A DNA stretch of 64,000 nucleotides from Geovibrio thiophilus. Lineage in GTDB: Bacteria > Chrysiogenota > Deferribacteres > Deferribacterales > Geovibrionaceae. Numbering within the stretch: the stretch's first letter is position 1; every line of letters begins with the position of its first letter. The notes under the pieces are model-generated. The model worked only from the letters and a program-made list of their open reading frames with translations. It was not told where the DNA came from and made no database searches. A program made the translations under genes and the position numbers. Below, one piece after another: positions 1 through 64,000 of this stretch. Where the stretch lies: positions 1,364,001 through 1,428,000 of the forward strand of contig NZ_CP035108.1 of assembly GCF_004087915.1 (NCBI RefSeq). The letters are read 5' to 3'.

Positions 1-1143
1 GTGGATGATGAGGACAGGGAGAACGAAGGCGACCTTGTTCTGGCTGCGGAATATGTGACTCCGGAAGCCATAAACTTTATGGCGAAATTCGGACGCGGGC
101 TCATCTGCCTCGCCATGACAGAAGACCGCTGCGACAGACTGGGGCTTAACCTTATGGTGGGCGGTGACGGCAATACAGCCCGTTTCGGAACGGCGTTCAC
201 CGTGTCAATCGAAGCGAAGGAAGGCTTAACCACAGGTATTTCCGCTTTCGACAGGTCACACACTGTAAAAGTCGCAATAGATGATAAGTCCACATCAAAA
301 GACCTCGCCAGACCCGGTCATGTTTTCCCTCTGAGGGCAAGGCAGGGGGGCGTGCTTGTCCGTGCCGGACAGACGGAAGGCTCCGTTGACCTGATGAAGG
401 CGGCTGGACTTAAGCCCGCAGGCGTGATCTGCGAGATAATGAACGATGACGGCACAATGGCAAGAATGCCTCAGCTTGACGAATTTGCCGGAGTACACGG
501 ACTTAAGATAATCACTATAGCCGATCTCATATCATACAGAATGGAGCACGAAAAGCTTATCGAAGAAACAAATGTCGCAAGGCTTCCCACCCATGCCGGC
601 GAATTTAATATTCTCGGCTTCAGGAGCGTTGCCGACGGTCAGGAGGCGGTTGTCCTTATGAAAGGGGATGTAACCACCGATGAGCCCGTGCTCGTGCGTG
701 TGCATTCACAGTGCCTTACTGGGGATGTTTTCGGCTCCAGAAGATGCGACTGCGCCTCACAGCTTCATGAGGCTATGGATCTTGTGGAAGAAAAAGGGCG
801 CGGCGTTGTTCTCTACCTGTTTCAGGAAGGACGGGGGATAGGCATCCTTAACAAAATCAACGCTTACCATCTTCAGGATGAAGGGCTTGACACCATAGAG
901 GCAAATATTCATCTGGGCTTCAATGAAGATTTGCGTGACTACGGTTTCGGCGCACAGATTCTCAGACATCTGGGAATCAAGGAGATCCGTCTGATCACCA
1001 ACAATCCCAAGAAGATGCGCTGCCTCTCCGGTTACGGGCTTGAAGTGGTGGAAAGGGTGGGCACCCACAGCGACCTCAACCCCGAAAACGAAAAATATCT
1101 GTTTACTAAAAAGGATAAAATGGGGCATAAACTGGATTTGTGA
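1..1143 (+). CDS. ribBA: Bifunctional 3,4-dihydroxy-2-butanone-4-phosphate synthase / GTP cyclohydrolase II, 5' truncated by window edge
   Basis: This enzyme supplies both precursors of riboflavin: RibB makes dihydroxybutanone phosphate from ribulose 5-phosphate and RibA opens GTP. The window begins inside the gene at the RibB acidic motif DDEDRENEGD, so the first GTG is an internal Val codon and some 25-30 N-terminal residues lie upstream. RibB runs to about visible residue 180. RibA follows with the zinc-binding cysteines of CLTGDVFGSRRCDC, the QEGRGIG loop and the TNNPKK motif. Both halves look intact. It lies just ahead of ribH, a normal riboflavin gene pair. Identification is firm; only the true start is missing. 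Confidence 0.96.
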   Translation: MDDEDRENEGDLVLAAEYVTPEAINFMAKFGRGLICLAMTEDRCDRLGLNLMVGGDGNTARFGTAFTVSIEAKEGLTTGISAFDRSHTVKVAIDDKSTSKDLARPGHVFPLRARQGGVLVRAGQTEGSVDLMKAAGLKPAGVICEIMNDDGTMARMPQLDEFAGVHGLKIITIADLISYRMEHEKLIEETNVARLPTHAGEFNILGFRSVADGQEAVVLMKGDVTTDEPVLVRVHSQCLTGDVFGSRRCDCASQLHEAMDLVEEKGRGVVLYLFQEGRGIGILNKINAYHLQDEGLDTIEANIHLGFNEDLRDYGFGAQILRHLGIKEIRLITNNPKKMRCLSGYGLEVVERVGTHSDLNPENEKYLFTKKDKMGHKLDL

Positions 1144-1144
1144 T

Positions 1145-1160
1145 GCCGTGCGGAGCGAAG
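1145..1160 (+). repeat. Fragment of the dispersed double-hairpin repeat (core only)
   Basis: The 16 bases match the conserved core (C)GCCGTGCGNAGCGAAG shared with the elements near 5.07, 16.7, 16.8, 24.0, 39.7 and 59.97 kb. The fragment starts within two bases of the ribBA stop codon and lacks recognisable flanking hairpins. It is probably a decayed or partial copy. Confidence 0.6.
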
Positions 1161-1223
1161 AGTCTCATATTTTGCAACGTTTGAATTTAGAATAAAATAT
1201 AATTAACATCTAAGGAGTTCCCT

Positions 1224-1697
1224 ATGATCAAACCGATAGAAGGAAAATATGACGGCAAAGGATTAAAATTTGCCATAGTCGCTTCCCGTTTCAATGATTT
1301 CATCACTCAGGCGCTCATAGGCGGCGCTGTTGACGCTCTTGTGAGGCACAACACAGCCGAAAGCGACATTGCTGTGTTCAAAGTTCCCGGCGCTTTTGAG
1401 ATCCCCTTTGTGGCTCAGAAGCTTGCGCTCACCAAAAAGTATGACGCTGTTATCACTCTCGGAGCTGTTATCAGGGGCGCTACGCCTCATTTTGACTTTG
1501 TTGCGGCAGAAGTTTCCAAGGGTGTTGCCAAGGTTTCTCTTGATACGGGTGTGCCTGTTATCTTCGGTGTACTTACGACAGATACCATAGAGCAGGCTGT
1601 GGAAAGAGCCGGAACAAAAAGCGGCAACAAAGGCGCTGACTGTGCCATGGGAGCCCTTGAGCTTGTTAATCTCATAAAGGACAACCAACTTGGCTGA
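1224..1697 (+). CDS. ribH: 6,7-dimethyl-8-ribityllumazine synthase
   Basis: This enzyme condenses dihydroxybutanone phosphate with the pyrimidinedione to make lumazine, the penultimate riboflavin step. At 157 residues it has the usual family length. It shows the phosphate-binding [14 protein letters not shown] motif, the N-terminal ARFN-like segment (ASRFNDFI), and the C-terminal [13 protein letters not shown] block. The ATG at 1224 is preceded by a good ribosome site (AAGGAG at about 1212). It sits 80 bases after ribBA and overlaps nusB by eight bases, matching the common ribH-nusB pairing. Confidence 0.97.
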
Positions 1698-2127
1698 TAA
1701 ATCAGGACGTACAAAGGCGCGCGAATACGCATTTCAGATGATGTACCGCTACAGCATGACAGGCGAAGCCCCCACTCAGATACCGCTGACCTTCTGGCAG
1801 CCTCTGGGAATAATCGAAACCGATGTGAAGGAATTTGCCGAGTCCTTGTTCCGCGGTGCCGCCTCAAAAGCGGCGGACAGCGACGCCATGATTGTAAAAT
1901 TTCTCAAAAACGGCTGGACATTCGATCGCATGGGCGAAATAGAGAAGAACATAATGCGTGTCGCCATGTTTGAGCTTCTGGACGGCAAATCCCCGTATTT
2001 CGCGATTCTGGATGATTTTGTCACCCTCACCAAGAAATTCGGTGATGAAACGGCGGCAGGTCTTGTTAACGGTATTCTGGACAATGTTAGAAAAACCTAC
2101 AGTCTCTCGGCGGGTGAAAATGAATAA
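1690..2127 (+). CDS. nusB: Transcription antitermination factor NusB
   Basis: NusB binds boxA RNA with S10 in the rRNA antitermination complex. The 145-residue protein has the typical all-helical pattern, starting with the R-(x)-RE-AFQ-like segment ([14 protein letters not shown]) and ending with the conserved [19 protein letters not shown] stretch. It begins with TTG inside the end of ribH, which indicates translational coupling, and its 3' end overlaps the next gene by eight bases. Identification is secure. Confidence 0.93.
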
Positions 2128-2527
2128 AGCTAAGGTCGGTCTGCATAACAAAGGGCTTTTCCCCGCTTTTCTGGATTATAACGTTACGGAGCTCAGATGC
2201 AGGGGCATGTCCTCCAAACTTGATCTTTTCTACTATGGCGGGCTGAACAGGGTTCTTTCCGCTCTGAACCCAAAGGAGAGATCATTTATAAAGGAGGAAT
2301 GGCTTTTTCTGAGGAGCACCGGCTTCTTTGAGGAGAGCGGTTTTTTTGTTACAGATTTTCAGTCCATAGCACCCGCAAAATTTGCCGAGAAAGTGATGGA
2401 TGCGGGATTTAAAAAGATATATCTGGAAAACGCCCTTAACTTTGATGTGAAAGAACTTCAGGACGAGCTTAAGGGTGTTGAAATAGTTTTTATGGAATTT
2501 GCGGATGACCCGTACCGTAAAAGTTAA
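2120..2527 (+). CDS. Hypothetical protein, 135 aa, between nusB and a small DUF4911-like gene
   Basis: I do not recognise this protein. The ATG at 2120 overlaps the nusB stop, which fits the operon style better than the longer upstream reading frame through nusB. The product is soluble, without signal peptide or membrane segment, rich in Phe and Lys, with alternating hydrophobic stretches suggesting an alpha/beta fold (for example GFKKIYLENALNF and GVEIVFMEF). It overlaps the next small gene and is therefore co-translated with it and tldD. Coding is likely from the tight overlaps; the function is unknown. Confidence 0.7.
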   Translation: MNKAKVGLHNKGLFPAFLDYNVTELRCRGMSSKLDLFYYGGLNRVLSALNPKERSFIKEEWLFLRSTGFFEESGFFVTDFQSIAPAKFAEKVMDAGFKKIYLENALNFDVKELQDELKGVEIVFMEFADDPYRKS

Positions 2528-2753
2528 GTGTCATATTGATAAGCACAACATCCTGCTGGTGAACAGCCTTGTGGATTCTTACGAGGGGCTGGGAATTGTC
2601 CGCACTCTGGACAGCGCCAAGGGGAATGTGGTTATCTATTCTACTGACACTGTTTATGAAAAACTGCTCAGGGTACTGGAAGAACTGAACAAATCAGGCA
2701 TCGGCATTACCGATGTCAGGACTGAATTCAGTGAGGATGTTGATAATTGGTAA
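2505..2753 (+). CDS. Small DUF4911-like protein
   Basis: This is an 82-residue soluble protein with the pattern of a single alpha/beta domain: an N-terminal beta strand (TVKVKCHI), then a helix with NSLVDSYEGLG, the strand IVRTLDSAKGNVVIYS and a C-terminal helix. The 'EGxGIVRTLD...G.VVIYS' outline is what I recall for DUF4911 proteins, which are often found near tldD in related bacteria; this match is from memory and moderate. ATG at 2505 is chosen; a TTG six bases upstream is also possible. The gene overlaps tldD by seven bases. Confidence 0.6.
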   Translation: MTRTVKVKCHIDKHNILLVNSLVDSYEGLGIVRTLDSAKGNVVIYSTDTVYEKLLRVLEELNKSGIGITDVRTEFSEDVDNW

Positions 2754-4111
2754 AAACTCCGGACTACACCCGCATACTTAAAAAACTCGCTTCATGCGGG
2801 GATTATGCGGATATTTTCATAGAAAGCTCCTTCAGACGCATAATCGTATTTGAGGACGGCAAGATAGACACGCTCTCCTCTGAAGATGATTCAGGCGTGG
2901 GGCTCAGGCTGATCAGAAACGGCAGAACATTCTACGGATACACCAACTCATCCGATCCCGCCGTGCTGAATGAGATTGCAGACGGGCTTACCGCTCTGGG
3001 CGCAAAAGGCGCAGAGCGCACGCTGGACTTTACCTGCTCTGCCCCTGTTTACGCATTTGAGAGACCATGCGAGACTATAGCCTTGCAGGATAAGATAAAA
3101 ATAGCCGAAACCGTAAGCAGGTCCGCTTACGGGGACAAGAGAGTCGTTCAGGTGCGCGCTTTCTACGGCGATGTTTTCAGGGACGTGCGGATCATCAACT
3201 CTATCGGTGATGATAAAACCAAAAAGCTTTCATACATAACTATATACGCAAACGCAGTCGCCAAGGACGGAGACGATCTTCAAACGGGATACGAATCTTT
3301 CGGCGGTGTTTTCGGTGCTGAGGGTCTGGACTGTTTTGATGCGGAGACAGTAGGGAAGGAAGCTCTGAGAAAAGCCATGAACAACCTTGAGGCTGATTAC
3401 GCTCCGGCAGGGAGAATGCCCGTTGTGCTTGCTTCAAAGGCGGGCGGAACGATGGTTCATGAGGCTGTGGGGCACGGGCTTGAGGCTGATCTGGCGGAAG
3501 AGGGCATGAGCGTTTACGAAGATAAAACAGGCACTCAGGTGGCGAATCGGATCATCAGCGTGATAGACGACGGAACCCTCAAGCCTAAACGGGGCTATAT
3601 TCCCTTTGATGATGAAGGAACTGATGCCCGCAGGAATGTACTCATCGAAAACGGCATACTGAAAAGCTATATGCGTGACAGGCTGTACGCTCTCAAAAAC
3701 GGCGGAACTCCCACAGGAAACGGCAGGCGTGAAAGTTACAGACATAAACCCATAGTGCGCATGACAAACACATTCATTTCTTCCGGAAGCACCAAGCCGG
3801 AAGAGATAATAAAATCCGTGGACAACGGAATTTATGTGGCGGATATGGGCGGCGGACAGGTAAACACAGTCAACGGGGACTTCGTTTTTGAGGTAACCGA
3901 AGGCTATATTATAAAAAACGGACAAATAGACAGACCGGTCAAAAACGCCACTCTCATGGGCAACGGACCGGAAGTGATGCAGAGTATCGATATGACGGGA
4001 AGCGACCTCGGCTTCGGGATCGGAACCTGCGGCAAGGGCGGGCAGGGCGTACCTGTTTCCGATGCTCAGCCGACTCTGCGTATTCCTTTGATAACTGTAG
4101 GCGGTAAATAA
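2747..4111 (+). CDS. tldD: TldD-family metalloprotease
   Basis: TldD is the catalytic half of the TldD/TldE zinc protease that trims partly unfolded peptides, such as microcin precursors and CcdA. The 454-residue protein shows the metal-binding HEAVGHGLEAD motif around residue 240, preceded by GGTMVHE, and the family's C-terminal GMGGGQV-like segment (DMGGGQVNT). This separates it from TldE/PmbA, which lacks the HExxxH. Translation starts at TTG 2747 inside the previous gene, and its stop overlaps the next ATG (TAATG). No tldE partner lies next to it here. Confidence 0.92.
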   Translation: MVKTPDYTRILKKLASCGDYADIFIESSFRRIIVFEDGKIDTLSSEDDSGVGLRLIRNGRTFYGYTNSSDPAVLNEIADGLTALGAKGAERTLDFTCSAPVYAFERPCETIALQDKIKIAETVSRSAYGDKRVVQVRAFYGDVFRDVRIINSIGDDKTKKLSYITIYANAVAKDGDDLQTGYESFGGVFGAEGLDCFDAETVGKEALRKAMNNLEADYAPAGRMPVVLASKAGGTMVHEAVGHGLEADLAEEGMSVYEDKTGTQVANRIISVIDDGTLKPKRGYIPFDDEGTDARRNVLIENGILKSYMRDRLYALKNGGTPTGNGRRESYRHKPIVRMTNTFISSGSTKPEEIIKSVDNGIYVADMGGGQVNTVNGDFVFEVTEGYIIKNGQIDRPVKNATLMGNGPEVMQSIDMTGSDLGFGIGTCGKGGQGVPVSDAQPTLRIPLITVGGK

Positions 4112-5043
4112 TGGAACTTACTCTTAAGAAAGACTTTATGCTCACTGACATAAACAAGAATGTGACAAGAGACGGCAAACCCTTCCTTCGTCTTGTGCTG
4201 AACGACAGTGAAGGAACGAGACACAACGGTATCATGTTTGACAGCAGCAGACTGGCTTTTGAGCCGTCAGGCGGTGACGTGGTTACTGTGGAGGGCGTTC
4301 TTCAGCAGTACGCAGGGCAGACTCAGCTTAAAATCACCATGATGGAAAAAAAGGAGAATGCTGATCCGTCACTCTTTCTTCCCACAAGCGGGCTTGATGC
4401 TGACAAGCTGCTGAAGGAACTTAAGGATCTTCTTGACGAGAGGGTTAAGACCGATTATCTGAAAACCTTTATTAATTTGTTTTTCTCAGATGAAAAAGTT
4501 GTTGATAAATTTAAGAAAAGTCCTGCCGCGAAGGCGGTTCACCATGCGTATGTCAACGGCTTGCTCGAACACACTCTGAGTGTCGCCAAGCTTGCCGTAC
4601 TGATGGGCGATTATTACGGTGAAAAGGCAAACACTGAGCATCTGCTTTTCGGGGCGCTTTTTCATGACATGGGTAAAATAGTTGAGCTTGATTCCAAGCT
4701 TGGCTTCGACTATACGGACAGCGGGAAACTTCTCGGGCATCTTATTCAGGGAATTATGCTTTTCAGAAACCTTGCCGATAAGATTGAGGGCTTTCCCGAA
4801 GAGGTTAAGGATCTCGTGTGTCACATGATAGCAAGCCATCACGGTTTCCTTGAATTCGGATCCCCAAAAAAGCCCAAGACTATCGAAGCACTTATTCTTC
4901 ATCACATTGATGATATAGATGCCAAAATAAACACCTTCTCCTCAATCTTCAACAAGGACGAGGTTCAGGAGGCAGGCTGGAGCGGTTACGACAGGCTGCT
5001 TGAACGTCAGATTTTTAAGCACGGCTATAAAGAGGAACAATAG
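4111..5043 (+). CDS. YhaM-type 3'-5' exoribonuclease (OB fold + HD domain)
   Basis: Related to Bacillus YhaM/CBF1, a 3'-5' exonuclease acting on RNA and ssDNA. At 310 residues the length matches YhaM (about 314). An N-terminal OB-fold nucleic-acid-binding domain (residues about 10-90, ending YAGQTQLKI) is followed by an HD domain. Its metal ligands are visible as HHAYVNGLLEHT, LFHDMGKI, GHLIQG and ASHHG, with the characteristic GSPKKPKTIEALILHHID block. The start codon overlaps the tldD stop. It closes the operon; a structured repeat follows directly. Confidence 0.9.
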   Translation: MELTLKKDFMLTDINKNVTRDGKPFLRLVLNDSEGTRHNGIMFDSSRLAFEPSGGDVVTVEGVLQQYAGQTQLKITMMEKKENADPSLFLPTSGLDADKLLKELKDLLDERVKTDYLKTFINLFFSDEKVVDKFKKSPAAKAVHHAYVNGLLEHTLSVAKLAVLMGDYYGEKANTEHLLFGALFHDMGKIVELDSKLGFDYTDSGKLLGHLIQGIMLFRNLADKIEGFPEEVKDLVCHMIASHHGFLEFGSPKKPKTIEALILHHIDDIDAKINTFSSIFNKDEVQEAGWSGYDRLLERQIFKHGYKEEQ

Positions 5044-5220
5044 GCAAAGGCGCAGGACGCGCCGCCTGCCGTGCGCAGCGAAGCCGAAAAAGATACACGG
5101 ATGTATCCGCAGAGTGCGTACCGCAACGTATGTGAGGAACGCAAACGGAGCGAGAGCAGCAAGCGGCTTTGCCGTGCAGGCTGCGAGTGAGAAAAAACTA
5201 CATGGATGTAGGTTTTTACG
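5041..5220 (+). repeat. Dispersed double-hairpin element, diverged copy, with two CsrA-like GGA hairpins
   Basis: The whole gap between the exoribonuclease and the DUF502 gene is structured. It opens with a hairpin GGCGC-AGGAC-GCGCC, then the core GCCGTGCGCAGCGAAG (5068-5083). Next comes a hairpin GATACA-CGGA-TGTATC at 5092-5107, GC-rich degenerate material with AGCGAGAGCAGC, and a long hairpin at 5193-5217 in which AAAAACTACAT faces ATGTAGGTTTTT around a central GG. The two latter hairpins display GGA at the tip within ACA-N-GGATGT. The last hairpin carries a T run and might also terminate transcription. Confidence 0.75.
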
Positions 5221-5268
5221 AACTATAATAGGTCTAGACAAGTTTTATTTCCTGTCGTATGCTTTTTT

Positions 5269-5922
5269 ATGAAAAAATTCAGAATATTTTTGCGCAACGC
5301 CTTCATAGCGGGTATTTTATCATGCTTACCCATAGTGGTAACCGTATGGTTTCTTCGCTTCGTATTTGAGAAGTTCTCAGGTTTTCTTCTGCCTTACTTC
5401 GATATGTTCGTGGTTAGGTATGATCTGATAATCCCAAGATACATAATGGAATCGTTCTCGTTTGTGGTCATTCTCCTTGCCATTTTGTGCATAGGGTTTG
5501 TGGCAAAGCATTATGTCGGTAAAAAGTTTTTTAACCTGCTTGAGGCTTTTGTATCCAAAATTCCTTTCGCAAAAAGCGTGTACGGAATTATGCGTCAGAT
5601 TGTGGATACTTTCCAGAATGCGGGCGGGAACAACTTCAAGAAAGTCGTACTTGTGGAATATCCCCGTAAAGGGATATACAGCATGGGTTTTATCACCAAA
5701 GACGCTTCCGATTTTTTCACAAAGGCAACAGGGCAGGACTGTGTGAGCGTGTTCATCCCCACCACTCCGAACCCTACTTCCGGTTTTGTGCTTATTATTC
5801 CTAAATGTGAGCTTATCGAACTGAAAATTCCCGTTGAAGAAGGTGTAAAATATATTATTTCCGCCGGAATACTGGAACCCTTTGACAAAGATTACAGACC
5901 GGATTCTGAAAATGTATCTTAA
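5269..5922 (+). CDS. DUF502 family inner-membrane protein
   Basis: A 217-residue membrane protein of unknown biochemical role. Two hydrophobic segments lie near the N terminus (about residues 10-35 and 60-80), followed by a conserved cytoplasmic or periplasmic domain. The DUF502 hallmarks are visible: FRNAFIAGILSCLPIVVT, IPFAKSVYG, the KKVVLVEYPRKGIYSMGF stretch and IPTTPNPTSGFVL. The ATG at 5269 has only a weak ribosome site. It overlaps aroE by eleven bases and so is probably co-translated with it. Family assignment is firm; function is not known. Confidence 0.88.
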   Translation: MKKFRIFLRNAFIAGILSCLPIVVTVWFLRFVFEKFSGFLLPYFDMFVVRYDLIIPRYIMESFSFVVILLAILCIGFVAKHYVGKKFFNLLEAFVSKIPFAKSVYGIMRQIVDTFQNAGGNNFKKVVLVEYPRKGIYSMGFITKDASDFFTKATGQDCVSVFIPTTPNPTSGFVLIIPKCELIELKIPVEEGVKYIISAGILEPFDKDYRPDSENVS

Positions 5923-6730
5923 TCTGGGTTTGATCGGAAATCCTTTATCACACTCCCTTTCGCCCTCCCTCCACTCCCGATTTCTTGTATCCGCCGGAAT
6001 AAACGGCGGATATGTCTGCCTTGAGACACCTTCGAGGGATAATCTTGCAGAGGTCTTTGAAACTCTGAAACAGTTCAAATTCAGGGGAGTCAATGTCACT
6101 GTTCCGTACAAAGAGGACGTCATAAGCTTTATGGATGAGCTTGATCCGCTTGCGGACGAACTCGGAGCCGTGAATACGATCCTTTTTGATAACGGACAAA
6201 AAAAAGGGTTCAATACCGATGTTTACGGTTTTTCGGAAACCCTGACAGAAAACGGACTTGATTTTACAGACTCAAAAGTGCTCATGCTGGGCTGCGGTGG
6301 TGCTGCGAAGGCTGTTCTCTGCTGTTTAAAAGATTTCAGAAACATTAAACTTACCGTTGTTAACAGAGACACGGCAAAAGCGGAAAGAATTTTGAAATTT
6401 CTTAATTTTGACAATGCAGAAATATGTGATTATAATTACATCAGCAGGGAAGCCGTATACGATGCAGTCATTAACGCCACTTCCCTCGGACTGGACGGTT
6501 CGTCTTTCACCGACATGAGCAGGATAAAATGCGCATCGGCGGCAATTGACCTCCAGTACAAACCGTGGGTTACCCCGTTTCTGAAATGTTATGAAACCAG
6601 CGGGTGTAAAAAGATAAACGGGTTTTCCATGCTGGTGCATCAGGCGCATAAGGCGTTTGAGATATGGACGGGCAAAAAAGCCTTTATAGATATGAAGGAA
6701 CTAATAAAACTGAGCGGAGCCGCTAATTGA
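5912..6730 (+). CDS. aroE: Shikimate dehydrogenase
   Basis: AroE reduces 3-dehydroshikimate to shikimate with NADPH. The ATG at 5912 gives a 272-residue protein beginning with the substrate loop NPLSHSLSPSLH. The catalytic Lys lies in VNVTVPYKE and the catalytic Asp in GFNTDVYGF. The Rossmann segment is MLGCGGAAKAVL, followed by NRDTAKAERI. The C-terminal motif NGFSMLVHQAHKAFEIWTG is complete. It overlaps both neighbours and leads into the pilus motor genes. Confidence 0.95.
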   Translation: MYLNLGLIGNPLSHSLSPSLHSRFLVSAGINGGYVCLETPSRDNLAEVFETLKQFKFRGVNVTVPYKEDVISFMDELDPLADELGAVNTILFDNGQKKGFNTDVYGFSETLTENGLDFTDSKVLMLGCGGAAKAVLCCLKDFRNIKLTVVNRDTAKAERILKFLNFDNAEICDYNYISREAVYDAVINATSLGLDGSSFTDMSRIKCASAAIDLQYKPWVTPFLKCYETSGCKKINGFSMLVHQAHKAFEIWTGKKAFIDMKELIKLSGAAN

Positions 6731-8448
6731 ACACCGTCAGGAAAAGTACCAAGCTTGGCAGCATGCTAATTCAGGAAAATCTGATTACTCAGGAGCAGCT
6801 TGAGAAGGCTCTTGAGCATCAGGTCAGCAGAGGCGGCAGGCTCGGTACAATCCTTATTGAATTCGGCTATGTGGACGAGCTCTCCATAGCAAAGCTTCTC
6901 AGCCGGCAATACGGTGTTCCTTATGTAGACATTTCCGAAATAGAAATAGATCAGTCCGCTTCGGACGCTCTCTCAACAGACCTCTGCAAAAAATACAATG
7001 TCGTGCCCTTTTCCAGACAGGGCAAAACTCTCAAAGTTGCCATAACCGACCCTTCCAACGCATACGCCCTTGAGGAGCTGCGTTTTGTCTCCGGCTTCAA
7101 CATGGAACCTTACGTAACTGTGGAATCCATGATGAACGAGTTCATCCGCAGGCGTCAGGAGAAGGATGAGGAGAGCAGAACCGACCTGATGAAGGAGATC
7201 GGCGATTTTGATATGGACGATCTCGAAATTGAGACTGTGGAGGAGAACAGCGTAGCCCTTGAGCAGCTCCGCAGAGATATAGAAGACACCCCCATAGTCA
7301 AGCTTGTAAACCACATCATGCACGAGGCTGTGAAAAAGGGCGCTTCGGATATTCACATAGAGCCTTACGAGAAGGAGTTCCGTGTCCGGCTCAGGGTGGA
7401 CGGTGTTCTTCAGGAGCTGCTGAACCCGCCGAAGAGCATTAAGGACGCTGTGATTTCCCGTATCAAAATTCTCGCCGACCTTGACATAGCCGAACGCAGA
7501 CTTCCGCAGGACGGACGTATCAAGCTGAAATTAGGTAAAGCCTCTATCGATATGAGGGTTTCGACCCTGCCTGTTCTCTTCGGTGAGAAGGTGGTTATAC
7601 GTCTTCTGGATAAAAGCAATCTTCAGCTTGATATGGAGAAGCTCGGTTTTGAAAGGGAATCTCTGGACAGGCTGATAAAAGCCATAGAAAGCCCATACGG
7701 TATGGTTCTGGTGACAGGACCCACGGGCAGCGGCAAGTCAACCACGCTTTATTCGGCACTGAGCCGGCTTAACAAGGAAGATGTTAATATCATGACTGCG
7801 GAAGATCCGGTGGAATATAACCTTTTCGGCGTGAATCAGGTTCAGATGAAGGATGAGATAGGACTCAACTTCGCCGCGTCCCTGCGATCTTTCCTCCGTC
7901 AGGACCCCGACATAATCATGGTTGGTGAGATAAGGGACTATGAAACAGGTGAGATAGCTATCAAGGCGGCGCTCACCGGTCACCTCGTTCTCTCCACGCT
8001 CCACACGAATGATGCTCCCAGCACGATAAACAGACTGCTCAACATGGGTATAGAGCCCTTCCTTGTGGCTTCATCCACAAACCTTATACTTGCGCAGAGG
8101 CTTGCCAGAAGGATATGCCAGTCATGCTCAGAGGAGATCGATCTGCCTGCGGAAGCGCTCCTCAGCATAGGATTCAGAAAGGAAGAGATAGGAACCTTTA
8201 AACCGCACAAGGGCAAAGGCTGTGAAAAATGCGGCGGAACAGGCTACAAGGGCAGGGTGGCGTTTTACGAGGTCATGGAAATTACCGAGAATATCCGTGA
8301 ATGTATTCTCCGCGGAGCAAATGCGGGCGAAATTAAACGGGCGGCGCTTAATGACGGTATGATATCATTAAGACGCAGCGGTCTTGAAAAGATAAAGAGC
8401 GGCATAACCACGGTGGAAGAGGTGGTGCGAGTCACCTTCACCGACTGA
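6727..8448 (+). CDS. pilB: Type IV pilus extension ATPase PilB (GspE/PulE family)
   Basis: This hexameric cytoplasmic ATPase drives pilin polymerisation. The 573-residue protein has an N-terminal MshEN/T2SSE-N domain (residues about 1-160), then the motor domain. Walker A GPTGSGKSTTLYS lies near residue 330, with the Asp box, Walker B region and His box following (RQDPDIIMVGEIRD and TGHLVLSTLHTND). A four-cysteine zinc site (CQSC and CEKC) near residues 465 and 500 is typical of PilB/GspE. The start is TTG 6727, overlapping the aroE stop. The neighbours pilT and pilC show this is pilus rather than type II secretion. Confidence 0.95.
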   Translation: MNTVRKSTKLGSMLIQENLITQEQLEKALEHQVSRGGRLGTILIEFGYVDELSIAKLLSRQYGVPYVDISEIEIDQSASDALSTDLCKKYNVVPFSRQGKTLKVAITDPSNAYALEELRFVSGFNMEPYVTVESMMNEFIRRRQEKDEESRTDLMKEIGDFDMDDLEIETVEENSVALEQLRRDIEDTPIVKLVNHIMHEAVKKGASDIHIEPYEKEFRVRLRVDGVLQELLNPPKSIKDAVISRIKILADLDIAERRLPQDGRIKLKLGKASIDMRVSTLPVLFGEKVVIRLLDKSNLQLDMEKLGFERESLDRLIKAIESPYGMVLVTGPTGSGKSTTLYSALSRLNKEDVNIMTAEDPVEYNLFGVNQVQMKDEIGLNFAASLRSFLRQDPDIIMVGEIRDYETGEIAIKAALTGHLVLSTLHTNDAPSTINRLLNMGIEPFLVASSTNLILAQRLARRICQSCSEEIDLPAEALLSIGFRKEEIGTFKPHKGKGCEKCGGTGYKGRVAFYEVMEITENIRECILRGANAGEIKRAALNDGMISLRRSGLEKIKSGITTVEEVVRVTFTD

Positions 8449-8463
8449 TTCGGAGGATAGGAA

Positions 8464-9549
8464 ATGTACAGCCTTCAGGAACTTCTTTCCAAAATGGTGG
8501 AGCTTGACGCCAGCGATATGCACATAACAGTGGGCACTCCGCCCACATACCGTGTCAGCGGTGACCTTGTCAGAATCGAAGGCGAGCCAATGAAGCCGAA
8601 TGAGACAAAGCAGCTCTGCTACAGCATCCTCACCGAAGCGCAGAAGCAGAGACTTGAGGAAGACTGGGAGCTTGACTTATCCTTCGGGCTCAAGGGTGTC
8701 AGCCGCTTCAGAGCGAATTTTTTCATGCAGAGGGGCGCGATAGCCGCCGCTTTCCGCCGGATTCCATATAAAATACTCACATTTGAAGACCTTCATCTCC
8801 CCGCTGTGGTGAAATCTCTCTGCGATAAGCCCAGAGGGATGATTCTTGTTACAGGTCCCACGGGCAGCGGTAAATCAACCACTCTGGCATCAATGGTCGA
8901 CAAGATAAACACGGAAGAGCCCGTGCATATAGTGACAGTGGAAGACCCTATAGAGTATGTGCATGTCCATAAAAAGGCAACTGTGAACCAGAGGGAGCTT
9001 CATGCGGATACGAAATCCTTCCGCAATGCCCTTAAGTATATTCTCCGTCAGGATCCGGACGTTGTTCTCATAGGTGAGATGAGAGACCTTGAAACCATCG
9101 AAGCCGCTCTCACCGTTTCGGAGACAGGTCACCTCACCTTCGGAACGCTCCACACCAACAGTGCCGTACAGACAATCAACCGTATTATAGATGTTTTCCC
9201 GCCGCATCAGCAGCCGCAGATAAGGGCGCAGCTCTCTTTCGTTCTTGAGGGGGTTATTTCCCAACAGCTTATTCAGAGGGCAGACGGCAAAGGGCGTGTC
9301 ATGTGCTGCGAGGTTATGGTTCCCAACTCCGCCATACGCAACCTGATAAGGGAGGACAAGCTTCATCAGGTTTACTCCATGATGCAGTCCGGTCAGTCCG
9401 AACACGGCATGCAGACCATGAGTCAGTCGCTGTTTGACAACTACAGCAGAGGGCTTATCACATATGAAGACGCGGTTAACCGCGCCGTTTACCCTGATGA
9501 GGTAAGGCAGCTTATCGACAGGGCAGGCGGACCCAGAAAGAGAAGGTAG
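8464..9549 (+). CDS. pilT: Type IV pilus retraction ATPase PilT
   Basis: PilT powers pilus depolymerisation and twitching. The 361-residue length and sequence match the family: Walker A GPTGSGKSTTLAS near residue 135, RQDPDVVLIGEMRDLETI, TGHLTFGTLHTNSA, and the PilT C-terminal AIRNLIREDKLHQVYSMMQ motif required for retraction. A good Shine-Dalgarno (GGAGGATAG) precedes ATG 8464. It lies 15 bases after pilB and five before pilC. Confidence 0.97.
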   Translation: MYSLQELLSKMVELDASDMHITVGTPPTYRVSGDLVRIEGEPMKPNETKQLCYSILTEAQKQRLEEDWELDLSFGLKGVSRFRANFFMQRGAIAAAFRRIPYKILTFEDLHLPAVVKSLCDKPRGMILVTGPTGSGKSTTLASMVDKINTEEPVHIVTVEDPIEYVHVHKKATVNQRELHADTKSFRNALKYILRQDPDVVLIGEMRDLETIEAALTVSETGHLTFGTLHTNSAVQTINRIIDVFPPHQQPQIRAQLSFVLEGVISQQLIQRADGKGRVMCCEVMVPNSAIRNLIREDKLHQVYSMMQSGQSEHGMQTMSQSLFDNYSRGLITYEDAVNRAVYPDEVRQLIDRAGGPRKRR

Positions 9550-9554
9550 GGCTC

Positions 9555-10763
9555 ATGGCTGTTTACAAATACAGAGGCACAGACCCCGGCGGTCAGCCCA
9601 TTCAAAGTATAATAGAAGCTGATAACAAGCAGCAGGCTACAGAGATACTGAAAAACCGCAGAATAGCCGTGCGTGAGATCAAGCGTGATCTCAGCAAGGT
9701 TGAAATCGGTCTGCCGGAAAAGATAAATGACGAAGACGTGCTCATATCCACCAGACAGCTCAGCGTTATGGTTGATGCGGGTCTGCCCATAGTTAAGGCG
9801 CTGGATATTATAGCCACTCAGGCATCCAAAAAGCGCATGCGCAAGATATTTATGGATGTCAAAGGCGGTATTGAGACAGGTTCAGAGTTTAACAAGGCTC
9901 TGGGCAGGTATAAAAACGACTTCGGTGAGCTGTACGTGAATATGATCGCCGCAGGCGAGGCGGGCGGTCTGCTGGACTCTATCCTTGAAAGGCTTGCGAA
10001 CTATCTGGAAAAATCCATATCACTCAAAAGAAAAGTAAAAGCCGCTATGACATACCCCACAGTGGTGCTGATAGTTGCTGTTGCGGTTGTTTACGGACTT
10101 ATGGTTTTTATTATTCCGAAGTTCAAGGAAATGTACGAGGGCTTCGGCGGCGAGCTTCCCGCACTTACTCAGCTTGCCATATCAATAAGCGATTTTTTAA
10201 GCAAGTGGTATGGCGGCGGACTTATCTTTGCGAGTATAATTGTATCTTTCACGGTGTTGAAGCTTACATATAAACGCTCCCCCGCGGGACGCTACAAAAT
10301 GGATCAGATCTTCCTGCGCATACCGAAAATAGGAGACCTGATACGCAAGGTTGCCGTGGCGAAATTCTCACGCACATTCGGCACCCTTCTCTCAAGCGGC
10401 GTTTCAATCCTTGATGCCCTTGATATTGTTGCGAAAACCAGCGGGAATAAGGTTATAGAAAAGGCGCTTCTGGACAGTAAGAGAGATATAGAGTCAGGGA
10501 AAACAATCGTTGAACCCCTTGAAAAATCCGGTGTTTTCCCGTCAATGGTTATCCAGATGATCTCCGTGGGCGAGGAGACAGGCTCTCTTGATTTGATGCT
10601 TCAGAAAATTGCCGACTTTTACGACGATGAGGTGGACAGGTCTGTTGAAGGGCTTACCAAACTTATCGAACCGTTCCTTATGCTCTTTGTGGGCGGAGCC
10701 GTGGGCTTCGTTATTATCGCAATGTATCTGCCGATCTTCAAGCTCGGGGATGTTATACAGTAA
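9555..10763 (+). CDS. pilC: Type IV pilus inner-membrane platform protein PilC
   Basis: PilC is the polytopic assembly platform that couples the motor ATPases to the pilin fibre. The 402-residue protein has two repeated GspF/PilC domains (about residues 65-190 and 270-395), each ending in long hydrophobic helices. Typical motifs are RQLSVMVDAGLPIVKALD, MIAAGEAGG(L)LD, and in the second half SRTFGTLLSSGVSILDALD and ISVGEETGSLD. It is the last gene of the aroE-pilBTC run and is followed by an inverted repeat. Confidence 0.95.
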   Translation: MAVYKYRGTDPGGQPIQSIIEADNKQQATEILKNRRIAVREIKRDLSKVEIGLPEKINDEDVLISTRQLSVMVDAGLPIVKALDIIATQASKKRMRKIFMDVKGGIETGSEFNKALGRYKNDFGELYVNMIAAGEAGGLLDSILERLANYLEKSISLKRKVKAAMTYPTVVLIVAVAVVYGLMVFIIPKFKEMYEGFGGELPALTQLAISISDFLSKWYGGGLIFASIIVSFTVLKLTYKRSPAGRYKMDQIFLRIPKIGDLIRKVAVAKFSRTFGTLLSSGVSILDALDIVAKTSGNKVIEKALLDSKRDIESGKTIVEPLEKSGVFPSMVIQMISVGEETGSLDLMLQKIADFYDDEVDRSVEGLTKLIEPFLMLFVGGAVGFVIIAMYLPIFKLGDVIQ

Positions 10764-10772
10764 GGGTATTCC

Positions 10773-10848
10773 GGTCATTCTGAGGCTTTAGCCGAAGAAT
10801 CCCGATTTATTGCTGGATGAGAGATTCTTCACTGTGTTCAGAATGACC
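10773..10848. repeat. Inverted-repeat element between convergent genes (GTCATTCTGA...GAAGAATC type)
   Basis: GGTCATTCTGA at 10773-10783 is inverted as TCAGAATGACC at 10838-10848, and GAAGAATC at 10794 is inverted as GATTCTTC at 10823. The result is a nested 76-bp palindrome in the gap between pilC and the minus-strand TolC gene. Related half-units (CAGATTCTTCGCTCTGC(C/T)CAGAATGAC) occur twice near 59.9 and 60.06 kb. It may serve as a bidirectional terminator. Confidence 0.7.
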
Positions 10849-10867
10849 TGTCCTGATGAAGAATCTT

Positions 10868-12136
10868 TTAAAACACCTTCTGTTCCACAACTCTTTCTAT
10901 CTCAGCCATGGCTTTGTAAATATCGTACAGTGCCTTGTTGTAGTTGTTTCTCGCTCTGGTGAGCATCACACGGGCATCAAGAAGGTCTGTGGCGGTGGCT
11001 ACACGCTGTTTGTACTGGTTTTCCGTGATGCGGTAGTTCTCTTCAGCGGATTCCACCTCTTTTTCGGCGACTGTGAGGCTGCCAGTGGCGAGGGAATACT
11101 GCTCAAGAGCGTTTTCAAGCTGATATTTCATCTGGGCTGTCGTTTTAAGCTCCTGATGCTTCAGTGACATTGCGTAAGCTTTTTCGGCTGCCGCGGTGCT
11201 TCTGCGGGCATTGCCGTCAAAAATGCTCCACGTGGCGGAAGCGCCGAAGATAACTTCGTCATCGTATGAGGTTTCCCTGTCTGCGGGTTTGGCATCATCA
11301 CCGTATGAATTGTACGATGCCGACACGCTCACGGAGGGCAGTCCGCCCCGTCTTGTGGCATCTGCTGTATAATTCTGCGCTTTTACAAGCTCACGGACGT
11401 ATTTCAGTTCGCTTCTGTTGGCTTTCAGGCTGTCAAACAGTGACAGGGAGTTCATCTCCTGATTGGCGGGAACCGCAAAATCCTGATAAGTTTCATCAGC
11501 GGGGATATTTTCGTTTACAAGCCTTTCAAGCTCGAAAACAGCAGTGTTTTCCGTGCTCTGAGCCTGCAAAAGCGCCTGCCTCTGTGAGGCAAGCTCCGCC
11601 TCAACCCTAAGCACTTCATTCTTCGGTGAAATACCGACTTCATAATTAAGCTGAGCGTCCTTAAGCTGGCTTTCAAGCAGGGCAACGCTCTCCTTTGCCG
11701 CTTCCACATCCTTCTTTGCCTGAAGAATATTGAAAAAAGCCTTTTTTACATCAAGAACCACATCGGACTTAATGCTTTCTTCCATAAACTTCTGAGCCTC
11801 AAGGGATGATTTCGCCGCTCTGAGGTTAAGGGTGTCCGCTCCTCCTCTGAAGAGGTTGTAGCCGACTGTAACATCAGCGCTCGAAGCCTGATTTTTATCC
11901 AGACCGTATTTATTATCCTCGTTAGAGCGCTGGTAGCCGTATGTGGCGTCAAGCTGAGGGAGGAAAGGTGAGCGCGCCGTGCCGACCTGATTCTCCTTCT
12001 GTTCGGTGAGGTATCTGTATTCTGTTATTTCATGGTTGTTCGCAAGCGCCTTGTTCACCGCCTCATCCAGAGTGAGGGCATGGGCGGAAACGGCGAAGGT
12101 AAGACAGAAAGCGGCTGCCGCAGTCTTTTTTATCAT
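10868..12136 (-). CDS. TolC-family outer-membrane efflux protein
   Basis: The 422-residue protein begins with a clear signal peptide (MIKKTAAAAFCLTFAVSAHA) and continues with ALTLDEAVNKALANNHEI, the standard start of the first OEP repeat. Two repeats of coiled-coil helices are visible, the second near residues 220-410, ending with TATDLLDARVMLTRARNNYNKALYDI. These proteins form the trimeric exit duct for type I secretion or RND/MacAB-type efflux. No periplasmic adaptor or pump lies beside it, so the partner is unknown; the orphan permeases near 57-60 kb are one possibility. Confidence 0.9.
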   Translation of the reverse strand: MIKKTAAAAFCLTFAVSAHALTLDEAVNKALANNHEITEYRYLTEQKENQVGTARSPFLPQLDATYGYQRSNEDNKYGLDKNQASSADVTVGYNLFRGGADTLNLRAAKSSLEAQKFMEESIKSDVVLDVKKAFFNILQAKKDVEAAKESVALLESQLKDAQLNYEVGISPKNEVLRVEAELASQRQALLQAQSTENTAVFELERLVNENIPADETYQDFAVPANQEMNSLSLFDSLKANRSELKYVRELVKAQNYTADATRRGGLPSVSVSASYNSYGDDAKPADRETSYDDEVIFGASATWSIFDGNARRSTAAAEKAYAMSLKHQELKTTAQMKYQLENALEQYSLATGSLTVAEKEVESAEENYRITENQYKQRVATATDLLDARVMLTRARNNYNKALYDIYKAMAEIERVVEQKVF

Positions 12137-12323
12137 GGTTACGCACCTTTTTGTCAGTAATTAAAGCATCTTAACATAAACAGAACGCACGGGGAAACAG
12201 GAAAGAAAAAATCCTCCGCCCGCGTGCCGCATGTGAATGACATGCTGACGGCAATAAAGTTTACCTGATACTGATAAAAACTGGCTGCTTATTTGTCAGG
12301 TCATGAACGGGAAATGTTTTTCT

Positions 12324-12352
12324 TTGAAGCTTTTGCAAAAATGAATTATTAT
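12324..12352 (+). promoter_or_regulatory. Candidate sigma-70 promoter for the LOG-family gene
   Basis: TTGAAG and TATTAT are separated by 17 bases in an AT-rich stretch about 55 bases upstream of the start codon. It lies in the 263-base divergent gap between the TolC gene and the LOG gene, which otherwise shows nothing I can name. Confidence 0.45.
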
Positions 12353-12408
12353 ATTTTTCTTATCGGTCAAAAACAGTACGGTTTACAAAAATTAAAAGGG
12401 TGATTGAA

Positions 12409-13083
<675 letters not shown>

Positions 13084-13113
13084 AGTTTTGTGATATAAAA
13101 CAGGGGGCACACT

Positions 13114-13776
13114 ATGCGGATGTATGATCTGCACACTCATACGGTTTTCAGCGACGGAGTCCTAGTTCCCGCCGAATCCGCCCGCAGGGCAGATAAAGCA
13201 GGCTACGGCGGAATGGCGTTTACTGACCATGCGGATGATTCCAACCTGCTTCTGGTGTTGGAGAATCTGCTCCGTTTCAAGGAGCGTTTCAACAGAGAAT
13301 CGCCGGAGTTTAAGGTTCTTGCAGGAGTGGAGCTTACCCATGTTCTGCCTTCGTCAGTGGCAAGGCTTGTTGATGAGGCAAGGCGCTTCGGGGCGGATTT
13401 AGTCATTGTTCACGGCGAAACACTCACCGAACCGGTGGCGGAAGGCACGAATAAAGCGGCGATAGAAGCGGGGGCGGACATTCTGGCGCATCCCGGACTT
13501 ATCTCCGCAGAGCTTTGCAGGCTGGCTGCGGAAAAAGGCGTTCATCTTGAGATAACCACAAGAAAAGGACATTCCCTTTCAAACGGTTATGTGGCGAAGA
13601 CAGCTCTTGAAAACGGCGCGTCCCTTATCATTAACAACGATTTCCACGCTCCCGGGGACGCGGTGAGTGCGGAACAGGCGGAAAAAATACTTCTCGGCGC
13701 GGGGCTCAGCAGCCTTCAGGCGGCGGAAGTTTTTGAAAATAATAAGAAACTTTTTTTAAAAAAACTGGGAGGCTAA
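13114..13776 (+). CDS. PHP-domain phosphoesterase (histidinol-phosphatase-like)
   Basis: This is a 220-residue single-domain PHP protein. All metal-ligand motifs are present: DLHTHTVFSDG near the N terminus, FTDHADD, GVELTH, VHGETL, AHPGLI and NNDFHAPGD. Such proteins are metal-dependent phosphoesterases. The exact substrate cannot be read from sequence, though the family is annotated as histidinol-phosphatase-like. A strong ribosome site (CAGGGGGCAC) precedes ATG 13114. It is followed after one base by the next gene. Confidence 0.85.
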   Translation: MRMYDLHTHTVFSDGVLVPAESARRADKAGYGGMAFTDHADDSNLLLVLENLLRFKERFNRESPEFKVLAGVELTHVLPSSVARLVDEARRFGADLVIVHGETLTEPVAEGTNKAAIEAGADILAHPGLISAELCRLAAEKGVHLEITTRKGHSLSNGYVAKTALENGASLIINNDFHAPGDAVSAEQAEKILLGAGLSSLQAAEVFENNKKLFLKKLGG

Positions 13777-13777
13777 G

Positions 13778-14350
13778 GTGGTCAGGAAGAAGAAACAGCC
13801 CGTTCAGGAAGTGCCGATTGATAAAGTCGAAGACTTTATGTTGCAGAACTACAAAAAGATAGTAATGGTAGTGGGCGCATGCCTGCTTGTTTTTGTAGCG
13901 GTCTACACAGTGCGCCAGATTATGGCTGTCAGCTCCGCCAAAGCGGACAGTGAAATAGGGACAACGGAAACAAAAATGGCATTAGGCAGCGCAAATGCTG
14001 AAAGCCTTGCGGCTTTTAAAGCACTTGCCGACAAAAAATCCGCCTCAAAAAACTATATATACCTTAAAGCCGGAATAATCGAGGCGAACAACAACCTGCC
14101 CGACGCGCAGAAGACTCTCTCCGCAGTTAACGGGGAACTGGGTGAGCTCGCTAAGGGACTTGCCTACGATCTCGGTGCGAGAGAAACTGATCCTAAAACA
14201 TACATAACCTCAGGCAATATGAAGCCTCTCTGGTACTACAGAGCTGTTCTTGCCTCTCAGGGCGAGGAAAAAGCGAAGCTTCTTGAGGAGTTCGGAGCGA
14301 AATATCCCGAAAACGAGCTTTATGATATGGTTAAAAGGTGGGAAAGCTAA
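13778..14350 (+). CDS. Membrane-anchored protein, hypothetical (TPR_21/YfgM-like outline)
   Basis: The 190-residue product has a basic N terminus, a cytoplasmic stretch of about 28 residues, one membrane helix (IVMVVGACLLVFVAVYTV) and a helical periplasmic domain. This topology and the helix pairs resemble the ancillary SecYEG/BamB-associated YfgM family, but sequence identity is too low for me to assert it. GTG 13778 follows GGGAGG at good spacing. It overlaps the next start context and is likely co-transcribed with iorA. Confidence 0.6.
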   Translation: MVRKKKQPVQEVPIDKVEDFMLQNYKKIVMVVGACLLVFVAVYTVRQIMAVSSAKADSEIGTTETKMALGSANAESLAAFKALADKKSASKNYIYLKAGIIEANNNLPDAQKTLSAVNGELGELAKGLAYDLGARETDPKTYITSGNMKPLWYYRAVLASQGEEKAKLLEEFGAKYPENELYDMVKRWES

Positions 14351-16090
14351 ATGAAGGAAGTTTTAAGCGGAAACGAGGCGTTTGCCAGAGGAGCGTATGA
14401 ACACGGGGTAAAAGTTGTCAGCTCCTACCCCGGAACGCCCAGTACCGAGATTACCGAGCATGTGGCTCAGTATGAACAAATATACAGCGAATGGGCAACC
14501 AATGAGAAGGTTGCCCTTGAGACGGTCATAGGCGCATCCCTTGCGGGCAGACGCGCCATGACCTGTATGAAGCATGTGGGGCTCAACGTTGCGGCGGATC
14601 CGCTTATGACTGTGTCCTACACAGGTGTGAACGGCGGTCTTGTTATTGTCGTGGCGGATGATCCTAACATGTTCAGCTCGCAGAATGAGCAGGACAGCAG
14701 GCATTATGCCCGCCTTGCCAAGGTTCCCATGCTTGAGCCCGCAGACAGTCAGGAAGCCAAGGATTTTATCGGCATAGCCCTTGAAATGTCTGAAAAGTAC
14801 TGCACACCTGTTCTTGTACGTTCATGTACAAGAATTTCACACAGCAAATCGGTTGTTACCCTTAAAGCGAGAAACACACCTCCGACATTTGAGCCGGAGA
14901 ATGACATAAAAAAATGGGTTATGGTTCCCGCCAACGCCAGAGTGCGGCACAAGATTGTTGAAAACAGGCTTGAAAAGCTTGCCGACTGCGCCGACACAGG
15001 CAGGCTCACAATAAACCCCGTTGAGTTCCGCAGCGAGGAGATAGGCATAATATGCGCCGGAGTGACATATCACTATGTCAAGGAAGCCATGCCCGAAGCA
15101 TCGATCCTCAAACTTGAGATGGTTTATCCGATCTGTTTCGAGAAGATAAAGCGCTTCTGCGAAAGAGTCAAAAAGCTTTATGTAGTCGAAGAGCTTGACA
15201 GGTTCATAGAAAACGAGCTTAAAGCCGCCGGAATTGAGATTCAGCCGCTGAACAGGAGTGTCTGCGGTGAGCTTTCCGTGGATGAGGTGAGAAAGCTTTT
15301 CGGAAAAAGCGTCAAAGAGCCTGCTTTCGATCCCAAGCAGCTCCCCGCCCGTCCGCCGAACATGTGTCCGGGCTGCTCACACAGGGGTATGTTTTACGCC
15401 ATAGCCAAGCTTAAGCTTTTCGCAGCAGGAGACATCGGCTGCTATACCCTTGGTCTTCTGCCGCCTCTCAGCGCCATCAACTCCACAGTGTGTATGGGAG
15501 CAAGCATACCAATGGCGCACGGCATGGACAAGGCGACTGACGGCGCACTGGCGAGGAAATCCGTTGCGGTTATAGGCGATTCGACCTTCTTTCACACAGG
15601 GATCAACGGTCTCTTGAATTCCGTTTATAATGCCGGAACATCAACTGTTATTATTCTGGACAACAGCATTACAGGCATGACAGGTCACCAGCCCAATCCG
15701 GGTACAGGCTGCACCATAAAGGGCGCCCCGACACAGAAGATAAACTTTCCCAAGCTCCTTGAGGCTATGGGAGTAAAAAATATCAGGACAGTCAACCCCT
15801 TTGACCCCGATGAGTGCATTAAAGTGCTTAAAGAGGAAACAGCGAGAGAGGAACTCAGCGTGATAGTGACGGACAAGCCCTGCATCTTTGCGGACAGAAG
15901 CGTTATCAAGCCGCCTTTCTATGTGGATGTGAAAAACTGCTCCGGCTGTACTATCTGTACAAGGCTGGGATGCCCCGCCATACTCTGGAACAAGGAAGAT
16001 AAAAGGGCGTTCATAGACGAATCCCTCTGCACAGGCTGCGAACTCTGCGTTAAGGTATGCAGGTTTGACGCAATTCATCAAAGGGGGTAA
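14351..16090 (+). CDS. iorA: Indolepyruvate:ferredoxin oxidoreductase, alpha subunit
   Basis: IorA with IorB oxidatively decarboxylates aryl pyruvates such as indolepyruvate to acyl-CoA, reducing ferredoxin. The 579-residue subunit contains the N-terminal pyrimidine domain (GNEAFARGAYEHGVKVVSSYPGTPSTEI). The central TPP domain has PGCSHRG, GDIGCYTLG and GDSTFFHTGINGLLN near residue 410. A C-terminal two-cluster ferredoxin follows (CSGCTICTRLGCP and CTGCELCVKVC). It implies anaerobic amino-acid metabolism. iorB follows after two bases. Confidence 0.95.
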   Translation: MKEVLSGNEAFARGAYEHGVKVVSSYPGTPSTEITEHVAQYEQIYSEWATNEKVALETVIGASLAGRRAMTCMKHVGLNVAADPLMTVSYTGVNGGLVIVVADDPNMFSSQNEQDSRHYARLAKVPMLEPADSQEAKDFIGIALEMSEKYCTPVLVRSCTRISHSKSVVTLKARNTPPTFEPENDIKKWVMVPANARVRHKIVENRLEKLADCADTGRLTINPVEFRSEEIGIICAGVTYHYVKEAMPEASILKLEMVYPICFEKIKRFCERVKKLYVVEELDRFIENELKAAGIEIQPLNRSVCGELSVDEVRKLFGKSVKEPAFDPKQLPARPPNMCPGCSHRGMFYAIAKLKLFAAGDIGCYTLGLLPPLSAINSTVCMGASIPMAHGMDKATDGALARKSVAVIGDSTFFHTGINGLLNSVYNAGTSTVIILDNSITGMTGHQPNPGTGCTIKGAPTQKINFPKLLEAMGVKNIRTVNPFDPDECIKVLKEETAREELSVIVTDKPCIFADRSVIKPPFYVDVKNCSGCTICTRLGCPAILWNKEDKRAFIDESLCTGCELCVKVCRFDAIHQRG

Positions 16091-16092
16091 TT

Positions 16093-16665
16093 ATGAAAGA
16101 TATTAATATATTAATGATAGGCGTGGGAGGGCAGGGGACTGTTCTCTCCAGCGATATAGTCTGCGATGTTGCCCTTGCCGGTGACGCGGATGTTAAAAAA
16201 AGCGAAATCCACGGCATGGCGCAGAGAGGGGGCAGTGTTGTTTCCCATGTGCGCATAGGGGCTAAGGTGCTTTCGCCCGTTATCCCCATCGGCGAGGCGG
16301 ATATAGTTATCTCATTTGAAAACATGGAGTTTCTGCGCTATCCTGAGTATGCGGGAAAGAATACTTCTCTGGTGGTCAGCACACACCGCATTTATCCCCC
16401 TTCTGTTGCCGGCGGACAGGAAGCTTATCCGGCTGAGCAAACAGAGGATACAAAAAAGGCTTTTAAGGAGGTCTTTGAGATAGATGCCATGAAAACCGCG
16501 ACTGCCATAGGCAACTCAAAAGTTGCCGGAATGGTGATGCTGGGCAAACTTGCCGCTCTGCTTCCCTTTGACGCGGATCTCTGGCGTGCCGTGATCTCCA
16601 AAAAGGTTCCGCCCAAAACAGTTGACATGAACCTTGCTGCCTTTAATGCGGGTTATCAGTTTTAA
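16093..16665 (+). CDS. iorB: Indolepyruvate:ferredoxin oxidoreductase, beta subunit
   Basis: The 190-residue gamma-type domain (pyruvate ferredoxin oxidoreductase gamma/IorB) begins INILMIGVGGQGTVLSSDI and contains KKSEIHGMAQRGGSVVSHVRIG, the family signature. It completes the acyl-CoA-forming heterodimer with IorA. A strong ribosome site AAGGGGG precedes ATG 16093. Its 3' end runs into the structured repeats that follow. Confidence 0.95.
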   Translation: MKDINILMIGVGGQGTVLSSDIVCDVALAGDADVKKSEIHGMAQRGGSVVSHVRIGAKVLSPVIPIGEADIVISFENMEFLRYPEYAGKNTSLVVSTHRIYPPSVAGGQEAYPAEQTEDTKKAFKEVFEIDAMKTATAIGNSKVAGMVMLGKLAALLPFDADLWRAVISKKVPPKTVDMNLAAFNAGYQF

Positions 16666-16676
16666 TATTCTTACAT

Positions 16677-16783
16677 GCAGCCCCAAGGAAGGGGCTGCGC
16701 CGTGCGCAGCGAAGGCGCTTTCCAAGCGGCGCGAGCGTGTGAGCAGCCGGACAGGACGTACCGATCTGCGAACTATTCATCAG
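16677..16783 (+). repeat. Dispersed double-hairpin element, tandem copy 1
   Basis: Hairpin 1 is GCAGCCCC-AAGGAA-GGGGCTGC (16677-16698). Next come the core GCCGTGCGCAGCGAAG, hairpin 2 around a TCC loop with one mismatch (GCGCTT/AAGCGG), GCGAGCGTGTGAG, and a tail ending ACTATTCATCAG. The last 50 bases are identical to copy 2 at 16807. It lies just after the iorB stop codon. Confidence 0.85.
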
Positions 16784-16806
16784 ATTCATCATGCCAGCAG
16801 TTTTTT

Positions 16807-16912
16807 CAACCCCAAGGAAGGGGTTGCGCCGTGCGGAGCGAAGCCGCTTTCCAAGCGGCGCGAGCGTGTGAGCAGCCGGACAGGACGTACCGATCTGCGA
16901 ACTATTCATCAG
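16807..16912 (+). repeat. Dispersed double-hairpin element, tandem copy 2, abutting a PHP gene
   Basis: Hairpin 1 is CAACCCC-AAGGAA-GGGGTTG, changed from copy 1 in both arms so pairing is kept. The core has GCGGAGCG in place of GCGCAGCG. Hairpin 2 is CCGCTT-TCC-AAGCGG, perfect. The tail is identical to copy 1. The unit ends exactly one codon before the Phe of FDLHIHS in the PHP gene and is in frame with it. Confidence 0.85.
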
Positions 16913-17794
16913 TTCGATCTGCATATACACTCAAACCACAGCTCGGACGGCATTTTGTCACCAACAGACATATATACCGTTCTGCGTTCACGTGATTACT
17001 CTCTTTTTTCCATAACCGATCACAACACTGTTTCCTCCGTGCGGGAGATTCTTTCTTTCAGGAACGGTGACGGCAGCGTGGTGTATATTCCCGCTGTCGA
17101 ACTTTCCACATACCACGACGATACGGAGATACATCTCATCCCTTACGGGATAGACCCTGATGATGCTGATCTTACTTATCTTCTTGAGGAGTTTGCGGCA
17201 AACCGGCTTAATCAGGCAAGACTTCGTACCGACAAGCTTAAAAGCATAGGGTTCAGAGTGGATTTTGACAGGGTCATTGAGGCGGCGGACGGGAAAACAC
17301 CTTCCGGAGTGACTTTCCTGAAAGTTCTGGCGGAGTATGATGATAATCTGGCAGAGCTTCAGCCCTATCTTAATGGCGAAAAATCCGGCTCTCCGTATAC
17401 CAACTTCTATTTCGACTACTTCTTCAGGGGCGGCAGAGCGTATGTTGACGTGAGTCTGCTGGATTACCGCAGAACCGTCGCCGCGCTTGCACATAAATCC
17501 GTCCTTGTTGTGGCGCATCCGGGTCTTTATCCGCAGAATAAAACGAGAGAGCTTTTCATTGACGGGGTGGAAGGAATTGAAGTTTATTCATCCTATCATA
17601 ATGAATGCCAGAGGGCTGAATATCTTTCATTCGCAGCGGAAAAGGGTTTGCTGGTTACCGCAGGGAGCGATTTCCACGGTGAAAGGATCAAGCCTTCTAT
17701 TCATATGGGCGGACACGGCTGTGAGGATTTATCGGTGCCGACCCGCCTTCTGGAAAAATTGGCTGAAAAAAACTGCTCCGTTTACAGAATATAA
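16868..17794 (+). CDS. PHP-domain phosphoesterase (TrpH/YciV type) with a repeat-derived N terminus
   Basis: The conserved protein begins FDLHIHSNHSSDG (from 16913) and carries SITDHNTV, PAVELST, AHPGLYPQ and SDFHGE, the PHP metal ligands. The length of the conserved part (about 290 residues) fits the TrpH/RNase AM-like group, which act as 5'-3' exonucleases or phosphatases; the exact substrate is not readable. No ATG lies at the normal start. The nearest usable in-frame start is GTG 16868, inside repeat copy 2, and the frame stays open back to ATG 16646 inside iorB. The first 15 residues of any product from GTG 16868 would therefore be repeat-encoded. Confidence 0.8.
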   Translation: MSSRTGRTDLRTIHQFDLHIHSNHSSDGILSPTDIYTVLRSRDYSLFSITDHNTVSSVREILSFRNGDGSVVYIPAVELSTYHDDTEIHLIPYGIDPDDADLTYLLEEFAANRLNQARLRTDKLKSIGFRVDFDRVIEAADGKTPSGVTFLKVLAEYDDNLAELQPYLNGEKSGSPYTNFYFDYFFRGGRAYVDVSLLDYRRTVAALAHKSVLVVAHPGLYPQNKTRELFIDGVEGIEVYSSYHNECQRAEYLSFAAEKGLLVTAGSDFHGERIKPSIHMGGHGCEDLSVPTRLLEKLAEKNCSVYRI

Positions 17795-17870
17795 ACATAA
17801 ATTCATTCGGGAACCCGCGCAGAATCAAAATATCTTGCATTGCAATTTAAATTGTGGTAGTTAAATTAGC

Positions 17871-17897
17871 GGTGGGAGTTATCCCACCAATTTTTTT
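17871..17897 (+). terminator. Intrinsic terminator-like hairpin in the rimP leader
   Basis: GGTGGGA-GTTA-TCCCACC followed by AATTTTTTT forms a textbook Rho-independent terminator. It ends only about 13 bases before the rimP ATG. It may end the PHP transcript, or act as an attenuator in the leader of the rimP-nusA-infB operon. Confidence 0.85.
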
Positions 17898-17909
17898 GTA
17901 GCTGTTCAT

Positions 17910-18395
17910 ATGGGTAATTTTATAGAGAAAGACATTTCGTCCAAAGTCAGAAACGCACTGGGTCCTATCGTTAAAGAGATAGGAGTAGATATTTTTGATG
18001 TAACTTTCAGGCGGGAAAAAACAGGCAGAACCCTGCGTATCGTAATCGACAGGGAAGAGAGCCTGCCCGGGCTTGAGGAATGCGCTGAAGTAAGCAGGCG
18101 TATTTCCAAATGGCTGGACGAAGCAGATCTTATACCTTACGACGGCTACAGCCTCGAAGTCTCCACCCCCGGACTTGAAAGGCCGCTCCGCAGCGAGAAG
18201 GACTTTCTCAAGTTCTCCGGAAAAATCTGCAAAGTCACAGCCAAAGAAAAGGATGATACGGGGCGTAAAAGCTATACCGGAGCTATTCTCGGTGTAGAGA
18301 ACGGCTCTTTAAAGCTGTTTGTTGAAAAAGAAAACAAAGAATTCTGCATAAAGCTGGACAATATCGCTAAAGCGGTCTTACAGCTCGATTTTTAG
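17910..18395 (+). CDS. rimP: Ribosome maturation factor RimP
   Basis: RimP helps assemble the 30S subunit. The 161-residue protein has the usual two domains: an N-terminal alpha/beta domain with GVDIFDVTFRRE and LRIVIDRE, the bridging LEVSTPGLERPLRSEKDF signature, and a C-terminal small barrel (GAILGVENGSLKLFV). The start at ATG 17910 has only a weak ribosome site and stands right behind the terminator-like hairpin. Eight bases separate it from nusA. Confidence 0.95.
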   Translation: MGNFIEKDISSKVRNALGPIVKEIGVDIFDVTFRREKTGRTLRIVIDREESLPGLEECAEVSRRISKWLDEADLIPYDGYSLEVSTPGLERPLRSEKDFLKFSGKICKVTAKEKDDTGRKSYTGAILGVENGSLKLFVEKENKEFCIKLDNIAKAVLQLDF

Positions 18396-18403
18396 GAGGA
18401 ACA

Positions 18404-19819
18404 ATGATAAGGGAACTTGCTAAGGTTGCCGATGAACTTGGTCGTGAAAAAGGGGTTTCCAGAGAAATTCTCGCCGAAGCCCTGAAAGAGGCGATAGTTG
18501 CGGCTGTTGGCAGAAAAATAGGAAAATACCTTGAGCCTGAAGTGGTTGTGGATCTTGATAAAGGCAACATAGAAATTCTTGTGCCCAAAGAGGTCAGCGA
18601 AGACGTGACCAACAAATGGTTTGAAATAGATATGGACGAAGCCTCAAGATACAAGGAAAACCCTCAGCTCGGTGACGTACTTATGGTTTCCGTCACTCTG
18701 GACGACCTCGGCAGGCAGGCGGCTCTTGTCGCCAAACAGAAGCTTTTTGAAAAGCTCCGTGATGCAGAGCGTCAGGTTGTTTTTGATCAGTTCAACAATA
18801 AAAAAGGCGAGATAGTCAACGGAACCCTCCTTAAAGCCGACAGAGACCTGCTTACCGTGAATATAGGCAAGACCGAAGCAATACTTCCCCGCAGAGAGAT
18901 GATGGCGGGAGATTATTTCAACAGGGGCGACTATGTGCGCGCTCTTCTGCTTGATATTAAAACCCACAAGGGCTGGCCTCAGCTTGTGCTCTCCAGAACT
19001 CACCCCGAGTTTATGAAAAAGCTTTTTGAAACAGAAATTCCCGAAGTTTTTGAGGGGATAATAGATGTGAAATCTGTTGCGAGAGAACCCGGCGACAGAG
19101 CTAAAGTAGCCGTATACAGCCAGAACAGCAACATCGACCCCGTAGGTGCGTGCATCGGACTTAAGGGTTCAAGAATCAACTCCATCAGCCATGAACTCAG
19201 GGGCGAGAAGATCGATGTTGTGGAATGGTCTCCGGATCCCGTAAGGTTCGTGTGCAATGCCATTTCTCCCGCAGATGTGGTGCTCACCAACGTTTTTGAG
19301 GATGAGGGAACCATAGAAGTTGTCGTTCCCGATGATCAGCTCTCCCTTGCCATAGGTAAGAAGGGGCAGAACGTCAGGCTCGCCGCCAGACTTACAGATT
19401 GGAGAATAGATGTTCTGAAAGAGAGCGAATACGCGGAGATCAGAAAAGAACGTCTCGTCGCTCAGGAACAGGAGATGAAGGACTTCTACGAACTCTATAA
19501 TCTTGAGAATCTTGAAGGTCTTGAGGATTCTGCTATCTCCCGGCTTCTTGAGGTCGGTATAGATGATATAGAAAAGCTCTCCAACACCACGCCGGATGAA
19601 CTTACTGAGGATCTTGAAATAACAGAGGAAGAGGCGGTAGAGCTTATAAATAAGGCTATTGACTACCTCTCTTCAAAACTTGAAGAGGCAGGCGTTTTTG
19701 AAGAAGGCGAGTTTGAAGAACTTGAAGAAGAACCATCCGAAGAAGACAGAGAAGAAGAACCCTCCGAAAAAGACAGAGAAGAAGAACCCTCCGAAAAAGA
19801 CGGAGAAGAAGAGCGTTAA
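18404..19819 (+). CDS. nusA: Transcription termination/antitermination factor NusA
   Basis: The 471-residue protein has an N-terminal RNAP-binding domain and an S1 domain (about 130-200). Two KH domains follow, with VGACIGLKGSRI and LSLAIGKKGQNVRLAARLTDW. A helix-hairpin-helix stretch (EDSAISRLLEVGIDDIEKLSN) comes next. The C terminus is an unusual acidic tail in which EEEPSEKDR is repeated three times. That tail is encoded by a 27-bp tandem repeat that overlaps the next gene in another frame. Ribosome site AGGAGG precedes ATG 18404. Confidence 0.96.
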   Translation: MIRELAKVADELGREKGVSREILAEALKEAIVAAVGRKIGKYLEPEVVVDLDKGNIEILVPKEVSEDVTNKWFEIDMDEASRYKENPQLGDVLMVSVTLDDLGRQAALVAKQKLFEKLRDAERQVVFDQFNNKKGEIVNGTLLKADRDLLTVNIGKTEAILPRREMMAGDYFNRGDYVRALLLDIKTHKGWPQLVLSRTHPEFMKKLFETEIPEVFEGIIDVKSVAREPGDRAKVAVYSQNSNIDPVGACIGLKGSRINSISHELRGEKIDVVEWSPDPVRFVCNAISPADVVLTNVFEDEGTIEVVVPDDQLSLAIGKKGQNVRLAARLTDWRIDVLKESEYAEIRKERLVAQEQEMKDFYELYNLENLEGLEDSAISRLLEVGIDDIEKLSNTTPDELTEDLEITEEEAVELINKAIDYLSSKLEEAGVFEEGEFEELEEEPSEEDREEEPSEKDREEEPSEKDGEEER

Positions 19820-20414
19820 TAAACCCGAAGTTCCGGAAAGAAGCTGCGTTGCCTGCGGGAAAACAGCGGACAGACCGGATCTCCTCCGTTTTGTTACGGA
19901 CGGTGAAGGGAAAGCCATATACGATCGCAAAGGCAAACTGCCCGGACGTGGGGTTTACCTCTGCTTTGACGAGGAATGCCTTAGGCTTGCAGCAAAAAAG
20001 AACCTTTTTGCGAAGGGCTTCAAGGAAAACATAAACAGAAAGGAATATGCACAGCTGCTTGAGGAAATTAAAACCGTAACTGCGGATTATTTCTTCGCTC
20101 TGCTCAAATCGGGCAGAGGAGCGGGACTCGTGTTCACAGGCAGCTCCAAATGTGAAAAGCTGCTTGAAACATCACAGGCAAAGCTGTTGCTTATTCCCGA
20201 AGACGCTTCTGAGGACACGGTAAAAAAAGCCTTTGCCCTCGCAGAAGCTCAGGGCGTAACCGTAATGAAATGTCCGGATAAGCTCACAATGGCGGAGGAA
20301 CTTGATGTTCCCTTGATAGCCGCCCTTGCGGTAACGGACGAAAAACTTGCGGAAGCCGTATCCGTTCCGCTTAAAAGAGCGGGTGTAATAAAGAGTTGGC
20401 TTGACGGGGTGTAA
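19713..20414 (+). CDS. ylxR: YlxR (DUF448) RNA-binding protein fused to an L7Ae-like (YlxQ) domain
   Basis: The conserved part begins after the nusA stop: RSCVACGKTADRPDLLRFV and GRGVYLC are the DUF448 signature, followed from about 20090 by an L7Ae-like domain (LKSGRGAGLVFTGSSKCEKLL...PEDASEDT). In many bacteria YlxR and YlxQ are separate genes; here they form one protein. No start codon exists between the nusA stop and the DUF448 domain. The only starts are TTG codons inside the nusA tail; TTG 19713 with AAGAAGG five bases upstream looks best, 19722 is an alternative. This forces a lysine-rich head (about 30 residues, repeats of KKNPPKKTE), plausible for an RNA binder. Confidence 0.8.
   Translation: MKNLKKNHPKKTEKKNPPKKTEKKNPPKKTEKKSVNKPEVPERSCVACGKTADRPDLLRFVTDGEGKAIYDRKGKLPGRGVYLCFDEECLRLAAKKNLFAKGFKENINRKEYAQLLEEIKTVTADYFFALLKSGRGAGLVFTGSSKCEKLLETSQAKLLLIPEDASEDTVKKAFALAEAQGVTVMKCPDKLTMAEELDVPLIAALAVTDEKLAEAVSVPLKRAGVIKSWLDGV
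19724..19804 (+). repeat. 27-bp tandem repeat in the nusA/ylxR overlap
   Basis: Three units of 27 bp (19724-19750, 19751-19777, 19778-19804) read GAAGAAGAACC(A/C)TCCGAA followed by (G/A)AAGAC(A/G)GA, plus a partial fourth. In the nusA frame they encode EEEPSE(E/K)D(R/G). In the +1-shifted ylxR frame they encode KKNxPKKTE. Confidence 0.85.
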
Positions 20415-20417
20415 TTG

Positions 20418-23400
20418 ATGTCAGACTTAAAAAATAACGACGAGGGGAAGAAATTGAATAGAAATGACGAACCAGAGAATACGGGACTGGATTTGACCGA
20501 AGGCGATTCCGACGAATCCGCAAAAGAGGATAAACATTCCAGACTGAACAGGCGTCAGGAACTGCTTCAAAAAGCCCTTGAACGACATAAGAGACATCCC
20601 CGAGCAAGAGAAGTGAAAATCAAAGGCAATGAGGAAGATCCTCAGCAGCCTAAAAAAATATCCCGTGAAGAGTTGCAGAACCGCAAGCGCGCTCTTGAAA
20701 AAAACATCCGGAAAGTGGATGAACAGAGAGAGCAGTACACAAAGGATACGGAAGGCAGAGCACCAGCCCGCGCTGAAAACGCGCAGGAATCTGCTGTGTC
20801 AAGACCTGCGGAAGCACCTGTAACGGCGAAGGAACATACTGTTTCGGCGGAAAAAACGGAAGCACCGGTTATAAAGACTTCCGCCTCAGCCGAAAAATCT
20901 CAGAACAATATATCTGCCGGCTCTGTTCAGGCTGAAAAAACAGCAGGAACTGATGACCGTCAACAAGGTGAGAGAGAAAAAATGCTTCAGCAGGAAAAGG
21001 AGTTGCCGTCGCAGGGTGATGAACGGGAGAAACCTGCGGCAAAACCCGATTCAAATGAAAGACCAAGATACGAGGAACGCCGTCCTCAGGGAGACAGACC
21101 CCAGTACGGCGACAGGCGTCCTCAAGGCGACCGTCCTCAGGGAGACAGACCCCAGTACGGCGACAGGCGTCCTCAAGGCGACCGTCCTCAGGGAGACAGA
21201 CCTCAGTACGGCGACAGGCGCCCCCAAGGCGACCGCCCTCAGGGAGACAGACCTCAGTACGGCGACAGACGCCCCCAAGGCGACCGTCCTCAGGGCGACA
21301 GACCTCAGTACGGCGACAGGCGTCCCCAAGGTGACCGTCCTCAGGGAGACAGACCTCAGTACGGCGACAGGCGTCCCCAAGGTGACCGTCCTCAGGGAGA
21401 CAGACCTCAGTACGGCGACAGGCGTCCCCAAGGTGACCGTCCTCAGGGAGACAGACCTCAGTATGAGCGTCGTCCTCAAGGTGACCGTCCTCAGGGAGAC
21501 AGACCTCAGTACGAGCGTCGTCCCCAAGGTGACCGTCCTCAGGGAGACAGACCTCAGTACGAGCGTCGTCCCCAAGGTGACCGTCCTCAGGGAGACAGAC
21601 CTCAGTATGACCGTCGTCCCCAAGGCGACCGTCCTCAGGGAGACAGACCTCAGTACGGCGACAGACGCCCCCAAGGCGACCGTCCTCAGGGAGACAGACC
21701 CCAGTACGGCGACAGACGTCCTCAGGGTGACAGACCGCAGTACGGAGACAGGCGTCCTCAGGGCGACAGACCTCAGTACGGCGACAGGCGTCCCATGGAT
21801 AAGGACAGAGGCGACAGACCTCAGTACGGTGACAGACGCCCTCAGAGACCTGCTGCTTCCGGCGGTATGACCCCGAAAGATGAAATAAAGCTTGAGATCA
21901 AGAAGAAGATAAAGGACAAGCCTGAGCCTCAGAAGGTTGAGGTTAAGAAAAAGCCTGTCAAAAAAGCGGATAAGCCCAAAAGCTTCCATAAAACAGTAGC
22001 TGAAGGCTTTGACGAGCTTACTATAGAGCACGAGATAGCTGCCGTTGTTGCTGCTCCTGTGGCTGTTGTGGAAAAGGAAGAGGAAGTCGATGAGAGTGCA
22101 AAAAGAAAGCCTCAGACCTCAAGACCCAGACACGATAAGCGCAAGAAGCGTCACGAAGTAGAGCAGAAAGTCATAGTGCGTCCGTCCAGCGTTGAGATAG
22201 GCGAAAACATTATTGTTTCCGACCTTGCCAAGCTCATGGCTGTTAAGGCAACGGAGCTTGTTAAAAAGCTTCTTTCTCTTGGCATAATGGCTTCCGTGAA
22301 TCAGGCTGTTGACGCAGATACAGCGGTGCTTCTTGCCAGTGATTACGGCATAGACATCAAAACCAAAGTGGTTACAGAGGAAGACCTTCTGCCCACTGTT
22401 GCGGATAAGCCTGAAGAACTTATTCCCCGTCCGCCTATAGTTACCGTCATGGGTCACGTTGACCACGGTAAAACCTCTCTTCTTGACGCAATAAGGAGAA
22501 CATCCGTTGCGGAGAAGGAAGCAGGAGGCATCACTCAGCACATAGGCGCGTACGAGGTTGATCTTGAGCACGGAAAAATAGTTTTCCTTGACACCCCCGG
22601 TCACGAAGCGTTCACAACACTCCGTGCCAGAGGCGCGCAGGTTACGGATATAGTTATACTTGTCGTAGCGGCGGATGACGGCGTTATGCCCCAGACCAAG
22701 GAAGCGATTGACCATTCCAAGGCTGCGGGTGTTAAAATTGTCGTTGCTGTCAACAAGATCGATAAAGAAAACGCAAACCCCGATATGGTTAAGCGCCAGC
22801 TTGCGGATCTCGGCATTATTTCCGAGGAATGGGGCGGCAATCACCAGTTTCAGGAAATATCAGCTAAAAAGAACCTCAATATAGACACTCTGCTTGAAAG
22901 AGTTCTGCTTGAAGCCGAAATGCTTGACCTTAAAGGTAATCCTGAGAGACCCGCAGAAGGTATTATTATCGAGTCCAAACTTGATAAGCAGAAGGGTCCT
23001 GTTGCTACTGTGCTTATACGCAACGGCAGCCTGAAAAAGGGCGACTATTTCGTATGCGGAACTGAACACGGCAAAGTAAGAGCCATGTTCAACTTCAAGG
23101 GTATGTCGGTTAAGGAAGCCGGAGTATCTATACCTGTTGAGCTAATGGGCTTCTCCGATGTGCCTCAGTCCGGCGACAGATTTATCGTTACTCCTGATGA
23201 AAAAGTGGCAAAACAAATCGCCGAACTCAGAATGGATCATAAACGTGAAAAAGCACTCATGGAGAAAACAAAAGTTTCTCTTGCGGATCTTTTTGCGAAA
23301 ATTAAACAGGGTGAGCTGAAAGAGCTTAACATAGTTCTTAAGGCGGATGTTCAAGGCTCACTTGCGGCCCTTGAAAACTCGCTTAACAAGCTCACAAGTA

Positions 23401-23999
23401 CAGAGATCAAGGTTAACATCATCCACTCGGGCGTGGGCGGTATCAACGAAAACGATATTATCCTCACCGCTGCATCAAATGGTTTGATATTCGGCTTTAA
23501 CGTAAGACCGGATGTCAAGGCGAAAGAAAAGGCTGAGAAAGAGGGTGTGGATATTAACCTTTACTCCGTAATCTACCAGATTGTGGACGATGTTAAACAG
23601 GCACTTGAAGGAATGATAGACCCGAATCTCAGAGAACAGATTATCGGTCAGGCGGAAGTCAGACAGGTATTCTCCGTTCCGAAAATCGGCAAAATCGCCG
23701 GCTCATACGTTACTGACGGCAAGATCCTCAAAACGGCGGGCGTACGTGTTATCAGAAACTCCATTGTTCTGTATCAGGGTAAGATTTCTTCGCTTAAACG
23801 CTTTAAGGATGATGCGAAGGAAGTTATGGCAGGATATGAATGCGGTATCGGCGTGGAGAAGTTCAACGACCTTAAAGAGGGCGACGTAATCGAAGCCTTC
23901 ATCACTGTAGAAGAAAAGAGAACGCTGGACGACGTTAAGAAAAGCGATCTCGAAAAACAGAAAGCTGCTGCTGCTCAGGAAACTGCAAGCACAGAATAA
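20418..23999 (+). CDS. infB: Translation initiation factor IF-2, with a long RPQGDR repeat region
   Basis: IF-2 is the GTPase that brings initiator tRNA to the 30S subunit. The roughly 1193-residue protein is longer than most. Residues 1-215 are charged and disordered, and about 216-475 are repeats of RPQGDR/RPQYGDR. A second IF2_N domain lies near 590. The G domain starts at [15 protein letters not shown] near residue 680, with DTPGHEAF and NKIDKEN following; domains II-IV are complete to the C terminus. ATG 20418 is preferred over the adjacent TTG 20415 for spacing to GGGGTG. The catalytic half looks normal. Confidence 0.97.
21076..21846 (+). repeat. Tandem coding repeat (mostly 51 bp) in infB
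   Basis: About sixteen near-identical units encode [17 protein letters not shown], some shortened to [12 protein letters not shown] and some with Glu or Asp replacing GlyAsp. Nucleotide identity between units is very high, with runs of units sharing the same silent changes, which points to recent slippage or unequal recombination. The reading frame is kept throughout. Confidence 0.9.
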
Positions 24000-24000
24000 A

Positions 24001-24132
24001 ACGCTTACAGGACGTAAGTGCGCCGTGCGGAGCGAAGCCGCTTTTTGAGCGAGATTGCTTTACCCTTTCAGGGTTCGCAATGACAGTAAACTGTGTCACT
24101 GCGAGGAGCAAAGCGACGCGGCAGTCTCAGTT
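24001..24132 (+). repeat. Decayed double-hairpin element joined to a GCAATGAC/GTCACTGC inverted repeat
   Basis: Directly after the infB stop, hairpin CGCTTAC-AGGAC-GTAAGTG is followed by the core CGCCGTGCGGAGCGAAG (24020-24036) and a half hairpin 2 (CCGC...GAGCG). At 24051 this breaks into GAGATTGC...GCAATGAC, which is inverted at 24095-24128 as GTCACTGC...GCAGTCTC. This second unit resembles the widespread bacterial repeat GTCATTGCGAGGAGC...GCAATCTC. Confidence 0.7.
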
Positions 24133-24207
24133 TTTGTGCTTTTGTCAACAAACGCACGCTTACGGGACGCGGATTCGCCGATATAAAGCGCAGTAATCCT
24201 TCCCTGT

Positions 24208-24254
24208 CTCTCCTTTTAAAAAGGAGGGATTGTTTCCCCCTTTGCAAAGGGGGA
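24208..24254. repeat. Two short perfect palindromes just upstream of the ylxP ribosome site
   Basis: CTCCTTTT/AAAAGGAG (24210-24226) is followed by the 20-bp perfect palindrome TCCCCCTTTGCAAAGGGGGA (24235-24254). The latter ends two bases before the GAAGGAGG ribosome site of the next gene. Sequences of this type are common dispersed repeats. Here they could form hairpins in the leader. Confidence 0.65.
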
Positions 24255-24270
24255 TGAAGGAGGATTTAAT

Positions 24271-24564
24271 TTGCATAAGTTTATGGTAATAGCTTCAGTT
24301 GTGTTTGAGCTGGGGATAGAGCAAGCCTTTTCTCTGAAGGATAAAAGACGTGTTATCTCCGGACTCAAAGCAAGACTTAAAAACAAATTCAATATTGCGG
24401 TGAGCGAAATCGGTTCCCATGATATATGGAACAGGGCAGAGATAGCCGCTGTAACGGTTTCGGCGGAAAGGCAGCACGCAGAAAGCCAGCTTTCCGCCGT
24501 TATGGATTTTATGGAAGCATACGCAGAAGTGGAAGTTATCTCTATCAATGAAGAGATATTCTGA
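24271..24564 (+). CDS. ylxP: YlxP-like DUF503 protein
   Basis: A 97-residue ferredoxin-fold protein of the DUF503 family, found next to rbfA in many bacteria and thought to be linked to ribosome assembly. The signature segment FSLKDKRRVISGLKARLKNKFNIAVSEIG is intact, ending with VISINEEIF. TTG 24271 is supported by GAAGGAGG at seven-base spacing; ATG 24283 is too far. It is separated from infB by a 271-base repeat-filled gap and lies 22 bases before rbfA. Confidence 0.88.
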   Translation: MHKFMVIASVVFELGIEQAFSLKDKRRVISGLKARLKNKFNIAVSEIGSHDIWNRAEIAAVTVSAERQHAESQLSAVMDFMEAYAEVEVISINEEIF

Positions 24565-24586
24565 TTTCTCATAGAAGGTTAGAAAA

Positions 24587-24943
24587 TTGCACAGAATAGA
24601 GAGAGTTTCGGAACTCCTTAAAGAGGAGATTTCAAGAATAATACAGTTTGACGTGAAAGACCCGAAGGTGAAGGATGTTGTCATAACCTCCATAGAGGTG
24701 ACAAGGGATATTTCTCAGGCGAAGGTATTTTTCACCAGCTACAACAGAGAAAATCTCAAATACATCCACCGGGGGCTGATGAGCTCTGCCGGATTCATAA
24801 GGCATCAGCTTCAGAAAGCTGTGCATCTTAAAAAAACACCTTCCAAAATAATGTTTTTCATTGATGAGTCATCGGAGTACGGAAGCCGTATTGATGAGGT
24901 TCTCCGTGAAGTAATCAAAGAAGAAGATGAACGGGATAGTTAA
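24587..24943 (+). CDS. rbfA: Ribosome-binding factor A
   Basis: RbfA is a late 30S maturation factor with a KH-like fold. The 118-residue protein starts (TTG 24587, ribosome site AAGGTTAG) with RIERVSELLKEEISRIIQ and shows DPKVKDVVITSIEVTRDISQAKVFFTSY, then GFIRHQLQKAVHLKKTPSKIMFFIDES, all typical. It overlaps truB by 17 bases. Confidence 0.94.
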   Translation: MHRIERVSELLKEEISRIIQFDVKDPKVKDVVITSIEVTRDISQAKVFFTSYNRENLKYIHRGLMSSAGFIRHQLQKAVHLKKTPSKIMFFIDESSEYGSRIDEVLREVIKEEDERDS

Positions 24944-25829
24944 TCTTTACAAGGAAAAGGGTATGACCTCCTTCAGGGCTGTAGACAGGCTGCGGAGGAT
25001 TCTCGGTGTCAAGAAATGCGGACATCTGGGAACCCTTGACCCCCTTGCGGAGGGCGTTCTGCCCGTATGTGTTGGGAATGCCACAAAGTTTGTGGACTAC
25101 CTTATGGATGTGGATAAGGAATATATCGCCGAATTTACCCTCGGGATGAAGACGGACTCCTTTGATACAGAGGGAACCGTTCTCGGGGAAAACGACAGCA
25201 TACGCCCCAGTATAACCGAAGCTGAAAAAATATTTAAGTCATATATCGGTGAGCATGAGCTTACCGTTCCTGCTTTTTCCTCCAAAAAAATCAACGGAGA
25301 AAGAGCTTACAAGCTCGCCCGCAGAGGCGAAATCGAAGATGCCGGCAAACGCAGAATGCGTATACTTTCCGTTGAGCTGATTGAGTACGCCTATCCTAAG
25401 GGTGTTCTCAAGGTTCAGTGCGGGAAGGGGACGTATATCCGCAGTATAATTCACGAAGCCGGACTGAAAATGGGCTGCTTCGGTGTTATGAGCGGGCTTA
25501 TACGCTCCGCAAACGGAGAATTCAGAGTGGCGCACGCCTTTACTTTAGGCGCGCTGGAAGAGATGGCTGCCAAGGGAACACTGACGGCTGCCGTTCATCC
25601 TGTTTACGCCATGCTGGACTGGAAGCACGCCATCCTCAAAGACGAGGCGGTGAAGCTTGTCTCCAACGGGGTTTCGGTAAAGGAGTGGAACTATGCCTGT
25701 CTGCCCTTTGAAGGGAGCAGTGACGGGGATATGTTTTTTATAACCGAAAAAAACGGGCGTGTGCTCGCTATAGCGGAAAAAACGAGAGGCGGAGACTGCC
25801 CTCTGAAAATAATTAAAGTGCTTATATAG
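24927..25829 (+). CDS. truB: tRNA pseudouridine(55) synthase TruB
   Basis: TruB makes pseudouridine 55 in the T loop of tRNA. The 300-residue protein has the catalytic Asp in GHLGTLDPLAEGVLPV near residue 40, the KINGERAYKLARRG segment, GTYIRSI and a C-terminal PUA-like domain. It begins inside rbfA and is followed by a 131-base gap carrying the rpsO leader. Confidence 0.95.
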   Translation: MNGIVNLYKEKGMTSFRAVDRLRRILGVKKCGHLGTLDPLAEGVLPVCVGNATKFVDYLMDVDKEYIAEFTLGMKTDSFDTEGTVLGENDSIRPSITEAEKIFKSYIGEHELTVPAFSSKKINGERAYKLARRGEIEDAGKRRMRILSVELIEYAYPKGVLKVQCGKGTYIRSIIHEAGLKMGCFGVMSGLIRSANGEFRVAHAFTLGALEEMAAKGTLTAAVHPVYAMLDWKHAILKDEAVKLVSNGVSVKEWNYACLPFEGSSDGDMFFITEKNGRVLAIAEKTRGGDCPLKIIKVLI

Positions 25830-25861
25830 TATAAAACCGTTTAATAGGGTAAGATAATGGT

Positions 25862-25885
25862 AGCGGCAGTAAAAAATGTGCCGCT
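25862..25885. other. Hairpin in the truB-rpsO gap
   Basis: AGCGGCA-GTAAAAAATG-TGCCGCT forms a seven-pair stem. It lacks a following T run, so it is not a clear terminator. It could stabilise the truB 3' end or be a processing site. Confidence 0.45.
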
Positions 25886-25900
25886 GCGTTGAATATTGCC

Positions 25901-25929
25901 TTGTTTTTTGGCAGCATATTTGTTATAAA
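25901..25929 (+). promoter_or_regulatory. Candidate sigma-70 promoter for rpsO-pnp
   Basis: TTGTTT and TATAAA are spaced by 17 bases, with the -10 box about 31 bases upstream of the rpsO start. This would give rpsO-pnp its own promoter, as in other bacteria. Confidence 0.5.
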
Positions 25930-25960
25930 TTCAGGCTTAGCTTGTGGAGGTATTAGCATA

Positions 25961-26230
25961 ATGGTCATGACTAAAGAACAGAAAACATCACTGATCGAAA
26001 AATTTAAAACGCACGAAAAAGACACAGGATCGCCCGAAGTGCAGGTAGCTCTTCTTACAGAGAGAATTACTTACCTTACCGGTCACTTCAAATCAAATCC
26101 TAAGGATCACCACTCCAGAAGAGGTCTTCTCCTCCTTGTAGGACAGAGACGCCAGCTTCTTGACTATGTGAAAAAGAAAGATTTCAAAAGATACCGCACG
26201 ATTATCGAGACTCTCGGAATCAGGAAATAA
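25961..26230 (+). CDS. rpsO: 30S ribosomal protein S15
   Basis: S15 binds 16S rRNA helices 20-22. The 89-residue length is exact for the family. The sequence [39 protein letters not shown] and [21 protein letters not shown] is unmistakable. ATG 25961 is ten bases after GGAGG; the in-frame upstream extension is not needed. pnp follows after three bases, the conserved rpsO-pnp arrangement. Confidence 0.97.
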
Positions 26231-26233
26231 CGC

Positions 26234-28333
26234 ATGGATAAAAAACTCGATACCGTATCGGTAAGCTTGCGTGAAGATGCGGAACCCATAATATTCGAAA
26301 CGGGCTGGAAAGCAAAGCAGGCAAACGGAAGTATCTGGATACGTCAGGGCGGTACAGTTATTCTTGTTACCGCAACCGGAAGAAAAGAAGCTTCAGACAG
26401 TGTGGACTTCTTTCCTCTTACTGTAAACTACGTGGAAAAATTCTACGCAGTAGGCAAGGTTCCCGGCGGCTTCCTCAAAAGGGAAAGCAGACCGTCCGAC
26501 AAGGAAACCCTTATTTCAAGACTCATTGACAGACCTCTTCGTCCCATGTTTCCCGACGGATTCAGAAACGAGACTCAGGTCATTGCCACTGTTGTATCCT
26601 ATGATGGTAAGCACTCTCCGGATGTTCTTGCCATAAACGCTTCAAGTGCCGCGCTGCTCATTTCGGACATTCCCTTCAGCATTCCTGTTGCGGGTGTCAG
26701 GGTCGGCAAACATAACGGACAGCTTATAATCAACCCCTCTTACGAAATATTCAATGAACTCACTATGAATATTGTCGTTGCAGGTTCGGATGATGCCATC
26801 AACATGGTGGAAGCCGGAATGGAAATGGTTACCGAGGATGAGGTTGTCGAGGCACTCCAGTTTGCCCATGATAATATAAAAACTCTTGTTCAGACTCAGA
26901 AAGAACTGGCTGAAAAATGCGGAAAGGCGAAATTTGAGTACAAGGATTTCTCTGTTCCCGCGGCTGTTCTGGAAGAAACCGAAAAAGAACTTAAAGAAAA
27001 AATCAACGCCGCTCTTATTATCCCCGGCAAGCTTGAAAAATACGCAGCCCTTGACAGAGTCAGGGACGAGTACTTTGAAGCTGTCGAGGCAAGGCTCGGC
27101 GAAGAATATTCCGATAAAAAAGGCTTTTATAAGGAAGTATGGCACAATGTTGAGAAAAAAGTCTTCCGTGACTTCTCTCTTGACAGCGGAAAGAGAATCG
27201 ACGGACGTACGGCGGAAGATGTCCGCCCCATCGACATAGAAACTCACCTTCTTCCCATGCCCCACGGTTCCGCCCTCTTCACCAGAGGCGAAACTCAGGC
27301 GCTTGCCGTTGCCACTCTCGGTACAAAAACCGATACGCAGATGCTGGACAACATTGAAGGCGAATCCAAAAAACGCTTCATGCTTCATTACAACTTTCCC
27401 CCTTTCTGCGTGGGTGAAGTCGGTTTCCTCAGAGGTCCCGGCAGAAGAGAGATAGGTCACGGCGCACTTGCTGAAAGAGCGCTTCTGTCGATACTTCCCG
27501 ATGAAGCGGATTTCCCTTATTCTCTGAGAATTGTTTCCGAAGTTCTTGAGTCAAACGGTTCGTCCTCAATGGCGACAGTTTGCGGCGGATGCCTCAGCCT
27601 TATGGATGCCGGCGTTCCTGTGAAGGGTGTCGTAGCGGGCGTTGCTATGGGTCTTATTAAAGAAGGCGACAGATACATAATTCTCAGCGACATTATGGGA
27701 ACCGAAGATCACCTCGGCGACATGGACTTTAAAGTTGCCGGAACCGAAAACGGCATCACCGCTCTTCAGATGGATATTAAGATTGAAGGTCTTTCAAGAA
27801 AGCTTCTTGAGGAAGCACTTGCACAAGCTAAGAGATCAAGGCTGCATATTCTCGGCAAAATGAAAGAAGCTCTCCCCACATACAGAGAAGAGCTCGCCGA
27901 AACTGCGCCCAGATACCAGACCCTCAGAATTAACCCCGAGAAGATCGGTCTGCTCATCGGACCCGGCGGAAAGAACATAAAAGCGATAGTTGAAGATACC
28001 GGCGCTCAGATCGACATTGACGATTCGGGACAGGTAAACGTATTTGCCGTGAGCAAAGAAGCCATCGAAGCTGCCATAGCCAGAATCAACGGTACGGTTC
28101 AGGAAGTGGAGCTTGATAAGATCTATCAGGGCAAAGTTAAGAAGATAATGGACTACGGCGCTTTCGTGGAGATAATCCCCGGCGTTGAAGCCCTGCTTCA
28201 CGTTTCCCAGTACAGCAATGAGCGTATCAACAGCATTGCCGATGTTCTCAAACTCGGAGATGTGGTTGAAGTGAAATACCTCGGCAAAGACCAGAACGGC
28301 AGACACAAAATCTCCAGAAAGGTGCTGCTGTAA
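26234..28333 (+). CDS. pnp: Polyribonucleotide nucleotidyltransferase (PNPase)
   Basis: PNPase degrades RNA 3' to 5' by phosphorolysis in the RNA degradosome. The 699-residue protein shows two RNase PH-like halves (first with GGFLKRESRPSDKE and LISRLIDRPLRP, second with GRREIGHGALAERAL and MGTEDHLGDMDFKVAGT). A KH domain follows (GLLIGPGGKNIKAIVEDTG, near 560), then an S1 domain (GKVKKIMDYGAFVEI) at the end. It forms an operon with rpsO and is closed by a terminator. Confidence 0.97.
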   Translation: MDKKLDTVSVSLREDAEPIIFETGWKAKQANGSIWIRQGGTVILVTATGRKEASDSVDFFPLTVNYVEKFYAVGKVPGGFLKRESRPSDKETLISRLIDRPLRPMFPDGFRNETQVIATVVSYDGKHSPDVLAINASSAALLISDIPFSIPVAGVRVGKHNGQLIINPSYEIFNELTMNIVVAGSDDAINMVEAGMEMVTEDEVVEALQFAHDNIKTLVQTQKELAEKCGKAKFEYKDFSVPAAVLEETEKELKEKINAALIIPGKLEKYAALDRVRDEYFEAVEARLGEEYSDKKGFYKEVWHNVEKKVFRDFSLDSGKRIDGRTAEDVRPIDIETHLLPMPHGSALFTRGETQALAVATLGTKTDTQMLDNIEGESKKRFMLHYNFPPFCVGEVGFLRGPGRREIGHGALAERALLSILPDEADFPYSLRIVSEVLESNGSSSMATVCGGCLSLMDAGVPVKGVVAGVAMGLIKEGDRYIILSDIMGTEDHLGDMDFKVAGTENGITALQMDIKIEGLSRKLLEEALAQAKRSRLHILGKMKEALPTYREELAETAPRYQTLRINPEKIGLLIGPGGKNIKAIVEDTGAQIDIDDSGQVNVFAVSKEAIEAAIARINGTVQEVELDKIYQGKVKKIMDYGAFVEIIPGVEALLHVSQYSNERINSIADVLKLGDVVEVKYLGKDQNGRHKISRKVLL

Positions 28334-28377
28334 ACTCTGTTCTTTACGAAATTTTTCAAATAATTACTAAAAATAAT

Positions 28378-28406
28378 AAAAGGCACACTTCATGTGTGCC
28401 TTTTTT
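28378..28406 (+). terminator. Rho-independent terminator after pnp
   Basis: GGCACAC-TTCAT-GTGTGCC followed by TTTTTT, with AAAA ahead of the stem. It ends the rpsO-pnp transcript 11 bases before the next start codon. Confidence 0.92.
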
Positions 28407-28416
28407 GTAGATTCTT

Positions 28417-29643
28417 ATGAAACCTAAACTTACTTATCACGGTGAAATACCCATATTGACAGACAGTTCAGGGATAACCAACGGGCTTGTTTCCCTGTCT
28501 GTTACCTTCAAAAACGGAAGCATGGCGGAAACGCTTAAAACCAACGGTGTTTCCCACTTTATAGAGCATCTCGTTTTCAGAGGCAGCCGCAAATACACTC
28601 AGGAAGAGATAAGCAAGGAATCCGAACGTCTGGGCGGGTACATGAACGCCTACACCACAAAGGAACAGACGACATTCTATATCAACGGATTTTCAGGAAA
28701 TTTCGATAAATTCATGGATATTCTGCTGGATATAGCCTTTTTTCCGAACCTTTCCGAGGCGGACTTTAAGCACGAGAAAAAGGTGATCCTCACTGAAATA
28801 GCTTCACTCAAGGACAGTCCGGAGGAGTATCTGGATGAGGAGGCTGAGGGATATTTCTTTGAAGGACACCCCATGGCTATGCCTATCTCCGGTACGGAAA
28901 AATCTGTGAAGGGCTTCGGTGTTGAAGAACTGAGAAAATTTTACCAAGAGAAATACACCGCCGGAAACTGTATTATCTCAGTCGCCGGAAGCGCCGCGGC
29001 GGAGGATGTCATAAAAGCTCTGGATACCAGCGGCGCTGATATACATTCAAAGGCGTCAGCCTCAGCGGGCGGAGAGTGCAGGGGCAGGAAATTCGATAAA
29101 ACCCTCAGCCTTGGCGTGGAGCAGGTGTACGCACAGTATATGATGCCCGCGTGCACCGCATCGGACGATGAGCGTTTTGAGCTTTCGGCGCTGAATATGA
29201 TTCTGGGCGGACTGATGAGCTCACGTCTTTTTCAGGAAGTCAGGGAGAAGAAGGGACTCTGCTATAATATCGAAACGGATATGAGCCTGTATGCCCTCAG
29301 CGGGGTGCTGTCTGTCTTCTTCAGTTGTGATCGTGAAAACCTCGGCGCTGTTGAGGAGATAACGAGAGAAGAGATAAAGAAAATGGCGAAGCACGGCATA
29401 ACCGATGCGGAGTTTGAGCTTGCGGTAAACCAGATGCTCTACGGCTTCTGCTCAGGGCTTGAAACCTCTTCGGGCAGAATGTTTTCCAACCTCAGACAGT
29501 TTTTCTATCACGGAAAAACTGTTGACAGCGGCAATATAACACAGAGAATTAAGAGCATGACGCTTAAAAGCGTTAATGCCATTGCGGAAAAATATTACTC
29601 AGCGGAGGAGTCGAGATGCCTGATATTACCGTCAGAATCATAA
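28417..29643 (+). CDS. M16-family zinc peptidase (insulinase/processing-peptidase type)
   Basis: A 408-residue M16B-type peptidase. The inverted zinc motif HFIEH appears near residue 46, with the distal Glu in [19 protein letters not shown] and the C-terminal domain carrying [23 protein letters not shown]. Such proteins degrade peptides in the cytoplasm or periplasm; no signal peptide is seen. ATG 28417 follows the pnp terminator and has no obvious ribosome site. It overlaps dut by 28 bases, as in many genomes where an M16 gene follows pnp. Confidence 0.92.
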
Positions 29644-30056
29644 GCGAGCACGGAGAGGAATTTGTTCCCGCATACCAGACAGAAGGTTCAGCGGGCATGG
29701 ACATCAGGGCAGGGGAAACGGGCGGGATTGAGGCGGGAGCCTTTAAGCTGGTCAAAACCGGACTCAGGATGGCGATCCCCGCAGGATACGAGGCGCAGAT
29801 TCGCCCAAGAAGCGGGCTTGCGCTGAAGCAGGGAGTAACCGTGCTCAACTCCCCGGGCACAATCGACAGCGATTACAGGGGCGAGGTGGGCATCATCCTC
29901 ATAAACCATTCAAAAAATACATTCAGATATGAAAAGGGTGACCGCATAGCCCAGGCTGTGTTCGCTAAAGTGACAAGGGTCAGCATTCAGTCGGCAGACA
30001 CCCTTGATGATACAGAACGCTCCTCCGGAGGCTTCGGGCATTCGGGAGTGAGGTAA
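29616..30056 (+). CDS. dut: dUTP diphosphatase
   Basis: This trimeric dUTPase keeps uracil out of DNA. The 146-residue protein holds all five motifs: [47 protein letters not shown] and SSGGFGHSG at the C terminus. ATG 29616 overlaps the M16 gene; GGAGGAG lies just upstream. It ends the plus-strand operon and is converged upon by the regulator gene four bases away. Confidence 0.97.
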
Positions 30057-30060
30057 ACCC

Positions 30061-31002
30061 TCAGGTTTCGGCTACGATCGTGCCCATATTTGCCGCATCG
30101 TAGCCAGCTATGCCTTCAAACTCCTGCCGGAACTGAGAAGATTTTAAAATACGCATCATCTGTCTGACCCGCTCTGTCTCAAAATCTTCTTTTTTTATGA
30201 CCAGTTCAAAGCTTTCCTTCTGCAACGGTATAAAGTCCACTGATTCCACCTGCCGGGCGACAAATTCACTCCCCACAGCTATATCGGCGTCTCCCCTGCC
30301 TACTGTGCTGGCAAGTCCCACATGTGCTGCGGTTTCGGTGTAGTATCCGTTAACTGAGGATGCCTTAATCCCAAGCAGGCGAAGATGCTCATCCAGCAAA
30401 ACCCTTGAGCCGGCTCCTTTTTCTCTGTTGACTATTCTTATATCTCTGCGTCCCAGATCTTTCCAGCCTTTGATGCGCCTGGGGTTTCCTTTTGCGACAA
30501 AAAACCCCTGAGTTCTTACAGTGAGATGCACTATTACGGCAGGAACGCCCGGAAGAAGAGCACGGACGAAAGGTATATTGTATGTATTTGTGCTGCTGTC
30601 CCAAAGATGGGCGGCGGTTACGGCAGCATTGCCTCTGTAAAGTTCCACAAGCCCGTCATAACTGCTGAGATAGGAGCGGAGAACAGGCTGCTGTAACTGT
30701 TCTTTCTGCATGCTCTCCACAAGAGCGTCAAGAACCAGATCCTGCCCGCATATTACAAAACCCTTCTCATTCTGTCCTGCTGCGGAGCCGTGGTCAGCAT
30801 GGCAGATTTCACATTGCTCCGGTATGCGGATTTTTTTTGAGCCTGAAATGTAGTCTTCCACATCTTTCATGGTAAAACGGACTTTTCTGCCGACTTTGTA
30901 GGAGTTGATTTCCCCTCTTTTGATAAGTTCATATACTGTATTTTTTGCAATATTAAGTATATTCGCAACATCCTGAACATCTAAAGCTGTCTGGTTTTTC
31001 AT
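30061..31002 (-). CDS. One-component regulator: excisionase-type HTH + PBP-like oxyanion-binding domain
   Basis: About 313 residues. The N terminus is a MerR/excisionase-like helix-turn-helix (TALDVQDVANILNIAKNTVYELIKRGEINSYKVGRKVRF). A short linker follows with C-x2-CH-x2-H (CEICHADH), then a PBP-like domain of COG1910 type (RGNAAVTAAHLWDS, REKGAGSRVLLDEHL, VGRGDADIAVGSEFVA). COG1910 domains are associated with molybdate or tungstate, so it likely senses an oxyanion. The start at 31002 is backed by GGAAGGA; a longer frame to 31047 lacks one. It is divergent from a TauE/SafE permease, the probable target. Confidence 0.85.
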   Translation of the reverse strand: MKNQTALDVQDVANILNIAKNTVYELIKRGEINSYKVGRKVRFTMKDVEDYISGSKKIRIPEQCEICHADHGSAAGQNEKGFVICGQDLVLDALVESMQKEQLQQPVLRSYLSSYDGLVELYRGNAAVTAAHLWDSSTNTYNIPFVRALLPGVPAVIVHLTVRTQGFFVAKGNPRRIKGWKDLGRRDIRIVNREKGAGSRVLLDEHLRLLGIKASSVNGYYTETAAHVGLASTVGRGDADIAVGSEFVARQVESVDFIPLQKESFELVIKKEDFETERVRQMMRILKSSQFRQEFEGIAGYDAANMGTIVAET

Positions 31003-31054
31003 GAATGTTCCTTCCGTGATTTTATTTAAGTGACATTTTATAAGCATATTTACG

Positions 31055-31163
31055 ATATTGACTAATCAATTTATAGGTGATATTACGTGATAAAACAATA
31101 TAAAACATGATGTAATTTTTATATTATATCACTTTTCATATTGATTGATAATTTATATTGATT
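31055..31163. promoter_or_regulatory. AT-rich divergent control region with repeated ATATTGA(C/T)T motifs
   Basis: ATATTGACT at 31055 (within the palindrome ATTGA-CTAA-TCAAT) and ATATTGATT at 31138 and 31155 (17 bases apart) lie between the regulator and the TauE gene. GTGATATTACGTGAT adds a further direct repeat. They are candidate operators for the HTH-PBP regulator. Confidence 0.4.
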
Positions 31164-31177
31164 TATCTGAGGCTGAA

Positions 31178-31963
31178 ATGAAAAGAAACATTGCAAGTTT
31201 TATAAGCGGTTTATCCATAGGTACACTTGGCGGACTGATAGGTCTGGGCGGTGCTGAGTTCAGACTTCCTGTTCTTATATCATTTTTCAGGTTCTCCGCT
31301 CTGGATGCTGTCATACTGAACAAGGCGGCCAGTCTTGTTGTGGTTGCCTCTGCTCTTCCTTTCAGGGCGCAGTCTGTTCCGGTAAGCGTTTTCAGCGACC
31401 ACTGGACAGTAATTCTCAACCTCCTGGCAGGCAGTGTTCTGGGCGCATGGATCGGAGCCAGCTTTGCTGTAAAACTGCATTCAAAGACCTTTTTCAGAAT
31501 AATTTCCGCTATGCTTGTTATAATCGCATTCATACTTCTTTTCAGCCACAGCATGCGGGCGGAATCCGCTTCATTTTTTGCTCCCGGTTTTGTGCAGACT
31601 GTTCTGGGTGTTGCCGCAGGGTTCGTTATAGGTGTTTTTGCATCTCTCTTGGGGGTGGCGGGCGGAGAACTGCTTATCCCTACGCTTATTCTTCTCTTCG
31701 GGCTTGATATAAAAACAGCGGGGAGTCTTTCCCTCGCGGTGAGCCTTCCCACAATGCTTGCGGGTTTCGCGAGGTATTCAAGGGATCAGAGCTTTGCCGT
31801 GATAAAGAGGAACAACGTATTCATAATTTATATGGCGGCGGGTTCCGTAGCCGGAACATTCATCGGCGGCAGACTGCTGGGCATTATTCCCGAATACATA
31901 CTTCTTCCCGCTCTTTCGGCGATACTTTTCATTTCCTCTTACAAAATATGGAAGCATAAGTGA
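31178..31963 (+). CDS. TauE/SafE-family membrane permease
   Basis: A 261-residue inner-membrane protein with about eight hydrophobic helices. Two family repeats are visible: LSIGTLGGLIGLGGAEFRLPVLI near the N terminus and FVIGVFASLLGVAGGELLIPTLIL at mid-protein. TauE/SafE proteins move sulfite, sulfonates and other sulfur-containing anions; the substrate here is not readable. ATG 31178 (after GAGGCTGAA) is preferred over the upstream start in the promoter region. It pairs with the divergent oxyanion-type regulator. Confidence 0.85.
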   Translation: MKRNIASFISGLSIGTLGGLIGLGGAEFRLPVLISFFRFSALDAVILNKAASLVVVASALPFRAQSVPVSVFSDHWTVILNLLAGSVLGAWIGASFAVKLHSKTFFRIISAMLVIIAFILLFSHSMRAESASFFAPGFVQTVLGVAAGFVIGVFASLLGVAGGELLIPTLILLFGLDIKTAGSLSLAVSLPTMLAGFARYSRDQSFAVIKRNNVFIIYMAAGSVAGTFIGGRLLGIIPEYILLPALSAILFISSYKIWKHK

Positions 31964-32261
31964 GCGGGATATTGACAGAATGTACGCATTAATTCTGAAG
32001 GCAGCTCTGGGCACTCCTAAGTGAGCAGGGAGTTAGCTGTCCCTATTCTGTATTAAATTTCAATTTACTTTTTTTATTGAAAACATTTTTTCTTACTTCT
32101 TCTATAAGCTTGTCCATCTTTTTGCAAGTTATTTATAATAAGGTATATATTAATTAGCTTAATGATAAAAATAAAATTAATTACTTCTAATATAGTTCTA
32201 TATTGCGTAATATTTATTTTTGTGCAATAAATTACTATTATGTGACTCTGGGGTGCGCTTT
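31964..32261. other. 298-base AT-rich gap ahead of the exported ferredoxin gene
   Basis: The first 70 bases hold short inverted segments (CAGCT...AGCTG, CACT-CCTA-AGTG) of no clear family. The remainder is very AT-rich with no open frame. Base composition shifts here from the surrounding genome and stays AT-rich to about 34.4 kb. Confidence 0.5.
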
Positions 32262-32855
32262 ATGTCAATTAAAGAAAAGCGGCTAGATAACAAAACCTCT
32301 CGAAGAACAATAATTAAGGCTTTATTATCCTTACTTTTCATTCCGGCATGGAAAATGCCGGAAGCTTTTGCTGTCCATGAACCTTTATGGCTTGATAATC
32401 TTAAAATAAAAGGTAGTGAAGCAGTAATTTTTTTTGATCGAAACAAAAGAATTGGCAAGGTCACTATAATCAGTCGCAATACAAGCGAACGGGTACTCAG
32501 TGAAAGTACTGCTCTTTTTGATACGGCGCAAGAAATTGATAAGATTGTTAAAGGTGCTGAAATTTCTCAATACAGTAAATTTAACTTACCACAAAAAGCT
32601 GTATTACGCATTGCAGATCGTACAGTTATTTTAAATACTTACAGTGAAATTATTATCGGTGAACAATGTAATGACCTTGGTAACGGTATTTGTATCTACA
32701 TTGACAGATGTATTGGCTGTGAAGAATGTTCCTCCGAATGTTCTTTTGAGGCAATTACTATTGTTGAAAACACGCTCAATATTAATCCTGAGAAATGTGT
32801 TGCGTGCTACGCCTGTGTTGGCATATGTCCAACTTCAGCAATAGTTTTATGTTGA
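32262..32855 (+). CDS. Tat-exported two-cluster [4Fe-4S] ferredoxin-like protein
   Basis: A 197-residue protein starting with a twin-arginine type signal (TSRRTIIKALLSLLFIPAWKMPEAFA). About 90 residues of beta-rich sequence of no family I recognise follow, then a bacterial ferredoxin domain with CIGCEECSSEC and CVACYACVGICP, ligating two [4Fe-4S] clusters. It would carry electrons on the periplasmic side. ATG 32262 has GGGGTG six bases upstream. Codon use and composition are far more AT-rich than its neighbours, suggesting acquisition by transfer. No oxidoreductase partner sits beside it. Confidence 0.75.
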   Translation: MSIKEKRLDNKTSRRTIIKALLSLLFIPAWKMPEAFAVHEPLWLDNLKIKGSEAVIFFDRNKRIGKVTIISRNTSERVLSESTALFDTAQEIDKIVKGAEISQYSKFNLPQKAVLRIADRTVILNTYSEIIIGEQCNDLGNGICIYIDRCIGCEECSSECSFEAITIVENTLNINPEKCVACYACVGICPTSAIVLC

Positions 32856-32877
32856 ATATTATACTCAGGAGCTGGAT

Positions 32878-33504
32878 ATGGGAAAAATAATATTTCTCTT
32901 TTTAATAGCATTTGCTTTTGATACTTGTTACTCATTTGATAATATTGGAAAAATCGATACCGTTGGCGGTGTATCTAAAAAATACAGGATTAGCTCACAG
33001 GAAAAAGAATTTATTCCTGAAAGGATGTATAAAACACAAGATTCTTTTGTTTATGAGCGGAGTGAAAACGAAATTACAGGATGCGTTCCGCAGATTGTGT
33101 GTAATACTCCCTGGGTAGTGACTAACAACAATTATAAAGTTGAAGGAACATCTAACATATATAATTTATGGGTTAATGCAAGTACTTTGGTTCGATATGG
33201 AGGCGAGGAAGATATTTGCGGTGCCATCCCTTATATTGCTGACAGTATTTATACTAAAGTTGGTGTTTTTCCTGAAAATCAACGTTTGTTATATGAAAGT
33301 GAAAAAACTGTGTACAATACCTCTGAGCTGATTCTCACATCAGGTAAAAAGACCCATTTCGGGGTTCCTGCTCCATGCGGGATAAGGAGCTCACATAGAG
33401 TTACTATTAATGGAGAATCATTGTCATATAGTTTAAAGAATGGATGTATAGGATATCCTCATGGTGTATCTGATTCTGAAGTCCTGCTTTATGGTGCTGA
33501 ATAG
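32878..33504 (+). CDS. Secreted Cys-containing protein, unknown
   Basis: I do not recognise this 208-residue protein. A hydrophobic N terminus (MGKIIFLFLIAFAFDTCYS) looks like a signal peptide. The mature part is soluble and beta-rich, with Cys residues in TGCVPQIVCN, EDICG, PCGI and GCIG that could form disulfides or bind a cofactor. A good ribosome site (CAGGAGC) precedes ATG 32878, 22 bases after the ferredoxin stop, so it is in the same operon. It is AT-rich like its neighbours. Confidence 0.7.
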   Translation: MGKIIFLFLIAFAFDTCYSFDNIGKIDTVGGVSKKYRISSQEKEFIPERMYKTQDSFVYERSENEITGCVPQIVCNTPWVVTNNNYKVEGTSNIYNLWVNASTLVRYGGEEDICGAIPYIADSIYTKVGVFPENQRLLYESEKTVYNTSELILTSGKKTHFGVPAPCGIRSSHRVTINGESLSYSLKNGCIGYPHGVSDSEVLLYGAE

Positions 33505-33513
33505 GTTTGTGGA

Positions 33514-34392
33514 ATGATAAAAAAAATTATTTGCAATGTCCTGGCTGTCTTTTTGTGTATTGTGTGTTTTTCCTGCGGCAGCAGCTCTTCTTCTGTGGAT
33601 TCAGAAGTTGACTATTCTTCATATTTCAATATGGAAACAATTGATTTTTTAGCCTCTTTAACGGATAATGGCTATATATTGTCTTTGTCCAGTGAACCTG
33701 ACAATGTAATGTCAAAAGTCAGGACAACATATTATTTTTCTGCTAACAAGATTGAATTGTATCTTTTGGTACGTAATTGTTATTCGACACTTTTCACACC
33801 CCGTTTTAAATTTTTTCTTAATTATAGTGACAAAGATATTGTTTTTAACGGCAGTTTAGAAAATTCAGTGACTATGCAGTTATTGCCGGATGAGCAAAAG
33901 ATTATCAAATTAACAGTCGATGGTTTACAGTCTGGTGTAAGTTATGATTTTTTAATTATTAATTCATTTGTAAGTGATAATTACTCTGAAATACATACTT
34001 ACAGATATGTATTGACTGAAAAAGACAGGGCGTATTCTTTTCCCGAAATTATATATGAAAATGTCGGTTCTGATATTTTAAATCCTGATTTATCGAATAA
34101 TTATACAGAATATAGATTTGCTCATGCAGAAAATGGAACCAATACTGCTCTCTTCATGCTTAACAATATGAATACGGATATTAATTACATTGTGCTTACG
34201 ATGCAGGGACTAAATAAGATTAGTGAAAACAGAATAGTTTTGGACAAATTTACGGAATATAAGTTAAATTTAGACACATTTGAACAGAAACATATTTGGT
34301 CAATTGCAGTAGAGAACCCTTTTGTTCCGCTTGAAGATGGAGGAGTTTTGAGACAAATTCCGGCAAATGCTTCCGTTAGTCTTCCTAATTAA
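33514..34392 (+). CDS. Predicted lipoprotein, unknown
   Basis: A 292-residue protein with a lipoprotein signal: MIKKIICNVLAVFLCIVCFSC, then a Ser/Gly-rich linker (GSSSSSVDSEV). The lipobox is VCFSC or close to it, so the lipidated Cys is near residue 21. The rest is beta-strand rich with no motif I know. It is ten bases after the previous gene and shares its AT-rich composition, so it forms an exported trio with the ferredoxin and the Cys protein. Anchoring to the outer or inner membrane cannot be decided. Confidence 0.72.
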   Translation: MIKKIICNVLAVFLCIVCFSCGSSSSSVDSEVDYSSYFNMETIDFLASLTDNGYILSLSSEPDNVMSKVRTTYYFSANKIELYLLVRNCYSTLFTPRFKFFLNYSDKDIVFNGSLENSVTMQLLPDEQKIIKLTVDGLQSGVSYDFLIINSFVSDNYSEIHTYRYVLTEKDRAYSFPEIIYENVGSDILNPDLSNNYTEYRFAHAENGTNTALFMLNNMNTDINYIVLTMQGLNKISENRIVLDKFTEYKLNLDTFEQKHIWSIAVENPFVPLEDGGVLRQIPANASVSLPN

Positions 34393-34402
34393 TATGTTCT
34401 AA

Positions 34403-34573
34403 AGATTGGCGTATTTGGATTTTAAAGGCAGGCTGGATTTAAACAATAATTTTTCTTCAAGACTTAAGGATTAGCTTGAGCTAGACCAAAAAGACAGCAT
34501 CTTTGATGTGATTTATGCCTTCTTGAGCGAATGCGGTAAAAAACCACAGCGGGGCATTAAGAAGTTTTATTAA
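34403..34573 (+). pseudogene. Remnant of a gene, interrupted by one in-frame stop
   Basis: One frame reads RLAYLDFKGRLDLNNNFSS, then RLKD, a TAG stop, and continues LELDQKDSIFDVIYAFLSE and CGKKPQRGIKKFY before TAA. The two halves share the frame and have protein-like composition, unlike random AT-rich DNA. There is no start codon or ribosome site. I cannot name the parent family. It probably marks the edge of the transferred AT-rich segment. Confidence 0.35.
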
Positions 34574-34627
34574 ATCCACACTCCCACCCCAAAAACCGCA
34601 TGAAAAAAATCTTTTTTACAAGTATAC

Positions 34628-34657
34628 TTGATCCACATATAAGTTTTTCTATATAAT
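34628..34657 (+). promoter_or_regulatory. Sigma-70 promoter for the alpha-glucan phosphorylase gene
   Basis: TTGATC and TATAAT are separated by 18 bases; the -10 box ends 16 bases before the start codon ATG 34674. GGGGGTGG follows as the ribosome site. The short leader leaves no room for other control elements. Confidence 0.65.
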
Positions 34658-34673
34658 TTTCAGGGGGTGGAAT

Positions 34674-37223
34674 ATGAGGATTTCTGAATATAATGTAAGA
34701 CCTGACCTGCCGCAAGAGTTGAAAGCCCTTGAGGAGATTGCATATAATCTCTGGTGGTGCTGGAATGATGACGCTCTGGAGCTTTTCAGAAGTATAAACC
34801 CTGCCTCATGGGAGAAATCCCGCCACAATCCCATAGCCGTTATCGGAAGCCTCACGAGGGAAGGCTATGAAAAACTTATGAAGGATCCCGTGTTTATGTC
34901 CCGCCTTGAGGCTGTGCATAAGCAGTTTACGGAGTATATGACTCTGCCCCGCTGGTTTGAGCTTGAACATGCAAAAAAAGTCGAAGAGAAGATGCACGTT
35001 GCCTACTTCTCCGCGGAATACGGAATACACGAATCCGTTAAGCTGTATTCCGGCGGTCTCGGTGTTCTCTCCGGAGACCACTGCAAATCCGCCAGTGATG
35101 TGGGAATACCCTTTTCCGCCATAGGTCTGCTCTACAGAAACGGCTATTTTCACCAGTATCTTAACTCCGACGGATGGCAGCAGGAATACTATCCCTACAA
35201 CGAGTTTTATAATATGCCCATGCGCAGGGCTCTGAACCCTGAAGGTCAGGAAGTCTGCGTTGAGGTCATGGTTGAGAACAGAACCGTTAAGGTCAATGTA
35301 TGGCGCATGGCGGTGGGCAAGATAGAGCTTATACTCCTTGATACGGATGTTGAAGGCAACTCCAAGGAAGACAGACAGATAACGGGTCAGCTTTACGGCG
35401 GCGATTCCAACATGCGTCTCAAGCAGGAAATAATACTCGGCATAGCAGGTTACAGGGCGATCAGGGCAATGGGCAGAAAAGCCACAGTTTATCATATAAA
35501 CGAAGGTCACCCCTCATTCGTGAATCTTGAGCGCATAAGGAACTATGTCTCCGAGGGGATGGAGTTCCGCACGGCTGTCGAGGTAGTGCGCAAGAGCACG
35601 ATTTTCACCACTCACACCCCCGTTCCCGCAGGGTTTGACATATTCGGAACGGATCAGGTTAAAAAATATCTCGGTCCTCTCTTTGAAAACTGCGTCCTGA
35701 ACATAAATCAGCTCATGGGCTTCGGCAGGGTGAATCCGTTTGACGAGAGTGAAGGCTTCGCAATGGCAGTATGCGGCATAAAACTCAGCACATACAGAAA
35801 CGGCGTGAGCCGCCTGCACGGCGAGGTTTCAAGGAAGATGTTCAAGAACATCTGGCCGAACGCCCTTGAAAACTCCATCCCTGTGGGGCATGTGACAAAC
35901 GGCGTCCATCTGCCCACATTCATATCAGAAGAATTTAAAACAATATACAACAGATATATAGGCGAAAACTGGTACTACAAGCCTTACGACTTCACAATCT
36001 GGAGCAAAGCGGAAAACATACCTGATGCCGCTCTCTTCAAAGCCAAGCAGAGGCAGAGGGAAAAGCTTATAGCCTTCGCCAGAAAACACCTGAAAAGCCA
36101 GATTCTCCAGCGCGGCGGAACATCCGGCGAGCTTGTTAAAGCTGACGAGGTTCTTAACCCCGATCACCTCACAATCGGCTTCGCCAGAAGGTTTGCCACA
36201 TACAAAAGAGGTTATCTTCTTTTCATGGACGAGCAGAGGCTCCACCAGATACTCAACAACGCCGATCGTCCGGTGCAGATAATCATAGCGGGCAAGGCGC
36301 ACCCCAAGGACAACGGCGGCAAGGAGATAATCAAAAAGATTTTCCATATCTGCCGTAAGCCGATGTTCAGGGACAAAGTAGTTTTCATAGAGGATTATGA
36401 CATTGAAGTGGCGAAATACCTCGCTCAGGGCGTGGATATATGGCTGAACACTCCGAAACGCCCCATGGAAGCCTCCGGCACAAGCGGCATGAAGATAGCC
36501 GCCAACGGCGGGCTTAACCTCTCTATTCTTGACGGATGGTGGGATGAGGGCTACAACGGCGAAAACGGCTGGGCAATCGGTGCAGGTGAGGAATACGAGA
36601 AGGAGACCTATCAGGATCATGTCGAGAGCATGGAGCTTTACGACAAGCTTGAGAACGAGATAATACCGCTCTTCTACACCAGAGACAGAGCTGGCGTTCC
36701 CCGTGAATGGACAAGGATGATGAAGCAGGCGATTAAAACCTGCGCCGCTTTCTTCAACACCTCCAGAATGGTTATGAACTACACCGACCAGTATTATGTG
36801 CCCGTTCACGAGCTTAATTCCGCTTTCCGCGCGAACAAGCATGAAGAGGCGAAGGAGTATGTTCTCTGGAAGGACAGCATAATCCAGAGCTGGGACAATG
36901 TGCAGTTTGTAGATACAAAAGTTGAGGCTGACGACCTTAAAATGGAGTCGGGCGTAATTTTCAGCGCTGCTGTGCGTACCGATGCCATTCAGCCTGAAAA
37001 CCTTTCCGTATGCGCAATTGTGGAGTTTGACGGAGCAAGCGGCGAGTTTAAAGATCCTGAGTTTGTGGAGCTTGAGTTCAAGAACGTTGAAAACGGCGTT
37101 TACAGCTATTCCACCAAGACAACACTGAAAAAAGCGGGCAAAATGAAGGTGGCTTTCGCCGTTCTGCCCAGACATAAATTTATAAAGGAACGCTTCGAGC
37201 TGAACCAGATAAAATGGGCATAA
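34674..37223 (+). CDS. glgP: Alpha-glucan (glycogen/maltodextrin) phosphorylase, GT35
   Basis: This enzyme releases glucose 1-phosphate from alpha-1,4-glucans. The 849-residue form with an N-terminal DUF3417 region (PQELKALEEIAYNLWWCWNDDALELF) is the long bacterial/archaeal type. SAEYGIHESVKLYSGGLGVLSGDH and HTPVPAGFD lie in the first half. The pyridoxal-phosphate Lys is in EASGTSGMKIAANGG near residue 607, followed by GWWDEGYNG. It overlaps the thioesterase gene by ten bases. Confidence 0.94.
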   Translation: MRISEYNVRPDLPQELKALEEIAYNLWWCWNDDALELFRSINPASWEKSRHNPIAVIGSLTREGYEKLMKDPVFMSRLEAVHKQFTEYMTLPRWFELEHAKKVEEKMHVAYFSAEYGIHESVKLYSGGLGVLSGDHCKSASDVGIPFSAIGLLYRNGYFHQYLNSDGWQQEYYPYNEFYNMPMRRALNPEGQEVCVEVMVENRTVKVNVWRMAVGKIELILLDTDVEGNSKEDRQITGQLYGGDSNMRLKQEIILGIAGYRAIRAMGRKATVYHINEGHPSFVNLERIRNYVSEGMEFRTAVEVVRKSTIFTTHTPVPAGFDIFGTDQVKKYLGPLFENCVLNINQLMGFGRVNPFDESEGFAMAVCGIKLSTYRNGVSRLHGEVSRKMFKNIWPNALENSIPVGHVTNGVHLPTFISEEFKTIYNRYIGENWYYKPYDFTIWSKAENIPDAALFKAKQRQREKLIAFARKHLKSQILQRGGTSGELVKADEVLNPDHLTIGFARRFATYKRGYLLFMDEQRLHQILNNADRPVQIIIAGKAHPKDNGGKEIIKKIFHICRKPMFRDKVVFIEDYDIEVAKYLAQGVDIWLNTPKRPMEASGTSGMKIAANGGLNLSILDGWWDEGYNGENGWAIGAGEEYEKETYQDHVESMELYDKLENEIIPLFYTRDRAGVPREWTRMMKQAIKTCAAFFNTSRMVMNYTDQYYVPVHELNSAFRANKHEEAKEYVLWKDSIIQSWDNVQFVDTKVEADDLKMESGVIFSAAVRTDAIQPENLSVCAIVEFDGASGEFKDPEFVELEFKNVENGVYSYSTKTTLKKAGKMKVAFAVLPRHKFIKERFELNQIKWA

Positions 37224-37735
37224 GATATTACCTGCCTCACTCCAGCGGATGCTTTATCTGCGGTGAGGAAAATACTTTCGGCGTGGATGCGCGCTTTTAT
37301 GTGGAAGACGGCTGCGTAAAGGCGGATTTGTGCATCCCCGCCCGCTTCTGCGGGTTTAAAGGAGTTGTGCACGGCGGAATTGTCTCCGCCCTGCTTGACG
37401 AGTGCATGGGCTGGAGCGCCAGCGTATTCGGCACAAAGGACACGCTCTGCTTTACCCGAAATCTCAATGTAAAATTCAGGAAGAACACTCCTTCCGAGAC
37501 ACCTCTCACTCTTATTACATCTTTTTCAGGAAAAAACAGGATGTTTTATGAATCTGTGGGGTGTATAAAGGACAGTGAAGGCACGGTGTACGCGGAAGGC
37601 TTCGGACAGTTTATCGCTGTTCCGGCGGACAGAATGGACGAGACCATGAATTACCTCCGTATGGATCCTTCACTTACATACCACCCCGTTTTTATTAAAA
37701 TTTATGAAAACTGGAAATCGGGGCAAGGGGGCTGA
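37214..37735 (+). CDS. Hotdog-fold thioesterase (PaaI/YiiD-like)
   Basis: A 173-residue hotdog protein. The substrate loop CGFKGVVHGGIVSALLDECMGW holds the HGG and Asp/Glu of the PaaI group, and an N-terminal CFICGEEN segment is typical of the subfamily in which a Cys-x2-Cys precedes the fold. It hydrolyses acyl-CoA or a related thioester; the substrate is unknown. The ATG lies inside the glgP stop context, so it is co-translated. The macro-domain gene follows after two bases. Confidence 0.82.
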   Translation: MGIRYYLPHSSGCFICGEENTFGVDARFYVEDGCVKADLCIPARFCGFKGVVHGGIVSALLDECMGWSASVFGTKDTLCFTRNLNVKFRKNTPSETPLTLITSFSGKNRMFYESVGCIKDSEGTVYAEGFGQFIAVPADRMDETMNYLRMDPSLTYHPVFIKIYENWKSGQGG

Positions 37736-37737
37736 AC

Positions 37738-38271
37738 ATGCTTAAAATACTTGTCAACGGAGTCACTCTGGGACTCATCAAGGGTGACATCACCGAAACA
37801 GACACGGACGCCATAGTTAATGCGGCAAACACAAACCTTAAGCTCGGAACCGGCGTTGCCGGAGCCATAAAAGCCAAGGGCGGCGAAAGCATACAGAAGG
37901 AATGCGACGCTATAGGCTACTGCCCGCTGGGTTCTGCGGTTATCACAGGCGGCGGTGATCTGAAGGTGAAGTTTGTTATACACGCTGTCGGTCCCAGATA
38001 CGGCATAGACCCCGCACCGGATAAAAACCTTTACGGCGCTGTTTTCTCAAGCCTCATGACAGCGGAGACAAAAGGACTCACCTCTATTTCTCTGCCTGCT
38101 ATATCAATGGGGATCAACGGGTTTCCTGAGGATGAGGCAGCGGGGATAATCATAAAGGCTATAACCGATTTTGCGGAGCATTCGCCCGAAACTCTTAAAA
38201 AGATAGTTATATGTCTCTTCTCCGATAAAGATCTGGCAATATTTGAAAAGGCGGCGGCGAAGAAGTCCTGA
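37738..38271 (+). CDS. Macro-domain protein (O-acetyl-ADP-ribose deacetylase-like)
   Basis: A 177-residue single macro domain. KGDITETDTDAIVNAANTNLKLGTGVAGAI holds the ADP-ribose binding motif and the family Asn residues. GYCPLGSAVITGGGDLKVKFVIHAVGP and SLPAISMGINGFP complete the fold. Related proteins remove ADP-ribose or acetyl-ADP-ribose. ATG 37738 has AAGGGGGCTGA just upstream and forms an operon with glgP and the thioesterase. Confidence 0.9.
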   Translation: MLKILVNGVTLGLIKGDITETDTDAIVNAANTNLKLGTGVAGAIKAKGGESIQKECDAIGYCPLGSAVITGGGDLKVKFVIHAVGPRYGIDPAPDKNLYGAVFSSLMTAETKGLTSISLPAISMGINGFPEDEAAGIIIKAITDFAEHSPETLKKIVICLFSDKDLAIFEKAAAKKS

Positions 38272-38372
38272 GCATTTGTCGGTAAGTGTGCCTTTTTTCC
38301 TCTTTTCTGTACGGAATAAATGTGCTATTTGATTTTTATTATTAGATGATTTCGTATTTCTAAGAGGGTGCG

Positions 38373-39518
38373 GTGACAAGAGACAACAAAATGTATTTCT
38401 TCCTGTTTCTTCTTACCGTTGCATCTATAATCGGTTTGCAGACATGGCAGACTCTTTTTAACAACTTCGCTGTGGAACAGGCTGGCGTAAACGGCTATCA
38501 GATGGGCGTTATCCAGTCAGTCAGGGAAATTCCCGGCTTCCTTGCGCTTCTGGTGATTTATGTAATAAGGTTCATACCGGAGCATAAACTCGGAGCGTTT
38601 TCAATAATCTTCCTCGGCATAGGCGTGGGGCTCACCGGATTCATGCCAACTTATTACGGGCTGATATTCACCACCATTGTCATGTCCTTTGGCTTCCACT
38701 ATTACGAAACAGTGAACCAGTCACTCACTTTGCAGTATTTCACCAAGCAGGAAACGCCTCTTGTTCTCAGCAGATTCAGAAGCATCTCCGCCGCATGCAG
38801 CATCATTGTCGGCGTGATTGTAATGGGCATGCTTAAGGTGTTCGACTATAAAACCATCTACCTGCTTGTGGGTGTTTTTCTCACTGCGGGCGGCGTTTAC
38901 TGCCTTTTCATAGACCCCACGAAGCAGAATATGCCCGTTCAGCGCAAAAGCATGTTTATGCGCAAAAAATACTGGCTGTATTATGTGCTTACGTTCCTTG
39001 CGGGAGCGAGAAGGCAAATTTTTGTGGCGTTCTCCGTTTTTCTCATGGTGGAGAAGTTCGGGTTCTCAGCATTTGTCATAGCCATGCTTTTTGTTGTGAA
39101 CAACGCAGTGAACTATTTCCTTAACCCAATGATAGGTAAGGCGATAAATAAATTCGGCGAGAGGGGCGTGCTCTCGCTGGAATATGTGAGCCTGATTGGT
39201 GTTTTTCTCGCTTACGCCTATGTGGACAATAAATGGATAATAGCAGTTATGTATATACTGGATCACATATTTTTCAATTTTTCAGTGGCTATAAGAACCT
39301 TCTTCCAGAAGATAGGCGATTCCGGAGACATAGCGCCTACAATGGCGATCGGCTTCACTATCAATCACATAGCGGCAGTTGTGATTCCTCTTATCGGCGG
39401 GCTTCTGTGGATGCTGGACTATCGTATACCCTTTGTGGCGGGCGCTGTTCTCGCCTTTGTTTCACTGGTGTTTACTCAGCTTATCGACAGAGACCTGAAG
39501 CTGAAAGAGCAGGCGTGA
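38373..39518 (+). CDS. Major facilitator superfamily transporter
   Basis: A 381-residue polytopic membrane protein with about twelve hydrophobic helices. It begins with a short N terminus and a first helix FFLFLLTVASIIGLQTWQTLFNNF; basic loops follow helices 6 and 7. The MFS A-motif is weak, so it belongs to a divergent subgroup and the substrate cannot be read. GTG 38373 follows AAGAGGG. It stands alone, ahead of a repeat array. Confidence 0.82.
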   Translation: MTRDNKMYFFLFLLTVASIIGLQTWQTLFNNFAVEQAGVNGYQMGVIQSVREIPGFLALLVIYVIRFIPEHKLGAFSIIFLGIGVGLTGFMPTYYGLIFTTIVMSFGFHYYETVNQSLTLQYFTKQETPLVLSRFRSISAACSIIVGVIVMGMLKVFDYKTIYLLVGVFLTAGGVYCLFIDPTKQNMPVQRKSMFMRKKYWLYYVLTFLAGARRQIFVAFSVFLMVEKFGFSAFVIAMLFVVNNAVNYFLNPMIGKAINKFGERGVLSLEYVSLIGVFLAYAYVDNKWIIAVMYILDHIFFNFSVAIRTFFQKIGDSGDIAPTMAIGFTINHIAAVVIPLIGGLLWMLDYRIPFVAGAVLAFVSLVFTQLIDRDLKLKEQA

Positions 39519-39667
39519 GAATTTCATTCTCCTATATTGAAATTTCTTTGAATTTTTCATAATTATTATTGTCTTGTAAAAACCAGAGGCATGTTTTAGA
39601 TTCGGACTGCATACGGCGGATTCTCTTGAAGAGTTTCTGCCGTTGGGTTATTCTGGAATAACAGAAG
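39519..39667. other. 149-base gap ahead of the repeat array
   Basis: AT-rich, with GGCGGATTCTCTTGAAGAG-like material but no promoter, terminator or open frame I can support. Confidence 0.4.
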
Positions 39668-39994
39668 TAAATTTTACATAATTATCAGACTCCATGGATG
39701 GAGTCACGCCGTGCGTAGCGAAGCCGTGTTTATCACGGCGCGAGCGTGTATGTAAAATTTATATGGATGGTAAATTTTACATAATTATCAGACTCCATGG
39801 ATGGAGTCACGCCGTGCGTAGCGAAGCCGTGTTTATCACGGCGCGAGCGTGTATGTAAAATTTATATGGATGGTAAATTTTACATAATTATCAGACTCCA
39901 TGGATGGAGTCACGCCGTGCGTAGCGAAGCCGTGTTTATCACGGCGCGAGCGTGTATGTAAAATTTATATGGATGGTAAATTTTACATAATTAT
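39668..39994 (+). repeat. Three identical 103-bp tandem copies of the double-hairpin element plus a partial fourth
   Basis: Units 39668-39770, 39771-39873 and 39874-39976 are identical by eye; TAAATTTTACATAATTAT at 39977-39994 starts a fourth. Each unit begins TAAATTTTACATA and later carries its inverse TATGTAAAATTTA. Inside are hairpin 1 GACTCCAT-GG-ATGGAGTC, the core CGCCGTGCGTAGCGAAG, hairpin 2 CCGTG-TTTAT-CACGG, and CGCGAGCGTGTAT. The array sits just ahead of the Bax1-I gene, whose ribosome site follows the partial unit. Confidence 0.95.
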
Positions 39995-40013
39995 ATAAAG
40001 GAGTTGTAAAAGT

Positions 40014-40835
40014 ATGAGAACATCAAACCCTATGCTTACGGACAAAGCGTTTGAGAAAGCGGCAGCCGCCGCCAGAGGCGAAAGAGTGGCTGCCTCAACT
40101 GCGACTTACACCAGAGGCGAAAGCGGGGGTTCACTGGGGACAGCCGCCACAAGATTTGATGATGCGATGACAATAAGAGGAACGGTCAACAAGACATTCC
40201 TTCTCACCGTCATTCTGCTTATCGCAGGCTATATTCCGTGGAATATGGCAGTCAGCGGGAACGTGAAGTATCTCTATCCGCTGATGATCGGCGGAATTAT
40301 CGGCGGGCTTATAGTAGCTGTTGTCACAACCTTCAAAAAGGAATATTCCGCAATAACCGCACCGCTTTACGCCGCTCTTCAGGGGCTTGCCGTAGGCGGA
40401 ATCTCCATTATGTTCGAGATGCGCTACCCCGGCATAGTGCTTCAGGCGGTTATGCTCACCGTGGCTGTTCTGGTTGCTCTGCTTCTTGCTTACACAAGCG
40501 GATATATTAAGGCGACAGAGAACTTTAAGCTCGGCGTTGTGGCTGCGACAGGCGGAATTATGATTCTGTATCTGGCAAGCTTTATACTCGGCTTTTTCGG
40601 AATACAGATGAACTTCATGCACGATTCCAGCCCCCTGAGCATAGGTATAAGCATTGTGGTGGTTATCATTGCCGCTCTTAACCTCGTGCTTGACTTCGAC
40701 TTTATCGAAAACGGAGCGGAAGCGGGCGCGCCGAAGTATATGGAATGGTATGCCGCCTTCGGTCTGATGGTAACCTTGATCTGGCTGTATATCGAGATAC
40801 TGAGACTCCTTGCCAAGCTTCAGGACAGGAAGTAG
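40014..40835 (+). CDS. Bax inhibitor-1/YccA family membrane protein
   Basis: A 273-residue protein with a 50-residue soluble N terminus and seven hydrophobic helices. The first half (RTSNPMLTDKAFEKAA, GTVNKTFLLTVILL) and second half (FDFIENGAEAGAPKYMEWYAAFGLMVTLIWLYIEILRLLA) match the YccA/Bax1-I group closely. Members are calcium-leak type channels or membrane stress factors; the role here is not known. Ribosome site AAAGGAG precedes ATG 40014 directly after the 103-bp repeat array. Confidence 0.92.
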   Translation: MRTSNPMLTDKAFEKAAAAARGERVAASTATYTRGESGGSLGTAATRFDDAMTIRGTVNKTFLLTVILLIAGYIPWNMAVSGNVKYLYPLMIGGIIGGLIVAVVTTFKKEYSAITAPLYAALQGLAVGGISIMFEMRYPGIVLQAVMLTVAVLVALLLAYTSGYIKATENFKLGVVAATGGIMILYLASFILGFFGIQMNFMHDSSPLSIGISIVVVIIAALNLVLDFDFIENGAEAGAPKYMEWYAAFGLMVTLIWLYIEILRLLAKLQDRK

Positions 40836-40837
40836 TT

Positions 40838-41578
40838 TTGCTTGTAGCAAAAGACGGTGCGGAGTACATCTGCGCCGTTGACGACAGCGATATTTTACAA
40901 ATAACATCCACAAACAGAGGCGGTTACAGCGAAGGAATTTACACCTCCTTCAATGCCGCTCTGCATGTGGGAGATGACTGCTTTAAGGTGTTGAAAAACC
41001 TTGAAAAGCTTAAAACAGCGTGGGGCATAAGCAGGCTTGTGACCCTCACTCAGGTTCACGGAAATGTTATAAGGGAAGTTACTGCGGAAAACATAGCTGA
41101 CGTTATGTTCAGCGATGGTGACGGTCTTTTTACCCGTGAGCGGGGCATAGCTCTGGGCATACTCACTGCCGACTGCTGGAACGTGCACCTGATAGGCAGA
41201 GGATGTCTCGCCAGTCTCCACTGCGGGTGGAAAAGCGCCGCCGCAGGCATAGTGGAAAATGCCCTGTCTATGTTTGAGGAAGCCGGAGACCGTGTGACAA
41301 GGGCTGTTGTCGGTCCCGGAATAAGCACCGCCAACTTTGAAGTCGGCAGCGAGGTTGCGGATATTTTCACATCAGCCGGACACGGCGAAAGCGTGGAGAG
41401 CATCTGCGGCAGAATGTGCTTTTCTATAGGCGGAAGCGTTGAAAGAACACTCAGAAATGCAGGCGTGCCTGAAATAACCAGGGTTACTGACTGCACATAC
41501 TCGTCGGACTATCTCTTCTCATACCGAAGGGACAGCGGCAGAACAGGCAGGATGATCTCCATCCTGATGAGGAAGTAA
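40838..41578 (+). CDS. pgeF: PgeF/YfiH-type multicopper polyphenol-oxidase-fold purine nucleoside enzyme
   Basis: This family hydrolyses or phosphorolyses purine nucleosides and edits peptidoglycan precursors. Zinc ligands are seen as TQVHGNVI, TADCWNVHL and LHCGWKSAAAG, with the C-terminal DYLFSYRRDSGRTGRM. The usual TADCLPV is changed to TADCWNV. The start is TTG 40838, three bases after the Bax1-I stop with AGGAAG upstream; the long upstream open frame through the previous gene is rejected. The product is 246 residues. yggS follows after one base. Confidence 0.88.
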   Translation: MLVAKDGAEYICAVDDSDILQITSTNRGGYSEGIYTSFNAALHVGDDCFKVLKNLEKLKTAWGISRLVTLTQVHGNVIREVTAENIADVMFSDGDGLFTRERGIALGILTADCWNVHLIGRGCLASLHCGWKSAAAGIVENALSMFEEAGDRVTRAVVGPGISTANFEVGSEVADIFTSAGHGESVESICGRMCFSIGGSVERTLRNAGVPEITRVTDCTYSSDYLFSYRRDSGRTGRMISILMRK

Positions 41579-41579
41579 A

Positions 41580-42269
41580 TTGTTCAGCGAACGAAAAGAA
41601 AAAATAATGCGGGAAGCGGAAAAAGCTCTGAAACGTGCCGGAAGGACTGACAGCGTGACGCTTCTTGCGGTGAGTAAGACCTTTCCTGCGGAAAGCATAA
41701 CTGAGGCATACGAGCAGGGGCAGAGGCTCTTCGGTGAAAACAAGATGCAGGAAGCGCTGGAAAAACATGAGAAACTCAAAAGTTTGAAGGAGCTTGAGCT
41801 TCATTTCATCGGACATTTGCAGACTAATAAGGTAAAATATCTTAAAGGTAATTTCAGCCTGATTCACTCTGTGGACAGGATACCGCTTCTTAATGAGATG
41901 GAGAAGCACTTCACCCGTGAAGACAGGGTGCAGGATGTGCTGATTCAGGTTAATGTGGCAAACGATCCGGCTAAGTCCGGCGTGGATGCGGCGGAACTGC
42001 CCGCTCTGCTTGAGACAGCCTCAAAATGCAGACACATAAGAGTAAAAGGCTTTACCATGATGCCCCCGCTGGTTAACGAGGCGGAAGAGAACAGAATCCA
42101 CTTCGCCCGCACAAGGGAGCTTATGGAAGAGATGAAAGGCAAATTCGCATCGGAAAATATAGATCTGCAAATCCTCTCCATGGGGATGAGCGATGATTTC
42201 ACGGTCGCAGTGGAGGAAGGCTCCACGCTGATCCGTATAGGGACAGCCCTTTTCGGCGGGCGCTCCTGA
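41580..42269 (+). CDS. yggS: Pyridoxal-phosphate homeostasis protein (YggS/PLPBP)
   Basis: A 229-residue single-domain PLP carrier. The PLP Lys lies in LLAVSKTFP near residue 32, and ELHFIGHLQTNKVKYL, GFTMMPP and LSMGMSDDFTVAVEEGSTLIRIGTALFG are the family landmarks. It keeps free PLP in check. The start is TTG 41580, one base after pgeF; yggT follows after 18 bases, the common yggS-yggT pairing. Confidence 0.95.
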   Translation: MFSERKEKIMREAEKALKRAGRTDSVTLLAVSKTFPAESITEAYEQGQRLFGENKMQEALEKHEKLKSLKELELHFIGHLQTNKVKYLKGNFSLIHSVDRIPLLNEMEKHFTREDRVQDVLIQVNVANDPAKSGVDAAELPALLETASKCRHIRVKGFTMMPPLVNEAEENRIHFARTRELMEEMKGKFASENIDLQILSMGMSDDFTVAVEEGSTLIRIGTALFGGRS

Positions 42270-42287
42270 AAGGAGGAAATTGTTTAA

Positions 42288-43103
42288 ATGATTATTATAA
42301 TTGGTTTTGCTGTAAAATTTCTCATATGTGTTATCCTGCTTCATGCTGCCATGACAACACAGGAACTGCACTTTAACCCGCTGGGTAAGCTTGTCGCTTC
42401 CGTGACCAACCCTGTATACATGAACATGCTTAAAATGACAAAGAAGCGCACTGACGCTCTTGCGCCTCTTTTTATAGCGGGTATAGCGGTTTTTTACGGT
42501 ATCATTGTCTCCTTTTTCGGCGGCAGCGGGCTCATATGGGGATTTTTCTACGCATTTGACGATATTCTGCGCTTCATTCTTCTGTTTTATATAATAGCCG
42601 TCCTTGTGGGCAGCACTACAAACCGTTTCGGCACAACGTCATACTCCACATTTTTCTACCGCATCGCTCTGCCTTGGGTAAAGCTGACCAGAACTTTCGT
42701 TAATCTGCCGGGGAACACCGTTGTTATACCTGCGATGGTTGTTCTTTTCGTTCTTTTCATAGCCATGGACACGCTGTTTCATCTGGGCTTCTATATGTCC
42801 ACGACGGGAGGAGTACAGCTTATTCCCGCCGTTAAAGGCGCTGCCGCGGGCAGTATAAAGGTGCTTCTCGATCTGCTCGGGATCTTTACATGGCTTATTA
42901 TAATCCGCGCGCTTATGTCATGGGTGAGCCCTGATCCGCGCAACCCTGTGGTTCAGTTCGTAATCGCAATGACAGAGCCTGTTATGGAACCCTTCAGGAA
43001 GATAATACCGCCTCTCGGGTTCATGGATATAAGCCCCATAATACTGCTCATCGTGATCTATTTCGCCCGTATGATGCTGGTGAGTCTTATCGGTTTGCTG
43101 TAG
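42288..43103 (+). CDS. yggT: YggT-family membrane protein with two YggT units
   Basis: A 271-residue inner-membrane protein. The second YggT unit is clear near the C terminus (LIIIRALMSWVSPDPRNPVVQFVIAMTEPVMEPFRKIIPP). An earlier copy is divergent. The family is linked to osmotic and cell-division-site roles but the activity is not established. ATG 42288 follows AAGGAGG. It ends the operon and is followed by a terminator. Confidence 0.85.
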   Translation: MIIIIGFAVKFLICVILLHAAMTTQELHFNPLGKLVASVTNPVYMNMLKMTKKRTDALAPLFIAGIAVFYGIIVSFFGGSGLIWGFFYAFDDILRFILLFYIIAVLVGSTTNRFGTTSYSTFFYRIALPWVKLTRTFVNLPGNTVVIPAMVVLFVLFIAMDTLFHLGFYMSTTGGVQLIPAVKGAAAGSIKVLLDLLGIFTWLIIIRALMSWVSPDPRNPVVQFVIAMTEPVMEPFRKIIPPLGFMDISPIILLIVIYFARMMLVSLIGLL

Positions 43104-43148
43104 CTTGCTTTTTTTATAAATAAGACCATATTTGAATTATATCTTTTT

Positions 43149-43183
43149 CCCCGCCGCTTTTACTGATGGCGGGGCTGTTTTTT
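43149..43183 (+). terminator. Rho-independent terminator after yggT
   Basis: CCCCGCC and GGCGGGG enclose a 12-base loop and are followed by CTGTTTTTT. It lies 45 bases after the yggT stop codon and just ahead of the next ribosome site. Confidence 0.9.
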
Positions 43184-43200
43184 CTACTCAGGGGGAAGCT

Positions 43201-44175
43201 ATGTGGCTTTTCAGGTTTTTATACTCTGTAATGATTTTTCTTGTTTTTGTCCTGATGCACGAGTCTCTCGGCATCGACATCTACTACGCGGTGACCTACG
43301 CGGTCGTGATTATCTTCTCTATCTATTTCATAGAGAGTCTTTTTTCGGATTTCAAGAGCTATAAGTTCTTAGCCGGAGCGGTAGGAGGGATTGTTTTTTC
43401 GCTCATTGCCTATCTTCTGGCGACGATTTTTGATTCTCTGGTTACCAATGAAGCTGTGAAGCTCGGGCTGTATTTCTTTATGCTTTATCTGGGCATCATC
43501 CTCGGCATGAAGGTGCACTGGGTGTTTGAGCTGCTTTTTTCCAAGATACTTAACTCGAAGCAGAAAACAGCGAAATACGCCGCTCAGCAGAAGGTTCTGG
43601 ATACTTCAACGCTCATCGACGGACGCATAGCGGATATTGTCGATACAGGGCTTATGGAGGGTGCGCTGGTTATTCCTACCTTCGTTCTGAAGGAGCTTCA
43701 GAACATAGCCGATTCCCACGATCACCTGCGCAGGCAGAAAGGGCGCAGGGGTTTGAATGTGCTGAAAAAGCTACAGGAACAGACGAAGCTTCCCGTGGAG
43801 ATAAACCAGACGGATTTTACCGATCTGGGTACTGTGGATGAAAAGCTTGTTGCTCTGGCAAAAAGGCTTAAGGCTCATATAATCACCACGGATTTTAACC
43901 TGCTGAAAGTGGCGGAGATACAGAACATAAGAGCTATTAATCTTAACAATCTCGCCATGGCAATGCGACAGAACATTCTCCCCGGCGAAGACCTCAGTAT
44001 CACCATAGTGAAAGAGGGCAAGGAGCACGGGCAGGGTGTCGGTTATCTGGATGACGGTACAATGGTTGTTCTCGAAAACGGGCGCAGGATGATGGGCGAG
44101 ACAGTGAAAGTGAATGTGACAAGCCTTCTGCAGACCGAATCAGGACGCATTATCTTTACCAAGGTGCGTTCTTGA
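43201..44175 (+). CDS. Membrane PIN-TRAM domain protein (YacL-like)
   Basis: A 324-residue protein with about four membrane helices, then a PIN nuclease domain (VLDTSTLIDGRIADI, ELQNIADSHDHLRRQKGRRGL, TTDFNLLKVAEI). A C-terminal TRAM domain follows (EGKEHGQGVGYLDDGTMVVLENGRRMMGETV). Members resemble Bacillus YacL, thought to act on RNA. ATG 43201 has GGGGGAAGC upstream and avoids the terminator at 43149. It is followed by ispD with a TTGA overlap, as in many Gram-positive and deep-branching genomes. Confidence 0.9.
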   Translation: MWLFRFLYSVMIFLVFVLMHESLGIDIYYAVTYAVVIIFSIYFIESLFSDFKSYKFLAGAVGGIVFSLIAYLLATIFDSLVTNEAVKLGLYFFMLYLGIILGMKVHWVFELLFSKILNSKQKTAKYAAQQKVLDTSTLIDGRIADIVDTGLMEGALVIPTFVLKELQNIADSHDHLRRQKGRRGLNVLKKLQEQTKLPVEINQTDFTDLGTVDEKLVALAKRLKAHIITTDFNLLKVAEIQNIRAINLNNLAMAMRQNILPGEDLSITIVKEGKEHGQGVGYLDDGTMVVLENGRRMMGETVKVNVTSLLQTESGRIIFTKVRS

Positions 44176-44852
44176 GCGTAACTGCGGTTATACCTGCCGC
44201 CGGAGTGGGAAAACGCTTCGGGGGTGATGTTAAAAAGCAGTTTGCGGAGTTTAACGGGCGCTCTGTGCTTTACTATGCGCTGAAATGCCTGCGTGATGCC
44301 TATGAGTTTGACGAATTTCTCATCGGCGCCGGAGAGGATGATTTCGGAACCGTAAACGAAACGGCGGACGCTCTCGGAATAAGATACCGCATGATAAAAG
44401 GCGGTGACGAACGATGGAAAACAGTGCTTAACTGTCTTCTGGAAGTGAAAAGCACGCATGTGCTGATTCATGACGCCGTGCGCCCCTTTGTTCCGGCGGA
44501 AGTTACAAGGGACACCATAAAAACAGCAGAGGAGTCAGGAGCGTGCATATGCTGCGTTCCCGTGCGGGAAACACTGAAACGGGTTACCCCTGACGGCATA
44601 GAGGGCACAGTGGACAGGAACAGATATGTCCTCAGCCACACTCCGCAGGTTTTTGAGCTGGGCAGGCTTCTTGCCGCCGTTATGGACGCTGCCGGAAAAA
44701 AGGCAAACCCCACTGACGAGTCCATGGCAATGGAGATGGCGGGGCACAGGGTTAAGTATGTGCAGTCCACTCCGGAGAATATAAAAATCACTTATTCATC
44801 TGACATTGAGCTGGTGAAGAGTCTGATGGGTAAATATCACGGGAATATATGA
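44172..44852 (+). CDS. ispD: 2-C-methyl-D-erythritol 4-phosphate cytidylyltransferase
   Basis: IspD is the third step of the non-mevalonate isoprenoid pathway, making CDP-ME from MEP. The 226-residue protein has the nucleotide-binding AVIPAAGVGKRFGGDVKKQF, HDAVRPFV, VPVRETLKR and the TDESMAMEMAG segment. It starts at TTG 44172 overlapping the previous stop, and the next gene begins four bases inside its end. No ispF is fused or adjacent here. Confidence 0.95.
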   Translation: MSVTAVIPAAGVGKRFGGDVKKQFAEFNGRSVLYYALKCLRDAYEFDEFLIGAGEDDFGTVNETADALGIRYRMIKGGDERWKTVLNCLLEVKSTHVLIHDAVRPFVPAEVTRDTIKTAEESGACICCVPVRETLKRVTPDGIEGTVDRNRYVLSHTPQVFELGRLLAAVMDAAGKKANPTDESMAMEMAGHRVKYVQSTPENIKITYSSDIELVKSLMGKYHGNI

Positions 44853-46450
44853 AAGTTATATACGCCAAGGGCACACAGGAAGAGATAGCAACCTCCCTTT
44901 ACGGGCAGATAGAGCACAGGGAAACACTTGACTACTTTATGGATTTTCCCCGCAGGGTTCTGGGGGGCATAGTGGGTAACAACCTGCTGGGCAACATGGG
45001 GCTTTTCGCTCTCAAAAAGCTTACCGGTCTCATTTCATCCAAGTACAACAAAAACGATCTTGTCTTCTGGAAGACATATTCCGAGCTTCTGGGTCTTGAC
45101 TATTCCGTGGTTTCCAAAAGTCTCTCATATCCTGATATGCTGCTTTATCTGGTGGGCAAATCCGGCTATTTCATAAGCGGAATGCCGCAGATCTTCCTAG
45201 GCTGCTCAAGTCTCGCAGTAAAAAAAGGGAGCGGCATACTCCACGGGCGCAACCTCGATTTTTACGGCGGCAAATACTGGACAAGGGATCACGCCCTTAT
45301 CGTTATCAAGCCTAAGGATAAAATAGGGTCAATCACGCTCAGCGCAGACGGACTGCTGCTCCCCGGACTTACCAGCATAAATGAAGAGGGGATAGCTGTT
45401 TCGCTGCATGTGCTCTTCACCCGTGAAGTTTCATTAAGCGGTGAACCTGTTCTCGGCATAGTTTCGGACATTATGGGAACATGCAGAAGCATTGCGGAAG
45501 TGCGCAGCCTGCTTGAGAATAAGAAAACCGCAGGGGGCTGGGGGATTCTCGTAACAGACGGAAAAACCGGCGAATGCTCCGTGTTTGAAATGAACAGCAA
45601 GGGCATGAGCGAATTTAAAGTCACCGAGAACAAATTCAGCTACGCAAACATGGCGCACACGCCGGACAAAAAGGCGGATGAGTTTGTGCCCGCCTACATC
45701 TGGGTGCAGAACAACTTCTACCGCAAGAAAAGAATGGACGATATGCTTAGCTCTATGTGGTTCGGCGTGGATCATATAAAGATGTTCAAGATTCTCGGCG
45801 ATTTCTATGATGTAGGAATGAAGAGAGATCTCTACGCAGGGTGCACAGTCGCCAACAGCAACACGATCTCAAGTGCCAGCTTCAGCTTCGCTGATGACCG
45901 CATAGCCGTTGCGGACGGAACCACCCCTTCGACAGCGGGCGATATATACGATTACTCAATCTCTGAGCTCTTCGCGGGGAAAACCGAACCGCTCAGAGTT
46001 ATAAAGCCCGATGCTCCCCATTCGGAGGTTATGGAAACATACACACTCTCCGGCTGTGACCACTCTGAAACCCATAATTATGAAGAGCTTGTGAGCATTA
46101 TGTCCGGGCTGAAAAACATGAAGCAGGATGAATATGCCTTTCCACTGTTCCTCTCTGTTTCGTACGCCAAGCTGGGCGAGTACGCAAAGGCTCTGGAATT
46201 TGCCGATGAAACCCTTGGACAGAAGCTTGATCACTACAGGGAGGGGACAGTGCTGATGATGCGTGCCATGCTCATGGACATCTCCGGCAGAAGAGGCGAG
46301 GCTATGCGGGAGTACGAGCACATCCTCAAGGAATACCGCTATCCGTGCCTCACGAGGAAATCACTGAAATATTACTCCGCTCCGTGCGGACAGCGTGACA
46401 TAGACCGAATCGAACTCAACTGGTTCATGTCCTTCGTGCTGCTTCTGTGA
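44849..46450 (+). CDS. C45-type Ntn hydrolase with C-terminal TPR-like region
   Basis: A 533-residue protein. Residues about 125-390 match the C45/choloylglycine-hydrolase-like autoproteolytic amidohydrolases: the nucleophile Cys is in GCSSLAV, followed by GILHGRNLDFY, SINEEGIAVSLHV and YTVANSNTISS-like elements. The last 130 residues are helical with a TPR pattern (LFLSVSYAKLGEYAKALEFADETL). Substrates of related enzymes are acyl amides; here unknown. ATG 44849 overlaps ispD. It is probably the last gene of the operon. Confidence 0.75.
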   Translation: MKVIYAKGTQEEIATSLYGQIEHRETLDYFMDFPRRVLGGIVGNNLLGNMGLFALKKLTGLISSKYNKNDLVFWKTYSELLGLDYSVVSKSLSYPDMLLYLVGKSGYFISGMPQIFLGCSSLAVKKGSGILHGRNLDFYGGKYWTRDHALIVIKPKDKIGSITLSADGLLLPGLTSINEEGIAVSLHVLFTREVSLSGEPVLGIVSDIMGTCRSIAEVRSLLENKKTAGGWGILVTDGKTGECSVFEMNSKGMSEFKVTENKFSYANMAHTPDKKADEFVPAYIWVQNNFYRKKRMDDMLSSMWFGVDHIKMFKILGDFYDVGMKRDLYAGCTVANSNTISSASFSFADDRIAVADGTTPSTAGDIYDYSISELFAGKTEPLRVIKPDAPHSEVMETYTLSGCDHSETHNYEELVSIMSGLKNMKQDEYAFPLFLSVSYAKLGEYAKALEFADETLGQKLDHYREGTVLMMRAMLMDISGRRGEAMREYEHILKEYRYPCLTRKSLKYYSAPCGQRDIDRIELNWFMSFVLLL

Positions 46451-46512
46451 TGAGATATTCAGCGGCTTCTATTGCAGCATAAAAATTCTGAAACGTTTCT
46501 TCAATTATTGAT

Positions 46513-46533
46513 CTGTTGAAAATAAATCAACAG
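46513..46533. promoter_or_regulatory. Perfect inverted repeat in the gap before the BON lipoprotein
   Basis: CTGTTGA-AAATAAA-TCAACAG is a perfect seven-base inverted repeat with a seven-base spacer. No T run follows, so an operator is more likely than a terminator. The 279-base gap also has TTGACA at 46651 with TAGATT 17 bases later as a candidate promoter. Confidence 0.4.
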
Positions 46534-46650
46534 TTCATGCCCTTATTTAATTCACCGCCAACTTGTTCTGTAAGATAGGTTGTTTAATCTATTTAAGTGA
46601 ATATTGATATGAGTGATCGATAATTTGATTACACCGTTATTTCTAAGCCA

Positions 46651-46679
46651 TTGACAGAATGGTTGGTGAACTATAGATT
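46651..46679 (+). promoter_or_regulatory. Candidate sigma-70 promoter for the BON lipoprotein gene
   Basis: A perfect TTGACA -35 box and TAGATT 17 bases downstream, about 50 bases before the start codon. Confidence 0.45.
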
Positions 46680-46729
46680 ATAAATTAAAGAAATAAATTA
46701 ATTATAAATAAACATAGAAGGGAAGTTGA

Positions 46730-47044
46730 ATGATTAAATCGCGCCAAATTATGAAAATATTACTTTTCGCCGTGTTACTTGCCGCCTTTATTGGCTGTGC
46801 ATCCAGCAATAAAAAAGAAAGCTCCGGTGAGTACTTTGACAACTCCGTAATCACAGCTAAAGTTAAAGCAGCTATATTTGACGAATCCTCGCTTAAAACA
46901 CTGGAGATTAATGTTGAAACTTTCAAAGGCAAAGTCCAGCTAAGCGGATTTGTTGATTCAAAACAGAATGCGGAACTGGCAGGCAGAATTGCCTCTCAGG
47001 TTGAGGGTGTTACATCCGTACAGAACAGCTTGGCTTTAAAATAA
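46730..47044 (+). CDS. BON-domain lipoprotein
   Basis: A 104-residue lipoprotein: signal segment KILLFAVLLAAFIGC gives a lipobox, then one BON domain (NSVITAKVKAAIFDESSLKTLEINVETFKGKVQLSGFVDSKQNAE...VTSVQNSLALK). BON domains bind phospholipid or stabilise the envelope under osmotic stress (OsmY/DolP type). ATG 46730 follows GAAGGGAAG. It stands alone behind its own promoter; a 49-residue membrane protein follows. Confidence 0.85.
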   Translation: MIKSRQIMKILLFAVLLAAFIGCASSNKKESSGEYFDNSVITAKVKAAIFDESSLKTLEINVETFKGKVQLSGFVDSKQNAELAGRIASQVEGVTSVQNSLALK

Positions 47045-47153
47045 CAGATCAATAAAGCTGGTCTGAGTCAGGCGCTGCATAAGAGGTTGTCGGTGCACTC
47101 GCAGGCAGTGACAGAAATATTTTGATCACTGCCTTATTTCTAAGGAGAAAGTT

Positions 47154-47303
47154 ATGTTGTGGACAATAAGCGTAGTTCTGGTAGTTTTATGGCTTCTTGG
47201 TTTAGTCAGTTCTTATACTCTCGGAGGTTTCATCCATATTCTGCTTGTAATAGCTCTGATAATTATTCTTGTAAGAATTATTCAGGGACGCAGTGTGCTG
47301 TAG
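47154..47303 (+). CDS. Lmo0937-family small membrane protein
   Basis: A 49-residue protein with two hydrophobic helices: MLWTISVVLVVLWLLGLVS, then SYTLGGFIHILLVIALIII ending LVRIIQGRSVL. This matches the lmo0937 family of small stress-associated membrane proteins almost motif for motif. Ribosome site AAGGAGA precedes ATG 47154. It lies 109 bases after the BON lipoprotein, another envelope-stress type gene. Function is unknown. Confidence 0.85.
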   Translation: MLWTISVVLVVLWLLGLVSSYTLGGFIHILLVIALIIILVRIIQGRSVL

Positions 47304-47439
47304 TGTTACGGAGCAGCAGCCAATAAAACCTTTCTCCGGCTGAGTTTTAAAAGCACGGCGGCACAAACAGCAAAAGAGTCTATTAATCGGGGGTGATATA
47401 CTGCTTACTCTGGATTTCCTTCCTGCATCCTCTATAAAA

Positions 47440-47468
47440 TTGACGGCAACCCGTTTATCTGGTATGAA
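47440..47468 (+). promoter_or_regulatory. Candidate promoter for the M50 protease gene, implying a leaderless mRNA
   Basis: TTGACG and TATGAA are spaced by 17 bases, and the -10 box ends six bases before the start codon, so transcription would begin at or near the ATG. No Shine-Dalgarno is seen. Confidence 0.35.
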
Positions 47469-47474
47469 CTTCTG

Positions 47475-48113
47475 ATGGATTTCAATATTGCAGAATATAT
47501 AAGATTTATGTCACTGGCGATTGTGCCGTTCTTTTTTGCTATCACCGTGCATGAGCTTTCCCACGGTGTGGCGGCGTACATGCTAGGGGACGACACGGCG
47601 AAAAGGCTCGGACGCCTCACCCTCAACCCGTTTGCGCATATCGATATTGTGGGACTTTTATTTCTTCTGATAACACAGCTTTTCGGCTGGGCGAAACCTG
47701 TTCCGGTCAACTTTTCCCGCTTGAGGAACAATAAATACGGCATGGCGATAGTGGCTGCCGCCGGTCCCGTCTCAAACATTGCAGTTGCTCTGGCTTCCGC
47801 TCTTTTGCTTCAGGCTGTACTGGTTGTTCCGATTCACGCCGATACTCTGGCAGCAAAGATAGCTATGCCTATAGCGATAATGCTTAAGCTCTCCGTGCAG
47901 ATAAACGTGGCTCTCGCCGTGTTTAACCTTATTCCCATACTCCCCCTTGACGGCGGGCGGATACTTACCAACTTTCTTCCGTATGAAAAGGCGTTCAAGT
48001 TTTCCCAAACGGAGCGTTACGGTTTTATCATTATTATTCTTCTGTTTCTCACAGGGATATTTGACAAAACGGTTCTCCCCGTGATCCGCTATCTCACGGC
48101 ATTTCTCCTTTAA
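47475..48113 (+). CDS. Site-2-protease-like M50 metallopeptidase (YwhC type)
   Basis: A 212-residue integral membrane zinc protease. HELSH near residue 27 is the HExxH motif and NLIPILPLDGGRIL near residue 155 supplies the third ligand. About six hydrophobic helices are visible. Unlike RseP it has no PDZ domain, so it is the short group. No ribosome site is present. TTGACG-N17-TATGAA ends seven bases before ATG 47475, so the transcript may be leaderless. trpS follows after 24 bases. Confidence 0.88.
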   Translation: MDFNIAEYIRFMSLAIVPFFFAITVHELSHGVAAYMLGDDTAKRLGRLTLNPFAHIDIVGLLFLLITQLFGWAKPVPVNFSRLRNNKYGMAIVAAAGPVSNIAVALASALLLQAVLVVPIHADTLAAKIAMPIAIMLKLSVQINVALAVFNLIPILPLDGGRILTNFLPYEKAFKFSQTERYGFIIIILLFLTGIFDKTVLPVIRYLTAFLL

Positions 48114-48137
48114 GAATTTGATAAGAGGTAAAAATAG

Positions 48138-49118
48138 ATGAAAAGAGTTTTAAGCGGAATGCGCCCCACGGGCAAACTCCATATAGGACACTACTTCGGC
48201 GCGCTCAAAAACTGGGTGAAGCTTCAGGACGAACACGAATGCTTTTACTTCGTCGCGGACTGGCACGCGCTGACTACCAATTACGAAAATCCCGAAAATA
48301 TCATAGAAATGAGGCGTGAGCTCGTTCTCGACTGGCTCGCCTCAGGCATTGACCCCGAAAAGGCGACAATGTTTGTTCAGTCCAAAAACCTGTACCATGC
48401 GGAGCTTTTTCTCCTGCTCTCCATGATTACCCCTGTGAGCTGGCTGGAAAGATGCCCGACATACAAGGAGATTAAACAGGAAATCACTGATAAAGATCTT
48501 TCAAACCTCGGTTTTCTCGGTTACCCCGTGCTTATGAGCTCGGATATAATAATCTACGGCGCTAACTATGTGCCCGTGGGTTTTGACCAGCTCCCTCACC
48601 TTGAGATAGCCCGTGAGATAGTGCGCCGCTTTCAGTTCCTTTATAATGCCGATGTGTTTGTGGAGCCGGAGGGGCTTCTCACCGAAGTACCGAAGCTTCC
48701 CGGGCTTGACGGACGCAAGATGAGCAAAAGCTACGGCAACGCTATCATGCTGTCCGAAGACCTTGACGAAGTGGAGCAGAAGCTCAAACGCATGAAGACC
48801 GACACCCGCCGCCAGCGCAGGACAGACCCGGGCGATCCGGAAGTCTGTCCGGTATTTGACTATCATAAGGTTTTCTCCACGGAAGAGGAGAAGGCATACA
48901 TCATGACCGAATGCAGGAGAGCCGGTATAGGCTGCATGGACTGCAAAATGATACTTATCAAGCATATCAGAGCCTTTCTTGAACCAATTCAGGAGCGCAG
49001 GCGCAAGTTTGACGCCGAGATAAAGGATATGGACGAGTTCCTCAGCGGTTCGCAGAAGAAAGCGAACGAGGAGGCGGGCAAACTTATGGAAAGGGTGCGT
49101 GAAGCCATAAAAATATGA
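48138..49118 (+). CDS. trpS: Tryptophanyl-tRNA synthetase
   Basis: A class I synthetase of 326 residues. The HIGH motif is in GMRPTGKLHIGHYFGAL near residue 15, and KMSKS in GRKMSKSYGNAI near residue 195. AGAGG precedes ATG 48138. Its stop overlaps the scpA start (ATATGAGC), placing trpS and scpAB in one operon. Confidence 0.97.
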   Translation: MKRVLSGMRPTGKLHIGHYFGALKNWVKLQDEHECFYFVADWHALTTNYENPENIIEMRRELVLDWLASGIDPEKATMFVQSKNLYHAELFLLLSMITPVSWLERCPTYKEIKQEITDKDLSNLGFLGYPVLMSSDIIIYGANYVPVGFDQLPHLEIAREIVRRFQFLYNADVFVEPEGLLTEVPKLPGLDGRKMSKSYGNAIMLSEDLDEVEQKLKRMKTDTRRQRRTDPGDPEVCPVFDYHKVFSTEEEKAYIMTECRRAGIGCMDCKMILIKHIRAFLEPIQERRRKFDAEIKDMDEFLSGSQKKANEEAGKLMERVREAIKI

Positions 49119-49834
49119 GCAGCGAGCTTCTTGACGTTTCACTGGAAAACTTTGAGGGACCGCTGGATCTGCTGATCCACCTCATATATAAGAACGAGCT
49201 GAACATTTACGACATTCCCATAGCGATCATTACCGAAAGCTTCATCACCGCTGTTAAAAGGATGGAGCAGCTTGATATAGAAGTCGCTTCGGATTTTATA
49301 AACATGGCGTCATACCTTGTGTATCTCAAATCGCGGATGCTTCTCCCCCGAGACAGTTTCTTTGAGGAGGAACTTGATCCGGAAGAAGAAAAATATCTTT
49401 TTACTCAAAAGCTTGTGGAATACTCCTTCTACAAGGATGTTTCGCTCTTCCTGAGAAAAAGCGAAGAGGAATCATCCAAGTTCCTCATGAGAACAGACAC
49501 GGTTTTTATCGCCAAGGAGCGGGCGGACACGGAAGACCCGTTTCTGCTTGCGGATTCCTTCTTTGACCTCACCACGAAGGAAAGAAAAACCAGAATGGTG
49601 GTGGAGAAGAACATTGTGGATTTCAAAGAGGTTGTGGCGAGGCTTAAAAGCCTTGTTACAAAGAAAATACGCATGTTCTGGAGCGATATAGTGCGCTCCT
49701 GCGGAAGCAGGAAGGAGGTCGCAGTTTCGCTTCTGGCGATTCTTGACCTTTTGAAAAACAAAGTCGCCAACGCATCTCAAAACGAAAACTTCGGCGAAAT
49801 ATTAATTGAGAAAACGGAGGAGAAGGATGGATAA
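49115..49834 (+). CDS. scpA: Segregation and condensation protein A
   Basis: ScpA is the kleisin that bridges the two Smc heads and recruits ScpB. The 239-residue protein has the N-terminal kleisin motif FEGPLDLLIHLI, followed by NIYDIPIAIITESFI and the AS(D)FINMASYLVYLKSRMLLP stretch, and a C-terminal winged-helix (VVARLKSLVTKKIRMFW...LLAILDLLKNKVA). It overlaps trpS and scpB. Confidence 0.95.
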   Translation: MSSELLDVSLENFEGPLDLLIHLIYKNELNIYDIPIAIITESFITAVKRMEQLDIEVASDFINMASYLVYLKSRMLLPRDSFFEEELDPEEEKYLFTQKLVEYSFYKDVSLFLRKSEEESSKFLMRTDTVFIAKERADTEDPFLLADSFFDLTTKERKTRMVVEKNIVDFKEVVARLKSLVTKKIRMFWSDIVRSCGSRKEVAVSLLAILDLLKNKVANASQNENFGEILIEKTEEKDG

Positions 49835-50354
49835 CAAACGGGAAAAGAAGATTTTCTACGCTTCCCTTTTTCTTTCCGGCACTCCGCTGGAGAAAAGGTT
49901 CTTCCGTGCGTTTTTTGAACCCGTGAACCTTGAAAACAGGCTTCTGGAATACGCAGAAGAGTTCAATAAGCTGGATACCGGACTTAAGATCCGCATGGTC
50001 TCAGGCGGCTTTCAGCTTGTTACGGAAAGTTCCTTGGTTGAGGAACTTCGCCCGCACTTCGGCGAAAAGTCCGACGCGCTGGGCAGAGCAAGCCTTGAAA
50101 CAGCGGCGATAATTGCGTACAAGCAGCCTGTGACAAGGCTTGAGATAGACGAAATAAGGGGCGTCAACTCCTCCGGTACGGTGAAATATCTGCTCGACCG
50201 CAACCTGATAAAGGTGGCTGGCAGGAAGGATGTTCCGGGCAGACCGCTTCTTTATGTAACGACAAAGCAGTTTTTGGAATACTTCGGCATGAATGACCTT
50301 TCCGAGATGCCCACTTTCCGTGAGTGGCAGGAACTCAAACAGAGCGGCGGATGA
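49827..50354 (+). CDS. scpB: Segregation and condensation protein B
   Basis: ScpB is the tandem winged-helix partner of ScpA and Smc. The start is ATG 49827, with GGAGGAG upstream, giving about 175 residues. The family's central RASLETAAIIAYKQPVTRLEIDEIRGVNSSGTVKYLLDRNLIKVAGRKDVPGRPLLY motif is intact. It overlaps scpA by eight bases and the next gene by ATGA. Confidence 0.94.
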   Translation: MDNKREKKIFYASLFLSGTPLEKRFFRAFFEPVNLENRLLEYAEEFNKLDTGLKIRMVSGGFQLVTESSLVEELRPHFGEKSDALGRASLETAAIIAYKQPVTRLEIDEIRGVNSSGTVKYLLDRNLIKVAGRKDVPGRPLLYVTTKQFLEYFGMNDLSEMPTFREWQELKQSGG

Positions 50355-51052
50355 CAGTGAGACTCAATAAATTTCTCTCAGCTAACTGCGGTGTTTCCAG
50401 ACGCGAGGCGGACAGGCTTATCGAAAGCGGGCTTGTCCGCATAAACGGCGAAAAGGTAACCGAGCTGGGCGTTCAGGTTTCGGAAACGGACAATATAGAG
50501 CTGGACGGTGATCCTGTAACCCTGAGTGAGCTTGAGTATTACAGGTTCTTCAAGCCACGGGGAATGCTCACCGCCTACGGCGACGGAAGGGGCAAGGAAA
50601 CTCTGGAAGAGATTCCTTATTTGAGAGAAAAAAAGCTCGCCTACTCCGGCAGACTTGACTATGACAGCGAAGGTCTTATTATTTTTACCAACGACGGTGA
50701 CCTTATTCTGAGGCTCCAGAAGTCGGAGTTTAAGGCGGAGAAGGAATACCTTGTCTGGGTTAACGGTGATCTCTGTGAGGACGACCTTGAGCAGATACGC
50801 AGCGGGCTCAGCACAGATGAGATGCGTTATCTCCCCTGCGGTGCGGAGAGGATAAAGGCGGGGCATTTCCGTCTGATACTCACCGAAGGGAAAAAGAGGC
50901 AGATACGTGAGATTTTCCGCTTCTTCGGACTGAGGGTCTCAAGGCTGCTCAGGGTGAGAATAGGCAATATAAACATAGACGGACTAAGAGCCGGAGAGTT
51001 GAAAAGGCTTTCCGCAAAAGAAATTACGGAGCTGAAAAAATGTACAGGGTAA
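50351..51052 (+). CDS. rRNA pseudouridine synthase (RluB/RluF family)
   Basis: A 233-residue protein with an N-terminal S4 domain (MTVRLNKFLSANCGVSRREADRLIESGLVRINGE) and the RsuA-type catalytic domain. The catalytic Asp is in GRLDYDSEGLIIFTNDGDL, and EGKKRQIREIFRFFGLRVSRLLRVRIG closes the fold. scpB-rluB adjacency is common in bacteria. The start is ATG 50351, overlapping the scpB stop; it overlaps queD by 13 bases. RluB or RluE/F specificity cannot be read. Confidence 0.9.
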   Translation: MTVRLNKFLSANCGVSRREADRLIESGLVRINGEKVTELGVQVSETDNIELDGDPVTLSELEYYRFFKPRGMLTAYGDGRGKETLEEIPYLREKKLAYSGRLDYDSEGLIIFTNDGDLILRLQKSEFKAEKEYLVWVNGDLCEDDLEQIRSGLSTDEMRYLPCGAERIKAGHFRLILTEGKKRQIREIFRFFGLRVSRLLRVRIGNINIDGLRAGELKRLSAKEITELKKCTG

Positions 51053-51399
51053 GAGTTATAAAAAGTTTTGCGTCCGCTCACAACCTGCGAGAATACGAAG
51101 GTGACTGCGAAAATCTTCACGGGCACAACTGGAAGGTTGAGGCGTATCTCGCTTCCGACAAGCTGGATAAGATAGGGATGCTTGTGGATTTCAAGGTGCT
51201 TAAGAAGCATCTCAACGAAATTCTCGACGGGCTTGACCATAAATATATCAATGAGCTGGAATACTTCAAAACCGTTAACCCCACCAGCGAGAATATGTGC
51301 AGATACATCTACGACAGGCTGAAGGAAAACTTCGGCTCAATGGTTGAAAGGGTTGTTGTGTGGGAGAGCGATAATGCGGCTGCGGAATACTGGGAATAA
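51040..51399 (+). CDS. queD: 6-carboxy-5,6,7,8-tetrahydropterin synthase
   Basis: QueD makes the pterin precursor of queuosine. The 119-residue protein has the zinc ligands FASAHNL and LHGHNW, the catalytic Cys in DCENLHGH, LDHKYIN and NPTSENMCRYI. Identification is firm from these motifs. It overlaps queE by 26 bases; together they supply 7-carboxy-7-deazaguanine. queC and queF are not in the window. Confidence 0.95.
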   Translation: MYRVRVIKSFASAHNLREYEGDCENLHGHNWKVEAYLASDKLDKIGMLVDFKVLKKHLNEILDGLDHKYINELEYFKTVNPTSENMCRYIYDRLKENFGSMVERVVVWESDNAAAEYWE

Positions 51400-52090
51400 G
51401 GGCAGAATAAACGAGGTTTTTCACTCCGTTCAGGGTGAAGGTTTTTACGCAGGCGCCCGTCAGCTTTTCGTCCGTCTTGCCGGATGCTCCGTGGGGTGCG
51501 AATACTGCGACACTGAGTTCGGCACGCCGGAAAGCTTTGAGGTGTACGGCAAACCATTCAAAAACCCCGTAACACCGGAGGAGTTTTTCGTTGCCGTGTG
51601 CGCAGGGGCTGATTTAAGCCTTTTTCATTCCGTATCCTTCACCGGCGGGGAGCCGACTGAACAGATCAGGTTTCTCAAGGGAACCGCTCTTCTCTTTAAA
51701 CAGGCGGGCTGCAAACTCTTCCTTGAAACCTCCGGCTACAGACACGCCGAACTGAAAGCCCTCAAGCCTGTCTTTGATATATTCAGCATAGATGTTAAGC
51801 TCTGCCGTGCGGACTGGCGGGAAAATCTGGCGAAACTGCTTCCCGTTCTTAAATTTCTCGGTAAAGAAAAGTTTTATCTGAAAGCGGTTTTTGACGATAA
51901 TAACACGGAAGACGAACTCGCCGAGGCGGCGGGTGTTCTCCACAGTGCGGGTGTGACGGAAGTTTTTGCCCAATCGGTGGATAATAAGGCGGATTTTAAT
52001 AGAATAGACACGGTTCAGGTGATATTCTCAAAGGAAGGGGTCGAAATGTTTTACCGTCCTCAAATACACAGATTTCTCGGGATAAGATAA
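51374..52090 (+). CDS. queE: 7-carboxy-7-deazaguanine synthase (radical SAM)
   Basis: QueE converts 6-carboxytetrahydropterin to CDG. The 238-residue protein starts with the conserved INEVFHSVQGEGFYAGARQLFVRLAGC. The [4Fe-4S] cysteines are in C-x3-C-x2-C (CSVGCEYCDTEFG), with SFTGGEPTEQ following. ATG 51374 is chosen because it lies at the normal family N terminus. Its stop overlaps the next ATG. Confidence 0.94.
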   Translation: MRLRNTGNKGRINEVFHSVQGEGFYAGARQLFVRLAGCSVGCEYCDTEFGTPESFEVYGKPFKNPVTPEEFFVAVCAGADLSLFHSVSFTGGEPTEQIRFLKGTALLFKQAGCKLFLETSGYRHAELKALKPVFDIFSIDVKLCRADWRENLAKLLPVLKFLGKEKFYLKAVFDDNNTEDELAEAAGVLHSAGVTEVFAQSVDNKADFNRIDTVQVIFSKEGVEMFYRPQIHRFLGIR

Positions 52091-53889
52091 TGCTTTTTTT
52101 CGGAAGAAAAGACAAAACTTTTCAGGACGCCATGTCCTTCTACTCCAAAAAAAACTACAAGCAGACAGTTAAAGCGTGCGGGGATATTCTCTCCTCACAG
52201 CCGGACAACTTTGAGGCGCTTAATCTCATGGGTGATGCCTACTGCATGACGGGGGACAAGGAAAAATGCCTTGAGGTGTACGATGCGCTCCTGAAGAAGT
52301 TTGAAGGCGGAAACTATCTCGATAAATCCATAGCCTTGGTGAAAAAAATCATCCGTAACTATCCGGATAAGGAAAGCTATCAGGAAAAGCTTTCCGAGCT
52401 TTACGGACAGAAGGCTCTCGTAAGGGAGCAGATAAATATACTCACTGCGCTTCTCGAAGCCAAAACAAGGCGCGGCTTCGTGCAGGAAACCGACCGCATA
52501 GTGCGCAGGCTCACTTCTGTAAAATCCGCTCATTCGTCCGATATTGCGGTGCTGATTGATATTATGCGCCGCTACGGTTCATCAAATGAAGTGCGGCTGA
52601 CCGCAGAAAAGGGGCTTGCCCTCAAAAAGATTGACTCTGCGGATCTCACTCTTTTCATAAACTGCGCCATTGAGACAGAAGCGGACAGCCAGCTTTACAT
52701 AAAACATCTGCCCGGATACATAAAGTCAAACCCCGATAAGATTTCTTCCCTCACAGACATTATCGCCGAGCATCTGGAAAAGAACTTTGACAAAGCGTAT
52801 TTTGCCGAAATAGTGAGCAGCGCCGAGCTCAGCTCCCTTGTGCCGCTTTTTGTGCGCCTGAAAAGGAAATACCCCAAGCCGGAGATTTATTCATATCTGC
52901 TTGAAAACGCAGTGGCGGAAGGGCACGGGGACAGCTTCGGGCAGATACTCACTGAAATAGCCTCAGTCTCCGATGCCGTGCTGGATTACTCATTCGCCAA
53001 AATGTGCTTTAAGTTCATCGGTGAGATGAACAGCACAGACACTCTTGAAAGTATGCGCACTATCGTTGAGAAGGCGCAGGCTATGGACATGAAGCATCAG
53101 GTGCTTGACCTTCTCCGTGAGGCATATGCCAGAGCGGGAGATAAGGAAAGCGCCCAAAGGATAGATGACGAACTCTACGGCAGAAAATCACCCGATCCTG
53201 TAGACAGCGGCAGGGAAGCGAACGTGCTTTCCATAGACTCCTTCGACCATACTGATGATCCCGAAGTGAACGACATTCTGGAATTTTCCCTTATGGATTC
53301 GATTCCCTCCGGTAAAAAGAAGCCGGTGCCTGAGCCCGTGGTTGAAATTCCTTCCGAGCCGGAAACGGATGACTTCTCCATAGTCACTTCCGAGTTTGAT
53401 CTGGATTCGTTTGTGAGCGTGCCCTCCGCGTCAGAGGATCAAGGGCTTGATCTGGATAAATTCGCCTCTTCCGAAGGGGAGAGCAGTCAGAACGGTTTTA
53501 TCGAAAGTGAAACAGGGATTGAAGAACCCGAGCATGAGGAGGAGCACAGCAAACCCGTGCATGGGATGATTCTGCATGTTGATGAAGATTTTGACGAGGC
53601 TGAAATATTCGGTGATATAGAGATTAAACCTCAGACTCAGGACATTCCGCAGGCTGTCAGCGAACAGTACGAGCCCAAGGGCGGCATTGACGATCTTTTT
53701 GATGATCTTGAGATAATCATCGAAAAAGAGGAACCGTCAGGCAGGGAAGAAGCGGTCGAAGCGGGCGCGTTGACCCTTGATGATCTCACATTCGACTTTG
53801 ACAGCGAAAAGCCCAAGCCTGAGCCGCGGAAGAAGGAAGATTCACCTTCCATTACCTCCGGAGCTCTTGATGAGCTTTTAGAAAAATAG
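52090..53889 (+). CDS. TPR-like helical protein with long acidic C terminus, unknown
   Basis: I do not recognise a named family. The first 370 of 599 residues are helix-turn-helix repeats of TPR type (NYKQTVKACGDILSSQPDNFEALNLMGDAYCMTGDKEKCLEVYDALLKK). The last 230 are acidic, low-complexity and disordered (many Glu/Asp, Ser and Pro), with several short F-D-x-D-x-F motifs such as SEFDLDSFVS and LTFDFDSEKP. No signal peptide or membrane segment is seen, so it is cytosolic. It begins inside queE and stands seven bases before ntrY, so it may be an adaptor for that kinase. Confidence 0.65.
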   Translation: MLFFGRKDKTFQDAMSFYSKKNYKQTVKACGDILSSQPDNFEALNLMGDAYCMTGDKEKCLEVYDALLKKFEGGNYLDKSIALVKKIIRNYPDKESYQEKLSELYGQKALVREQINILTALLEAKTRRGFVQETDRIVRRLTSVKSAHSSDIAVLIDIMRRYGSSNEVRLTAEKGLALKKIDSADLTLFINCAIETEADSQLYIKHLPGYIKSNPDKISSLTDIIAEHLEKNFDKAYFAEIVSSAELSSLVPLFVRLKRKYPKPEIYSYLLENAVAEGHGDSFGQILTEIASVSDAVLDYSFAKMCFKFIGEMNSTDTLESMRTIVEKAQAMDMKHQVLDLLREAYARAGDKESAQRIDDELYGRKSPDPVDSGREANVLSIDSFDHTDDPEVNDILEFSLMDSIPSGKKKPVPEPVVEIPSEPETDDFSIVTSEFDLDSFVSVPSASEDQGLDLDKFASSEGESSQNGFIESETGIEEPEHEEEHSKPVHGMILHVDEDFDEAEIFGDIEIKPQTQDIPQAVSEQYEPKGGIDDLFDDLEIIIEKEEPSGREEAVEAGALTLDDLTFDFDSEKPKPEPRKKEDSPSITSGALDELLEK

Positions 53890-53896
53890 AGCAGGG

Positions 53897-56077
53897 ATGT
53901 TCGGATTCTCAGAGCGTAAAACCAAGCTGATGCTGCTTAAAGGCAAGTTTACTCTCAAGCGGGTGGGGCTCTATGCTCTTTTGCTTGCCGCACTTGCGGC
54001 GGTGAATCTCGCTGCCGGCTCAAACATAGTCAACACCGGATTTCCGTGGTACTCCAACGTATCGATCTTTCTTCTTATCAACATAAACATAATTCTTCTT
54101 CTCGTTGTTTTCATACTTATATTCCGAAATCTCGGCAAGATGCTGGCGGAACGGAAAAAGAACATTTTCGGCGCACGGCTTCAAAGCAAGCTGGTAATGT
54201 TTTCCGTTTTACTCACCGTTATTCCGGTCTTCATAGTTTTCGCGTTTTCAAGCACTGTCATAAATAAAAGTATAGATAAATGGTTCGACGCGCAGATAGA
54301 GCAGGCGCTGAAAAGCTCCATAGATCTGATGCAGAAGTATCAGAACAGACTTGAGCAGGACATAATAGAGCAGAGCAGCACCCTTTCTCAGATCATATCA
54401 GATCGTGATTTCATGCAGACAAGGCATAAAAAGGAGCTGGACGCCTACATAAAGGAATACTCCGCAAAAAACCAGATAGACGGCATAGCCGTATACAACA
54501 ATCAGCAGACGAAAATAAGCTCCGAGGAGAAGGGAGGGTTCTTCTTCTTCTCCTTCGTAAACGGTGATGTTGTGGATGAGATTCTCGGCAAGCAGAGGGT
54601 CGCCCGTTATGAGTTTTTCGGCTATGAGCAGATCTACTGGGTGGGACATCCGGTTGTTTCAAAAAACAATGAGAATATTGTTCTGGGCGCTGTCTTCATA
54701 TACCGCAAGGTTCCGGCGAACGAGGCTGAAAAGGTTTCCAAAATACTCGATTCATACAACAACTACAGCCAGACACAGTTTTTCGCCGAGCCTGTGAAAA
54801 ACTCATACAAGCTTCTTCTTGTGCTTATGACACTCCTTGTGGTGTTTGCGGGCATATGGGGAAGTCTCATCTTCTCAAAGGGGATCACGCAGCCTCTGGA
54901 AAAACTCGCCGAGGCGTCACTGAGTGTTTCCAAAGGGAATCTTGACGTCAAACTGGAATCAGTGGGGGATGATGAAGTCGGCGTACTCACCGGAGCCTTC
55001 AACGATATGGTGAAAAGGCTCAAGGAACATAACGAGGAACTGAATCTCAAAAACGAGAAACTCGCCGAAATGTTCATGCAGATCGCAAAGGACAACCAAT
55101 ATATAGACACGGTTTTCAAGAACGTTAAGTCAGCGATTGTTCTTTTTGACGAAACCCTGCATCCGCTGAAATACAATGACCCCGCCGAAGCTCTGAGGAT
55201 AAACAATCCTGATTCGTTCGAGAATAATGTTATGAACGAGCTCAGGGAGTTCATGCTCAGCACAAGGGCTTCAAAACACTTCCAGACCGAGCTCTCGGTG
55301 GGGGATGATCTGCGCACCTTCGCAGTGACCATAACCAAGCTTTTCGGTGCCGACGCGGATGTGGAAAACGTGGTGATGGTGCTTGACGACCTCACGGACA
55401 TCATTCAGAACCAGCGTATGAACATCTGGCGGGAGATAGCAACCAGAATCGCCCATGAAATAAAGAACCCGCTCACACCCATAAAGCTTACCGCAGAGAG
55501 AGTGAAGAAACGTCTCGGCAAAACCCTTGAGGGCTCTGAGGGCGAGCTTGTCAACAGCAGCATGGACACGATTATAACCGAGGTGAACGAGCTCCAGAAT
55601 ATGGTGAACGAGTTCAACTCCTTCTCCCGTCTTCCGGATCTCACAAAGGGGATTTTTAATCTGGGAGATCTGCTTGATGAGGTGACGGATTTTTACTGTC
55701 AGTCACACCCTGATATTGAATTTGTTTACGAAAGCCGTGACTGCCGCATAAACGCAGACAGAAACCAGCTCAAGCGTGTTTTCTACAACCTGCTGAATAA
55801 CGCCATACACGCCATAGGCAAAAACGGCAGAATTATTCTTTCCGCCGCTGAGACAGACGGTATATGCCGCATAACCGTTGAGGACAACGGGGCGGGCATA
55901 GCTCCTGAGGACATTGGCAGGGTGTTTGTGCCTTATTTCAGCAAAAAAGCCGAGGGAACCGGACTGGGGCTTGCGATTGTGAAGAAGATTGTTGACGAGC
56001 ACAACGGAACAATTACAGTGGAAAGCAGGCAGGACGAATACACCAGATTCATTCTGGAGCTGCCCAAAGGGGTATGA
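53897..56077 (+). CDS. ntrY: NtrY-type sensor histidine kinase
   Basis: A 726-residue membrane kinase. Three hydrophobic segments near residues 20-75 and 95-120, an extracytoplasmic loop of about 170 residues and a fourth helix near 300 precede a HAMP domain (GITQPLEKLAEASLSVSKGNLDVK, about 328). A PAS-like region (about 400-490) follows. HisKA contains the phospho-His in RIAHEIKNPLTPIKLTAERVKKR near residue 520, and the ATPase has VEDNGAGIAPED and GTGLGLAIVKKIV. The architecture matches NtrY. It overlaps ntrX by four bases. Confidence 0.9.
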   Translation: MFGFSERKTKLMLLKGKFTLKRVGLYALLLAALAAVNLAAGSNIVNTGFPWYSNVSIFLLININIILLLVVFILIFRNLGKMLAERKKNIFGARLQSKLVMFSVLLTVIPVFIVFAFSSTVINKSIDKWFDAQIEQALKSSIDLMQKYQNRLEQDIIEQSSTLSQIISDRDFMQTRHKKELDAYIKEYSAKNQIDGIAVYNNQQTKISSEEKGGFFFFSFVNGDVVDEILGKQRVARYEFFGYEQIYWVGHPVVSKNNENIVLGAVFIYRKVPANEAEKVSKILDSYNNYSQTQFFAEPVKNSYKLLLVLMTLLVVFAGIWGSLIFSKGITQPLEKLAEASLSVSKGNLDVKLESVGDDEVGVLTGAFNDMVKRLKEHNEELNLKNEKLAEMFMQIAKDNQYIDTVFKNVKSAIVLFDETLHPLKYNDPAEALRINNPDSFENNVMNELREFMLSTRASKHFQTELSVGDDLRTFAVTITKLFGADADVENVVMVLDDLTDIIQNQRMNIWREIATRIAHEIKNPLTPIKLTAERVKKRLGKTLEGSEGELVNSSMDTIITEVNELQNMVNEFNSFSRLPDLTKGIFNLGDLLDEVTDFYCQSHPDIEFVYESRDCRINADRNQLKRVFYNLLNNAIHAIGKNGRIILSAAETDGICRITVEDNGAGIAPEDIGRVFVPYFSKKAEGTGLGLAIVKKIVDEHNGTITVESRQDEYTRFILELPKGV

Positions 56078-57444
56078 AAGTGAAGACGCTTATTATTGAT
56101 GATGAAAAGAATATATGTACAACGATTCAGGGCATTCTTGAGGATGAGGGCTACGAGGTGGATTATGCCCTTACCTTCTCCGAAGGGTATGAAAAGCTCA
56201 AAAGCCAGATGTACGATTTCCTCTTTCTGGATATATGGCTGCCCGACAAGGACGGCATAGAGGGCTTGAAGGAGATAAAACGCTACTACCCCGAAATAGA
56301 AGTGGTGATGATAAGCGGGCACGGCAACATCGAGAACGCCGTGGAGGCTATCCGCTTCGGTGCTTGGGACTTCCTTGAGAAACCCCTCTCCCTTGAGCGC
56401 ATAGTGCTGATTGTCAAGCACCTTGAGGATAAGCTCAGGCTGATACACGACCTGCGGGAATACAAGTTTAACACGCTGAAACGATATGATCTCATTGGCA
56501 CCTCCACCCGCATGGCTGAATTAAGGAAGAAAATAGAGAAAATAGCCCCCACAAACGCATGGGTGATGATCACCGGAGAGAACGGAACAGGCAAGGAGCA
56601 TGTGGCAAGGCTTGTCCATATGCTCAGCAAGCGTGATAAGAAGAACTTCGTGGAGATAAACTGCGCCGCCATACCGTCCGACCTTATAGAGAGCGAGATG
56701 TTCGGTCACGAAAAAGGCTCATACACAGGTGCCCACGCTACCACAAAGGGCAAGTTTGAAATGGCTGACGGCGGAACCGTTTTTCTGGATGAGATAGGCG
56801 ACATGGAGCTTGCGGCTCAGGCGAAGCTGCTCCGTGTTCTTGAAACCAGCCAGTTTACGAGGGTTGGCGGCAACGAGCTTATCAGCTCTGATTTCAGGCT
56901 TATCTGCGCCACCAACAAAAACCTTGAAGAAGAGATAAAGGCGGGCAACTTCCGTGAAGATTTGTATTACCGTATAAATGTTGTTCCCTTCGTTGTGCCG
57001 CCCCTGAGAGAGCGCAGTGAGGACATTCCGTCCCTTGTGAGCTTCTTCATGAGGGAGGCATGCTCCATGAACGGTATGCCTCTCAGAAAGATAGACAATG
57101 AGCTTATGAACGCCTTCACCCGCTTTGAGTGGCCGGGAAACGTGCGCCAGCTTAAAAACATAGTGGAGCGTATGGTGGTTCTTGCGGATGAGGACACGCT
57201 CACGGTTGATGACGCTCCTTCGTTCCTTCTGGGTGCGCCGGAAAAACCCGTTAAGTATGACATAGAATTCAGCTACACTTTGAAGCACGCCAAAGAAAAT
57301 TTTGAGAAATATTACCTTCTGAATGTTCTAAAGAATAACACATGGAACATAAGCAAATCGGCTAAGACTCTGGACATTGAGAGAACCTATCTTCACCGTA
57401 AGATAAAGCAGTACGATTTGGACAAAGACAAAAACGGCGGCTGA
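56074..57444 (+). CDS. ntrX: Sigma-54-dependent response regulator, NtrX/NtrC type
   Basis: A 456-residue regulator. The receiver domain holds the phospho-Asp in FLFLDIWLPD near residue 52 and ends at EKPLSLERI. The AAA+ domain has Walker A GENGTGKEH, GSYTGA in place of the usual GAFTGA, and FLDEIGD as Walker B. The C-terminal HTH (NTWNISKSAKTLDIERTYLHRKIKQYDL) is a Fis-type. Pairing with NtrY suggests the name NtrX. The GSYTGA loop still could touch sigma-54. Two permease genes follow at once. Confidence 0.9.
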   Translation: MKVKTLIIDDEKNICTTIQGILEDEGYEVDYALTFSEGYEKLKSQMYDFLFLDIWLPDKDGIEGLKEIKRYYPEIEVVMISGHGNIENAVEAIRFGAWDFLEKPLSLERIVLIVKHLEDKLRLIHDLREYKFNTLKRYDLIGTSTRMAELRKKIEKIAPTNAWVMITGENGTGKEHVARLVHMLSKRDKKNFVEINCAAIPSDLIESEMFGHEKGSYTGAHATTKGKFEMADGGTVFLDEIGDMELAAQAKLLRVLETSQFTRVGGNELISSDFRLICATNKNLEEEIKAGNFREDLYYRINVVPFVVPPLRERSEDIPSLVSFFMREACSMNGMPLRKIDNELMNAFTRFEWPGNVRQLKNIVERMVVLADEDTLTVDDAPSFLLGAPEKPVKYDIEFSYTLKHAKENFEKYYLLNVLKNNTWNISKSAKTLDIERTYLHRKIKQYDLDKDKNGG

Positions 57445-58665
57445 GTGAAAAAATTTATAAATATCTTTTTTGAGGCTATTCAGGGAGTTATCTCCTACAG
57501 GCTCAGAACCTTTCTTTCCGTTTTCGCCATAGGTCTGGGGATTGCGGCGGTTACGCTTGTCGTTGCCGTGGTCAACGGCGCCTACAAATCCGTAACCGAA
57601 CTGATAGGCACCTTCGGACCGGATACCGTCATGGTTTTCGGCGGCGGCAGGAACGTTGCCGGACACGGTTTCCGCTCCATGACAATCACAGTGGAGGATG
57701 TGCAGGCGGTTAAGGACGCTTTTCCCACCGCCTACAGCGTACATCCCTTTCTGCCCAGCGCCGGTACCAGAATTTCATACAGGGATAAGCATCACAGAGC
57801 CTTTGTCATAGGAACACCCACAGCATACACGGACATGGAGTCATGGGAGCTTGTTTCCGGCAGGGATATTCTGCCCGTTGATCAGGAATCCGCGGCGAAC
57901 GTCTGCGTTCTGGGCGACACCGTGAAGAGGACACTGTTTGATGAATCCGATGATCCGATCGGCAAATATGTGAAAGTAAACAGCTTTTACTGTCAGGTGA
58001 TAGGCGTGCTTAAGCCGGTCTCCCTCATGGGAATGCGGGGCGACATGAACGACAGGTTCATCATGCCCATGTCATCTGTTATGAAGCGCATCTCCGGTCA
58101 GTACAAGCATATAATGATGCTGAGAGTGAGCTTTGAGGACATAGGCAACCTGAAACAAAGGGCGGAGGAGCTTGAGAGCTTCCTGCGCATGCGCCACAAC
58201 ATAGCCGACGATCAGGACAGCGATTTTATGATAATAAGTCCCGACATGATAATGAAGTTCTTCTTAGCGGTCAGCGGGGCGATAATGGTTTTCATCGGAA
58301 TAATGACACTGCTCACAGTCTCCGTGGGCGGCTTTGTAATGGCGAATATGTTCCTTATATCCGTGCAGGAGCGCACAAAGGAGATAGGCATAAGGCGGGC
58401 GTTCGGGGCTACCAAGTCGGATATTTTCAGGCAGTTCATCCTTGAGTTCGGGATAATAACCGTTCTCGGCGCACTTATCGGTTTTGTTCTCGGCGCGTTG
58501 GGGGCTAAGGCGGTTTCAGGCTTCGGCATATTCACAGCAGAGATCTCCCTCGGCGTATTTTTCGCGGCGCTGGCTGTCTCCATACTCATTGCCGCAGTCT
58601 TCGGCACGGCTCCTGCGGGCAGGGCGGCTTCCGTTAATCCTATTGACGCTATAAGGAGCAGATAA
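57445..58665 (+). CDS. MacB/FtsX-type ABC permease, first of two
   Basis: A 406-residue protein with an N-terminal helix (SYRLRTFLSVFAIGLGIAAVTLVVAVVNGAY), a large MacB periplasmic domain (about residues 50-260) and three C-terminal helices. The FtsX-like signature VSVQERTKEIGIRRAFGATKSDIFRQFILE is clear. It is a mechanotransmission-type permease that should need a MacB/LolD-like ATPase. GTG 57445 starts immediately at the ntrX stop, so the two are co-translated. No ATPase gene lies next to it. Confidence 0.87.
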   Translation: MKKFINIFFEAIQGVISYRLRTFLSVFAIGLGIAAVTLVVAVVNGAYKSVTELIGTFGPDTVMVFGGGRNVAGHGFRSMTITVEDVQAVKDAFPTAYSVHPFLPSAGTRISYRDKHHRAFVIGTPTAYTDMESWELVSGRDILPVDQESAANVCVLGDTVKRTLFDESDDPIGKYVKVNSFYCQVIGVLKPVSLMGMRGDMNDRFIMPMSSVMKRISGQYKHIMMLRVSFEDIGNLKQRAEELESFLRMRHNIADDQDSDFMIISPDMIMKFFLAVSGAIMVFIGIMTLLTVSVGGFVMANMFLISVQERTKEIGIRRAFGATKSDIFRQFILEFGIITVLGALIGFVLGALGAKAVSGFGIFTAEISLGVFFAALAVSILIAAVFGTAPAGRAASVNPIDAIRSR

Positions 58666-58666
58666 G

Positions 58667-59881
58667 TTGAGGTACCTGCTTACTTTCAAAATCGTTCTGG
58701 ATGTTCTCCGTGCGTACAAGGTTCGCACTGCTCTGGCGGTAACGGGCGTGCTGCTCGGAACCTTCGCTGTTATACTGGTGACAAGCCTCACCGCATCTTT
58801 GGAAAAAAAGGTGCGTGAGGAGATAGATAAATTCGGTGAAAACACACTGACAGTTGTTGCGGGCAAGATCCGCAGCAGAGCATCAACACAGGTGATATAC
58901 CAATCCACATCCCTCAAGCCGTCAGACCTGCGGGACATACGGGACGAGGTAAGCGGTGTTAAGGCGGCGGAAGCCTTTACCATGCGTACAGCTCTTGTAA
59001 CCTACAGCGGAACCACCGTGAGCACCAGCGCGACGGGAGTCACGCCGGACGGATTCAGGCTTAAAAACCTTGTCATCGAAAACGGCGGCATGTTTACCGA
59101 TACGGACAACAGAGACATGAACAGGGTCTGCGTCATCGGCTCCGAGGTGAAGACCAAGCTTTTCGGAAGCACTGATCCGGTGGGTAAAACAATTCTCATA
59201 TACCGTGTGCCGTTCATTGTTTCGGGTGTTCTGGAGCCTATGGGAACGGATCTCACCGGAGCGAGCCTTGACGATGTGCTGGTTATGCCGCTGAACACGC
59301 ACATGAAGCGCATTACCAACGTGGATTATGTGGACGGCATAATGGTGCAGATGTACAGATATGAGGACGAGGCTCAGGTAACTGCCGGAATTCAGAACGT
59401 ATTGAGGCGAAACCATAAAATCACAGCAGGTAAGGAGGATGATTTTGACATTATCTCTCCTTCTGATATGATGGAGATGCGCACAAAGGCTCTTAACATA
59501 GTGAGCTTTCTGGGCAACATCACCGCCGCCGTGAGCTATCTCATCGGCGGTTTGGGCATATTCTCCATAATGCTGCTCATTGTCGGTCAGCGCAGACAGG
59601 AGGTCGGCATACGCAGGGCAGTGGGCGCGCGCAGGCGGGATATAATGCGTCAGTTTATGGGCGAATCCGCATTTATAGGGCTCTGCGGCGGGTTTCTGGG
59701 CGGAGCTTTCGGGTTTCTTGTGTGTTATGCGGTTTTCGCAACAGGGAAGCTGCCGTTTGCTTTCAGCACCACGGGCGGTGCGGCGGCGTTTGTTTCCTCA
59801 CTGCTCATAGGCGTAATCGCCGGAGCGTATCCTGCGTCCCTCGCCGCAAAAGTTAAGCCCGTGGACGCGTTGAAAAGCTGA
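58667..59881 (+). CDS. MacB/FtsX-type ABC permease, second of two
   Basis: A 404-residue paralogue of the preceding gene, with the same plan: first helix TALAVTGVLLGTFAVILVTSL, periplasmic domain, then three helices with IVGQRRQEVGIRRAVGARRRDIMRQFMGE. TTG 58667 is one base after the previous stop. The two permeases may form a heterodimer. The genes end at the structured repeats at 59.9 kb and carry no adaptor or ATPase. Confidence 0.87.
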   Translation: MRYLLTFKIVLDVLRAYKVRTALAVTGVLLGTFAVILVTSLTASLEKKVREEIDKFGENTLTVVAGKIRSRASTQVIYQSTSLKPSDLRDIRDEVSGVKAAEAFTMRTALVTYSGTTVSTSATGVTPDGFRLKNLVIENGGMFTDTDNRDMNRVCVIGSEVKTKLFGSTDPVGKTILIYRVPFIVSGVLEPMGTDLTGASLDDVLVMPLNTHMKRITNVDYVDGIMVQMYRYEDEAQVTAGIQNVLRRNHKITAGKEDDFDIISPSDMMEMRTKALNIVSFLGNITAAVSYLIGGLGIFSIMLLIVGQRRQEVGIRRAVGARRRDIMRQFMGESAFIGLCGGFLGGAFGFLVCYAVFATGKLPFAFSTTGGAAAFVSSLLIGVIAGAYPASLAAKVKPVDALKS

Positions 59882-60077
59882 AAAATTCCCATGGAAGGAG
59901 AATTTTTTATTATACAGATTCTTCGCTCTGCCCAGAATGACTTAAATAAATCCCATGGATGGGATTTCGCCGTGCGCAGCGAAGGGCGGTTTATCCGCCC
60001 GTGAGCGTGTATAAAAAATTCCCATGGAAGGAGAATTTTTTATTATTATACAGATTCTTCGCTCTGCTCAGAATGAC
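59881..60077 (+). repeat. Composite repeat: two hairpin/GATTCTTCGC units flanking a double-hairpin element
   Basis: The unit AAAAATTCCCATGGAAGGAG...AATTTTTTATTATACAGATTCTTCGCTCTGC(C/T)CAGAATGAC occurs at about 59881-59941 and 60014-60077. Between them is the double-hairpin element: AAATCCCAT-GG-ATGGGATTT (59948-59967), core CGCCGTGCGCAGCGAAG (59968-59984), GGGCGG-TTTAT-CCGCCC, then GTGAGCGTGTAT (60001-60012). The flanks resemble the inverted repeat at 10.78 kb. The remaining bases to 60167 contain another CATCCTGAACCCGAAGGGTGAAGGA-like fragment but no gene. Confidence 0.85.
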
Positions 60078-60167
60078 GGTTTCGGAATGTTTTTTCTGAT
60101 ACGTCATCCTGAACCCGAAGGGTGAAGGAACTCTGAAAGAGTTTTTTTTAAAATCGGAAGGTGGTTT

Positions 60168-60635
60168 ATGAAATCAATACGTTACATGATAATGTCCCTT
60201 ACGCTGTTTATACTGGCGTTCGGAATGATTTATTATACAAGTAAATTTATGGGCAGAGATTCAGATTTTGACTCATTTCAGGAGACGGCGGGTAAGGGCA
60301 GCTTCTCCTCCGTTGAAAAAAGCAAGGACAGCGGCATAAACACTATTCTGTTCAGAGGCGTGAAGCTTTTTACAGACGGCTCAGGGCTTGCCTATGTCTG
60401 CACAGGCGACATAACCGCCTCAAGCGCTGACGATGAATCAGCCAAAATGATCATGAAATACAGGTACGATATTCTGAACTACGCACCGCAGGCTCTCAGC
60501 CCGCTGAAGAGCTTTACGCCTGAATCCCTGAAAGCAGCCGCTGCGGAAACGTCGAGACTGTATAAAGAAAAAAGAAAAATCCCCTCGGATGTGGAATTTG
60601 CCTTCGTAAACTGGAACTGTGTTCCCGCTCAGTAA
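60168..60635 (+). CDS. Membrane-anchored hypothetical protein
   Basis: A 155-residue protein not in any family I know. One hydrophobic N-terminal segment (IMSLTLFILAFGMIYYTSKFM) acts as a signal anchor, and the rest (about 125 residues) is a polar extracytoplasmic domain ending in NWNCVPAQ. AAGGTGG precedes ATG 60168. It is flanked by the composite repeat and converges on the ABC ATPase gene with a seven-base overlap. Confidence 0.65.
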   Translation: MKSIRYMIMSLTLFILAFGMIYYTSKFMGRDSDFDSFQETAGKGSFSSVEKSKDSGINTILFRGVKLFTDGSGLAYVCTGDITASSADDESAKMIMKYRYDILNYAPQALSPLKSFTPESLKAAAAETSRLYKEKRKIPSDVEFAFVNWNCVPAQ

Positions 60636-61378
60636 AGCACGAAGCTTTTTTCGTTTATATTCCTGATTGCTATGGGGATCTTGTATGCTGTGCTGAGGTG
60701 CTCCTCGCTGATTTCGTTTTTACCGCCGAAATACAGGGTTGAGCCGTTTTCCAGCAGCAGTATCCTGTCCGCATAGCGCACGGCAAGGTTAAGATCATGC
60801 AGTACTATGATAGTGGCAAGATTCCTGCGCTCTGTTATATTTTTCGCAGTCTCCATTATCTCCACCTGATTCTTCACATCCAGATGGTTTATGGGCTCAT
60901 CCAGCATAAGCACATCGGCATTCTGCACAAGCGCCCTTGCTATCAGTGTTTTCTGAAATTCTCCGCCGCTGAGCTCCGTGACGCATTTTTCCCTCATGTG
61001 CCCTATGTCCAGTTCGCCTATAACATCTTCCGCCATGCAGTGATCCTCCGCCTTCGGGTGCCATGTCATGTACGGCTTTCTGCCTATGAGCACCGATTCA
61101 TAAACACTGCACGGAACAGCGTGAGCAGTCTGCGGCAGGTAGGCGATTCTCCTTGCTGTTTCATTGCGCTTCATTGAGGCTACAGAGCAGCCGCCCACAT
61201 AAACACTGCCTGACGATGCCTTCAGCACACCCGCCACAATCTTCATCAGCGTGGTTTTGCCAGCTCCGTTCGGACCTATTATTCCGCAGATTTCGCCTTT
61301 TTTCAGACTGAAAGAGACATTATCAAGTATTTTTCTTCCGCTTTTCAGCGTGTAGGAGATATTTTCAGCCCTGACCAT
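60629..61378 (-). CDS. FecE/BtuD-type ABC transporter ATPase
   Basis: A 249-residue ATPase for import of a metal chelate. Walker A GPNGAGKTTLMK, the signature ELSGGEFQKTLIARAL, Walker B VLMLDEPINHLD and the H-loop VLHDLNLAVRYADRI are complete. A Gln loop reads YLPQTAHAV. It starts inside the permease gene, so the two are co-translated. With the FecCD permease and TonB receptor it forms one uptake system; the NikR-like site suggests nickel. Confidence 0.93.
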   Translation of the reverse strand: MVRAENISYTLKSGRKILDNVSFSLKKGEICGIIGPNGAGKTTLMKIVAGVLKASSGSVYVGGCSVASMKRNETARRIAYLPQTAHAVPCSVYESVLIGRKPYMTWHPKAEDHCMAEDVIGELDIGHMREKCVTELSGGEFQKTLIARALVQNADVLMLDEPINHLDVKNQVEIMETAKNITERRNLATIIVLHDLNLAVRYADRILLLENGSTLYFGGKNEISEEHLSTAYKIPIAIRNINEKSFVLY

Positions 61379-62402
61379 ATTTGACGGACCTCTTCATAAG
61401 CAGAAACAGAAACATGGGAACTCCCGTAAAGGCTGTTATCACCCCCACAGGGAGCGTCAGGGGATAAAACACAAGCTGTGCCAGCAGGTCAGCGCCCAGC
61501 AGAAAAACTCCGCCGAGCAGGGCGGATGCCGGAATCAGAAATCCGTGTCCCGTGTGCCTGAACATCAGCCGCACCATATGAGGCGCTATCAGTCCTACAA
61601 AGCCTATTACTCCGTAAAAAGCCGTGGCGAACGCCGCCATGAGCGATGTTATTATCAATGAGTATATGCGTATTTTTTTGACCTCAACCCCGAGACCCGC
61701 CGCATGGAGCTCACCCCACTGCATGGCGTTGTAGTCCCAGCTGAAACGGAATGAGAACAGAATGCCGAACGCCGTTACTATGAGAACGGTTATCGCTTCG
61801 CCCCAGCCGCCCTTGCCCAGATCACCGAATGTCCAGAATACTGTGGCGGCAAGCTGGTTATCTGTGGAGAAATACTGCAAAAGCATAGTGCATGCGCTGA
61901 AAAAGGCAGACATGGCGACACCCGCAAGAATCAGCCCCTGCGCAGACATACCTTTTACGAACGAAAACAGAAGTATGATAAGAGATGCGAGCATTGAGCC
62001 GAAAAAGGCTCCGGCGGCTATCATCCCCATATTACCGAAGATAAGCCCGCTGCCTGTGTGAACCATCGAGCCCGCACCGAGGATGATTATGGCAAACGCG
62101 GCTCCGAACGCCGCACCTTGGGAAAGCCCGAGGGTAAAGGAGGAGGCGAGAGGGTTGTTCAGTATATTCTGGAGTATTGCTCCGCTGACAGATAATGCCC
62201 CGCCCACAGCGAGTGCGGCAAGGATCTTAGGCATTCGCAGATGCCATATGAAATATTCGAGATCTTCATATTCACCGCGCATAAAGAGAGCCGAGAAGGT
62301 CTGACCCCATGTGCTCCGCAATGCGCCGTGCTTAAGTCCGAAAAGAACAAACAGAACGAGAAGACAGACAAGACCAAGCCAGAAAAGCAGCCTTCCCTTC
62401 AT
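61365..62402 (-). CDS. FecCD/BtuC-type ABC permease
   Basis: A 345-residue permease with about ten hydrophobic helices. LRMPKILAALAVGGALSVSGAILQNILNNPLASSFTLGLSQGAAFGA and FVGLIAPHMVRLMFRHTGH are the family landmarks, and the C terminus is GVITAFTGVPMFLFLLMKR. AAAAAGGAAC precedes the start. The gene is downstream of a NikR-like palindrome at 62451. Specificity (siderophore, B12, heme or nickel chelate) is not set by sequence alone; the operator favours nickel. Confidence 0.93.
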   Translation of the reverse strand: MKGRLLFWLGLVCLLVLFVLFGLKHGALRSTWGQTFSALFMRGEYEDLEYFIWHLRMPKILAALAVGGALSVSGAILQNILNNPLASSFTLGLSQGAAFGAAFAIIILGAGSMVHTGSGLIFGNMGMIAAGAFFGSMLASLIILLFSFVKGMSAQGLILAGVAMSAFFSACTMLLQYFSTDNQLAATVFWTFGDLGKGGWGEAITVLIVTAFGILFSFRFSWDYNAMQWGELHAAGLGVEVKKIRIYSLIITSLMAAFATAFYGVIGFVGLIAPHMVRLMFRHTGHGFLIPASALLGGVFLLGADLLAQLVFYPLTLPVGVITAFTGVPMFLFLLMKRSVKYGQG

Positions 62403-62450
62403 ACTGCCAGTTCCTTTTTAATAACAGTTTTTTTGAATATAAAACATTTC

Positions 62451-62478
62451 GTGTTACGCATATTAAATTTTATAACAC
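62451..62478 (-). promoter_or_regulatory. NikR-like operator upstream of the FecCD permease
   Basis: GTGTTAC-N14-ATAACAC lies about 50 bases upstream of the permease start codon (reverse complement GTGTTAT...GTAACAC). The NikR consensus I recall for metal-reducing deltaproteobacteria is GTGTTAC-N13/14-GTAACAC, so 13 of 14 defined bases match. It sits in an AT-rich leader on the minus strand. Confidence 0.6.
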
Positions 62479-62509
62479 AAAAATATTTTTTGTTCCGCAA
62501 AAAAATAAA

Positions 62510-63283
62510 TTATTTTGTATTCCAGATTATAAGTTCAAGAAGCGCATGGGTTTTATCAGTCGCCATGCCTTCGGCATCGGTGATTTCATCAACTTCTTCC
62601 GAGACTGTTTTCTCAGCGTTCGGAGCGTCATATCCGGAGAGAAAGTCCATGCACTGCCGTTTCATGTTTTCAGCGGTAACACGCTTTTCCCACATATGGT
62701 CTATTTGTGCCGATTTATAAGTCAGACCCTTTTCATCCAACCATTTTTTAAGGACAGGAGTGTCGTTGAATCTTTTAGGAGTTATCCCGCACTTTGCGTA
62801 GATCCGGTTCATTATTTCAGAATCCTTTTTCCCCGCGAAGCCGAGGTATACAACGAATTTTCCGGCGAGCTCCGTCACTCTGGCAAAATCCTCCGGAGTG
62901 CGCACCGCAGGGGTGGTGGAACAGAAAACCATATCAAACTTTTCGTTTCCCGAGTCAAAGCCTTCCCAGTCCGTATGAACGGTTGTGATGTTGGTTATGC
63001 CTTCCTTTTGCGCGTCCTCTCTCAATATGCGGAGCATTTCGCCTGATATATCCGCAGCGGTCACGCTTGCCGCCTTTTTCGCCAGTCTGAGCGTATATTT
63101 TCCGCTGCCGCTGCCGACATCAAGAACTCGCAGTCCCGACAGGTTTACTCCCGCCTCCTCTGCCATTCTTAATACTTTTGCCTCAAAGGTATCTTCGGAA
63201 CTGCTGTATCTGGGGTAATCAGATGCACGTTTGTCCCACATAATCTCAGCTTTTTTCGGATCCGCATTTCTTTGAATATCCAT
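62510..63283 (-). CDS. Class I SAM-dependent methyltransferase
   Basis: A 257-residue protein with the SAM-binding motif VLDVGSGSGKYTLRLA and DISGEMLRIL, and a start of NADPKKAEIMWDKRASDYPRY. The last 60 residues are of unknown fold. Such methyltransferases occur beside metal-chelate uptake genes, where they might modify a metallophore or metal-binding ligand; here the substrate is unknown. GAGAGGCGG precedes the start. The gene lies between the TonB receptor and the permease. Confidence 0.85.
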   Translation of the reverse strand: MDIQRNADPKKAEIMWDKRASDYPRYSSSEDTFEAKVLRMAEEAGVNLSGLRVLDVGSGSGKYTLRLAKKAASVTAADISGEMLRILREDAQKEGITNITTVHTDWEGFDSGNEKFDMVFCSTTPAVRTPEDFARVTELAGKFVVYLGFAGKKDSEIMNRIYAKCGITPKRFNDTPVLKKWLDEKGLTYKSAQIDHMWEKRVTAENMKRQCMDFLSGYDAPNAEKTVSEEVDEITDAEGMATDKTHALLELIIWNTK

Positions 63284-63307
63284 AGTCCGCCTCTCTGTTC
63301 ATAATTT

Positions 63308-63347
63308 AAATCAGGCGCGGTGTTACCCGTGCCTGATTTCGTATTAT
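63308..63347 (-). other. Hairpin in the TonB receptor-methyltransferase gap
   Basis: AAATCAGGC and GCCTGATTT pair across 14 bases with inner CGG/CCG pairs. It lies 42 bases after the TonB receptor stop. No strong T run follows on the minus strand, so it may be a weak terminator. A GTGTTAC half-site at 63320 with GTATTAT 14 bases later resembles half of a second NikR-like site. Confidence 0.45.
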
Positions 63348-63381
63348 ACTCTTTTTTGTATTTATTAAAATGGTTTAAATA

Positions 63382-64000
63382 TCAGTATGTCCATCTTACA
63401 CTTGCGCCCGCGTTGAATCCCATTGACTCATAACCGGATGCCTCTTCGTACTTTTTGTCGAATATGTTGTCCGCATAAACCTCAAGAACGGTATTTTTTA
63501 CCACTTCGTAAGCTATGCTCGCATCCGCAAGAGTGTATGATGAAAGAGTTTTCTTTTTTCCATCCTCATATTTGGGGCGCTCGCCTATGTAGTTCAATCC
63601 CATGTCGAAGGTGAGCTTGTCGGTGATTTTCCAAACGAATCCGGCATTGCCTTTATATTCAGGTATATTGTCAACCTCGTCTGATGATGAGCTGAAATCC
63701 TTGTCCGTGGGATCACCGCTTTTTTCAGATTTCTGATAAGACACTCCCGCATTGAGGGTAAGGCTTGAAAGAACCTTGTACTCGCCGCCGAGAGATGTGC
63801 CGATAAATTCGGCGTTATCCACGTTGTACTGAGCGTTTACTGTTGTTGCGGGATCGGCTGTAGTGGGGATGGTTCTTCTTATGGAGTAGTTATCAATGTC
63901 ATAGTACCACGCGGAGAACTTGACGAAGCCTTTGCCGCTGAAATCATGCCTGTACACGAAATCCAGAGCGTTCACCTCTTCGGGTTTTATGCCTCTGTCC
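63382..64000 (-). CDS. TonB-dependent receptor, C-terminal part, gene continues past the window
   Basis: The last 205 residues of an outer-membrane beta-barrel receptor. The sequence is a run of amphipathic strands (RGIKPEEVNALDFVYRHDFSGKGFVKFSAWYYDID, NIFDKKYEEASGYESMGFNAGASVRWTY). The C terminus is an aromatic Tyr, as expected for Omp insertion. The window edge cuts the gene, so the plug and TonB box are not seen. It is upstream in the operon with the methyltransferase and FecCD/FecE genes and likely imports a metal chelate. Confidence 0.88.
   Translation of the reverse strand, partial: DRGIKPEEVNALDFVYRHDFSGKGFVKFSAWYYDIDNYSIRRTIPTTADPATTVNAQYNVDNAEFIGTSLGGEYKVLSSLTLNAGVSYQKSEKSGDPTDKDFSSSSDEVDNIPEYKGNAGFVWKITDKLTFDMGLNYIGERPKYEDGKKKTLSSYTLADASIAYEVVKNTVLEVYADNIFDKKYEEASGYESMGFNAGASVRWTY

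Follow-up and report, generated by a model that had tools for sequence, protein, structure and literature searches.

Within the 64-kb window (the whole stretch of DNA that was analysed), three plus-strand open reading frames (ORFs) spanning positions 32262-34392, with intergenic gaps of 22 and 9 bp, lie in a block of AT-rich DNA between genes for a TauE/SafE-family permease on the left and a glycogen/starch phosphorylase on the right. The features of the locus, defined in part by comparison with the two sister genomes of the genus (G001 and G002), are as follows.

31964-31988, plus strand: 25-bp stub common to G002 (blastn), in which a truncated YoeB-type toxin gene continues from it in frame
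31989-34569, no strand: lineage-specific insert of 2,581 bp, delimited by blastn of the flanks against the G001 and G002 loci and by GC content
31989-32261, plus strand: AT-rich leader (273 bp) 5' of the trio, with promoter-like sites (consensus match only)
32262-32855, plus strand: gene 1 (P0001, 197 aa), dicluster ferredoxin bearing a Tat signal; about 100 aa in its N-terminal part have no relatives
32878-33504, plus strand: gene 2 (P0002, 208 aa), N-terminus hydrophobic, mature part with five Cys, no relatives
33514-34392, plus strand: gene 3 (P0003, 292 aa), lipoprotein-like N-terminus with the non-canonical lipobox CFSC, without relatives
34393-34569, no strand: right end of the insert, containing a 32-codon stop-to-stop stretch
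34570-34673, plus strand: right flank, intergenic, upstream of the phosphorylase gene

GC content reaches its window minimum in the trio, at 33.9% against a mean of 48.5% (s.d. 2.0%, minimum 43.2%) in equal-sized stretches clear of the insert; the whole insert has 33.4%. Its longest stop-to-stop frames (295, 219 and 214 codons) exceed the maximum of 191 codons reached in 1000 shuffles, the three codon positions of genes 1 and 2 have about 42, 39 and 25% GC, and in codon usage, expressed as mean log relative frequency, the trio (−1.34 to −1.45) scores lower than every one of the 25 other window genes examined (−1.18 to −1.00). The three ORFs are real, foreign-looking genes. The sharp fall in base composition and the closely spaced arrangement on one strand reported in the initial annotation were both confirmed; the remnant gene that it placed at the right edge was not, the ORF there (34475-34573) being a stop-to-stop stretch of 32 codons with no family match, no relative in 60 genomes and plasmid matches at chance level only. 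Promoter-like sites, such as that at 32110-32139 in the leader (10 of 12 consensus matches), numbered 18 versus 12.2 ± 3.6 in shuffles, counted by consensus match only, and gene 3 is preceded by a weak Shine-Dalgarno sequence; Rfam gave no match within 31000-35000. The trio would form one operon transcribed from a promoter in the leader.

Alignment of the flanks revealed that the insert, whose entire coding content is the three trio genes, is precisely absent from both sister genomes: the flanks can be aligned over their full length to both congeners, and the insert itself matches nothing in either. Homology to G002 ends at 31988 and restarts at 34570 (blastn), and the position holds 223 bp of different sequence in G002 and about 70 bp in G001. 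The permease and phosphorylase genes are neighbours in both congeners too, at a spacing of 2,710 bp in the window, about 355 bp in G002 and about 160 bp in G001. These alignments mark the AT-rich block as a recent and exact insertion when the sister species serve as reference, a point that the initial annotation had missed. In G002, the 223 bp and the shared 25 bp together encode, in frame, the C-terminal portion of a toxin of the YoeB type (matching positions 20-80 of the PF06769 profile, E 1.6e-11) whose gene is 5'-truncated (locus L051); of this gene the window retains just the 25-bp stub, at the left junction. In the next genus (G003) the phosphorylase gene directly follows a dUTPase gene, which marks the dUTPase-phosphorylase interval as a place of turnover.

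The identity of the flanks to G002 dates the event. Positions 30001-31988 are 94-100% identical and the 104 bp of intergenic sequence to the right (34570-34673) are 97% identical, whereas the genes around this tract reach about 80-92% and the phosphorylase gene about 88-90%; against G001, no comparable identity peak was observed around the insert. The two highly similar segments probably constitute a recent recombination tract, and their identities suggest a recent exchange of the tract between the lineages of G002 and the window genome (G000), within which, or together with which, the one genome came to carry the trio and the other the yoeB fragment. The replacement is young, as its flanks lie in a 94-100% tract inside an 80-92% background, and we infer a gain here, as opposed to a loss in G002, from the foreign composition and the absence of the trio from the phylum genomes searched. 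The segment at 30001-31988 covers a PBP-like/HTH regulator and the TauE/SafE permease and ends at the left junction of the trio.

No integrase, transposase, tRNA site, terminal inverted repeats or convincing target-site duplication was found at the insert. Of the marks of an integrative mobile element (integrase or transposase, att/tRNA site, terminal repeats and target duplication) none was found, and only TTAA occurs at both edges; an integron cassette or transposon was rejected for want of an integrase and terminal repeats, attC being looked for by eye. The edge TTAA (31989-31992 and 34570-34573) is possibly a 4-bp target duplication and possibly chance; TTAA starts at 1.2% of insert positions. 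A 12-bp imperfect direct repeat lies around the left junction (31957-31968, TAAGTGAGCGGG; 32018-32029, TAAGTGAGCAGG). Recently acquired clusters of ORFans are a known phenomenon in bacterial genomes, described as clusters of atypical genes (Cortez et al. 2009, PMC2718499). Compared with such clusters, the trio is similar in its atypical composition, its ORFans and its recent gain at a variable site, and differs in being very small and in having no integrase or other element gene that could be found.

The product of gene 1 carries three motifs that define its predicted export and cofactors.

32298-32318, plus strand: twin-arginine motif SRRTIIK, residues 13-19 (motif scan)
32709-32741, plus strand: first [4Fe-4S] motif CIGCEECSSEC, residues 150-160 (Fer4 profiles and motif scan)
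32796-32828, plus strand: second [4Fe-4S] motif CVACYACVGIC, residues 179-189, followed by P (Fer4 profiles and motif scan)

The twin-arginine motif is followed by a hydrophobic stretch (ALLSLLFIPAW...) and an AxA site, with cleavage likely after AFA. P0001 combines the motif, the hydrophobic stretch and the AxA site with a host genome that encodes TatC (E 1.9e-73), and is a likely Tat substrate. Its two CxxCxxCxxxC motifs are accompanied by profile scores above cut-off for PF00037 (40.4 bits, cut-off 21.1), PF12838 (35.4 bits, cut-off 27) and PF13187 (30.4 bits, cut-off 27), as found in dicluster [4Fe-4S] ferredoxin domains; additional Cys residues stand at 136, 144 and 197. The roughly 100 residues between the signal and the clusters have no relatives, all specific NCBIfam families scored far below cut-off, and the match to the nearest solved sequences (RnfB and clostridial ferredoxins) is confined to the ferredoxin part; AlphaFold prediction without an alignment gave an unusable model (mean pLDDT 36.5). 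Larger proteins matching residues 89-195 were discarded as orthologues, since the matches reflect the ferredoxin domain with ragged spill on its N-terminal side.

Gene 2 encodes a protein with a hydrophobic N-terminus, likely a Sec-type signal, and six Cys residues at 17, 69, 75, 114, 167 and 190; Cys 17 is near the presumed cleavage region and the other five are in the mature part. Neither a haem motif (CxxCH) nor a [4Fe-4S] motif is present in P0002, and its AlphaFold model, predicted without an alignment, is unusable (mean pLDDT 29.8). The N-terminus of P0003 consists of KK, a long hydrophobic run and VCFSC-GSSSSS with a Ser-rich linker. It fails both the strict lipobox [LVI][ASTVI][GAS]C and a PROSITE-like pattern because Cys occupies position −3 (CFSC); as lipoboxes vary, P0003 may still be lipidated, and it is likely an exported, lipoprotein-like protein. 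For genes 2 and 3, Pfam, NCBIfam, PHROGs, PADLOC and PDB sequences yielded no acceptable match. Across the trio, a PADLOC match to BrxP (E 0.002, residues 150-190) and a match to LRR_ComC (17.3 bits, cut-off 27) were dismissed as due to motif or composition. Taken together, the initial annotation had correctly read the twin-arginine signal and two [4Fe-4S] sites of gene 1, the signal peptide and several Cys of gene 2 and the lack of any recognisable family outside the ferredoxin domain, while of the lipobox that it assigned to gene 3 the general lipoprotein look stands and the strict motif does not.

Of 97,973 species, about 400 were searched for relatives at profile sensitivity; word-based scans took in 84,980 species genomes as well as viral contigs; since the latter need exact 8-residue words, they exclude close relatives only. 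Gene 2 had no relative above chance in 385 genomes and none in the 60-genome search, gene 3 had no convincing relative among the 51 phylum genomes retrieved, and a query joining the N-terminal domain of gene 1 to gene 3 recovered only itself in 385 genomes, plus three chance-level matches; gene 1 as a whole gave matches only to its ferredoxin domain in the genome searches. Plasmids and phages held no relatives of the trio, a further phylum (17 genomes, centre G077) yielded no match, and word scans found no relatives in the species genomes (queries P0002 and P0001) or in the viral contigs. Weak profile matches of P0002 and P0003 (E 5e-4 to 0.1) were rejected as short and in many cases crossing stop codons; the two that were inspected lie in unrelated loci (L032 and L083), and a search of hundreds of genomes would be expected to give matches of about this strength. 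Neither gene 2 nor gene 3 singly occurs in any other genome searched, including both congeners, and the trio together occurs in none, including both congeners and all phylum genomes returned. Conservation of the three genes as a set, on which the initial annotation had made its proposal depend, was thus found nowhere within the about 400 genomes, plasmids and phages searched.

Next, the trio was compared with known iron-sulfur proteins. Gene 1 shares the two C-terminal CxxCxxCxxxC motifs of the 2[4Fe-4S] dicluster ferredoxin domain (PF00037, PF12838, PF13187, PF13237) and is unlike plain dicluster ferredoxins in its Tat signal and in the roughly 100 aa towards the N-terminus that lack relatives. 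NapG, NrfC, DmsB and TtrB are periplasmic Tat-exported Fe-S subunits that have three or four cluster motifs and are encoded beside a catalytic or quinol-linked partner. Gene 1 resembles them in Tat export, [4Fe-4S] motifs and presumed electron transfer outside the cytoplasm, but has two motifs only, and its neighbours are the PBP-like regulator, the permease and the phosphorylase in place of a partner of the NapG/NrfC/DmsB type. The insert and adjoining genes contain no gene for a catalytic partner, quinol oxidase, cytochrome or molybdoenzyme.

The trio is probably an ORFan island that the genome gained recently, and its first gene would encode a periplasmic dicluster ferredoxin. According to this explanation, 2.58 kb of AT-rich DNA would have been inserted between the permease and phosphorylase genes and would have replaced a decayed toxin gene, as the comparison with G002 indicates. 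P0001 would be folded in the cytoplasm with its two [4Fe-4S] clusters, exported by Tat and serve as a small periplasmic electron carrier, as its motifs and the TatC of the host would predict; from their N-termini, P0002 would be a Cys-containing exported protein and P0003 a membrane-anchored lipoprotein, most likely envelope partners or neighbours of P0001. Operon-like spacing and joint arrival suggest that the three proteins may work together, and a joint redox role is possible, while the role of the trio stays a guess because no relatives of the set were found. The locus is a clean example, with the occupied and the unoccupied site in closely related genomes, of fully unknown exported proteins entering a genome.

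The same observations were weighed against three other accounts. A dedicated periplasmic redox unit is a rather unlikely reading of the trio. In such a unit the Tat ferredoxin would receive electrons and pass them to a Cys protein that the lipoprotein holds at the membrane, and so serve the reduction of an extracellular or periplasmic acceptor. The exported look of all three products, their tight spacing and the pairing of a ferredoxin with five mature Cys residues in P0002 agree with such a unit, but neither the set nor gene 2 or gene 3 is conserved anywhere searched, a catalytic or quinone-linked partner is missing and P0002 has no haem or [4Fe-4S] motif. Of the undescribed electron-transfer unit proposed in the initial annotation, the export signals (that of gene 3 as likely) and the ferredoxin domain hold up, and the conservation of the trio does not, nor is there a redox partner gene. 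Members of this phylum respire sulfur, nitrate and metals. The long shot among the readings is a new, compact extracytoplasmic redox relay from the Tat ferredoxin to a lipoprotein-held Cys carrier, spread by an unsampled mobile vehicle; if true, it would add a periplasmic electron-transfer route outside the known families in this phylum.

That the ORFs are decaying passenger DNA, mobile-element leftovers neither expressed nor needed, is improbable. Such leftovers would fit the lack of relatives, of a regulator and of any remaining mobile genes, as well as the weak Shine-Dalgarno sequence before gene 3; three intact ORFs longer than any in the shuffles, with export-type N-termini and complete cluster motifs, speak against decay. 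An ancestral island, present with the yoeB fragment in the ancestor of the genus and lost in different parts by G002 and G001, is more doubtful still: the yoeB stub common to G000 and G002 does point to a site with a history of turnover, but no trace of the trio occurs in G001 or the next genus, the composition is strongly foreign to the host, and at the right edge the sister sequence runs on without a break.

Two further observations were made elsewhere in the window. A long tandem repeat occupies 21000-21900, in the N-terminal part of an IF-2-like gene (ORF 20415-23999), where other frames are open too. The segments 39692-39984 and 59942-60018 match the G001 locus at more than one position, which points to a short dispersed repeat.
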